A DNA stretch of 40,017 bases from the NCBI GenBank assembly GCA_004145215.1, contig SEAL01000013.1:1-40017 (forward strand), read 5' to 3'. Source of the stretch: Chloroflexota bacterium (lineage in GTDB: Bacteria; Patescibacteriota; Saccharimonadia; Saccharimonadales; Saccharimonadaceae). Every line of letters begins with the position of its first letter. The first letter of the stretch is position 1. Below, one piece after another: positions 1 through 40,017 of this stretch. The translations under genes and the position numbers were made by a program. The notes under the pieces were generated by a model. It worked only from the letters and a program-made list of their open reading frames with translations. It was not told the origin of the DNA and did not search any database.

Positions 1-4
1 TATT

Positions 5-430
5 ATGGCAAAAAAGATTATCGGTAATCTAAAACTACGTATCCCAGCTGGCCGTGCGACTGCAGGTCCTCCTGTAGGTTCAACACTTGGTCAATGGGGC
101 CTCAACATGATGGATTTCATCAATCCATTTAACGATGCAACAAAAGCAGACATGGGCAAGGACGTCATCGTTCACATCCAGGTCTACGAAGATCGAACGT
201 TTACATGGAAGTCACTTGGTCAGCCAGTTGACGACGCAATCCGTGATGCAATTGGCATCAAAAAGGGTAGCGGAAAACCACATGCTGAAAAAGTTGGCAA
301 AATCACTCGTGCACAGTTAGAAGTTATCGCTGAAGCAAAGAAAGATTTTTTGAACGGCAATGACATGGACGCTCGCGTCAAAACCATCGCCGGAACTGCT
401 CGTTCTATGGGCGTTGAAGTAATCGACTAA
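5..430 (+). CDS. rplK: 50S ribosomal protein L11
   Basis: L11 binds the GTPase-associated region of 23S rRNA at the base of the L7/L12 stalk. The 141-residue length is typical of the family. The N-terminal half carries the proline-rich segment 'RIPAGRATAGPPVGSTLGQWG', characteristic of L11, and the C-terminal half is the RNA-binding domain ending 'TARSMGVEVID'. The gene starts four bases into the window, so its promoter and any upstream partner (normally nusG) are not visible. It is followed by its own intrinsic terminator, so it is not simply co-transcribed with rplA. Confidence 0.97.
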   Translation: MAKKIIGNLKLRIPAGRATAGPPVGSTLGQWGLNMMDFINPFNDATKADMGKDVIVHIQVYEDRTFTWKSLGQPVDDAIRDAIGIKKGSGKPHAEKVGKITRAQLEVIAEAKKDFLNGNDMDARVKTIAGTARSMGVEVID

Positions 431-449
431 TCATTGGTTAACGCACAGT

Positions 450-483
450 AAAATACACGCATCCATACGGGTGCGTGTATTTT
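450..483 (+). terminator. Intrinsic terminator after rplK
   Basis: A 12-bp stem AAAATACACGCA / TGCGTGTATTTT surrounds a 10-nt loop. The stem ends in T residues and lies 20 nt after the rplK stop. It separates rplK from rplA. Confidence 0.85.
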
Positions 484-494
484 GATATAACAGA

Positions 495-523
495 TTGCGA
501 GTGCAGTATATTCGTGGTATAAT
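495..523 (+). promoter_or_regulatory. Sigma70-type promoter for rplA
   Basis: TTGCGA (495-500), a 17-bp spacer, then TATAAT (518-523) preceded by TGG, an extended -10. The predicted start near 530 gives a leader of about 60 nt before rplA. That leader contains a GGCC-TAAT-GGCC hairpin and a GGGAGG sequence, a plausible place for L1 autoregulation, although I cannot identify the classical L1-binding motif with certainty. Confidence 0.75.
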
Positions 524-555
524 CAGCATACAATCAATCAATGTTGGGAGGCCTA

Positions 556-615
556 ATGGCCGTTATCACCACAGAAAGGGTTTACACCTATGGCAAAAAA
601 AGCCGAATTGCTTGA
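556..615 (+). CDS. Possible 19-aa leader ORF overlapping the rplA start
   Basis: An ATG with a good SD (GGGAGG, 546-551) opens a 19-codon frame that ends inside rplA in another frame. The SD is stronger than the AGAAAGG preceding rplA. It could be a coupling or regulatory leader peptide, or chance. No homology is recognised. Confidence 0.25.
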   Translation: MAVITTERVYTYGKKSRIA

Positions 616-1582
616 ACAAGCAGCTGAATTAAAGTTGGAAGTAAGCGAAAAGAATACAATTGCTGAAATCGAAGCAGCAATCGCGACAGCAGGAGCTGTT
701 GACGTAGAAGCAGAAATCGTAAAAGAAGAAAAAGCGACAGCAAAAGCTGGTAAGCGAAGCGAAAAATCACTTCGTGAAGCTGAAGAACTTGCAGAAAAAG
801 AAGCTCGTAAGGAAGCAGGCGACACTGCGCCTCAATCAGACGAAGCAGAATCTAACATGAAAAAAGGCCCACGCCCTGTCGTACGTCCACGCATCGAACG
901 TCGTGGCAAAAGCTACCGCAAAGTTGCTGAACATGTTGATGCAACAAAATCATACCCACTTGCAGAAGCATTGGAAATTGCAACAAAGACAAACCCTTCA
1001 AAATTCGATGCAAGCGTTGAAGTACACGTTCGCCTAGGAGTTGATCCTCGTCAAGCAGACCAGAACGTTCGCGCAACCGTTAGCCTACCCAACGGTACAG
1101 GTAAAACTGTTCGTGTTGCTGTATTTGCACCTGATGCAGAACATGCAGCCGCTAAAAAAGCCGGTGCTGATGTTGTTGGCGATGAAGCATTCATCAAACA
1201 ACTAGAAAAAGAAGAGCTAAACTTTGATATTTTGGTCGCAACACCACAATACATGCCAAAACTAGGTAAATTTGCCCGTTTGCTTGGCCCACGTGGTTTG
1301 ATGCCAAACCCAAAGAGCGGCACTGTTGCCACTGACGTTGCAAAGGCTGTTACCGAAGCAAAAGCTGGTAAAGTTGAATACCGCGTCGACAAACAGGCGA
1401 TTGTTCACCTAGCTATCGGTAAAGTTTCATTCGGTGCTGATAAGCTAGCTGAAAATGCAAAAGCATTCTTCGATAGCTTGCAGTCTCAGAAGCCTTCGAG
1501 CATCAAGGGAAGCTACGTACGAACTACTTCGATCAGCACCACTCAGGGTCCTGGTATCAAAGTAGACAACGTCGTTAGCTAA
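590..1582 (+). CDS. rplA: 50S ribosomal protein L1 with a long N-terminal extension
   Basis: L1 forms the mobile L1 stalk near the E site and usually represses its own operon. The conserved core begins near residue 107 and includes 'GLMPNPKSGTV' and 'GKVSFGADKLAENA' type motifs. At 330 aa it is about 100 residues longer than usual. The extra N-terminus opens with an amphipathic segment (about residues 5-31) that resembles SAP or Rho-N-like helix-turn-helix modules, followed by a Lys/Glu/Ala-rich linker (about 40-100). The ATG at 590 has AGAAAGG upstream. A later Met at residue 90 would give a near-normal L1, but it lacks a convincing SD and the extension has strong coding character. Confidence 0.95.
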   Translation: MAKKAELLEQAAELKLEVSEKNTIAEIEAAIATAGAVDVEAEIVKEEKATAKAGKRSEKSLREAEELAEKEARKEAGDTAPQSDEAESNMKKGPRPVVRPRIERRGKSYRKVAEHVDATKSYPLAEALEIATKTNPSKFDASVEVHVRLGVDPRQADQNVRATVSLPNGTGKTVRVAVFAPDAEHAAAKKAGADVVGDEAFIKQLEKEELNFDILVATPQYMPKLGKFARLLGPRGLMPNPKSGTVATDVAKAVTEAKAGKVEYRVDKQAIVHLAIGKVSFGADKLAENAKAFFDSLQSQKPSSIKGSYVRTTSISTTQGPGIKVDNVVS

Positions 1583-1599
1583 TTCTGACCACTACTTTC

Positions 1600-1632
1600 A
1601 AAAACTCCCTCACATTACGGGGGAGTTTTTGT
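1600..1632 (+). terminator. Intrinsic terminator after rplA
   Basis: Stem AAAAACTCCC / GGGAGTTTTT with an 11-nt loop and a T tail. The tail runs directly into the -10 element of the next gene. Confidence 0.88.
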
Positions 1633-1638
1633 TATGAT
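1630..1638 (+). promoter_or_regulatory. Extended -10 promoter giving a leaderless esterase mRNA
   Basis: TGT-TATGAT is followed by only 7 nt before the ATG at 1646. No SD and no clear -35 are present. This is one of the repeated leaderless arrangements in the window. Confidence 0.6.
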
Positions 1639-1645
1639 AATATGA

Positions 1646-2605
1646 ATGGCACGAACGGGACTGACTACCGCGAAAAAGCGATTGCGCGCAACCTATATCC
1701 ACCACATCCTCTGGGGAGGACTGTGTTTGCTGTTACTAGGACTACTAATGGCGGTCTGGTTTCATACCCAGGAATTAAATCGTCAGTCACAACTATTAGA
1801 ACAACGCATCGCGCTGCAGTCACAAGCACCCTGCACGGCAAGGGATTCATGGGAGTCTGATACGACAAAATCCTTTACAATAAATTCAAATGATACTAAT
1901 AGGACTTATTTAGTACATCTGCCAAAAGACTTTAAATCAACGCAGTATTACCCAGCAGTATTATTCTTTCCAGGCAAGGGTGGGTCAGCAAACGATGGTG
2001 AACGCGTATTCAAGCCGAGTGGCGTTCCTGCGATAGCCATATTCCCACAACCAACAATTGGTAAAGACAATGTCTATTCATGGCAGGGGGCGCCGTATTC
2101 TTCGGGGTCAGATGACGTACGGTTTGTCGCAGACATACTAGATCGAATCAGCGGACAGTTATGTGTATCACGATCGCACATCTATGCCGCTGGTATGTCT
2201 AATGGTGGCGGAATGGTGTCGCTACTGTCATGCCAAATGCCCGATAGAATCGCTGCATTCGGTATCGTTGGCGGTGCGTTCTACTATCCAACATCAGACT
2301 GTACGCCAAAAGCGCCTGCGCCAGTCATTAATATCCACGGAGACAAAGACAACACTGTACCGTATAACGGATCGTTGCAGCGGCGTTTGCCAAAGATTGA
2401 CGAATGGGCCGCGTATCGCGCATCAAAAAATGGCTGTAGCGTCCGGCCATACATAGCGTCCACGACAACCAGCATTACTACGACCTGGCAATTTTGTCGT
2501 GATAACGCCACAGTTCAAAATGTAAAACTACTCGGTGTTGGGCATGTATGGATGACAAATGCTACCGAAACAATTTGGAATTTCTTTAGAACACAGTCAC
2601 TATAA
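1646..2605 (+). CDS. Membrane-anchored alpha/beta-hydrolase, PHB depolymerase/feruloyl esterase-like (LpqC family)
   Basis: This is a predicted extracytoplasmic esterase. A basic N-terminus and one hydrophobic helix (about residues 21-39) make a signal anchor, and the catalytic domain follows from about residue 75. The nucleophile elbow is 'GMSNGGG' (Ser185), the acid is probably in 'HGDKDNTVPY' (near Asp235), and the histidine is in 'GVGHVW' (His300), in the order expected for the fold. Cys residues at 63, 173, 196, 219, 264 and 284 suit disulfides outside the membrane. The substrate cannot be read from sequence; a carbohydrate-ester or polyester substrate is possible. The 1646 start is preferred over the out-of-frame ATG at 1642. 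Confidence 0.82.
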   Translation: MARTGLTTAKKRLRATYIHHILWGGLCLLLLGLLMAVWFHTQELNRQSQLLEQRIALQSQAPCTARDSWESDTTKSFTINSNDTNRTYLVHLPKDFKSTQYYPAVLFFPGKGGSANDGERVFKPSGVPAIAIFPQPTIGKDNVYSWQGAPYSSGSDDVRFVADILDRISGQLCVSRSHIYAAGMSNGGGMVSLLSCQMPDRIAAFGIVGGAFYYPTSDCTPKAPAPVINIHGDKDNTVPYNGSLQRRLPKIDEWAAYRASKNGCSVRPYIASTTTSITTTWQFCRDNATVQNVKLLGVGHVWMTNATETIWNFFRTQSL

Positions 2606-2606
2606 C

Positions 2607-2818
2607 GAAAAATCCCCGCGATAAAGCGGGGGGTGGGGTCGAGGTGCCATTCGACACCCCGACCCCATTCCGAGCGCGTCAAAGCGGAGTACTCCACCTT
2701 TGCAGCTGCCTCGCCAAAGTTGCCGAATCGAACAAGAGCGGCAAAACTGCCGAGCCTTACTTTGGTGTCATCACACCTCATCGCAGCAGTCATCCTATTT
2801 TCCAATCTGTCGTAGGTA
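2607..2818 (-). ncRNA. Candidate structured non-coding RNA, about 210 nt
   Basis: Read on the minus strand, this stretch has a promoter (next entry), a chain of hairpins and an intrinsic terminator (CCCCGC-TTTATC-GCGGGG then ATTTTT). Helices in order: GGTGT/ACACC; a closing helix CCAAAGT/ACTTTGG enclosing CGGCA/TGCCG; a nested CGAG/CTCG with CAAAG/CTTTG around GGAGTACTCC; then GGGGTCG/CGACCCC. It ends against the 3' end of the esterase gene, so it is not a leader for a minus-strand gene. The ORF track's 96-aa minus ORF here is likely a shadow. It does not show the signatures I know for tmRNA, SRP RNA or RNase P RNA. Confidence 0.6.
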
Positions 2819-2824
2819 ATTCAA

Positions 2825-2852
2825 ACTATACTCTTTCTATATAGAAAAACAA
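2825..2852 (-). promoter_or_regulatory. Promoter of the candidate ncRNA
   Basis: On the minus strand: TTGTTT (2852-2847), a 16-bp spacer, then TATAGT (2830-2825). Predicted transcription start near 2818. Confidence 0.55.
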
Positions 2853-2933
2853 GTATTTTCCACTATTTTCTAGTAGACTGGTTGACAGGGTGGGTGAACA
2901 TTTCGAGTTTACCCCTAGTACACTGGAGTTGAC

Positions 2934-3734
2934 ATGGTGCATACACCATACGAAGACTTGCTTCGGCTCGTCACCGACAGCGGAGCAATCAAAGCGGACC
3001 GCACTGGAACTGGAACACGAAGTATCTTCGGCCATCAAATGCGATTCGACCTGTCGGAAGGATTTCCGCTGATCACCACAAAAAAGGTTCACACGAAATC
3101 CATCATCTACGAGCTTCTATGGTTCCTGAAAGGGGACTCGAACGTCAAGTGGCTACAGGAGCGTGGCGTCACGATCTGGGATGAATGGGCAGACAAGGAA
3201 AGCGGCGAACTGGGCCCCATTTATGGAGTACAGTGGAGGGCTTGGCCGACGCCGAACGGCGGGTACGTTGATCAAATCAGCCAAGTCTTAAATACGCTGA
3301 AGCAAGATCCGGATTCACGCAGGATGATCGTATCAGCGTGGAACGTGGGAGAAATCCCTCAGATGGCTCTGCCGCCATGCCATGCGTTTTTTCAGTTCTA
3401 CGTGGCTGATGGTAAATTGTCTTGCCAGCTGTACCAGCGCAGCGCCGATCTGTTTTTGGGAGTACCGTTCAACATTGCCAGCTATGCACTGCTGACACAT
3501 ATGATCGCCCAGCAGGTGGGTCTGGGCGTTGGTGACTTCATCTGGGCTGGCGGTGATTGCCACATCTATGACAATCACCGGGACCAGGTCCGTGAACAGC
3601 TGAGTCGCAAGGCATTTGCGTACCCGACACTGGAATTGGCTCCTCGAGACTCGATTTTCGATTACCAGTTCGAGGACGTGAGCATCGTCAACTACCAGCA
3701 TCACCCGGTCATCAAGGCGCCGGTCGCAGTCTAG
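2934..3734 (+). CDS. thyA: Thymidylate synthase
   Basis: Converts dUMP to dTMP with methylenetetrahydrofolate. The 266-aa length is typical. The catalytic cysteine is in '[12 protein letters not shown]' (Cys149), the dUMP-binding region '[20 protein letters not shown]' is intact, and the arginine pair lies in 'DSRRMI'. A GGAG sits 5 nt before the ATG. By eye the gene is richer in G+C and uses CTG and GCC/GCG codons more than its neighbours, so recent transfer is possible. It sits next to folA, which regenerates the folate it oxidises, and near dcd and tmk. Confidence 0.97.
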
Positions 3735-3744
3735 GGACACGCCC

Positions 3745-3785
3745 AGCCCCGGTCAGATTCATGCAAATTGGATTTGGCCGGGGCT
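3745..3785 (+). terminator. Hairpin after thyA, weak terminator
   Basis: AGCCCCGG / CCGGGGCT with a 25-nt loop, just after the thyA stop. The tail (ATTGTACTTT) is only moderately T-rich. The hairpin lies between the convergent ends of thyA and folA and may serve both. Confidence 0.5.
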
Positions 3786-3794
3786 ATTGTACTT

Positions 3795-4286
3795 TCATGA
3801 GCGCATGTACGTTACGAATGAGTACGAAAAATCATTATTATCGTCTGGATCAAAATGCACTCTTGATCCCGGCTGTTCAGACCAGTTATTTTGCAGTTCT
3901 GGAAAATGTGCATCGACGCCTTTAAATTCAGCATGCACTTCAGTTGCATGCACCAGATCAACCAGAGGAACTGATTGCCTATACACTTCGCCGCCGCCAA
4001 TAATAAATGTTTGGCGACCTACTTCAACTGATTCTAAAGCTTGATCGAGTGTATGCGCGACAGAAATTCCCGTATCCTGGATTGCACGCCTCGAAAGTAC
4101 AATGTTTTGTCGATGAGGAAGTGGCCGTCCGATCGATTCATATGTCGCTCGACCCATAATCACTGCAGCTCCTAACGTCAACTCGCGAAAATGCCGCATG
4201 TCCGCTGGCAGCTGGCCAGCCCATGGCAGATCACCTTCGATTCCAACGCCTCGATTCATGTCATATGCTACAATCAACTGATTCAT
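3795..4286 (-). CDS. folA: Dihydrofolate reductase
   Basis: Reduces dihydrofolate, the by-product of ThyA, to tetrahydrofolate with NADPH. The protein starts 'MNQLIVAYDMNRGVG' and is 163 aa, normal for the family. It has 'GDLPW', the substrate-binding acid in 'LPADMRHF', 'GRATYESIGRPLP' and the NADPH-loop 'IIGGGEVY'. The ORF track adds nine residues, but the promoter evidence (extended -10 TGC-TATGAT 6 nt upstream of this Met) places the true start here, on a leaderless mRNA. It is convergent with thyA. Confidence 0.95.
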   Translation of the reverse strand: MNQLIVAYDMNRGVGIEGDLPWAGQLPADMRHFRELTLGAAVIMGRATYESIGRPLPHRQNIVLSRRAIQDTGISVAHTLDQALESVEVGRQTFIIGGGEVYRQSVPLVDLVHATEVHAEFKGVDAHFPELQNNWSEQPGSRVHFDPDDNNDFSYSFVTYMRS

Positions 4287-4292
4287 GAAACT

Positions 4293-4320
4293 ATCATAGC
4301 ATTCATCTTCCATGCTACAA
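4293..4320 (-). promoter_or_regulatory. Leaderless promoter of folA
   Basis: Minus strand: TTGTAG (4320-4315), a 16-bp spacer, then TATGAT (4298-4293) preceded by TGC. Six nt separate the -10 from the ATG. Confidence 0.62.
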
Positions 4321-4397
4321 TCGATATAGATTCAGGAGAGGGTACGTGCGCGATATTCGTTGCGCAGCAACTACTTTGATATATCCAGGAGGAAACT

Positions 4398-4724
4398 ATG
4401 GCTGAGAATCAGACGGCAACTAACGAATATTATCCAACCGTCAGTGCGGTTATCGTTCATGACGATAAAACACTACTGTTGCTCCATACGCAACATAATC
4501 TATGGCTAGCACCGAGCGGTCATGTGTTTTTAAATGAAACACCTATCGACGCAGTTTTTCGACAAACTGCCGCCGATACGGGGATTACCGACAATTACCT
4601 AAAGGTTCTGGTGCCGTATTCTGACAACATGGCGTTTGAACGTGAAGCGACGAATAACACGACACAACCTGTGCCGTTTGACATCAATGTCCACGCCGAA
4701 GCCGGTAATCAAATACCGAAATAA
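4398..4724 (+). CDS. Truncated Nudix hydrolase-like protein
   Basis: An excellent SD (AGGAGG) precedes the ATG. Residues 14-70 look like the start of a Nudix fold ('VSAVIVHDDKTLLLLH', 'LWLAPSGHV'). The Nudix box is degenerate: 'GHVFLNETPIDAVFRQTAADTG' keeps the first G and E but has Q, A and D where the metal-binding REUxEE glutamates should be. The frame stops at 108 aa, right after 'FDINVHAEAGNQIPK', so the last third of the domain is missing. The stop abuts the open frame of dCTP deaminase. It is probably catalytically dead, possibly kept only as the translated upstream part of this operon. Confidence 0.6.
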   Translation: MAENQTATNEYYPTVSAVIVHDDKTLLLLHTQHNLWLAPSGHVFLNETPIDAVFRQTAADTGITDNYLKVLVPYSDNMAFEREATNNTTQPVPFDINVHAEAGNQIPK

Positions 4725-5416
4725 AGACCGCTATTGCTGACGAGACAATCGTATGCGTCCCATACAACCCAGATAACGTATCCGAAGCCAGCCTTGATTT
4801 TACGCTGGGCCATTATTTTTTCAAACAAGAGTATCAGGAAGACGCAAAGGTCTATAATCCGTTCGATAAAGGTGACGTCGATCGCTATTTCAAAGGTCCG
4901 CTTGAGGCCCAGTCACACAAAGAATGGTGTGACAAAAACGGCTACAAACTTTTCGAAAACATCCCCAAAGACCACCCTATCATTGTTCTGCGTCCTGGTG
5001 AACGCATTCTAGCGCATACCCATGAGTTTGTCGGTATACGTACCCATGGCGGCGCGTGCGAAGTAAAATCACGCAGCAGCTGGGGGCGAAACGGTGTTGC
5101 CGTTTGTTTTGATGCGGGTTGGGTAGACCCAGGTTATATTAACCGCATCACGTTAGAAATTTATAACTTGAATATGCACGAATCGGTTGTATTGCCTGTT
5201 GGCGAGCGTGTCGGTCAATTGATATTTCACAAAACAGGCCCTGTCGATGGTGATTATAGCGATGGCCGTGGTGGCGTCAGCGGTAAATATCAACACACAA
5301 GCGACCTAGATGAATTAATCCGTACATGGAAACCAGAAGATATGCTGCCACGCGCCTACAAAGATTCGCGCAAAGCACCGCCAATAATTAAGGGGCTGGG
5401 AGAGGGAATTAAATAG
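4709..5416 (+). CDS. dcd: dCTP deaminase family protein, open frame with no visible start codon
   Basis: The ORF track shows only the last 82 codons because the first ATG is internal (5168). The frame is actually open from 4709, about 235 codons. It begins 'SNTEIKTAIADE', which aligns with the usual dcd start (M-x-L-S-x-x-E-I), and continues through 'SEASLDFTLG', 'RPGERILAHTHEFV', 'KSRSSWGR' (catalytic Ser and Arg), 'GWVDPGY' and 'ITLEIYN' (general-base Glu). Only about three N-terminal codons are missing. No ATG, GTG or TTG lies near; ATA at 4721 overlaps the Nudix stop (ATAA) and ATT is at 4733. The product would make dUTP or dUMP from dCTP, feeding ThyA. It is followed after 1 nt by tmk. 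Confidence 0.75.
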   Translation, partial: SNTEIKTAIADETIVCVPYNPDNVSEASLDFTLGHYFFKQEYQEDAKVYNPFDKGDVDRYFKGPLEAQSHKEWCDKNGYKLFENIPKDHPIIVLRPGERILAHTHEFVGIRTHGGACEVKSRSSWGRNGVAVCFDAGWVDPGYINRITLEIYNLNMHESVVLPVGERVGQLIFHKTGPVDGDYSDGRGGVSGKYQHTSDLDELIRTWKPEDMLPRAYKDSRKAPPIIKGLGEGIK

Positions 5417-5417
5417 T

Positions 5418-6122
5418 ATGTCTGAACGTGGAGTATTTATCGCTATTGAAGGTGGGGATGGCTCTGGAAAAGCGACGCAAAGCGAACACCTTAACAAACA
5501 TTTATCCAGCAGGTTAGGAGAGAGGGTACTTAAGACAACATTCCCTCGATACACGCAAGATTCTGCCGTGTATGCTGAGCGATATTTAAACGGGGAATAT
5601 GGCCCCGCGGACAGTGTATCTGCGGATCTTGCCTCATTAGCATTTGCAATCGATCGGTATGCCGGCAGTCATGACATACGTGATCATCTAGCAACCGGCT
5701 CTGATGCAGTTGTTATCAGTGATCGGTACATGGGATCAAACCTGGCGCATCAGGGAACAAAAATCAGTGACCCATCAGAGCGCAAAGAGTTTTACGAACG
5801 AACACTAAAAACCGAGTACGAGGTTCTCGGCATTCCGCGCCCCGACATAAATGTCGTTTTACTTGTACCCACGGACTTAGCACAGGCTAATGTTGATAAA
5901 AAGGACGCACGTTCGTACACGCTTCTCAAGCGTGACGTTCACGAAGCGGACGCATCTCATTTGGACAGAGCTAAACTGAACTACGAAGAATTGTGCCTGC
6001 TGTATCCTGATGAGTTTACGCCGATCGTCTGCATAGACGAACATGGACAGCTACGAACTATCGAAGATATTCAGATGGAGATTCGTGAAAAGATAAACCA
6101 GACAACTCGGTTAAGTATCTAG
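5418..6122 (+). CDS. tmk: Thymidylate kinase
   Basis: Phosphorylates dTMP to dTDP. Residues 8-19 form the P-loop 'AIEGGDGSGKAT', the DRY motif is in 'ISDRYMGSN' (near 101), and the region after it carries the lid ('DKKDARSY'). The 234-aa length is a little above average. The SD GGAGAGG lies inside the end of dcd and the start follows that stop by 1 nt, so the two are translationally linked. The 3' end overlaps the convergent gene by 4 nt. Confidence 0.95.
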   Translation: MSERGVFIAIEGGDGSGKATQSEHLNKHLSSRLGERVLKTTFPRYTQDSAVYAERYLNGEYGPADSVSADLASLAFAIDRYAGSHDIRDHLATGSDAVVISDRYMGSNLAHQGTKISDPSERKEFYERTLKTEYEVLGIPRPDINVVLLVPTDLAQANVDKKDARSYTLLKRDVHEADASHLDRAKLNYEELCLLYPDEFTPIVCIDEHGQLRTIEDIQMEIREKINQTTRLSI

Positions 6123-6991
6123 ATTGTATCACTATCGGCACTTAAGGTAGGAGCTATCTTCAGTTTATCAGCGCGCGTACTGTAATATGTCGTTAAAAGC
6201 GGAATCGCCCATTCAGGCTTATCTTGCATGCCACCGTCAATGCTAGTGCCTCGCATGCCAACGTAGGCTTCGAGTGCATCTCGCAAAGCGGTGGACTCTT
6301 CCGAATAATCGTAATCTTTGTCTCGGTCTGCTACTGTTTTGTGCTCTGCGCGCATTTTCCTCTTTAATCGAAGAGGCATGTCAGCTGATGCGTAATCGAG
6401 CAGCAGACAGTTACGAATAATAGTCATTATTTCACCGTTATAGTGCGTACGAATAATACGCTTACGCTCGACCATAACGCCGTTTTCATCGAACATCTTT
6501 ATCTTATACTTTGGATCTGACTTTTCGCGTCGAGTTTGCGCAACCCCTGAATCAATCGAATCTCGAACAGGTGTGTCGATAACTGATTGCGTATCCCACT
6601 GCGCAACATGAGTTTTGCGCGCTATTTCTACCGCACCGAACGCTGGATGCTCGTGCAACATCTGTATCATAGCAGCGGGGGAACTGTCGCCAGCGATTTC
6701 TGTAGCATAACGTTCGCGTATTTCACTCGATATATACTCGTGGCTATTCCTATCCGATTGGTCAGCAATCGTCGCCATTAGCGCTCGACTGGCAAGTGAA
6801 TACATCGCGTTATCCTGCAGCCGGTTTGCCGAACCTTCGATGACATTGATGGCTCGTAGGTACGAGCTAGGACCGAGAGTGGTCCTCGTACCATCTTTGT
6901 CGTCAACGATTTTTCTGGATGGCGCCCAAGCATCAATAGCTATGGGGTGATGGTCTGCTGTAGTGTATTCTGTCGGTTTTTGTTCGGACAT
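6119..6991 (-). CDS. Uncharacterised 290-aa protein
   Basis: I do not recognise a family. The protein is soluble and charged with no signal peptide or membrane segment. A central 'KYKIKMFDENGVMVERKRI' stretch looks like a short beta meander; the rest is likely helical. The start is supported by TATAAT (minus strand, 7006-7001) 9 nt upstream and no SD, a near-leaderless mRNA. The stop overlaps the tmk stop by 4 nt, tail to tail. No functional link to dTMP synthesis can be shown. Confidence 0.75.
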   Translation of the reverse strand: MSEQKPTEYTTADHHPIAIDAWAPSRKIVDDKDGTRTTLGPSSYLRAINVIEGSANRLQDNAMYSLASRALMATIADQSDRNSHEYISSEIRERYATEIAGDSSPAAMIQMLHEHPAFGAVEIARKTHVAQWDTQSVIDTPVRDSIDSGVAQTRREKSDPKYKIKMFDENGVMVERKRIIRTHYNGEIMTIIRNCLLLDYASADMPLRLKRKMRAEHKTVADRDKDYDYSEESTALRDALEAYVGMRGTSIDGGMQDKPEWAIPLLTTYYSTRADKLKIAPTLSADSDTI

Positions 6992-7042
6992 TATATTTTT
7001 ATTATACTACTTTTATAAATATTAGTCAATAGAGATCCGATG

Positions 7043-7071
7043 TTGACATTTTTACGATCATTCCCTATAAT
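7043..7071 (+). promoter_or_regulatory. Consensus promoter of the rplJ-rplL operon
   Basis: A perfect TTGACA (7043-7048), 17-bp spacer and TATAAT (7066-7071), the best promoter in the window, as expected for stalk proteins made in multiple copies. The start near 7078 gives a leader of about 190 nt. Confidence 0.92.
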
Positions 7072-7077
7072 TCATTC

Positions 7078-7204
7078 AGACATTACCAGAGACAGTAGCA
7101 GTAACGAGCAATCAATACTTAATTCGCTACCGAGGTGTATATATTCTATACGATAACCTACTAACGTCTTTGGTAATGCGAGCGCCAAAGACGTTTTGTT
7201 TTTC
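7078..7204 (+). ncRNA. L10 leader (ribosomal stalk autoregulatory element)
   Basis: The leader carries the pieces known from L10 leaders: 'GACAGTAGC', an ACTTAAT segment and 'GCTACCGAGG', with GTAGC/GCTAC pairing across the kink-turn region. An intrinsic terminator follows. The established mechanism is L10(L12)n binding its own leader; here the downstream terminator suggests transcriptional attenuation. Confidence 0.8.
7163..7203 (+). terminator. Attenuator terminator in the L10 leader
   Basis: An 11-bp stem AACGTCTTTGG / CCAAAGACGTT, an 11-nt loop, then TTGTTTTT. It lies between the L10 leader and rplJ, so the operon must read through it. Confidence 0.88.
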
Positions 7205-7267
7205 GCTCACATTACCGGTACATTGACAATTCGGTCGAATAATTAAAACAATCAAAGGAGACATTTT

Positions 7268-7792
7268 ATGGCAATTACTCGCGATAAAAAGAACGCTTTG
7301 GTTGCTGAGATAAGCGAATTGCTTGCTGATTCAAAAATGGCTGTGTTCGCACAGTACCAGGGACTATCTGTCGCCGATGTTCAAGAACTTCGACGTGCAG
7401 CCCGCGAATCAGGCGTTGTTATCAAGGTGGTAAAAAACCGTTTGGTACGCGTCGCTCTTGAAGCAAATGACACATACAAAGGTATCGATACATCTGCATT
7501 AACTGGCCAGCTGCTTTACGCAGTTAGCACTACTGATGAAGTTGCACCAGCCCAAGTACTGGATACATTCGCAAAAACACATCCTGCACTTCAATTTGCA
7601 GGTGCGTTTTCTGGTGAAGGTGCATTGTTAAGCGCCGACGACGTCAAAGCTCTTGCAGGTCTTCCTAGCAAGGATCAGCTCATTGGCCAAGTTGTCGCAC
7701 AATTGCTATCACCGGTTCACGACATTACCAATGCATTATCTGGCAACCTTCACGCACTGCTTGACGGTGTTGAAGCCAAAGCGAGCGCATAA
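7268..7792 (+). CDS. rplJ: 50S ribosomal protein L10
   Basis: L10 anchors the L7/L12 dimers to the ribosome. The 174 residues fit the family. The N-terminal RNA-binding domain includes 'YQGLSVADVQELRRAAR' and 'VVKNRLVRVAL', and the C-terminal helix (about 130-170) is the L12-docking spine. SD AAAGGAG, 6 nt before the ATG. First gene of the rplJL operon downstream of the attenuator. Confidence 0.97.
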   Translation: MAITRDKKNALVAEISELLADSKMAVFAQYQGLSVADVQELRRAARESGVVIKVVKNRLVRVALEANDTYKGIDTSALTGQLLYAVSTTDEVAPAQVLDTFAKTHPALQFAGAFSGEGALLSADDVKALAGLPSKDQLIGQVVAQLLSPVHDITNALSGNLHALLDGVEAKASA

Positions 7793-7817
7793 GAAGAGGG
7801 TTACCTCTTCGTGCGTT
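7787..7817 (+). promoter_or_regulatory. Hairpin between rplJ and rplL
   Basis: GAAGAGG-GTTA-CCTCTTC, with CGCA/TGCG able to pair outside it, spans the rplJ stop. No T tract follows, so it is more likely an RNA-processing or stability element than a terminator. It may help raise the rplL to rplJ ratio. Confidence 0.5.
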
Positions 7818-7852
7818 ATTTTACAATAACTACGAATATAAAGGAGTCTATT

Positions 7853-8227
7853 ATGGCTGATATTAAGAAACTAGCAGAAGAGCTAACTAAGCTTACTGTA
7901 CTAGAGGTCAACGACCTCAAAACTATCCTTAAGGATGAATACGGCATCGAGCCTGCAGCTGCTGCAGTCGCTGTTGCTGGCCCTGCTGCAGGTCCTGCAG
8001 CTGAAGAAGACGCAAAGTCTGAATTCACTGTCACTTTGAACGACGCTGGCGCTCAAAAAGTCGCTGTCATCAAAGCAGTCAAAGAAATCACTGGTCTTGG
8101 ACTTGGTGAAGCAAAAGCTTTGGTTGATAACGTTCCTTCAGCAATCAAAGAAAAAGTTGGCAAAGACGACGCAGAAGCAGCAAAGAAACAGCTTGAAGAA
8201 GCTGGCGCAACTGTTGAACTTAGCTAA
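7853..8227 (+). CDS. rplL: 50S ribosomal protein L7/L12
   Basis: The multimeric stalk protein that recruits translation factors. The real start is [11 protein letters not shown] at 7853, with AAAGGAG 6 nt upstream; the track's 14 extra residues are leader. The 124 aa comprise an N-terminal dimerisation/L10-binding helix pair (1-35), an Ala/Gly/Pro hinge (about 38-55) and the C-terminal domain with '[23 protein letters not shown]'. Confidence 0.97.
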
Positions 8228-8286
8228 TCATATTCGCTTAGCAATCTAGCAGTACATTATTCGACCTTGTCAATCAATGCAGCATG

Positions 8287-8315
8287 ACACCACCATTACG
8301 GTGGTGTTTTGTTTT
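8287..8315 (+). terminator. Intrinsic terminator of rplJL
   Basis: ACACCACC / GGTGGTGT around a 5-nt loop, then TTTGTTTT. It lies 60 nt after the rplL stop. Confidence 0.9.
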
Positions 8316-8406
8316 GGCAAAATATACAACATAAATACAATCACTACTGTTAAATATGTGGAAAAGAAATCTGCGACCACAAAGCACTTATGGTAAACTG
8401 AGTCTA

Positions 8407-8650
8407 ATGGCCACACCCTCTTCAAAATCCGGCTTCACGATTGTCGAGTTGCTAATCGTCATCGTTGTCATTGGCATACTAGCAGCAATTACAATCGTTG
8501 CATTTAATGGCGTACAAAAAAGAGCGCAGCAATCAAAAAGGTGAGCTAAATGGAGGCAGCCTATGTGTCGCCGATGATCTAGGCTACTTCACCGGATCGG
8601 GTACTGCATTTATTGTCGCGAAACGAATTGCAGCGCAGCGCACCTGCTAG
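8407..8650 (+). pseudogene. Type IV pilin-like gene with internal deletion and frameshift
   Basis: The 5' part encodes a class III signal and pilin helix ('SGFTIVELLIVIVVIGILAA') but stops at 8544 after 46 codons from the ATG at 8407. In the +1 frame a second piece from about 8537 reads 'NGGSLCVADDLGYF..' to a stop at 8650, which looks like a pilin C-terminus with its cysteines. Together they make about 80 residues, roughly half a normal pilin, so the middle was lost and the frame broken. The start is backed by an extended -10 (TGG-TAAACT, 7 nt upstream). Saccharibacteria use type IV pili for motility and host contact; this copy appears dead. Confidence 0.7.
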
Positions 8651-8659
8651 TGTCTGTTA

Positions 8660-8688
8660 TTGACATTATTACACCAGACTGCTATATA
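8660..8688 (+). promoter_or_regulatory. Promoter upstream of the 8734 gene
   Basis: TTGACA (8660-8665), 17-bp spacer, TATATA (8683-8688). Predicted start near 8695, about 40 nt before the gene. Confidence 0.7.
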
Positions 8689-8733
8689 TAGAAGTATTAT
8701 TACTACAAAAACAGACAAGGAAATTTGCGAGAC

Positions 8734-9249
8734 ATGTCTGAATTACCAGAAAAACAAGTCAAACGACTCACATCATTAATCCAAGAAGCTGAAACGAACC
8801 TTGCGGCTGCCAAAGAACTGTTAATCAGTATCATTGGTGATGACGGCATGGTCGTGACACCTCGAAACAGTCAGGAAGACGTCAGTGGCAAAATCATCGA
8901 AGGAGTTTTCGATGGTCAAGTCATGATCGGGCCAGATGGCAAGAATTACCCAGTGCCAGCTAACTATGCCAGCAAATCAAAGCTAGTCGAAGGTGATATC
9001 CTGAAACTAACGATCGCTGACGACGGTGGATTCATCTACAAACAGATCGGTCCAATCGAACGACGTCAGATCATCGGTACGTTAGTGCAACACGACGGCG
9101 CATACTACGTCGAAGCAAACGGTCGTGAATACCGTATCCTCCTTGCTAGCGTGACATACTTCCGCATCAAAGAAGGCGATCAAGTCACGATTATCGTACC
9201 AGAAGACAACCCAGAAGCTATCTGGGCAGCAGTCGAAGCAGCGCTCTAA
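8734..9249 (+). CDS. Conserved-looking protein with coiled N-terminus and beta-rich body
   Basis: From the ATG at 8734 the protein has 171 residues. An N-terminal helix (about 3-38, 'VKRLTSLIQEAETNLAAAKELL') is followed by two similar beta-rich segments, 'IIEGVFDGQVMIGPDGKNYPVP' and 'IIGTLVQHDGAYYVEANGREYRI', suggesting a tandem small beta-barrel. I believe similar proteins occur in other Patescibacteria, but I cannot name a family. The track's TTG start (8725) leaves only 3 nt after AAGGA, so ATG is preferred. It has its own promoter and terminator. Confidence 0.8.
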   Translation: MSELPEKQVKRLTSLIQEAETNLAAAKELLISIIGDDGMVVTPRNSQEDVSGKIIEGVFDGQVMIGPDGKNYPVPANYASKSKLVEGDILKLTIADDGGFIYKQIGPIERRQIIGTLVQHDGAYYVEANGREYRILLASVTYFRIKEGDQVTIIVPEDNPEAIWAAVEAAL

Positions 9250-9267
9250 GTTCGCTACTTTTCATTT

Positions 9268-9300
9268 AATATACTGCACATCAACGTGCAGTATATTTTA
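9268..9300 (+). terminator. Intrinsic terminator after the 8734 gene
   Basis: A 12-bp perfect stem AATATACTGCAC / GTGCAGTATATT, a 6-nt loop, then TTAT. Confidence 0.85.
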
Positions 9301-9379
9301 TATGACCAAGATAATAACACAACATCAAATGACCACGCGAGCGAGTACAATAGAAGCAGATAGAAAATAGGGAGTATAA

Positions 9380-10669
9380 ATGAGCAAGGCGCTGTACCGA
9401 AAGTACCGCAGTAAATCGTTGAATGAAATTGTCGGGCAGTCACATGTCACGGCTATCCTTTCACGGTCTATCAAACAAGGCAAGATTGCTCATGCCTATT
9501 TACTAACGGGCCCCCGAGGCATCGGCAAGACATCGATTGCGCGAATTTTAGCCCACGAAATCAATGGCCTGCCGTACGCCGACGAAGGCGTTCATCTGGA
9601 TATTATCGAAATTGATGCCGCCAGCAACAACGGAGTTGAAGACGTTCGTGATCTGCGAGAAAAGGTACAGATTGCCCCCGTGTCGGCCGCAAAGAAAGTA
9701 TATATCATCGACGAAGTACACATGTTATCAAAGGCTGCATTTAATGCACTTTTAAAAACACTCGAAGAGCCACCTGAACATATTGTATTTATCCTCGCAA
9801 CAACAGATATAGACAAACTACCGTCTACCATCATTAGCCGCACGCAACGGTACGGGCTCCGCGCGATAACAACCGACGATGCAAAAAAGCACTTGCGGCA
9901 TATTGCAGAATCCGAAAACATCAAAATCGATGATGAATCACTCGACATTATTGCATCACGCGGCGACGGCAGTTTTCGCGACAGCATCAGCCTGTTAGAT
10001 CAGCTATCCAGCCTATCGTCAGAAAGCGATGGCGTATCTGCGAAATTAGTGCGTCAGATTCTGGGAATCGCACCCACTGATTCGGTACTGACGATTCTGG
10101 ATCATGTGGCTAGCAAAAATACGACTGAAATTATCGCAACGCTCGACGCTTTAGAACAGTCTGGCATTCAAACGACTGTCCTCGTTGATCAGCTACTGAG
10201 CGTTCTGCGGGAAAAGATTGTTGAGCAACCGCAATTGATCGATTTACTCGATGCATTACTGGACGTTCGTACATCATCGCAACCTCGACTGAAATTGCTG
10301 ACAACACTCGTCACTGCAGCGGCGCCACGACCGAAAACCGTTCCCCTAGCGGGGTACGTCGGTGAACTGAATTGGGAAGCTCTGATCGAATATGTTCGTA
10401 CAAACCATGTAGCGCTGTATAGCGTGCTAGGTAAATGTAGCTACGAAGTAGTCGATGGCACTCTGGTGTTATACACAATGCGTAAATTCAACAAAACAAA
10501 ATTGGACGACGCGAAATATCGCCCAATGTTAGCCCAATGTTTAATCGCAACTGGCGCTGGCGATATGCCTGTTGAAACGATTCCAACACCTCCACCGCCA
10601 AAGGATAGCCAGGCTGCTGCAGTAGCTGCTATTATGGGTGGAGGAGAAGAAGTGACTGTAGATGGCTGA
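9380..10669 (+). CDS. dnaX: DNA polymerase III gamma/tau subunit, short form without zinc module
   Basis: The clamp-loader ATPase. Walker A is 'GPRGIGKTS' (44-52), Walker B 'IIDEVHML' (109-116), sensor 1 'LATTDIDKLP', and the arginine-finger SRC motif is altered to 'ISRTQRY'. The four-cysteine zinc module normally found between Walker A and 'DIIEIDAAS' is absent: only 'INGLPYADEGVHL' lies there. At 429 aa it corresponds to a gamma-like product; a tau C-terminus is not present. SD AGGGAG. The stop overlaps the dnaB start by 8 nt, so the two are coupled. Confidence 0.94.
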   Translation: MSKALYRKYRSKSLNEIVGQSHVTAILSRSIKQGKIAHAYLLTGPRGIGKTSIARILAHEINGLPYADEGVHLDIIEIDAASNNGVEDVRDLREKVQIAPVSAAKKVYIIDEVHMLSKAAFNALLKTLEEPPEHIVFILATTDIDKLPSTIISRTQRYGLRAITTDDAKKHLRHIAESENIKIDDESLDIIASRGDGSFRDSISLLDQLSSLSSESDGVSAKLVRQILGIAPTDSVLTILDHVASKNTTEIIATLDALEQSGIQTTVLVDQLLSVLREKIVEQPQLIDLLDALLDVRTSSQPRLKLLTTLVTAAAPRPKTVPLAGYVGELNWEALIEYVRTNHVALYSVLGKCSYEVVDGTLVLYTMRKFNKTKLDDAKYRPMLAQCLIATGAGDMPVETIPTPPPPKDSQAAAVAAIMGGGEEVTVDG

Positions 10670-12041
10670 TAGACAAGACGAGAAGCGACGCAAAGCTAAA
10701 GTAAAAGAGCTGGTTGCCGGGAAAATACCACCGCAAAACATTGATGCAGAAATGAGTCTTTTGGGCGCCGTTTTAATCGACGAAGAGGCATTAGCCGACG
10801 TCACCGAGCACGTCACTCCGCGAGATTTTTATGACAAACGCCATGCGGCAATTTTTGGTGGCATGGTCCGATTATTTGAACGACACAAGCCAGTCGACTT
10901 GTTGACACTGACTGATGAATTAAAGAAGAAAGACGAACTCGATGCGGTCGGTGGTAGCGCATACCTGACGGAATTAACCAATTATGTTCCAACAGCCGCA
11001 CACGCCGAGGCGTACGCCGAGATGGTGTCACAAAAGGCAATTCGTCGCCGACTGATTAAAGCCAGCGCTGAAATATCAGAACTAGGATTCGACGAAGAAT
11101 ACGATGTCCAGGAATTACTAGGAAAAGCAGAAGCCGAGTTATTTAGCGTTAGCGACCAGTCGCTAAAACAAGACTTGACCAGCATCGAGACAATCCTAAC
11201 TGATAGTTTTGATCGCATGGAAGAACTGCACCGAAATAAGGGTGCGATTCGCGGCGTGCGAACCGGCTATCGCGATTTGGACGGTATGACTGCCGGATTG
11301 CAGCGCTCTGACTTGATCATCCTTGCTGCACGTCCAGCAATGGGTAAAACAACGCTCGTTACCAACTTGGCGTACAACGTTGCAACTGCCAATAAACAAT
11401 CCGTATTGTTTTTCAGCCTAGAAATGAGTAAAGAGCAGTTGGTTGACCGTATGTTAGCCGATGCATCAGGTGTTGATGCATGGAATATTCGTACTGGTAA
11501 TTTGTCAGACGAGGATTTTAGCAAATTATCTGAAGCAATGGGTGAAATGGCCGAAGCGCCAATCTTTATCGATGACAAGCCAGGATTATCAGTACTCGAA
11601 ATGCGCACCAAAGCTCGTCGTGCATCACACGACGCGCCACTAGGGCTGATTATCGTCGACTACCTACAGCTGATGCAGGGCAGTAGCAGAACCGAAGGTA
11701 ACCGCGTCCAAGAAGTGAGTGAAATCAGTCGTGGGCTGAAATTGATTGCTCGTGAAATGAATGTCCCGGTCATTGCACTATCGCAGCTATCCCGTTCCGT
11801 CGAAAGTCGCACGCCGCAAATACCGCAATTGTCCGACCTGCGTGAATCAGGATCAATCGAGCAGGATGCCGACATCGTGATGTTTATCTACCGAGAGGCC
11901 TATTATAACCCTGAAACAGAACGCGAGAATATCACCGATCTGATCATCGCCAAACACCGTAACGGACCTGTTGGCAAAGTTGAACTGTACTTCCACCCTG
12001 AACGTCTACGATTTATGTCGCTAGATAAGCAGCACGACTAG
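10662..12041 (+). CDS. dnaB: Replicative DNA helicase
   Basis: Hexameric helicase that unwinds the fork ahead of Pol III. The N-terminal domain begins 'PPQNIDAEMSLLGAVL' and the RecA-like C-terminal domain has Walker A 'AARPAMGKTT', Walker B 'LIIVDYLQLM', 'ALSQLSRSVE' and 'LRESGSIEQDADIVMFIYR'. The 459-aa length is normal and no intein is seen. It overlaps dnaX by 8 nt, an operon that puts helicase and clamp loader under one promoter. Confidence 0.96.
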   Translation: MADRQDEKRRKAKVKELVAGKIPPQNIDAEMSLLGAVLIDEEALADVTEHVTPRDFYDKRHAAIFGGMVRLFERHKPVDLLTLTDELKKKDELDAVGGSAYLTELTNYVPTAAHAEAYAEMVSQKAIRRRLIKASAEISELGFDEEYDVQELLGKAEAELFSVSDQSLKQDLTSIETILTDSFDRMEELHRNKGAIRGVRTGYRDLDGMTAGLQRSDLIILAARPAMGKTTLVTNLAYNVATANKQSVLFFSLEMSKEQLVDRMLADASGVDAWNIRTGNLSDEDFSKLSEAMGEMAEAPIFIDDKPGLSVLEMRTKARRASHDAPLGLIIVDYLQLMQGSSRTEGNRVQEVSEISRGLKLIAREMNVPVIALSQLSRSVESRTPQIPQLSDLRESGSIEQDADIVMFIYREAYYNPETERENITDLIIAKHRNGPVGKVELYFHPERLRFMSLDKQHD

Positions 12042-12069
12042 ATTCTACGTGATATAATGTAGGAAGTTT

Positions 12070-13521
12070 ATGGGCACACTTGTAACCGACTTTTTAATCT
12101 ATCGATGGCGCTACTGGATCGGCTACGGCTTGATCGCATTGGCATTTATTGGCTTGCTATTGTTCGCTGGACTGTATGTTCCCGGCGGGCTCAGCCAGCA
12201 AGAAATTGCTAGCACCGTCAAAAGTGCCGCGATCGACGTCACTAACCCAGAATCAATGGCTGTTACCAGCTTGCCCTATGCATTAGCTCAAAAAGCCAGC
12301 TTTGAACTATTCGGCGTCAGTAACTTTAGTATTAAATTACCATCTCTGATCTGTGCATTTATTGCGAGCGTTGGCGCAATATTACTACTGCGTCGATGGT
12401 TCAAGCCGAACGTCGCCGTCCTCGCGACAATCATACTGGTGACAACAGGGCAATTTTTGTATGTTGCCCAATCTGGGAATACTGGCATCACGTATATTAT
12501 GTGGTCAGTCTGGCTGCTACTTGCCGCGACCATGGTCACGGGGTCGTTAAAGCATAAAAACCTATGGAAACTAGCGTTCTTTATTATCGCCGGACTCAGC
12601 CTTTACACGCCGCTAAGCCTCTATCTATTATTAGCCATCATCAGCGCCGCAGTATTACACCCACATGTGCGATACGTACTAAAAAAAATGGCGCTAAAAA
12701 AACTGCTAGCATTCGTATTTTTGACAGTGTTACTATCGACACCGTTAATTTATGGTATCTACCTAAACCCAGAATTCGGGCTACGACTGCTAGGTATCCC
12801 GTCAACGTGGCCGCCAAATATTATTGATAACGGCGCCACGTTAATTCAGCAGTACGTTAATTTCATCAGCCCGGCCAGTGGTGTCCTGATGACACCGGTC
12901 TTCGGACTAGGATCAATTGCGCTAATTGGATTAGGCGCCTGGCAGCTATTCAAAACGCGCTATACCGCACGGAGCTATACAGTGACAGCGTGGCTAGTTC
13001 TGCTCGTGCCAATATTGTTAATTAATCCCAGCTATACCAGTATCACGTTCGTGCCTTTCCTATTACTGCTCGCTAGCGGCCTAGAGTACTTGTTCAGATC
13101 ATGGTACAAAATGTTCCCACGAAACCCTTACGCCCGTATCGTAGGCCTGATTCCGCTGGTCGTACTCGTAGGTGGTTTGGTTGTATCTGGCATTGATCGG
13201 TACGTTTACGGATATCATTACGACCCGGAAACAGCCAAAAGCTTTTCTCGCGATTTAACACTACTGAACAGACAAGTGAAGAGCGGTGATTCGACGACGA
13301 TACTCGTTGCGCAGTCCGAAAAGCGATTCTACGAAGCAGTTGCAAAATATGATGGCAAAATTATCGGCAACAATACGAACCTGACTATCACGACCGCCGT
13401 TCCGTCTGGTGCTTTCGCCGCATCGCGACTCGCAAACGGTGATGTCCAAGATCGTGAAATCGAAAAGATCGTCGTCACTAGTCATAGCAAAGAATCCGAT
13501 CGCTTCTACCTCTACAAATAA
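12070..13521 (+). CDS. Polytopic membrane protein, GT-C/PMT-type glycosyltransferase-like
   Basis: 483 aa with about 10-11 predicted membrane helices and a short extracellular tail (about 400-483). After the first helix, 'VPGGLSQQEIAS' and then 'SLPYALAQKASFELFGVSNFSIKLPSLI' match the layout of GT39/PMT_2 and ArnT-like lipid-linked sugar transferases, where the first loop carries acidic catalytic residues. Here only one Glu (QQE) remains, so activity is uncertain. The promoter is TGA-TATAAT 11 nt before the ATG, so the leader is very short. It likely modifies envelope proteins or glycans; the substrate is unknown. Confidence 0.65.
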   Translation: MGTLVTDFLIYRWRYWIGYGLIALAFIGLLLFAGLYVPGGLSQQEIASTVKSAAIDVTNPESMAVTSLPYALAQKASFELFGVSNFSIKLPSLICAFIASVGAILLLRRWFKPNVAVLATIILVTTGQFLYVAQSGNTGITYIMWSVWLLLAATMVTGSLKHKNLWKLAFFIIAGLSLYTPLSLYLLLAIISAAVLHPHVRYVLKKMALKKLLAFVFLTVLLSTPLIYGIYLNPEFGLRLLGIPSTWPPNIIDNGATLIQQYVNFISPASGVLMTPVFGLGSIALIGLGAWQLFKTRYTARSYTVTAWLVLLVPILLINPSYTSITFVPFLLLLASGLEYLFRSWYKMFPRNPYARIVGLIPLVVLVGGLVVSGIDRYVYGYHYDPETAKSFSRDLTLLNRQVKSGDSTTILVAQSEKRFYEAVAKYDGKIIGNNTNLTITTAVPSGAFAASRLANGDVQDREIEKIVVTSHSKESDRFYLYK

Positions 13522-13576
13522 GGGTAGTTATACGATATAATAGAGAAAGTTGTAAATTTACGGAGGAAGTGCAGAT

Positions 13577-13867
13577 ATGGCATTTGATCAGATGAAGATG
13601 TTGAATGATTTGCGTAAAGCGCAAAAAGATCTAAAGAAACAAATTATTGAAGTGGAAGCAGGTGACGGCGCAGTTGTCGTACAGATTAATGGCGAACTGA
13701 AAGTTATCAGCGTAAAGATCAACCCTGAATTCGTAGATCTCGAGAACATCGAGGAACTAGAACACTGGATTGAAATCGCCATTCGTGACGGTATGCAAAA
13801 AGCGCAAGAAATTGCCGCAGAAAAGATGAAGCCATTGATGGGTGGACTCGGCAACCTGGGAATGTAG
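13577..13867 (+). CDS. ybaB: YbaB/EbfC family nucleoid-associated protein
   Basis: A small DNA-binding dimer, 96 aa, with helix-strand-helix order: 'MLNDLRKAQKDLKKQ' helix, 'VVVQINGELKVISVKINPEFVD' beta hairpin, then 'LEHWIEIAIRDGMQKAQEIAAEKM'. TATAAT is at 13536-13541 and SD GGAGGA precedes the ATG. It abuts recR with no gap, the classical ybaB-recR arrangement; dnaX is also nearby, as in many bacteria. Confidence 0.93.
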   Translation: MAFDQMKMLNDLRKAQKDLKKQIIEVEAGDGAVVVQINGELKVISVKINPEFVDLENIEELEHWIEIAIRDGMQKAQEIAAEKMKPLMGGLGNLGM

Positions 13868-14479
13868 GTGACACAACTGCTTCCTACGGCACTCACAAAT
13901 GCCATTGATGAATTGGGGCGCTTGCCAGGCGTTGGCGCACGCACGGCAGAACGCTATGCGTACTATTTGCTGCGCGCTAATCCCGACCTGACAAATAAAC
14001 TGATTATCGGATTACGCGAACTGCACACTGGCGTGAAACAGTGCCCTGTGACATTTGCATTAATTGACGCCGATCAAGAAGTATCGCCACTATATGATGA
14101 TTCTCGTGACAAAACGACAATTGCCGTTGTCGAGGAACCTCTGGATATCGTTGCATTAGAACGTACAGGCCAGTATCACGGCACGTATCATGTTCTGGGT
14201 GGCGCAATCAGCCCAATAGATGGCATCGGGCCAGAACAATTACATATTCCAGAATTAATGAAGCGCATCCATGAAGACGACGTTCAGGAATTAATTATCG
14301 CTACGAATGCTAGCGTCGAAGGCGAGTCAACTGCGCTGTTTTTGCAGCGCCATATTCAAGATGCCGGCGTGACAGTCAAAATGAGCAGGCTTGCACGTGG
14401 CATTCCTGTCGGCGTCGACCTAGAATACGCCGATCAGATTACACTCGGACACGCGCTCGAAGGCCGACGAATTCTTTAA
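13868..14479 (+). CDS. recR: Recombination mediator RecR, zinc-finger cysteines lost
   Basis: RecR acts with RecO/RecF to load RecA at gaps. The GTG start directly follows the ybaB stop. The N-terminal helix-hairpin-helix is 'LPGVGARTAERYA' (19-31), the Toprim core 'VVEEPLDIVALE' and 'IIATNASVEGESTALFL' are intact, and the C-terminal Walker-B-like 'LARGIPVGVDLEYAD' is present. The four-cysteine zinc finger is reduced to a single Cys59 ('VKQCPVTFALIDADQEVSPLYDD'). 203 aa, normal length. The stop overlaps the next convergent gene by 4 nt. Confidence 0.95.
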   Translation: MTQLLPTALTNAIDELGRLPGVGARTAERYAYYLLRANPDLTNKLIIGLRELHTGVKQCPVTFALIDADQEVSPLYDDSRDKTTIAVVEEPLDIVALERTGQYHGTYHVLGGAISPIDGIGPEQLHIPELMKRIHEDDVQELIIATNASVEGESTALFLQRHIQDAGVTVKMSRLARGIPVGVDLEYADQITLGHALEGRRIL

Positions 14480-14781
14480 CTGCTTTCGCAAATTAAAGAG
14501 ACCTCGAGTAGCAGGTAGTGAGCATATAGAGGCTCATCAGCTGCAAACAAAGGGCCCGGCACGAACATCACTTGACCATGACTGTAGAGCAACGTGGACA
14601 TCGTAGCCCTGTCATAGCACCGAGCAGAGCACATCCTGCCTCTCTCACCTCCCCAGAGAACGTGCGTTTCCTCGAGTTGACCTCGAGGAATTTCGTTCTG
14701 CAGTTCTCGAAATATCTCTTCGAAGTCTCGCTCGCCAATATCAGTCGAGTGGATTCCTTTTGATATCTGATATTCTTTCAT
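14476..14781 (-). CDS. Uncharacterised 101-aa protein
   Basis: No family recognised. SD AAAGGA 8 nt before the ATG supports translation. The protein is mixed alpha/beta with no membrane helix and three cysteines. The stop overlaps recR's stop region by 4 nt. Codon choice looks G+C-richer than its neighbours. Confidence 0.65.
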   Translation of the reverse strand: MKEYQISKGIHSTDIGERDFEEIFRELQNEIPRGQLEETHVLWGGERGRMCSARCYDRATMSTLLYSHGQVMFVPGPLFAADEPLYAHYLLLEVSLICESS

Positions 14782-14908
14782 GATGTCGATCCTTTGCTGT
14801 AGGGGTACATCAACGAGCAGCGTCCATCGCTACTTATCGATATATTAAAACTTTAAAAGTAATTTGTCAATGTACGTGAATCTAGCCACCTCTGATACAA
14901 TAGATATA

Positions 14909-15742
14909 ATGTACGATTCTGCAACCCAACTCATTACCGAAGCCAAAAAAATTATCATCATCCAAGCTGAAAATCCTGACGGTGACTCACTCGGAAGCTC
15001 GATTGCACTCGAAGAAATTTTGGGCGATATGGGCAAAGAAGTTATTATGTACTGTCCGGTCGAAATACCAAAATACATGCGCTACATCCTAGGCTGGGAT
15101 AGGGTCGTGAGCGACTTTGACACTTCTGCAAATCTAGCCATTATCGTTGACACCAGTGCTGATGTATTGATTACAAAAGTCCTCGAAACACCTGGCGTTC
15201 GACACTTCCTCGAATCACATCCTGCTCTAGTTATTGATCATCACACAACCGAATCAAATCTGACATTTGATCATACGATGCTATCCGATACAGCCGTCGC
15301 TACCAGCGAGGTGATCTATAAACTAGCGAGCGACAACAACTGGGTAATCAACGAACGTGCCGCAGAATGTATGATGATCGCAATCATGAGCGACAGCCTA
15401 GGCTTAACGACCCAAAACGTATCGCCGAATGCATTTTTTGTCGCCGGAAAACTGACTGAACTCGGCGCACGTAACTCTGCAATCGAAGAACGTCGTCGTG
15501 AATTCATGAAAAAATCTCCGGAAATTTTGGCATACAAAGGTGAGCTCATCAGCCGAATCGAATATCTATTGGATGGCAAACTCAATTTACCGATCGCCGA
15601 AACGGTCGCTGGATATTTTGGTGGCGGTGGACATAAATATGCAGCAGGCTTTCGCGCATACGAACAGTACGATACAATCGTAAAAGAATTAGTTGATGCA
15701 ACAGACAAGGCGATAACCGATCATGGCACTACAGCTTCATAA
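14909..15742 (+). CDS. nrnA: DHH/DHHA1 phosphoesterase (NrnA-like oligoribonuclease / pAp phosphatase)
   Basis: Predicted to degrade short RNA or cyclic-dinucleotide products. The motifs are 'ENPDGDSLGS' (about 21-30), 'IVDTSA', the namesake 'DHHTTES' (Asp110-His111-His112) and the DHHA1 'GGGGHKYAAGF' (near 237). The track starts 15 residues earlier, but an extended -10 (TGA-TACAAT, 14896-14901) lies 7 nt before the ATG at 14909, so this is the likely leaderless start, giving 277 aa. The 3' end overlaps cysS by 20 nt. Confidence 0.9.
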   Translation: MYDSATQLITEAKKIIIIQAENPDGDSLGSSIALEEILGDMGKEVIMYCPVEIPKYMRYILGWDRVVSDFDTSANLAIIVDTSADVLITKVLETPGVRHFLESHPALVIDHHTTESNLTFDHTMLSDTAVATSEVIYKLASDNNWVINERAAECMMIAIMSDSLGLTTQNVSPNAFFVAGKLTELGARNSAIEERRREFMKKSPEILAYKGELISRIEYLLDGKLNLPIAETVAGYFGGGGHKYAAGFRAYEQYDTIVKELVDATDKAITDHGTTAS

Positions 15743-17195
15743 TACACTGACAAAAACAACGGAACCTTTTGTATCTCAGCAACCTAACATCGTCAAACTA
15801 TATACATGTGGGCCAACCGTCTATAATTATTTGCATGTCGGTAACTGGGCTGCGTACATCTACTGGGATACACTAGTCCGAACACTGATGGCAAATGACT
15901 ATACCGTTAACCGTGTCATGAACATTACCGATGTCGGACATTTGGTCAGCGACGCGGATGACGGAGAAGACAAACTAGAGAAGGGTGCAAAGCGTGACGG
16001 CAAAACGGCATGGGAAGTTGCAAAGTATTATGGCGACGATTTTCTAAAAGGCATGGATCGACTGAACTTGATCACTCCAACGCACGTCACCAAAGCCACA
16101 GAATACATTGACCAACAGCTATCACTCGTTCGAACACTCGCAGAAAAAGGCTTTACGTATCAGATAGATGACGGCATTTATTTTGATACCGCAAAATTCC
16201 CAGCCTATGCAGATTTCGCCGGACTTGACCTGGACGCCCAAAAAGCTGGCGCGCGCGTGACGTACAACGATGAAAAACGTAACCCCTCTGACTTTGCGCT
16301 ATGGAAATTTACTCAAGCCGGAGAAAAACGAGACATGGAATGGGAGACACCCAGCGACATACTGGACGCAAATGGCGACGTCAAAACCAAGATGGGCTTT
16401 CCTGGCTGGCATCTAGAGTGTAGTGCCATGGCGATGGATATCCTAGGGGACACGCTTGACATCCATACTGGCGGCATTGACCATATCCCGGTTCATCATA
16501 CAAACGAAATAGCGCAATCTGAATCAGCTAGCGGCGTTCGATTCAGTAATTTTTGGCTACATAATAATTTTGTTAAATCTAACGGTACAAAAATCAGCAA
16601 AAGCCTGGGAAATGGCTATACACTTGATGATCTGAACGAAAAAGGATATAGCGAATTAGACTATCGTATGCTCGTTTTACAGAGTCATTACAGCAGCGAA
16701 GGTAATTTCACATTCGAAAATCTATCAGCCGCCCAGAACCGATTGCAACACTGGCGAGCAATCGCCGCATTACGTCATCAAACGCATGATACGTTATCAA
16801 ATGATGACGGAATCACCGATGACAAGGTCGTCATACTACTAGCAACAAAGCAAGCTATTGTGAATGCATTGAATGACAATCTGAATACACCTCTGGCGCT
16901 GTCGGTTATTGACGAGGCGTTCGGGCAGTTTGACGGAAAAGCGCCAGCAGACGTCCACGAGCGCGGCCTAAATCAGTTATTAGAGACCATTGACGAGACA
17001 CTCGGATTAAAACTAATCGACAGCACACCTGACATTTCCGATGATCAAAAACAGTTACTAATCGAACGTCAACGTGCGCGTGAAGCGAAAGACTGGGCAA
17101 AATCTGATCAGATACGTGATATATTTGCAGAGCAGGGGATCACACTTCGCGACAACCAACATGGGGTTGTCTGGGAATACGATCAGGGCAGATAA
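15723..17195 (+). CDS. cysS: Cysteinyl-tRNA synthetase
   Basis: Charges tRNA-Cys. Class I synthetase of 490 aa with the first zinc Cys in 'YTCGPTVYN', a HIGH-equivalent 'HVGN', '[10 protein letters not shown]', zinc-ligand '[10 protein letters not shown]' and KMSKS-equivalent 'KISKS'. The zinc ligands of the discrimination site are kept, unlike those of DnaX and RecR. It starts inside the DHH gene's 3' end, so the two are co-translated. Confidence 0.96.
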
Positions 17196-17262
17196 TTGAT
17201 GTTTATTTGCTTTTATGTTTAAATAATATTGCTCACATACTGTATACCGTAAGGACGCATCA

Positions 17263-17400
17263 ATGGAATCGTTCGAGCCTCATGGCAAGAAAATCATGCA
17301 AGTCGCTCTGATCCCGAGTCTAGTATGTCAAAGCGTACGGGCGCCTATGCCTCGCGCTGGATCTTCTTCACAAATTTATGCAGCGGCTTGTCACTTTTAA
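17263..17400 (+). CDS. Possible 45-aa small ORF
   Basis: ATG with AAGGA 7 nt upstream. It overlaps the 3' end of the convergent permease gene by 56 nt. The sequence has no recognisable features. The 149-nt gap between cysS and the permease gene holds nothing else I can identify. Confidence 0.25.
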   Translation: MESFEPHGKKIMQVALIPSLVCQSVRAPMPRAGSSSQIYAAACHF

Positions 17401-18478
17401 CGCGATTTTTCTTTGCTTGCTTTAGGTAATCTTCCAGCAAGACTTTTATACAGCCTGCGATTGGAATCGAAATGATACCACCAGCAACGCCAAACACGTA
17501 TAGCCCAATCGTTACTGCCGTTAGCACTGCAAGCGCAGACAATTCGACAGCCTTCGACTGAATTTTTGGAGATATGAAGTTATTTTCGACTTGCTGGTAA
17601 ATGACAAAGTAAGCAATGAAGATGATGGCCGCGGGTAAGCTATTGAGCGCCAACAGCATGGCAATGATTACACCCGCAATAGTTGCACCAAACATTGGGA
17701 CCAATGACAACAGGAATGTCACTGCAGCCGTCGGCATCGCCAGACTTGGATCCAGATCTTTGAAAAAGAAGCTGAGTATAAATACAAACAATCCCGCACT
17801 AACGGCACCTATAGACGATACAGTTAGTTGACCTGTCACATATCCAGTCACGACACCGTACATCTTAGTCGCAAGCTCTTGGTGTCGCAGCATGCGCGCT
17901 TTGTCGTTGTAGAGGCTCCAAATACGTCGTAGCCAACTATGCGCTTCGATCAGCATCAAGAATGCAAGGACAAGTACGAGGAATGCTGACGTCAGAAAAC
18001 CAGCCAGTGAACTGATGCTTGATAATACGTTCGTACCAATGTTCGCCGCCCACTTGGTTGCATTGTCTTTGACGGATTCTACTGCGTTATCAACCTGGGG
18101 CTGTAGGTTATATTTATCAACAAATTCGTCCAACCCTTGCGACTGCTGACTGGCGGATGATACGAGGCCTGGGATCGTGTCGGCAAATTTAACAGACTGT
18201 GACACGATTGGGGGGATCACGGTAAAGATTATCAGTCCGATGAATGCAACGACAGCAACAAAAGCCAGTGCAGTCCCGCCGACCCGACTCTTGCCTGGTA
18301 GCCTGTTTGCTAGCGCAGTCACGGGCTTATTTAGGGCAAGCGCCAAAAAGAACGCCACGCCAATAATAATAAGTGCGGTTTTCGCACTAACAATAGCAAG
18401 TCCAGCCAGACCGAAGCCGATGACAACCAGCCAAAATCGGACAAATGTTTGCGTATCAATTTCAATACGTACTTTCAT
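17345..18478 (-). CDS. AI-2E family transporter (PerM/UPF0118)
   Basis: 377-aa integral membrane protein with the AI-2E family layout: an N-terminal helix cluster ('AFFLALALNKPVTALANRLP'), a central soluble domain (about 100-170), then a C-terminal bundle with 'LVPMFGATIAGVIIA' and 'VENNFISPKIQSKAV', the most conserved family stretch. Substrate unknown; some members export small ions or AI-2. The track start is 17 residues upstream, but AAGGAG precedes the Met at 18478. Confidence 0.9.
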   Translation of the reverse strand: MKVRIEIDTQTFVRFWLVVIGFGLAGLAIVSAKTALIIIGVAFFLALALNKPVTALANRLPGKSRVGGTALAFVAVVAFIGLIIFTVIPPIVSQSVKFADTIPGLVSSASQQSQGLDEFVDKYNLQPQVDNAVESVKDNATKWAANIGTNVLSSISSLAGFLTSAFLVLVLAFLMLIEAHSWLRRIWSLYNDKARMLRHQELATKMYGVVTGYVTGQLTVSSIGAVSAGLFVFILSFFFKDLDPSLAMPTAAVTFLLSLVPMFGATIAGVIIAMLLALNSLPAAIIFIAYFVIYQQVENNFISPKIQSKAVELSALAVLTAVTIGLYVFGVAGGIISIPIAGCIKVLLEDYLKQAKKNRVKSDKPLHKFVKKIQREA

Positions 18479-18596
18479 AAATACTCCTTGTTTGTTGACA
18501 GTATAACAGAGACGACATGTTTGCGACATCTATTGTTATATCGTTTTTTTCATTATATAATATAAAAGTCATTTCTACCAGCCCTAGGAGTCGACA

Positions 18597-19034
18597 ATGT
18601 TCACTATAGTGAGAGACCCTGAACATCCCGACGCAATGGAGGAAATCAAGCACGCACAAGATGCATTTGCACTGTTCGACGTCATCTACGCTATGTTCAT
18701 CGATGTCGCCATTTACGATAAGTGGATGGCCGACTTGGTCGAAGACATGACGCTTTTCGGCAGGGAGTGCACGCTACGACACCACCTGGCAAGAGAGCAG
18801 GCCTACGCACGAAAAGCGGTTTTTGCTCTGCGAAACCGCATCCAGGCTGTCGTTGATGATCCGGATACTCGCATGCAGATGATGCACCTGATAAAAAAGG
18901 AGGCAATGGCGCACTGCGACGCATATGCTGCCAGCTGCTACACTCGTGTGATTGACGGCCAAAACAGCCGCATAAAGATAGCGGTAACTGTCGCACGACT
19001 TAGATTGCAAGATCGGCTAACGTTCAAGAAATGA
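18597..19034 (+). CDS. Uncharacterised 145-aa helical protein
   Basis: Almost entirely alpha-helical, rich in Asp, Arg and Met, no membrane segment. TATAAT at 18556-18561 and SD TAGGAG 6 nt before the ATG. An intrinsic terminator follows. Four cysteines, but no CxxC motif. The style (SD, higher G+C) resembles the 14476 and 20357 genes. Confidence 0.75.
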   Translation: MFTIVRDPEHPDAMEEIKHAQDAFALFDVIYAMFIDVAIYDKWMADLVEDMTLFGRECTLRHHLAREQAYARKAVFALRNRIQAVVDDPDTRMQMMHLIKKEAMAHCDAYAASCYTRVIDGQNSRIKIAVTVARLRLQDRLTFKK

Positions 19035-19052
19035 GTCCGTCACCTACGTTCG

Positions 19053-20306
<1,254 letters not shown>

Positions 20307-20312
20307 TCAAAA

Positions 20313-20352
20313 CACGTGCCGCTTGCGAGGTAGTCCTCACAAGCGGCACGTG
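20313..20352 (-). terminator. Long GC-rich palindrome, terminator for the minus-strand small-ORF cluster
   Basis: A 13-bp perfect arm CACGTGCCGCTTG / CAAGCGGCACGTG plus an inner GAGG/CCTC and a TAGT loop. On the minus strand it is followed by TTTTGAATTT; on the plus strand no T tract follows. It lies 4 nt after the 20357 gene's stop. Confidence 0.7.
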
Positions 20353-20356
20353 CACA

Positions 20357-20617
20357 CTACGGGTACTGACGCCCCAATGCTCGGCGCCCTTCCTCGACCA
20401 GAGAAATGCTGTTTCGCAGACTGACAACAGGCCTACTGCATGTCACCGACAGCGGAATCATTCTATCGACTGCTGGCAGTTGCAAGAGTCGACGTGGCCG
20501 CCTCTGTACAGGAGGTGCATTCTTGCCGACGAGTCCGCCTGCCTGCCTGAGGCTAGAAAAGAAACCCGCGACATCAGCTGCGAACCTAATCAGCTTCGTA
20601 ATACGATCTTCTCTCAT
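20357..20617 (-). CDS. Uncharacterised 86-aa basic protein
   Basis: Strong SD (AAAGGAG, 7 nt). The protein is Arg-rich (pI clearly basic) with an N-terminal amphipathic helix 'RITKLIRFAADVAGFFSSLRQAGG' that could lie on a membrane or nucleic acid. It is the last gene of a three-gene minus-strand cluster ending at the palindromic terminator. No family recognised. Confidence 0.7.
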   Translation of the reverse strand: MREDRITKLIRFAADVAGFFSSLRQAGGLVGKNAPPVQRRPRRLLQLPAVDRMIPLSVTCSRPVVSLRNSISLVEEGRRALGRQYP

Positions 20618-20634
20618 TTCAGCTCCTTTGCTGA

Positions 20635-20766
20635 CTAGATCCGGATAGTACTACTTTCTTTGACAACAGGACTCGCCGAGTTGCCCAGTGCCAACTTGCA
20701 GGCCACCGAGACCGCAGCCACGACAGACGCGGTCAGTACTGCGACTACGACAATTGATGGTCTCAT
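20635..20766 (-). CDS. 43-aa single-helix membrane peptide
   Basis: Starts at the Met after AAGGAG; the track's 92-aa version extends upstream through another gene. Residues 4-28 are one hydrophobic helix ('SIVVVAVLTASVVAAVSVACKLALG'), with a short polar tail. The single Cys in that helix could suggest a lipobox, but the fit is poor. Its start overlaps the preceding stop as ATGA. Confidence 0.65.
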   Translation of the reverse strand: MRPSIVVVAVLTASVVAAVSVACKLALGNSASPVVKESSTIRI

Positions 20767-20864
20767 GCCCGCTCCTTCAACTTGTTGTCGGCGATGATGT
20801 TGAACGCCATCGCCACGACAATGCCGGCAGCGAGCGCAGCGATCTTCACTCTCTGAGAATACAT
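20763..20864 (-). CDS. 33-aa small membrane protein, first of the cluster
   Basis: Below the ORF-track cutoff. Reads MYSQRVKIAALAAGIVVAM.. with one hydrophobic helix (about 7-24) and a charged tail 'DNKLKERA'. Its TGA overlaps the next ATG (ATGA), a hallmark of coupled translation. An AGG lies 8 nt before the ATG; TATGAT/TATACT elements lie about 45-55 nt upstream. Confidence 0.6.
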   Translation of the reverse strand: MYSQRVKIAALAAGIVVAMAFNIIADNKLKERA

Positions 20865-20934
20865 AGTGCGACCTACTTTCTAACGTTGGGATAGAACAGG
20901 TTGTCGGTATCATAGTATAAAAAATAGATTACGT

Positions 20935-22380
20935 CTATAGCTGCGCTAGATAGTCCGACTCGATAGGAGAGACTTGCACTCGTGCCTTGTTACCCATAAA
21001 TGCCCGTAGAATCTTGTAGGCATCCAGATCAAATGGTAATTCATTCCGCACGAATACTGGATCGAAATCTCCTTGCTGTTGAATGTGTCCTATAATTCGC
21101 CAGTCATCGACGACAAAGCCTTTTGTTACTTGGTCTGGATGAAAGATTTTTTCCTGAACAACAACAGGCGTTTCGTATGGCCACGCTTCAATCTTTTTAT
21201 GTTCAAATGCCTGCATAACACGATGATTGTAGTCAGCAGCAGATTCCTTACCAATACACGCACCGCGACATTTTCCTAGCTGATAGGAAAAACACGCACC
21301 CTTTGATTTTTCTAACCCACACAATTTTGGACATAAATCAAAAGTTTTTACTGTCCGCAGCAGTGACTCTTTTGCCATACCGCGTCTGGTGTACGTCGCC
21401 AGAATTGAATCGTCCAATGATTCTTCGGCAACATCGAGTGTCTGCAGGTCAACATGTACGTATCCTTGGTCATCTTGATGACCCTGAGCGACGATCAGTT
21501 TACTCACCCTACGAAGCTTTCGGTTATACAGCGGCTGCAGCGTTTTAATCAAATGTGATTCTAGCAGTAGCGCCTCTAATTCGCCACCTGTCTGCTGAAA
21601 CCGTATGCCGTGCACATTTTGCGCCATTTTGAATTCTTTGTATTCGGCTGTATCGCGAGTGAAGTGACTCATGACCCGGCGTTTTATATTAACGCTTTTG
21701 CCGATATACACGGGCTGACCGGATTCATCATCAAAAAAATAGACGCCGTGCGTTTCGGGCAAACCATCAATAACATCACGAGAAATATATTTCGGTAGCG
21801 AAGGGTGGCGTAACTGGCGCTGCAGAGCTTCGGCGATGACGTCATATTCGAACGTGTCCTGAACATGTTGCAAAAACTGCCATAACACATGCGCATCATC
21901 GTAGGCACGATGCCTATCGGAAAATACAAATCCGTGCCGCTCGATCAGCGCCGATAATTTGTGACTTTTTTGTTCAGGATATAACGCGCGACTCAGACGA
22001 ACAGTACATAATTGTTTCGGCGCAAAATCAATCCCAACACGTCGAAATTCTTGTTTCAAAAACGAATAATCGAAACGAACATTGTGCGCGACGAAAAGCG
22101 CGCCCTCCATGACTGCATATAGTTCATCCGCAACTTCATGAAACGTCGGCGCTGTCTGGACGTCAGACGTTGTGATACCGGTCAGATTGGTAATAAAGTA
22201 GGGGATTTCTGTGCCAGGATTTATCAGACTCTTGAACTCCTGCGTAATCTGACCGTTTTCAACACGAATCGCCGCCACTTCAATGATATGACCATGCACA
22301 TAGTTCATGCCGTCCGTTTCAACGTCAACAAACACCATTGGCTGGTCTAGCGCTTGGATAGAAACTTTTTCAATCCCCAT
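20935..22380 (-). CDS. DEDDh exonuclease fused to UvrC-type GIY-YIG endonuclease
   Basis: 481 aa. Residues about 14-175 form a DnaQ-like 3'-5' exonuclease: 'VFVDVETDG' (ExoI), 'FVAHNVRFDYSFL' (ExoII) and 'HRAYDDAHVLW' (ExoIII with His). From about 205 a GIY-YIG domain follows: 'ETHGVYFFDDESGQPVYIGKSVNIKRRVMSHF', then a UvrC-like stretch ending with the Cys-rich 'LCGLEKSKGACFSYQLGKCRGAC'. The same fusion is known in Actinobacteria, where it is usually annotated as DEDD exonuclease domain protein. A role in nucleotide-excision-type repair alongside or in place of Cho/UvrC is inferred. Confidence 0.92.
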   Translation of the reverse strand: MGIEKVSIQALDQPMVFVDVETDGMNYVHGHIIEVAAIRVENGQITQEFKSLINPGTEIPYFITNLTGITTSDVQTAPTFHEVADELYAVMEGALFVAHNVRFDYSFLKQEFRRVGIDFAPKQLCTVRLSRALYPEQKSHKLSALIERHGFVFSDRHRAYDDAHVLWQFLQHVQDTFEYDVIAEALQRQLRHPSLPKYISRDVIDGLPETHGVYFFDDESGQPVYIGKSVNIKRRVMSHFTRDTAEYKEFKMAQNVHGIRFQQTGGELEALLLESHLIKTLQPLYNRKLRRVSKLIVAQGHQDDQGYVHVDLQTLDVAEESLDDSILATYTRRGMAKESLLRTVKTFDLCPKLCGLEKSKGACFSYQLGKCRGACIGKESAADYNHRVMQAFEHKKIEAWPYETPVVVQEKIFHPDQVTKGFVVDDWRIIGHIQQQGDFDPVFVRNELPFDLDAYKILRAFMGNKARVQVSPIESDYLAQL

Positions 22381-22424
22381 TTAACGATTCCGATCTTGTG
22401 TGCACATTGCGCAGCATCCGTTTT

Positions 22425-23270
22425 TCACGTAAAATTAGCCGTTTCTGGGTCAGGCCCCGTTCGTTCGCCGGTCTGCATCGCATCGATCGCAGCCATGTCG
22501 TCGGCATTCAACTCAAAATCAAATACATCGATATTCTGCGCGATCCTGTCAGCGTGCACTGATTTTGGAATAACCACCAAACCATTCTGAATATGCCAGC
22601 GAATCACAATCTGTGCCGCTGACTTATTATGCTTTTCGCCAATAGCAACAAGCGCAGGTTCGTGCAGTAGATCGCCACCAGAACCGCCGATAGGGCTCCA
22701 TGATTCGATCTGAATGTCATGCTGCTTGCCATATTCCCGCAGTTCGGCTTGCGGCAGGCGAGGGTGCAGTTCGATCTGATTCACCGCCGGAACAACAGCA
22801 GTATCTCGCATCAGGTCATCCAAATGATGCGGATGGAAATTACTAACACCGATTGCTCGTACTTTTTTGTCCGCATACAGCTTTTCGAACGCGCGCCACG
22901 TATCAACAAACCGTTCCGAAGAATCCATTGGCCAATGAATCAAATAGAGGTCAATGTAATCGAAGCCCAGTTTGGCGAGGCTTTTGTCAAATGCCGCCAA
23001 TGCTTTGTCGTATCCTTGATCTGTATTCCATAATTTTGTCGTAATAAATAGTTCTTCGCGAGGCACGCCACTAGCAGAAATAGCTCTGCCGACTCCAGCT
23101 TCGTTTCCGTATACTGCTGCAGTATCGATCAGTCGGTACCCAGATTCAATCGCAGCGGTCACAGCCGCCTCGACTTCCTGGCCGTCTTTGGTTTGCCAAA
23201 CACCCAAACCTAGTTGAGGCATCGTGACGCCGTTATTAAGCGTTACCGTCGGTACAGTTCGCTCTGTCAT
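22425..23270 (-). CDS. Aldo/keto reductase (AKR5-like)
   Basis: NADPH-dependent reductase, 281 aa from the Met at 23270 (SD GGAGGG; the track's GTG start is further upstream). The catalytic tetrad is complete: Asp49 and Tyr54 in 'LIDTAAVYGNE', Lys79 in 'ITTKLW', His112 in 'LIHWP'. 'VIPKSVHADRIAQN' is the cofactor phosphate site. Closest in style to 2,5-diketo-gluconate reductase/methylglyoxal reductase; the substrate is not deducible. The promoter (TATAAT, minus 23316-23311) is back to back with that of the PAP2 gene. Confidence 0.93.
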   Translation of the reverse strand: MTERTVPTVTLNNGVTMPQLGLGVWQTKDGQEVEAAVTAAIESGYRLIDTAAVYGNEAGVGRAISASGVPREELFITTKLWNTDQGYDKALAAFDKSLAKLGFDYIDLYLIHWPMDSSERFVDTWRAFEKLYADKKVRAIGVSNFHPHHLDDLMRDTAVVPAVNQIELHPRLPQAELREYGKQHDIQIESWSPIGGSGGDLLHEPALVAIGEKHNKSAAQIVIRWHIQNGLVVIPKSVHADRIAQNIDVFDFELNADDMAAIDAMQTGERTGPDPETANFT

Positions 23271-23328
23271 AGATATAGCCCTCCTGTAAAAGTCTTGTAG
23301 CACTCTCTTTATTATACTCTTGTCTAAA

Positions 23329-23337
23329 TGATATGAT
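23329..23337 (+). promoter_or_regulatory. Leaderless extended -10 of the PAP2 gene
   Basis: TGA-TATGAT with 8 nt to the ATG at 23346. It faces the minus-strand TATAAT of the aldo-keto reductase 12 nt away, so the two promoters are nearly overlapping and divergent. Confidence 0.58.
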
Positions 23338-23345
23338 AAGGAACA

Positions 23346-24044
23346 ATGTCACTGACAAAAGATATATTCGCGAGTACAAACATACCCGTCGGCAGAACGA
23401 CGCTTCGTCACCTGCTACTCGCATTTGTCCTGTTCAGCATCCCAGTTATTACATTTGCGGTCGTCGCAAACGAAGTCATGGATGGTGAAACACTACCATA
23501 TGACGATAGAATTCTGATGGGAATTTATCGCTATTCGTCCGTAACACTCGATGCAGTCATTACGACGATCACTAACTTTGGTGGCGCAACTTTCGTCGTG
23601 GGTGTTATGACGACGATAATAGGCGTATTGTTATGGCGTAAAAAATGGCAGTCAATCGTACAATTATCATTCGGAATCCTGGGAGCAGGCGCCTGGGGAC
23701 TATTATTAAAGATCGTTTTTGAACGAGACCGCCCAAACCTCTGGGCTCACTTGGTTAACGAAACAACGTATTCTTTTCCTAGTGGGCACGCAATGATATC
23801 TGCAGCACTTGCATTTAGTTTGGTCGCTATACTATGGCATACGAAATGGCGCTGGACAGCAATTAGTATCGGGGGAGTATACATGATCGTCATCGGCTTG
23901 ACGCGGCTCTACCTAGGCGTTCATTATCCGACCGATATATTCGCCGGGTGGTTAGTTAGCTTTGCTTGGGTCATATTAGTTGGGGCCATCCTCGGTGCAG
24001 TACAACCACGACAATTCATCAAAAAACTTCGCCCGAAAAAGTAG
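23346..24044 (+). CDS. PAP2-family membrane phosphatase (possible undecaprenyl-diphosphatase)
   Basis: 232 aa, about six membrane helices. All three phosphatase motifs are present: 'KIVFERDRP' (122-130), 'PSGH' (145-148) and 'TRLYLGVHYPTD' (near 184), with the first residue of motif 3 Thr instead of Ser. Likely recycles undecaprenyl pyrophosphate (BcrC-like) for cell-wall synthesis or dephosphorylates host lipids. Confidence 0.88.
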   Translation: MSLTKDIFASTNIPVGRTTLRHLLLAFVLFSIPVITFAVVANEVMDGETLPYDDRILMGIYRYSSVTLDAVITTITNFGGATFVVGVMTTIIGVLLWRKKWQSIVQLSFGILGAGAWGLLLKIVFERDRPNLWAHLVNETTYSFPSGHAMISAALAFSLVAILWHTKWRWTAISIGGVYMIVIGLTRLYLGVHYPTDIFAGWLVSFAWVILVGAILGAVQPRQFIKKLRPKK

Positions 24045-24201
24045 CACCCGGGTCAGCAGCCATGAGACTAAAGTGTACTAGGAAATTGTAAATACCCTAA
24101 CTATATCGAAATACTTACATAATTCTGAGTATAAGATTAACTATACAAAATATAGTTGTAATAAACGCTTATGTCATTGACCGTCCAACTGGTGTCAATC
24201 G

Positions 24202-24455
24202 TATACTATATACAGGTCATGAGAGTACTGGTGGAGACCGGACACGGGAGGAACCTTTCTACTCGCAGACCTTTACCCCAAACATAGGTGATATACACAC
24301 CAGGCATTTTGCCTAGGCGTCCCTGTCGCACTACATATTCAATTGCTACTTCAGGTAATTAACGAATCGTCAGAGCGGTGTCGCATTCGTACCTCGTAGC
24401 CCCAAACCTTCAATCCCGCAGCTGACCAATATTTCTCGTTGTCAGTTTTATTTTT
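24202..24455 (+). ncRNA. Structured intergenic RNA or long leader
   Basis: A 449-nt gap follows the PAP2 gene. It holds TTGACC (24177-24182) with a slightly long 19-bp spacer to TATACT (24202-24207), then several hairpins: CTGGT-GGAG-ACCGG, GGTG-ATATACA-CACC and AGGC-ATTTT-GCCT. A CTGAC/GTCAG hairpin is followed by TTTTATTTTT (24446-24455), a possible terminator. The 5' GGTCA can also pair with TGACC inside that hairpin, an arrangement compatible with a switch. No known riboswitch consensus is recognised. It could be a free RNA or a regulated leader of the 24494 gene. The first 130 nt of the gap show nothing clear. Confidence 0.4.
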
Positions 24456-24493
24456 ACTCAAAATTAAAAGAGCTTTCTCTAAGGGACCAGAAT

Positions 24494-24745
24494 ATGACAA
24501 AATCCAATACAATCAACACGCCAGTTGCCGTAACAGCCATGGGATTCGGCCGCGACATGCAAGCCTACCCACGACGCATGGAATTCAATGGGGGAACCTA
24601 TGATTTCATCGACGCCGGCCTGCGTACTGTCGTACGAAGCGGAGAGCGTATTGCACAGATCCTCACAATGAGCGACGGTGCACGCGATTTCCGACTACGA
24701 ACCGACAACCGTGGTGGCAGCTGGACACTTCTGAGCATCAGCTAG
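24494..24745 (+). CDS. Uncharacterised 83-aa beta-rich protein
   Basis: Small soluble protein whose second half reads as a series of beta strands ('GGTYDFIDAGLRTVVRSGERIAQILTMSDGARDFRLR..'). An AAGGG lies before the ATG. A strong terminator follows, so it is monocistronic. No family named. Confidence 0.75.
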   Translation: MTKSNTINTPVAVTAMGFGRDMQAYPRRMEFNGGTYDFIDAGLRTVVRSGERIAQILTMSDGARDFRLRTDNRGGSWTLLSIS

Positions 24746-24760
24746 GAACGTGCGTTGAAT

Positions 24761-24792
24761 AAAAAACGACCTATCATCAGGTCGTTTTTTAT
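24761..24792 (+). terminator. Strong intrinsic terminator
   Basis: AAAAAACGACCT / AGGTCGTTTTTT, a 12-bp stem with a 6-nt loop. Confidence 0.92.
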
Positions 24793-24810
24793 TATAAGAT
24801 TACATCTACT

Positions 24811-25389
24811 ATGAGTAGGTTATTTTTACCCACGGAACGATTTCTGGGAGTGCAGCTAAGCGAAGGGGAGAATTTGGCGGCCACAGAGGCACTTCTGCGA
24901 GAGCAATACAAAAAAGAGCAGACACTAAAACCCGCTATTCCCGATGAAACACTCGAAGAGATTCACCAGTACCTAGACGCTGAATATGCGGCAATACAGG
25001 GCAAAGAGCGAATATCGACAGCTCCAGACATTACAAGAGAACCATTCTATCTTGCCTGCGCGACGGCCAGCATCCTGAGAAGCCAAGCTAGCGCACCTTC
25101 GTTCAGGAGAGTAAAGGCAAGTGACGATCTAACAGACACAGACCTTTCAGAGTTTGGAAATATAATCGCATGGAATACGGAACATTACCTAAACACCTCT
25201 GAAGTTGAAATGGTCGACAAATTAATAGTTAATTGCCTCGATATCATCGCTGATAGTGACCCAGGATCACGATCAACAGCTAGAATTATGGCGGGTTTTG
25301 CCTTTCTCCGAATAGAGGTAGAAAATAGTAAATATTTTATGGAGCAAATTGCATTCGACGCTATCACAGAACAAGCTGCAGACGATTGA
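24811..25389 (+). CDS. Uncharacterised 192-aa helical protein
   Basis: Soluble, acidic, largely helical; no SD. The C-terminal region ('IMAGFAFLRIEVENSKYFMEQI') resembles in pattern the C-terminus of the next gene's product ('ELIIAFALLQLEHADLNEKSSY'), so the two may be distant paralogues. Its last bases contain TTGACA, the -35 of the next gene. Confidence 0.7.
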   Translation: MSRLFLPTERFLGVQLSEGENLAATEALLREQYKKEQTLKPAIPDETLEEIHQYLDAEYAAIQGKERISTAPDITREPFYLACATASILRSQASAPSFRRVKASDDLTDTDLSEFGNIIAWNTEHYLNTSEVEMVDKLIVNCLDIIADSDPGSRSTARIMAGFAFLRIEVENSKYFMEQIAFDAITEQAADD

Positions 25390-25421
25390 CAATCGAAATA
25401 TAAAGTAACATAGTATAGTCT

Positions 25422-26006
25422 ATGGAGTCACTTACAGGCGAACCGCAGAACCACATGCTTTTCGAGGCAAAGGCCAGTCAGAGCCAAGCTAGTACGATTA
25501 ATACCTTGCGATATAAATATACATCGCCCAGCAATCCGCTGTCACTAACATCTTCACACGCACAGCGGCAGATTACGCAAAACCTTCAACCCATGCAGAC
25601 GGTGTACGACACTTTAAATAATCCAGAGTCAAATTCCATACTGGAAAGGTCGATGTGTGCTGCGTTCGATATCGCAAGCATATTCGGAACAGAAGTAGAT
25701 ACTTTAGACGTCAATATGTACCAACGTGCCAGCGGGACAGTAGCAGAAGTGCGTGATCATATCGAAACGTCCGCACGCTCATATCTAGATACGCATCAGT
25801 CAATCAGAGCGATTATTGCAGCCATAGCGCCCGATATTGATACAACTGGCTACCAGCAAGATGTATCCGAACTTATCATAGCGTTCGCACTACTCCAACT
25901 AGAACATGCGGATTTGAACGAAAAATCCTCATACATTAACGCACGTGTCGAAGATTTCGCAAGAGAGATTGAAACCTACGAAAACACAGGTGATGAGACT
26001 ACATAG
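25422..26006 (+). CDS. Uncharacterised 194-aa helical protein, possible paralogue of its neighbour
   Basis: TTGACA (25386-25391), 17 bp, CATAGT (25409-25414), then 7 nt to the ATG: a leaderless start with no SD. N-terminus Ser/Gln/Thr-rich and probably flexible (1-60), then helical. Same length and similar C-terminal pattern as the 24811 product. The 3' end overlaps the convergent DUF4342 gene by 8 nt. Confidence 0.7.
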   Translation: MESLTGEPQNHMLFEAKASQSQASTINTLRYKYTSPSNPLSLTSSHAQRQITQNLQPMQTVYDTLNNPESNSILERSMCAAFDIASIFGTEVDTLDVNMYQRASGTVAEVRDHIETSARSYLDTHQSIRAIIAAIAPDIDTTGYQQDVSELIIAFALLQLEHADLNEKSSYINARVEDFAREIETYENTGDETT

Positions 26007-26295
26007 ATTTTTTAATAGGCTCGATGCCTGTTGTCGTCTCGCTAGGTGATCGGCCGTCGTCACGCTCTACGACCAACGTACATTCCGTTACCAGCGCCGC
26101 TACCGCACCAACAGCCGCTAGGGCAGGGGCAATAACCGCACCGACCAGGCCAATTGTCAATGGAAATTCGACGAGCGCCTTGTCTTCGCGATTTTTGACG
26201 ATAATTCGTCGGACGTTACCCTCACGGATTAATCCTTTAACTTTGCCAACCAGCTGTTCGCCGTTAATTTTAAATTCTTCTGTATAGACTGCCAT
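25999..26295 (-). CDS. DUF4342 domain protein
   Basis: 98 aa. 'TEEFKINGEQLVGKVKGLIREGNVRRIIVKN' followed by a Gly/Ala hydrophobic helix 'IGLVGAVIAPALAAVGAVAALV' is the DUF4342 signature as I know it. Function unknown; one probable membrane segment. Two ATGs are in frame (26298, 26295); the second has better spacing from GGAGG. Confidence 0.85.
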   Translation of the reverse strand: MAVYTEEFKINGEQLVGKVKGLIREGNVRRIIVKNREDKALVEFPLTIGLVGAVIAPALAAVGAVAALVTECTLVVERDDGRSPSETTTGIEPIKKSM

Positions 26296-26345
26296 CATGA
26301 AGCCTCCGTTATTTTCTCTAACTCGCTCGTTAGTTTAAGTACTTA

Positions 26346-26526
26346 TTATTCTGCTGGATTAGTAATCGTAACCGCAGGATTGGACTGCGAACCCCGATGA
26401 ACAATGACTTTTTCCTTTTGATTCAATCTCAACTTTATCGTGAACGGCATCAGACACCGATCCGCGTCCAACACTGCTAGCCCATTTCCACACGACGTAG
26501 CCGTTTGCGTGAAATGTGTTTGTCAT
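26346..26526 (-). pseudogene. Frameshifted DUF2945-like (hypervirulence-associated TUDOR) small gene
   Basis: A short minus-strand frame starts at 26526 (extended -10 TGG-TACTAT, 7 nt upstream) with 'GYVVWKWASSVGRGSVSDAVHDKVEIESKGK', resembling small TUDOR-like DUF2945 proteins (VxWKWGxGxGxGxV). It then hits a run of five A and must skip one base to continue 'VIVHRGSQSNPAVTITNPAE', which matches the family's end (R-G-S-xxNPA). As sequenced, the original frame runs 55 codons to a stop with an unrelated tail. One A too many in the run, a real frameshift, or programmed +1 shifting are the options. Confidence 0.5.
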
Positions 26527-26568
26527 ACGAATAATAGTACCAACGACGGTGATTACATGCTGTGAAAA

Positions 26569-27495
26569 ATGACACAGCTATTTACAAAGCCAAAGCGTTT
26601 TCGTATAACTATACATAATGAAGCAATTACTTGGGATGCACCGCGACTAGCTATGGTAAAACGGACTGGCAATTTGCTGCATGGTCCAGAATTACACCTC
26701 CTGACGCCCCAGTACGATCACACGCGTGAAGACCTGCCGCCTATAGAAAATGTTCCAGTGTTGCGCCACCTGGGTGCACTAGGCATTGATCAATTTCGCC
26801 TAAAACATGGGTTTGCAACACCACTCGACGATAGAGGCTTTGTTGATTCAGATCAATTACTAGAAAAGATATTTGATATTGTCGGTCCGGATTACGTTTG
26901 GCCCGATGGTAATGATATTCATCACCTGCAGTGGGAAGGCGCGGATTATGCGCCTAGTAAATTTGGCGGCAGTACAATTCCGCACGAATTCCGAGAACTC
27001 GCGTTTCACAAGATATATATACCTAGGCAAATGCACAACCTCATACATGCGATGACACCACCGCCCGAAGTGCCGACATACATGGCGATGCGCCAGCGAG
27101 TAAAAGCATACCGTCGTGCGCAGCATTTGTTTAATACGGCAGCAAAGTCAATTCACATGGATTATGCAGAGCAAGTATGCATTCCTCTGCACGGGACGCA
27201 AATGGTACGCATTCCGAAAACACCAGAGTCAAAACAGTGGCGGATAAAAGCCAGCGAAGGCAGAAACATCGAATTAGACGTTTTATTGGATACCTATCTT
27301 CGGTTTACGAGTCGCTATCAAGCTCAATTATCAGCCATATCACTCCATGATCTGGATGGAATATTGGACGAAGCTGCGTTAATGACATTCGGGGAGAGCA
27401 CGTCAGAAGCGCTGGATTACATCAGGTCTGTGCTGCCGATAGAGCGCTCCGAGCATTCTGCACGGCCGCTCGATCAGTTAAAGCGGGCTGTATGA
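26569..27495 (+). CDS. Uncharacterised 308-aa protein with HNH-like pattern
   Basis: No named family. The middle has 'DIHHLQW' (116-122) and, about 35 residues later, 'PRQMHNLIHAM' (152-162): two adjacent histidines, then His-Asn and His, the spacing and residues of a beta-beta-alpha-metal (HNH) motif. A 'TPPPEVPTYMAMRQRVKAYRRAQ' segment follows. No zinc cysteine pairs. Start at 26569 with no SD. The promoter faces that of the TUDOR-like gene within 42 nt. It could be a nuclease or a degenerate metal-binding protein. Confidence 0.7.
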   Translation: MTQLFTKPKRFRITIHNEAITWDAPRLAMVKRTGNLLHGPELHLLTPQYDHTREDLPPIENVPVLRHLGALGIDQFRLKHGFATPLDDRGFVDSDQLLEKIFDIVGPDYVWPDGNDIHHLQWEGADYAPSKFGGSTIPHEFRELAFHKIYIPRQMHNLIHAMTPPPEVPTYMAMRQRVKAYRRAQHLFNTAAKSIHMDYAEQVCIPLHGTQMVRIPKTPESKQWRIKASEGRNIELDVLLDTYLRFTSRYQAQLSAISLHDLDGILDEAALMTFGESTSEALDYIRSVLPIERSEHSARPLDQLKRAV

Positions 27496-27525
27496 AATAC
27501 GCACCGACAAATCGGTGCGTATTTT
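27495..27525 (+). terminator. Intrinsic terminator
   Basis: AAATACGCACCGA / TCGGTGCGTATTT with a CAAA loop, then T-rich. It overlaps the stop codon of the 26569 gene and also sits at the 3' end of the minus-strand Lys-rich ORF. Confidence 0.9.
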
Positions 27526-27527
27526 AT

Positions 27528-27611
27528 TTAGTATTCTTTTACTTTTTTAACTTTTGGTTCAGTTGATTTAGGCTTTTTAGCCTTTATTTGCTGTGATTTG
27601 CCTTTTGCCAT
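27528..27611 (-). CDS. 27-aa lysine-rich protein
   Basis: Below the track cutoff. Reads MAKGKSQQIKAKKPKSTEPKVKKVKEY; 9 of 27 residues are Lys. AGAAAGG lies about 10 nt before the ATG. Its composition recalls the small basic MAKG-type proteins found across bacteria. The 27612-27724 gap beyond it holds only promoters. Confidence 0.5.
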   Translation of the reverse strand: MAKGKSQQIKAKKPKSTEPKVKKVKEY

Positions 27612-27712
27612 GATCTGTAGCCTTTCTAATAAAGTTGTTTTGCTCACGCTGTAAATACTAGTATTTCATGATGACAAAATGATCTCTCCTGTTATCTAGT
27701 ATAGCAAATTGT

Positions 27713-27718
27713 TATACT
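27713..27718 (+). promoter_or_regulatory. Leaderless -10 of the PspC gene
   Basis: TGT-TATACT with 6 nt to the ATG at 27725. Confidence 0.58.
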
Positions 27719-27724
27719 AGATGC

Positions 27725-27952
27725 ATGAAGAGATTATACCGATCCCAAACTGATAAAAAAATTGGCGGCGTTTGCGCCGGTTTAGCAGAATACATCAATA
27801 TCGACCCAACAATTATCCGCGTTATATTCGTTATTTTGCTACTACCTGGCGGATTTCCCGGACTGATTCCGTACGTCCTGCTATGGATAATTGTGCCATT
27901 AAAGCCCGCTTTGGATAAATCTGCTGCAATTGACGCTGACGAAGTAAAATAA
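27725..27952 (+). CDS. PspC-domain membrane protein
   Basis: 75 aa. 'KRLYRSQTDKKIGGVCAGLAEYINIDPTIIRVIFVILLL' is the PspC signature, followed by a helical hairpin ending 'YVLLWIIVPLKP'. Phage-shock-type membrane-stress protein. Leaderless. It is followed at once by a second small membrane protein, probably co-functional. Confidence 0.92.
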   Translation: MKRLYRSQTDKKIGGVCAGLAEYINIDPTIIRVIFVILLLPGGFPGLIPYVLLWIIVPLKPALDKSAAIDADEVK

Positions 27953-27979
27953 ATATAATCGTCATGCTATGATAGCTTT

Positions 27980-28159
27980 ATGGTAACCACAGCAAAAAAC
28001 AAACGAACAAATCAACAACAGACTAACAAGGTACTTTTAACGCTAGCGACACTCGCGTTACTCGTTGTATCGGCATGGGCTCTATCCATGGTATTCGTCC
28101 CTCTGGCGCTGATACCGGTCATAGCGGCAGCGTACGCTATCGTAAAGATTTGGCGCTAA
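27980..28159 (+). CDS. 59-aa two-helix membrane protein
   Basis: One residue below the track cutoff. A polar basic N-terminus (about 1-17) then two hydrophobic helices (about 18-38 and 39-56) ending 'KIWR'. It has its own extended -10 (TGC-TATGAT) 6 nt before the ATG, so it is leaderless. No family recognised. Confidence 0.7.
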   Translation: MVTTAKNKRTNQQQTNKVLLTLATLALLVVSAWALSMVFVPLALIPVIAAAYAIVKIWR

Positions 28160-28162
28160 CAA

Positions 28163-28193
28163 AAAAATACCACCGAATCACGGTGGTATTTTT
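28163..28193 (+). terminator. Bidirectional intrinsic terminator
   Basis: AAAATACCACCG-AATCA-CGGTGGTATTTT. A and T tracts on both sides let it serve both the small membrane gene and the minus-strand FKBP gene. Confidence 0.9.
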
Positions 28194-28208
28194 ACTAGTT
28201 ATGATGGA

Positions 28209-28497
28209 TTAGCTAATCGCCGTCAGCTCGATATCAAAGACCAAGTCTGAATTGGCTGGAATATTCGATGCGGGCGAGCTAGCACCGTAAGCCTGCGCGG
28301 CTGGGATAATCAAACGACGTGTTCCGCCAACCTTCATACCCGGAACACCATCCGTCCAACCCTTGATAACTTGGTTCAAACCAAAGGTGATCGGGTTTCC
28401 AAACGTCACCGGTACCTTCAACAGTATCAATAATCTCTAGTTGGCTGACTGCGCCGCGAGGCTCGAAATCCTGTAATTTTGCTCCTTCTAATGCCAT
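28209..28497 (-). pseudogene. FKBP-type peptidyl-prolyl isomerase with internal deletion and frameshift
   Basis: SD AAAGGAG and an ATG at 28497 begin 'MALEGAKLQDFEPRG..DTVEGTGD', then the frame goes astray. The other frame resumes at 'FGNPITFGLNQVIKGWTDGVPGMKVGGTRRLIIP..', a clear FKBP C-terminal half ending at 28209. About 30 codons including 'HYTG..G..FDSS' of the active site are gone. Both track ORFs here (28209-28430 and 28279-28497) are pieces of this one broken gene. Confidence 0.85.
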
Positions 28498-28616
28498 AAA
28501 TAGCCTCCTTTTGTTCGCATTACTATACCTATTATACGATACTGTGAGAATTATTACGGCGCCAACAACACCGGCTAGCTACTATAAATATAGTTATTAA
28601 TAAACGTGAGGTAATG

Positions 28617-28778
28617 ATGAACGAAGATACAGTCGTATACGAATTTGGTGGCGAAATTTATGAAAACGCGGGGCAATTTTTGGACGCGTTAGGTCACGAA
28701 TATAAAGTCGGCGACAAAGAAGAAGTCGTCACAAAGCTAGAAGATTACGGATTTGATTTAGCTGACATTGGTGTTTAA
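28617..28778 (+). CDS. 53-aa acidic protein
   Basis: Below the track cutoff. SD GAGGT before two consecutive ATGs (28614, 28617). Reads '..VVYEFGGEIYENAGQFLDALGHEYKVGDKEEVVTKLEDYGFDL..'. No family recognised. Two nt before the next gene, so co-translated. Confidence 0.6.
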   Translation: MNEDTVVYEFGGEIYENAGQFLDALGHEYKVGDKEEVVTKLEDYGFDLADIGV

Positions 28779-28780
28779 CT

Positions 28781-29128
28781 ATGAGCCTAGATTTATCACA
28801 ACTACAAGCAGATGCGACTAATTTGCGATCAAAAGCTCAAGATAGTCAAAAGCGTGCCGACAGTCGACTAGCCGAGGCAAAGCAATACCAAGATAGTGGC
28901 GACCAAGCCAAAGCGACTAGTGCTCAGCAAATTGCGGATAAAGAATTAGCGGATCTGGCGCGGTACCAGCGCGAAGCGGAATCTATGGAAACCGATGCTC
29001 AAAACGTACAATCCCAGATTGAATCACTCAACCAGCAGGCTGATGACTTAGAAAATCAGGCGAAAGCAAAGCGCAACGAGGCGGCGAAACTGTCAGGTTC
29101 CGGAAGTGCGGGTTTTAGTCTATTTTAG
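28781..29128 (+). CDS. 115-aa coiled-coil protein
   Basis: Nearly all helix, Ala/Gln/Asp/Glu-rich with heptad-like repeats ('LRSKAQDSQKRADSRLAEAKQY', 'QSQIESLNQQADDLENQAKAKR'), ending in a Gly/Ser tail. Function unknown. It overlaps the convergent 29115 gene by 14 nt. Confidence 0.75.
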   Translation: MSLDLSQLQADATNLRSKAQDSQKRADSRLAEAKQYQDSGDQAKATSAQQIADKELADLARYQREAESMETDAQNVQSQIESLNQQADDLENQAKAKRNEAAKLSGSGSAGFSLF

Positions 29129-29504
29129 ACTTACGTGCGCGAAAGATATCGATCACATCAGCCGTCTTGATATCATCAGGGTCGGTTGGGACAATCTCAC
29201 ACGTCGACACAGACTCTCGAGATTCACCAGGCCGCTGAGAGAACAGGTCTACGTCAGGTAACACAACACCAGATTGGATCGCATCAATAACGGACGCAAA
29301 GTCTGATCGCAAATTATCAGCAGATGTACTAGGATCTCTGCTGACAACTTCAATCATGTCACTAATTGCGTCGTTAATTGTGGACGCATAACGCTCTCCG
29401 AGGGCGGTGATTTGATCTCGAGATTCATATACGATTCCAAGTATGTCGACATTATTTAGTCGATTTTGCTTTGCCGTATTTCCAATATGACTGATTTCAT
29501 TCAT
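29115..29504 (-). CDS. Uncharacterised 129-aa protein
   Basis: Soluble, acidic, helical N-terminal two-thirds. TATAAT (minus 29517-29512) lies 7 nt before the ATG, a leaderless start. No family recognised. The 3' end overlaps the coiled-coil gene. Confidence 0.7.
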   Translation of the reverse strand: MNEISHIGNTAKQNRLNNVDILGIVYESRDQITALGERYASTINDAISDMIEVVSRDPSTSADNLRSDFASVIDAIQSGVVLPDVDLFSQRPGESRESVSTCEIVPTDPDDIKTADVIDIFRARKSKID

Positions 29505-29606
29505 ATACTATATTATACACCAAAATGCTTATATTTGCAATAGCTGAGGGTATACGTGCTAAAATAGTAGCAGCACTTACGAATATAGATTTATCAGGAG
29601 GCCCAC

Positions 29607-30536
29607 ATGACGTCAAAACATTCCGACCATCCGCTAGTCAGTATCGACCATTTTAGAATGGACTTTGGTAAAAAAACCGTAATCAAGGACTTATCATTCG
29701 ACGTAAAACGCGGTGAAATCTTTGGCTTTCTAGGAAGTAATGGGTCTGGTAAAACAACGACTATACGTGCTCTACTGGGTCTATACGAACCTACGGGCGG
29801 GACATTACACATAGACGGCGAAGTCTTCGATCCAAAAGTAAACGCGAGTAAACTAGGGTACCTTCCCGAAGAGCGTGGACTGTACAAAAAAGAATCTGTT
29901 ATCGACGTCATGATGTACTTTGCGCAGCTAAAGGGCATTAAACGTGCCGATGCAAAAAAGTGGTCTATGGAATATTTGGAGCGTGTCGAACTTGCTGACA
30001 AAGCCAAGCTGAAATTAGACAAATTATCTGGCGGTCAGCAACAAAAAGTCCAATTAGGCGTGACAATCATGAACGATCCAGAGCTGTTGATATTGGACGA
30101 ACCAACGAAAGGATTCGACCCTGTCAACCGCCGACTATTGATGGATATTATCGAAGAGCAAAATGAAAAGGGTGCAAGCATCATGATGGTGACCCATCAA
30201 ATGGAAGAAGTTGAGCGACTATGTCAACGCGCATTACTGCTAAAGGACGGGACAGCAAAAGCATACGGCACAATCGACGAAATTAAAGAGAACTTCGGCG
30301 GGCAGCGAATCATTTTGCGATTTACAGGCAAATTACCAGCAAGACCGAGGCTGTATGACATTACCAAAAAGGAAACGTCCTATGCTGAATTGAACCCACT
30401 CGTCGATCCGCAGCGAATATTACGCGAACTTGCAGCAGTTGAAGGCTTGTCAATATCGACATTTGACGTCCAACGGCCATCACTCGATGAAATTTTTGTA
30501 ACAATCTACGGAGAACAGGAGCAGGAAAATGCATAA
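29607..30536 (+). CDS. ABC transporter ATP-binding protein (NatA/DrrA type)
   Basis: Cytoplasmic ATPase of an exporter. Walker A 'GSNGSGKTT' (43-51), signature 'LSGGQQQK', Walker B 'LLILDEPTKGFDPVN', H-loop 'MMVTHQ'. The C-terminal extension after about 220 is typical of this subfamily. SD AGGAGG. Overlaps its permease by 8 nt. Confidence 0.94.
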   Translation: MTSKHSDHPLVSIDHFRMDFGKKTVIKDLSFDVKRGEIFGFLGSNGSGKTTTIRALLGLYEPTGGTLHIDGEVFDPKVNASKLGYLPEERGLYKKESVIDVMMYFAQLKGIKRADAKKWSMEYLERVELADKAKLKLDKLSGGQQQKVQLGVTIMNDPELLILDEPTKGFDPVNRRLLMDIIEEQNEKGASIMMVTHQMEEVERLCQRALLLKDGTAKAYGTIDEIKENFGGQRIILRFTGKLPARPRLYDITKKETSYAELNPLVDPQRILRELAAVEGLSISTFDVQRPSLDEIFVTIYGEQEQENA

Positions 30537-31764
30537 TTTCGGAACGGTATTACAGTTTGAATTACGCCGTACACTAAAAAAACCAACATTCTGGTTTAGT
30601 ATTCTTTCAATTCCATTACTATTCGGTGTTATTGCCGCAGTGATCTATTTTTCTAATAAATCTAGTAGCGATAGAGAAGACCAGTTAGCGAAAGAGCCGT
30701 TCAGCTTAGTCATACAGGATGATTCTGGCATTATCGCGCCGGAAGCAATCGGTGCGCTTAAGGCGACGACAGCAACAAACAAAGAGGCTGCTATTGAACA
30801 GGTACGATCAGGTAAAACTGATGCATTCTTTTACTATCCAAAGGATATTTCAAAGGAAGAGGTCAGAGTGTATAGCAAGAACGAAGGGATTGTTGATAAT
30901 AGCAAATATACAACAGTCGCCAAGCAGCTCGCGCAGCAGTCCGCACTTGCAAATGTCAAAGACCCAAATATTACAACCGCAATCCAAGATAATTTGAGGA
31001 TTTCGCAGACGAATTACAATGAAGGTCAGACAGTAAACCCAATAGGACAATTAATCGCACCAGCATTCTTTTTGATCATATTCTACGCGATCATCGTACT
31101 GCTTGGTAACCAAATGTTAACCAGCACCACCGAAGAAAAAGAAAACCGCGTTACAGAAATGTTACTTACTAGCATTACATCTCGCGCATTAATTGTTGGT
31201 AAAATTGTTTCATTAATCATTCTCGGGTTCATTCAAATTGCAGTTATTATCGTTCCGCTAGTTATAGCCTATGTGTTTGCAAGAGATGCACTGGGCATCC
31301 CGGATCTTTCGGCGTTTCTGAACAACATTCAAATCGAAATGTGGCCAACGCTACTCGGCGCAGGGCTGCTCGTTTCAGGGTTCCTACTCTTTACAGGCCT
31401 GCTCGTTGGCATTGGGGCAGCAACTCCAACCGCCAAAGAGGCAAATAGCTTCTTTGGATTCGTAATCTTGCTGATGATGGTACCATTCTATTTCTTCTCG
31501 CTATTAATGACGCCCTCGTCGTCAATAGTCGTAACCGGACTATCTTACTTCCCGTTAACCGCTCCGTTTACGCTGTTGATACGCAACGCATTTGGCACGC
31601 TAGCCGTCCATGAAGCTATCATCGGGTTGATAATAGTTTCAATCGCAGGTGTTATTGCAATTAGCGCAGCAGTTCGTATTTTCCGCTACGGTACGCTGGA
31701 ATACAGTAATCGTATTTCATTGAAATCTGTCTTTGGCAAAAAAGCTAAAAAACATTCTGCCTAG
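30529..31764 (+). CDS. ABC-2 type permease (NatB-like)
   Basis: 411 aa; one N-terminal membrane helix (about 23-43), a large extracytoplasmic domain (about 45-170), then five or six helices. 'TTEEKENRVTEMLLTSITSRALIVGKI' is the conserved coupling-loop stretch of ABC-2/NatB proteins. Works with the preceding ATPase; Na+ or drug/peptide export is possible but not deducible. Confidence 0.9.
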   Translation: MHNFGTVLQFELRRTLKKPTFWFSILSIPLLFGVIAAVIYFSNKSSSDREDQLAKEPFSLVIQDDSGIIAPEAIGALKATTATNKEAAIEQVRSGKTDAFFYYPKDISKEEVRVYSKNEGIVDNSKYTTVAKQLAQQSALANVKDPNITTAIQDNLRISQTNYNEGQTVNPIGQLIAPAFFLIIFYAIIVLLGNQMLTSTTEEKENRVTEMLLTSITSRALIVGKIVSLIILGFIQIAVIIVPLVIAYVFARDALGIPDLSAFLNNIQIEMWPTLLGAGLLVSGFLLFTGLLVGIGAATPTAKEANSFFGFVILLMMVPFYFFSLLMTPSSSIVVTGLSYFPLTAPFTLLIRNAFGTLAVHEAIIGLIIVSIAGVIAISAAVRIFRYGTLEYSNRISLKSVFGKKAKKHSA

Positions 31765-31804
31765 ATTATAGCCAAACCGCCTATGCTTTTAGTATGATAG
31801 ACAC

Positions 31805-33469
31805 ATGCATACTATTATCTCATCGCTCAGGACTATTTTTGAAGGCGAAATAAACACGACAGAACAAACGCGCAAAAAATACAGTCATGATGCTAGCATC
31901 TATGAAATGGTTCCAGAAGCGGTGCTATTTCCGAAAGACGCAATGGATATCAAAAAACTCGTTCACTTTGTCTCGCAGAGCAAAGCAGAATACCCAGCAC
32001 TCTCTATCACGCCACGTAGTGCGGGCACCGATATGTCTGGCGCATCCATTGGTAATTCACTGCTCGTTGATATGACTCGGCATTTCAGCACGCTTCATTC
32101 AGTATCTCGCACCGAGATACATACACAGCCCGGTGTCTTTATGCACGACATCGATCCTGTCACAAATGAAAAGGGCGTAATGTTAGGCTGCGTACCCGCC
32201 AGCCGCGCAATCAACACGATTGGTGGAATGGTAGGCAATAATAGTGGCGGCGAACAATCGTTACGTTACGGAAACACTGAAAACTTTGTCAAAGAACTGA
32301 AAGTTGTGTTTGCCGACGGCAAAGAATACACAGTCAAGCCGCTGAACAAGCGAGAATTAGAAATCAAAATGGCGCAAGGTGATTTTGAAGGCGAACTATA
32401 CCGCAAAATATATGACCTGATCGAAGCCAACTATGATGAAATCAAAAATGCTCGGCCGAAAGTTAACAAAAACTCGATGGGTTACAACCTATGGAGCGTC
32501 TGGGATCGTCACACAGGTATATTCGATATGACCCGTCTGATAACGGGTAGCCAAGGAACGCTCGGCGTCATTACTGATATCAAAATGCATGTCGTACCAA
32601 AAGCACCACATTCAGGGCTGCTCGTACTATACCTACCTGACATCAAACAACTCGGCAGTATCATCAAGACTGTCATGGACCATCAACCGGCAACGTTCGA
32701 AGGATTTGATGATATTACATTCAACCTCGGGATCAAGCACTTTAACCTATTCCAAAAACAGCTGGGAATGAAAGAATGGCTAAAAACACAGGCGCATTTG
32801 TTAGGTTCGGTCGCAAAGTTCAAAGGGCACATCCCGAACATGGTATTAATGGTCGAGTTCGAAGGTGACACGCAGCAAGAAGTGCTGGCCAAAATCAACG
32901 AACTGAAATCACAGATGAGCGGGTTCAAGTTAAAGATGGAAATCGAAGGTAGCGAAGAGGAGAGTAAGCCATTCTGGACGATTCGTCGCGCCAGCCTGAT
33001 GCTACTACGCCAAAAAGTGCACGACAAATATGCCAGCCCATTCATGGATGATCTGACTGTGCAGCCAAAATATCTACCGGAGTTTTTGCCACAGCTGCGT
33101 AAAATTATTCGTAAATACAAATTACCAGCGACAATAGCAGGACACTATGGCGATGGAAACTTCCACATCATCCCATTGATGGGAATCAGCAGTCCGGCTG
33201 AACAGGCAAAGCTAGAGCCAACTATGCGCGAAATTATTCCACTGGTGCTGAAGTACAACGGCACACTCGCCGGCGAGCACAACGACGGCATGGTGCGTGG
33301 GCCATGGCTACCTGCCGTGTTCGGTGATCATGTATATCAATTGTTCCGACAAACTAAAGACATCTTTGATCCTCAGCATATTTTTAATCCGCACGTCAAA
33401 ACTGGCGCTGCATGGGATTACAGCATGGATCATATTCGCACAAACAACGGTCAAGAGTTGATTAAATAG
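31805..33469 (+). CDS. FAD-linked oxidase, GlcD / D-lactate dehydrogenase-like
   Basis: 554 aa. The PCMH FAD domain shows 'TPRSAGTDMSGASIG' and 'GGMVGNNSGGEQSLRYGNT'; the C-terminal domain has 'AGHYGDGNFHIIPLM' and 'GEHNDGMVRGPWL', the metal/substrate residues of the family. The iron-sulfur module found in long relatives is absent. Oxidises a 2-hydroxy acid such as D-lactate or glycolate. Leaderless: TATGAT (31793-31798) 6 nt before the ATG. Confidence 0.9.
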   Translation: MHTIISSLRTIFEGEINTTEQTRKKYSHDASIYEMVPEAVLFPKDAMDIKKLVHFVSQSKAEYPALSITPRSAGTDMSGASIGNSLLVDMTRHFSTLHSVSRTEIHTQPGVFMHDIDPVTNEKGVMLGCVPASRAINTIGGMVGNNSGGEQSLRYGNTENFVKELKVVFADGKEYTVKPLNKRELEIKMAQGDFEGELYRKIYDLIEANYDEIKNARPKVNKNSMGYNLWSVWDRHTGIFDMTRLITGSQGTLGVITDIKMHVVPKAPHSGLLVLYLPDIKQLGSIIKTVMDHQPATFEGFDDITFNLGIKHFNLFQKQLGMKEWLKTQAHLLGSVAKFKGHIPNMVLMVEFEGDTQQEVLAKINELKSQMSGFKLKMEIEGSEEESKPFWTIRRASLMLLRQKVHDKYASPFMDDLTVQPKYLPEFLPQLRKIIRKYKLPATIAGHYGDGNFHIIPLMGISSPAEQAKLEPTMREIIPLVLKYNGTLAGEHNDGMVRGPWLPAVFGDHVYQLFRQTKDIFDPQHIFNPHVKTGAAWDYSMDHIRTNNGQELIK

Positions 33470-33515
33470 CACCGGATCTGTTCTGGAATTTGCATAAGCA
33501 TGATAGGATGGTTGC

Positions 33516-34748
33516 ATGCCAGCATACGCTGAATCTGACTCGAACGACATGTCGCACATCAAAAAACTGATAGTGCTGATCGTTGGCGCTCCAATAGCGC
33601 TCGCTGTTGGCATTGGCGTTGCGACGGCAATGTCGTCGCAAATTCTATCAGCCCGCGCCACAGAACTATCTGTCAACGTCGTCGCGAAACAAAATCAGCG
33701 AGTAGACCAATTGGTTAAGTTCTACACTAGCCACAAAACACTGTATCAGTCCATACAAAAACCCGATTTCAATGGCTCGTCACAAGTATTCAAACAGGCT
33801 GTTTCCAGTAGTTATGGCGACTATGCCAGCGCAGCAAAGTCAGTATGTGAGGGTAGCGTCACGATATCAAAAGATGCCCTGCGTCCTATGTCAAAACTAC
33901 AAATTACCGATCGCACTAGCTATGACTTGTACAGTTCACTGTCGAGTAGTACACTGCCGATCCAAACAGCGTACGGATGTGCAGACAGTAATGCTCGGCT
34001 CATTTATGATAAATGGAATTTTCAATTTGTCGTCGCTGCTTTTAGCCTGATACAAATGACACAAGCACAGAACGTCACTGCCCAGGCGGCAGCTCTGAAG
34101 GAAATAAAAGCCACTATTACAGCCAATAGCGTATCAGCCGGTGACTACGAAAAAATTGACCGTACCTACGGTGAATCGATTTCATCATTTATGAAAGATA
34201 TGCCATTGACTATGGAATTTACCGCAGAATCAATGAGTGGTAATGCGAATGCTGTCAACGATCCAAAATACGCAAAATTACTACAAAAGTATGAATCAGG
34301 TGACAGCGTCGACACGGACGAAATAGCAAAACAATTGACGTCAGCTAATGTAAAAATTCAAAAAGGCCTCGTCGATGATAGCTATGAACGATTCAAATCA
34401 ATTTCTGCACTGAACAACAAACAGCCAATTAAAGAATTCGATAAAAACAGCTGGTTACTGGAAATATTACCAGCGGCATTGTCGCAGTATGCGCAGATGA
34501 ATGATCAGAAATTACCCGAGGCGTCGTCCATAGAGCAAGTCACGAAAATACTCAAAGATGCGGGTATTATCCAGAAGGACCTCTCATTTCCAGGTTTTAC
34601 ATTCAATGGAACTCCATCCGAATACAGCATTACAACGAAAATAAAAGACAAGACTATTACACTGAGTGACACATATGGGCACGCTGAGTCTGATAATTCA
34701 GAAGCTGCAGACACGCGAAGCCCTCAACGGCAGGCGCTAATCCTATAG
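33516..34748 (+). CDS. Membrane-anchored extracytoplasmic protein of unknown function
   Basis: 410 aa. One N-terminal transmembrane helix (about 18-38, 'LIVLIVGAPIALAVGIGVAT') then a long Ser/Lys-rich, helical domain. Two cysteines in 'SVCEGS' and 'YGCADS' could form a disulfide. No recognised family. Extended -10 TGA-TAGGAT lies 6 nt before the ATG. A later Met (33549) would also keep the helix. Confidence 0.72.
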   Translation: MPAYAESDSNDMSHIKKLIVLIVGAPIALAVGIGVATAMSSQILSARATELSVNVVAKQNQRVDQLVKFYTSHKTLYQSIQKPDFNGSSQVFKQAVSSSYGDYASAAKSVCEGSVTISKDALRPMSKLQITDRTSYDLYSSLSSSTLPIQTAYGCADSNARLIYDKWNFQFVVAAFSLIQMTQAQNVTAQAAALKEIKATITANSVSAGDYEKIDRTYGESISSFMKDMPLTMEFTAESMSGNANAVNDPKYAKLLQKYESGDSVDTDEIAKQLTSANVKIQKGLVDDSYERFKSISALNNKQPIKEFDKNSWLLEILPAALSQYAQMNDQKLPEASSIEQVTKILKDAGIIQKDLSFPGFTFNGTPSEYSITTKIKDKTITLSDTYGHAESDNSEAADTRSPQRQALIL

Positions 34749-34793
34749 CAGCTACTTGATTTGCATTACTTGACAATGTATAGTATGTGTAAG

Positions 34794-35117
34794 ATGAATG
34801 GAACAAAGCAAGAAATCGGCTGTATCAAAGCGGCGGCAGAAATACTGGGTGACAAATGGACACCGCAGCTGCTGCGTTTTTTCTTGAACGAAGAATCAGT
34901 GCGTTTTTGCCAGATTCAAGATTTGGTCGGGGGGATCAATCCGCGCACACTATCTGCTCGACTAGCCCAGTTAGAGGAAAACGGTATCATAACAAAGACG
35001 CCTACCGTCGTTGCGAGCCGTTGCGAATATCAGTTGACAGAAAAAGGACGTGACCTATTGCCAGTCCTTCGATCAATGCAACGGTGGAGCAACAAATACG
35101 CTCCCATCGCCGTTTAA
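34794..35117 (+). CDS. HxlR-family winged-helix regulator
   Basis: 107 aa from the Met at 34794. 'GCIKAAAEILGDKWTPQLLRFF' is the HxlR start with the redox-type Cys near residue 10, then the recognition helix region 'GGINPRTLSARLAQLEENGII' and the wing 'YQLTEKGRDLLPVL'. TATAGT lies 9 nt upstream, near-leaderless. The track's extra 11 residues would overlap the promoter. Likely senses oxidants or aldehydes. Confidence 0.85.
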   Translation: MNGTKQEIGCIKAAAEILGDKWTPQLLRFFLNEESVRFCQIQDLVGGINPRTLSARLAQLEENGIITKTPTVVASRCEYQLTEKGRDLLPVLRSMQRWSNKYAPIAV

Positions 35118-35175
35118 CAAGTCTGTGAGATAAATTACAGCACACTATCAGTTTTTTAATGTAGTATAGGTAAAT

Positions 35176-35853
35176 ATGAGAATATTAGTAGTAGAGGATG
35201 AACATAAGATCGCACGTGCGCTTGGAAGAGCGTTAGAGCAAGAGAGCTATGCGGTTGACGTCGTATACGATGGAGACGAAGGTTTTGCCATGGCGACTAC
35301 TGAACCCTACGACTTGGCTATTATCGATCGAATGATTCCTGGCGACTACGACGGCATCGCAATTGTCAAAGCAATGCGCGAAAAAAAGATTCATACTCCT
35401 GTACTGCTGTTAACAGCACTTGGCACGACCGCAGACAAAACAAAGGGACTCGATAGCGGAGCTGACGATTACCTCGTTAAACCTTTCGCACTCGAAGAAC
35501 TTTTGGCTCGTGTTCGCGCACTCTTGCGACGTCCGACAGAACAACAGAGCGTTATCCTGAGCGCAGGTGATCTGGAGCTCGATACAACAACGTATCAAGT
35601 TACTCGTGAAGGTAAGGATATAAAATTGACGAGCAAAGAATTTGCATTGTTAGAATACCTACTGCGAAACCAAGGCCGCCCATTGTCTAAAGAAACAATC
35701 ATCTCTCATGTGTGGGACTACGACGCCGACATATTACTGAACACTGTTGAAGTGTATATTAAATACCTCCGCAGCAAAGTCGACCAACCGTTCAAAACAC
35801 AGTTGATCCAAACCGTTCGCGGATTTGGCTACAAAATCGACGCCCCTAAATAA
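35176..35853 (+). CDS. OmpR/PhoB-family response regulator
   Basis: 225 aa. Receiver: acidic pair 'VVEDEH', phospho-acceptor Asp51 in 'LAIIDRMIPGD', Lys102 in 'DYLVKPF'. Winged-helix C-terminus: 'LTSKEFALLEYLLRNQGRPLSKETII' and 'VEVYIKYLRSKVD..VRGFGYKI'. Weak SD-less start; a TATA-like box lies a few nt upstream. Partner kinase follows after 17 nt. Confidence 0.95.
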   Translation: MRILVVEDEHKIARALGRALEQESYAVDVVYDGDEGFAMATTEPYDLAIIDRMIPGDYDGIAIVKAMREKKIHTPVLLLTALGTTADKTKGLDSGADDYLVKPFALEELLARVRALLRRPTEQQSVILSAGDLELDTTTYQVTREGKDIKLTSKEFALLEYLLRNQGRPLSKETIISHVWDYDADILLNTVEVYIKYLRSKVDQPFKTQLIQTVRGFGYKIDAPK

Positions 35854-35870
35854 CGAAAAACTCATACACA

Positions 35871-36902
35871 ATGTTTAAATCTGCAACTTTACGGCTGACC
35901 GGTTGGTATCTACTGATACTACTCAGCATAAGCGTTATATTCAGTATTACGATTTATAATATTGTCACTAGTGAGGTGGGCGACCGCCTGAGGCAGCTAC
36001 AGGTACAGTACGAGCATCCAGATATGCAGTCACCAATCGAAGGGCTACAGCCGCGATATGATCGTTATTCCGATCTGAGAATTGCTCAACGCCAAGAAGC
36101 AGATAAGAACATTTTGTTCGCGCTTATCTATGTTAATTTCTTGATCCTGTTCGGTGGTGGCGCTATAAGCTATTGGCTAGCTAGGCGAACACTCCACGAT
36201 ATCGAGGTCGTCCACGAAGCACAGTCTCGGTTTACCAGCGACGCCAGTCACGAACTACGTACGCCACTCGCTGCGATGAAGGCAGAGCTAGAAGTCGCGC
36301 TACGCGACAAGAAAATATCCAAAGATGACATGCGAGAAATCCTAGAAAGCAACCTCGAAGAAGTTGAGAAACTCAGCCGTCTCTCGCAGATGTTATTGCA
36401 GCTATCGAAAACCGAGTATAGCAAGCTGGAAATGTCACAGGTATCGTTAAAAAACATCACCGACGAAGTCTCGCAGCGCCTGGACAAAAATGGTACACGT
36501 ATAAAAATAAACCACTCCACTCTGACAACTGACATTACTGCGAATCAGGCTAGTATCGAAGAATTAGTCATGATCTTAACAGATAACGCGATCAAATATA
36601 GTCCTGAAAAATCATTAATTACTATGACTTTATCGAAACGTGCCGGTAAAGCATGCTTTGAAATCACTAATACTGGCACAGGTATCAGCCCAGCCGATCT
36701 GCCACATATATTCGATCGTTTTTATCGTGCAGACTCATCGCGCACTGGCGGCCAAAAGTCTGGCTACGGATTAGGGCTGTCACTCGCCAAAAAAATTGTA
36801 GAAATACATCACGGTGAACTGAGCGCGTCTAGCGCACTCAACCACGCAACAACATTCACCGTATTGCTACCCGTTTTCAAGTCTAAAGAAGCTCGTTCAT
36901 AA
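35871..36902 (+). CDS. Sensor histidine kinase
   Basis: 343 aa. Two membrane helices (about 10-32 and 81-103) flank a short external loop of about 48 residues. HisKA phospho-site His127 in 'SDASHELRTPLAAMKAE', N-box 'LTDNAIKYSP', G1 'GTGISPADLPHIFDRFYR', G2 'GYGLGLSLAKKIVEIHHG'. No HAMP domain is visible. Pairs with the preceding regulator. Confidence 0.94.
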   Translation: MFKSATLRLTGWYLLILLSISVIFSITIYNIVTSEVGDRLRQLQVQYEHPDMQSPIEGLQPRYDRYSDLRIAQRQEADKNILFALIYVNFLILFGGGAISYWLARRTLHDIEVVHEAQSRFTSDASHELRTPLAAMKAELEVALRDKKISKDDMREILESNLEEVEKLSRLSQMLLQLSKTEYSKLEMSQVSLKNITDEVSQRLDKNGTRIKINHSTLTTDITANQASIEELVMILTDNAIKYSPEKSLITMTLSKRAGKACFEITNTGTGISPADLPHIFDRFYRADSSRTGGQKSGYGLGLSLAKKIVEIHHGELSASSALNHATTFTVLLPVFKSKEARS

Positions 36903-37291
36903 CCTTTCGCACGGACATCGCAGCCCAACCGTTCGGATCAAATTAAGACGAGAATACATGAACATAGCAGCATAGCCGAAGGCCATCCACTTGCTGCAGA
37001 AAATGTCGCAAAGACCACCTGGTTTGTTGATGAAACATATACAGACTTGGTGTATACGCATATGCAACAAGCAATAGCAAAATACACTACATATTATTTC
37101 TTTGATAACAGGGGTGGGTGGACATAACCACAACCGAAATCATTGTATTTTTGACCTGTGTGAAATATTTCATAGTTTTCTCAGAACAGTCGGGCATACT
37201 AGTGACAGTAACAAACAAAAGCTCAACGCAAACACCAGCCGGAGCAAGAAAAATGTTACAACAAAATTAGAAACTAACAGGAGGATTCATC
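36903..37291 (+). other. 389-nt intergenic region with an in-frame open extension and a small hairpin
   Basis: Directly after the kinase stop the same frame stays open for about 75 codons ('IHEHSSIAEGHPLAAENVAKTTWF..' to '..GGWT'), without a usual start codon. It could be decayed coding sequence. A GGGTGG-ACATAA-CCAC hairpin is near 37115-37132. Possible but weak promoters precede greA. Nothing else stands out. Confidence 0.4.
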
Positions 37292-37759
37292 ATGAACACC
37301 ACCGAAATTATTTATCTCAGCAAACAAGGTATGAAAGAACTAAAGAAGACCGTTTCAAATTTGGAACGAGACCAGAAAAAGACAATCGCAGACTTGCGCG
37401 AACTAGATAAAACTGACGGTCACGACGAACGATTCGCTCGCGTCGAAAAATTGGCACAATTAGAAGCCATCGAAAGCGAGCTGAAAGAGAAACAAGCATA
37501 TCTCGCATCAGCACACCTATTCCCACGCAAGCGTGATGCACTAAAGGTTGCTATCGGATCAGCTGTCGAACTAATCGACAAGAGTGGCAAGAAGGTACGC
37601 TACACGATCGTTGACAGCATCGAAGCTAATCCTAGTGATGGACGCATCAGCTTTAAAAGCCCTCTCGGTCAAAGCCTCCTTGGAAAAACAATCCAAGACA
37701 CTATCAATTGGGGCGCTGGCCTCAAAATGAATCAACTGCAGTTGGTGCATATTTCGTAG
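37292..37759 (+). CDS. greA: GreA/GreB-family transcript cleavage factor
   Basis: 155 aa. An N-terminal antiparallel coiled coil (about 8-72) and a C-terminal FKBP-like domain with 'GSAVELIDKSGKKVRYTIVD' and 'ISFKSPLGQSLLGKTIQD'. The usual tip sequence GDLSENAEY is replaced by 'KTDGHDERFARVE', which stays acidic but is not standard. Rescues backtracked RNA polymerase by inference. SD AGGAGG 7 nt upstream; terminator downstream. Confidence 0.9.
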   Translation: MNTTEIIYLSKQGMKELKKTVSNLERDQKKTIADLRELDKTDGHDERFARVEKLAQLEAIESELKEKQAYLASAHLFPRKRDALKVAIGSAVELIDKSGKKVRYTIVDSIEANPSDGRISFKSPLGQSLLGKTIQDTINWGAGLKMNQLQLVHIS

Positions 37760-37807
37760 GCACCAACCTCTGAGGCAGTGTCGGTACCCCTCCGACTCTC
37801 ATTGCTG

Positions 37808-37842
37808 AAACCCCGCTCATGCCCACCCAGAGCGGGGTTTTT
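37808..37842 (+). terminator. Intrinsic terminator after greA
   Basis: AAACCCCGCTC / GAGCGGGGTTT with an 11-nt loop, then TT. Confidence 0.93.
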
Positions 37843-37866
37843 GATTGCCCTCAGATTTGCCGCGTC

Positions 37867-37875
37867 TGATATAAT
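37867..37875 (+). promoter_or_regulatory. Perfect extended -10, leaderless promoter of the ATPase gene
   Basis: TGA-TATAAT with 7 nt to the ATG at 37883, the cleanest example of the leaderless arrangement in the window. Confidence 0.72.
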
Positions 37876-37882
37876 AGCTCTA

Positions 37883-40017
37883 ATGCTTTATTACAAGAAA
37901 TCGACACACGCAACACTGGCCGACCTGAACGCCAACGAAACCGGATTATCAGGAACAGTTGCCGCCGAACGCCTACAAATGTACGGCCCTAACAGCATCA
38001 AAGTAAAGGGTGAGCCTTTGTGGAGAAAGCTAGTTGAACCGTTCGCAAATGTGTTCATGCTTGTACTGTTCTTGGCTGTTATTATCAGTATTCTACATGG
38101 CGACGTACTAGATGCAGTTATTGTCGGCGTCATTATGGCCGTCAGCGCAATTATCTATTACGTTCAGCGTTTTTCGACCGAACGTATTCTGCGGTCATTA
38201 CAGCAACATAGTGCCCAATCCGTAGAAGTACTGCGCGACGGAACTTTGACGATGGTTAGTATCGAGCAACTAGTCAAAGGTGACATCTTCATGTTGTCAG
38301 AAGGTGAAAAAGTGCCGGCAGATGCCCGCATTTTATCGTCAAACGGCGTACGAACTGATGAATCGCTTCTGACAGGCGAATCATTGCCAATTTCAAAACA
38401 GATCGAAGTATTGCATGGCGACAAGGAAATATACGAACAAACGAACATGCTATTCCAGGGTTCGTTTGTCGTATCTGGTGAAGTGAAGGCTGTTGTCACC
38501 CATACTGGAAATGATACGGAATTCGGGCAGCTAGCGGCACTGACAAGCGCCACTAACACCGAGAGCCCTGTACAGAAAAAAATCGATAAGTTGATTGGGC
38601 AGATCATCGCAGTTGTCGCTGCTATGGCGGTCGTCGCATTTGGACTCGCGATGCTACGTGGTATGGAAATCGCCGACACAATTAGATTCGTCATGGCACT
38701 ATCCGTCAGCGCCGTACCCGAAAGTCTACCGGTAGCCATATCTGTCATCCTAGTGCTCGGCATGCGCCGTATGGCTGCACGAAAGGCACTGGTTCGTAAC
38801 ATGCGCGCTATTGAAACAGTTGGGGCAATTACAACGATCGCAACCGACAAAACGGGGACGCTGACAAAGAATAAATTGACCCTTCAGGAAGTCTGGCAGC
38901 CTGCGGATTCTCGTCATCATATCGCCGAATACGTAGGTCGAACTGTCAATCAAGGGACGCACAAAACTCATGATCCATTAGACACAGCAATGGCCGACTA
39001 TGTGACTGCCGAGAAAATTCACCTCGCTGATATTAAAATGGTTGCTAGTCTGCCATTCGACCCAGCCGTCGTCATGAGCGGTAATATCTGGCATCACGGC
39101 GCAAATTATACATTAGACGTTAAAGGCGCGCCGGAACACATCCTGCACCAATCTGATTTGACGACCAACGAACATGAAACAGCAACTGCGGCATTACATC
39201 ACCTGACGTCGCAGGGTTATCGTGTTATCGCATTGGCAACCTCGACCATCAGCAAGCCAGTCGGCAGGTTCGAAGAACTACCCAAAAGTACACGCTTCGA
39301 ATTTGTCGGGTTCATCGCCGTTGCAGATGTGTTACGCCCAGAAGCCAAGAAAGCAATTGCAGCTGCCTTAAATGCTGGCGTTACCGTACGGATGATCACC
39401 GGAGACCACCAGGAGACCGCGTACCACATCGCAAAACAGCTGGGGATGGTCAGTAGCCGCGAGCAAGTATTTGATAGTCGAAAAATGAGTGTCATGAGCG
39501 ACGAAGAGTTAGACAAAGCGATCGCTGATGTTCGCGTATTCTCGCGTGTTATTCCCGAAAACAAATTTCGTATTCTAGAATTATTAAAGCGTCATAACAT
39601 TACTGCAATGACGGGAGACGGCGTTAACGACGTACCGGCACTCGCAAACGCCCATGTCGGCATTGCGATGGGTAGTGGGTCGCAAATCGCCAAAGATGCT
39701 GGTGACATTATCCTGCTTGATGATAATTTTAAATCAATAATCGACGCGATGCGAGAAGGCCGGACTATCGTAACAAATATCCGTCGAATGCTGTATTATT
39801 TGCTGGCGACGAACGCCGGTGAGGCACTGACAATGATGGGTGCATTGATCGTCGGACTACCGCTACCACTTGTGCCAGTTCAGGTGCTATGGATTAACCT
39901 CGTGACCGATACCTCGATGGTTATCCCGCTCGGACTAGAACCAGGCGAAAAGAACGCGATGTCACAAAAACCAAAGCGACCTAATGCTCCGATACTCAGT
40001 AAATTAATTATCACACG
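37883..40017 (+). CDS. P-type cation-transporting ATPase (P2/Ca2+-like), 3' end beyond window
   Basis: Missing from the ORF track because it runs off the window. 711 codons are visible. N-terminal 'TGLSGTVAAERLQMYGPNSI', actuator 'LLTGES' (near 163), a modified membrane motif 'VPESLP' (PEGLP in Ca2+ pumps), phosphorylation 'ATDKTGTLT' (Asp near 321), hinge 'MITGDH' and 'MTGDGVNDVPAL' (near 576). The last visible helices include 'VLWINLVTDT', typical of P2 pumps. It probably exports Ca2+ or another cation. Confidence 0.94.
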   Translation, partial: MLYYKKSTHATLADLNANETGLSGTVAAERLQMYGPNSIKVKGEPLWRKLVEPFANVFMLVLFLAVIISILHGDVLDAVIVGVIMAVSAIIYYVQRFSTERILRSLQQHSAQSVEVLRDGTLTMVSIEQLVKGDIFMLSEGEKVPADARILSSNGVRTDESLLTGESLPISKQIEVLHGDKEIYEQTNMLFQGSFVVSGEVKAVVTHTGNDTEFGQLAALTSATNTESPVQKKIDKLIGQIIAVVAAMAVVAFGLAMLRGMEIADTIRFVMALSVSAVPESLPVAISVILVLGMRRMAARKALVRNMRAIETVGAITTIATDKTGTLTKNKLTLQEVWQPADSRHHIAEYVGRTVNQGTHKTHDPLDTAMADYVTAEKIHLADIKMVASLPFDPAVVMSGNIWHHGANYTLDVKGAPEHILHQSDLTTNEHETATAALHHLTSQGYRVIALATSTISKPVGRFEELPKSTRFEFVGFIAVADVLRPEAKKAIAAALNAGVTVRMITGDHQETAYHIAKQLGMVSSREQVFDSRKMSVMSDEELDKAIADVRVFSRVIPENKFRILELLKRHNITAMTGDGVNDVPALANAHVGIAMGSGSQIAKDAGDIILLDDNFKSIIDAMREGRTIVTNIRRMLYYLLATNAGEALTMMGALIVGLPLPLVPVQVLWINLVTDTSMVIPLGLEPGEKNAMSQKPKRPNAPILSKLIIT

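Follow-up and report, generated by a model that had tools for sequence, protein, structure and literature searches.

A candidate cis-regulatory hairpin leader ahead of thymidylate synthase genes in Saccharimonadaceae, beside a seemingly lineage-private terminator

Our findings point to a short, conserved leader at the predicted 5' end of the thyA mRNA as the functional RNA of the interval between an esterase-like gene and thyA, and to the minus-strand unit in the same interval as a genus-private by-product terminator. We put the probability of this joint reading at about 60%. The initial annotation had proposed, for positions 2607-2852 on the minus strand, a structured non-coding RNA with its own promoter and terminator. 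We demonstrate here the conservation, position and pairing of the plus-strand leader and infer a regulatory role for it; it is a candidate for a new cis-regulatory RNA acting on thymidylate synthesis.

Saccharibacteria live on other bacteria with approximately 1 Mb of DNA, and gene control in these organisms is very little understood. The genome analysed here is a draft of ~1.1 Mb of Saccharibacteria (TM7) type, and 'the window' denotes the whole stretch of 40,017 nt under analysis. Across the locus the gene order is rplK, rplA, the esterase-like gene, the studied region, thyA, folA (minus strand), a NUDIX gene, a dcd-like and a tmk-like gene, with all names other than those of thyA and the esterase read from translations. 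The closest named relative of the esterase is found in Candidatus Saccharibacteria GW2011_GWC2_44_17. The taxon was deduced from this relative and from a TM7 RNA, lysM-TM7, encoded in the genome, and the family name Saccharimonadaceae was deduced likewise. By window position, the features of the locus are:

1646..2605, plus strand: gene for an esterase-like alpha/beta hydrolase that scores below Pfam cut-offs, flanked by rplA and thyA; a relative adjoins thyA or thyX in other genomes
2607..2631, minus strand: intrinsic terminator CCCCGC-UUUAUC-GCGGGG-AUUUUUC, with six G-C pairs, a 6-nt loop and an AUUUUUC tail; matched by 4 of 2000 shuffles
2634..2667, minus strand: 15-bp GC-rich hairpin with a GAAU loop, immediately before the terminator, from the fold of 2607-2676
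2677..2824, minus strand: putative transcript body, with predicted hairpins at 2681-2700 and 2764-2777 and a long imperfect arm at 2708-2756; not above shuffles
2825..2852, minus strand: promoter-like TTGTTT-16-TATAGT (2852-2847 and 2830-2825), matching the consensus at 8 of 12 positions; chance level
2834..2847, no strand assigned: perfect 14-bp palindrome TTTCTATATAGAAA between two divergent promoter regions; as long in 0.9% of shuffles
2874..2879, plus strand: predicted thyA -10 box TAGACT, in the same place relative to the leader in 20/20 loci
2885..2917, plus strand: conserved thy leader ACAGGGUGGGUGAACAUUUCGAGUUUACCCCUA, defined from aligned relatives, with a hairpin at 2892-2914 (8 bp, 7-nt loop)
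2934..3734, plus strand: thyA, thymidylate synthase (PF00303, E 1.8e-122)
3795-4313, minus strand: folA

The convergent gap between thyA and folA (3745-3785) contains a 17-bp hairpin whose T-tract is weak on the plus strand and absent on the minus strand. Further along the window, the known L10_leader element (RF00557, 55.3 bits) lies at 7068-7209 (+) before rplJ, with a terminator-like hairpin inside it (7163-7195), and a minus-strand protein at 20935-22380, judged from its translation only, seemingly joins a DNA polymerase III epsilon-like exonuclease to a UvrC-like GIY-YIG part. In the window's longest gap without an ORF of at least 90 aa (27495-28780) there are bidirectional terminator-like hairpins at 28164-28192, and the sequence near 27656 folds stably. 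ARAGORN detected neither tRNA nor tmRNA genes in the window.

Distribution and structure of the thy leader

The leader was first seen in a family-wide DNA search, as repeated matches just outside the range originally reported. At E <= 2e-4, a model built from 15 instances located it in 19 of the 394 family genomes, with one copy in each and every copy before thyA or thyX. A twentieth genome (G031, thyX, E 4e-4) and a twenty-first (G060, thyA, E 0.0024) also fit the model, and two further weak matches (L092 and L094) do not stand before either gene. Beyond the family, no instance was found in a class sample of 295 genomes or a phylum sample of 192, and the leader matched nothing in Rfam. We found no description of it in the largely open-access literature covered on thymidylate synthase riboswitches, orphan riboswitches, and Saccharibacteria riboswitches and noncoding RNA.

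Our alignment comprises 20 Saccharimonadaceae loci, with G242 left out as near-identical to G248. In all 20 the leader has a fixed orientation and stands before either thyA (PF00303) or thyX (PF02511), two unrelated genes, and every instance lies approximately 30-50 nt ahead of the thymidylate synthase start codon. The Thy1 domain (PF02511) was confirmed by Pfam at eight of the nine thyX loci; PF00303 was confirmed for the window thyA, for one other gene tested directly and for the ThyA genes of G005, G040 and G060, with the remaining thyA calls resting on the DRTGTGT signature in translations. In G005 the leader precedes a thyX remnant that lacks a Pfam match, and not the ThyA gene itself. 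The element is not obligatory, being carried by four of 30 ThyA loci of relatives when the G005 copy is counted.

At about half of the loci the leader-bearing thymidylate synthase gene directly follows rplA. This slot, with or without the esterase (1646-3734 in the window; also L025-L045 and L131-L134), is filled by thyA in some genomes and by thyX in others, and in G005 by a thyX remnant and then thyA. Isofunctional enzymes are thus swapped at one locus.

The consensus, AGGGUGGGUGAACAUUNNGAGUUUACCC, consists of a conserved single-stranded AGGGUG followed by a stem of 8 bp whose loop measures 7 nt (5 nt in G031). Pairing is retained in 98.1% of 160 stem cells, and sliding the pairing partner lowers this value to 30-60%. 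The fourth pair changes on both sides, from U-A to C-G, in G154, G215 and G060, and five stem pairs show compatible one-sided changes. None of 500 shuffles reached the covariation score of the leader, in an alignment of related sequences whose double-sided change is confined to one base pair. At the sequence level, this one doubly changed pair, seen in three genomes, supports pairing of the leader as RNA. Furthermore, all 27 of the G.U cells have their G on the 5' side, an arrangement that would be stable in no RNA but the sense one and that breaks the symmetry of a DNA palindrome. Taken singly, the window leader folds no better than its shuffles.

A -10-like box (TATAAT, or four to five of its six letters) ends 3-7 nt before the aligned leader start at 20/20 loci. 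The leader should therefore begin at the first transcribed bases, which is the start that we predict.

The minus-strand unit between the esterase and thyA

The intrinsic terminator with a U tract that had been reported here is present, exceeds chance and is strand-specific. Its hairpin (2614-2631) sits just beyond the stop codon of the opposite-strand esterase, and its U-tract occurs in the minus direction only. The 3' 70 nt (2607-2676), in which it is joined by the 15-bp hairpin, form the sole part of the region to fold beyond chance (z -6.25), and it is this signal that accounts for the z of -4.4 of the whole 246 nt (2607-2852).

As background, we scanned a sample of 20 stretches (240 kb) from this genome, which contained 54 gaps between genes with a length of 150 nt or more. 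Approximately 5% of 150-nt intergenic segments reach z < -5.2, many of them with very long terminator or tRNA hairpins. Long intergenic hairpins are common in this genome, so that a z of around -6 is not rare. Indeed, the same build of a long hairpin without a U-tract followed by a short U-tract hairpin is found after a gene end near position 5024 of L056, and the 3' end of the unit thus resembles an ordinary terminator arrangement of the genome. Counts of orphan terminators from the sampled stretches were too noisy to yield odds. With a real, strand-specific terminator and no end of a minus-strand gene close to it, a minus-strand transcript ending at ~2607-2613 is plausible.

The initial annotation had described a complete transcription unit, and of this the terminator stands beyond chance; the promoter reads as written, but its 8/12 score is at chance level, being equalled or beaten in 799 of 1000 shuffles (80%). 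At a threshold of 9/12 the scan returned no such promoter. The -35 region inferred for thyA (~2851-2856) overlaps the TTGTTT of the supposed minus-strand promoter, so this AT-rich sequence would be, at least in part, promoter region of thyA. The 14-bp palindrome lies between the minus-strand -35 and -10 hexamers and is a possible operator. As a separate candidate for a promoter signature, we considered the 20-mer AATACTTGTTTTTCTATATA (window 2840-2862), which recurs exactly in another genus (L034, 1498-1520) and near-exactly at L040 1505; three instances were too few and the candidate was set aside.

Of the proposed chain of helices, several hairpins do exist, but the body (2677-2830) folds like shuffled sequence, with a z of -0.67 and 55 of 200 dinucleotide shuffles folding equally well or better; its best-looking 101-nt piece reaches z -2.0. 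The multiloop said to be closed by CCAAAGT/ACTTTGG gives way to the long imperfect arm, which outcompetes it in both the full and the 101-nt folds. The view that the unit contains no credible ORF was borne out by the minus frame spanning it (2515-2805), which has no Pfam or PHROGs match and runs through the terminator. Neither plus frame of the region is credible as an ORF.

In Rfam, the search proposed at the outset, region 2607-2852 fits no family, SRP and 6S included; nothing reached the gathering score, and the best match below threshold was a microRNA (E 0.14). The unit is also not tmRNA or RNase P, as had been stated, both being encoded elsewhere in the genome. Searches by blastn of 394 family genomes and 100 relatives produced no homologue of the RNA part, only short chance-level matches that fall mostly within coding genes. 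A covariance model of the single sequence (2677-2777), run against 101 genomes, recovered itself and one weak partial match (G028, E 0.012) at the same place as a blastn alignment. Phages, plasmids and IMG/VR patterns yielded nothing informative for the unit; a 16-nt hairpin pattern was present in 32 IMG/VR contigs, which is about the chance expectation for 16 bases in such a collection. Where a related esterase is present, as in the four relatives G046, G057, G170 and G162, the unit is missing, and a short gap leads to thyA or thyX. With all of the compared genomes belonging to other genera of the family or to wider groups, and none to the same genus, region 2607-2852 looks, by sequence comparison, like an addition private to the lineage.

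Alternative readings of the terminator

We think it most likely that the unit is a divergent transcript, private to the lineage, which a strong terminator brings to an end. A genus-private stretch of ~230-270 nt between the esterase and thyA would end in the long hairpin plus the short U-tract hairpin, and the terminator would most likely serve to stop divergent or antisense transcripts that set out from the promoter region of thyA, so that they do not run on antisense to the esterase and rplA. Any RNA from the unit would then be a short non-coding by-product, or a private sRNA with no conserved fold. Against this reading, a terminator that is specific to one strand and has no minus-strand gene close by implies some transcript, folA lacks a U-tract terminator of its own so that long read-through may also be what ends here, and absence from other genera limits a young functional ncRNA only a little. 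Such a molecule, a recently evolved, genus-private structured sRNA (~200 nt) served by its own promoter and terminator, would draw support from the real terminator and 15-bp hairpin, from the lack of an ORF and the strand-specific U-tract, and from the palindrome between the -35 and -10 hexamers. We nevertheless judge it unlikely: the body is unstructured relative to shuffles, the promoter is at chance, other genera hold no homologue, same-order relatives lack the unit and strong hairpins are frequent in the genome. The structured ncRNA as reported is not upheld by these results and, being private with an unsupported fold, would be of little importance; the neighbouring leader would carry more weight.

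At a lower probability, the unit may instead be what is left of a small protein gene in divergent orientation, with its promoter region and terminator alone surviving here. A leader-bearing thyA or thyX is divergent from a short uncharacterised gene in G104, G145, G157 and G235, and divergent minus-strand ORFs lie upstream of the leader in L023, L024, L028 and L031. The L031 protein gave one weak tblastn match to the window minus frame, but with four queries its E of 0.094 falls short of significance; a search of the genome with a small profile was empty, and the lack of Pfam and PHROGs matches to the spanning frame also weighs against a lost gene. The divergent small genes of L023 and L028 have related products, 41% identical to each other and of no clear family. 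Most doubtful of all is that the terminator serves folA, by read-through that would pass thyA in the antisense direction. No minus-strand U-tract accompanies the hairpin in the thyA-folA gap, and the next minus-strand U-tract terminator is the one at 2614; however, an untranslated tail of 1.2 kb would be unusual, and the intervening hairpin is large and may suffice.

A possible regulatory role and comparison with known systems

Our preferred reading of the plus strand is that the opening ~33 nt of the thyA transcript would fold as a hairpin leader, through which a common signal would most likely control how thymidylate synthase is made. The enzymes ThyA and ThyX are not related to each other. 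With the leader common to both, the binding of an enzyme to its own mRNA is therefore unlikely as a joint mechanism. What remains would be a metabolite-sensing RNA or a common RNA-binding protein, with a DNA operator as the less likely option. An operator in the form of an inverted repeat is disfavoured by halves that differ consistently, by the uniformly 5' G of the 27 G.U cells, by a loop of varying length and by the fixed orientation.

It is tempting to see in the leader an undescribed class of Saccharimonadaceae RNA, and we regard the odds as evenly poised that this 5'-terminal element of ~33 nt, AGGGUG plus hairpin, controls the synthesis of ThyA or ThyX through a common metabolite (dTMP/dTTP, dUMP or folate) or protein. 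One small RNA common to two non-homologous isofunctional enzymes would imply control by the state of the pathway and not by the enzyme.

The terminator of the minus-strand unit shares its GC stem, short loop, U-tract and strand specificity with intrinsic (Rho-independent) terminators that have an upstream stabilising hairpin; in contrast to a typical intrinsic terminator, no recognised gene precedes it on the same strand. In Pelagibacter, thyX adjoins tmRNA, an arrangement unrelated to the thy leader (PMC2704228). The lysM-TM7 RNA (RF03005), an established cis-regulatory element of TM7 with one copy in the same genome, resembles the thy leader in being restricted to Saccharibacteria. It is, however, a different family of 138 nt, to which the leader of ~33 nt shows no match.

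The preQ1 and THF riboswitch classes are short structured leaders before pathway genes, and the THF classes act in folate metabolism. The thy leader is likewise a short structured leader ahead of a pathway gene; it differs from them in having no Rfam match and no assigned ligand, in consisting of one hairpin plus the single-stranded AGGGUG, and in its predicted position, right at the start of the mRNA. In humans, thymidylate synthase mRNA from TYMS is subject to autoregulation. The thy leader would similarly be an RNA element within a thymidylate synthase mRNA but, unlike that of TYMS, it is common to thyA and the unrelated thyX.
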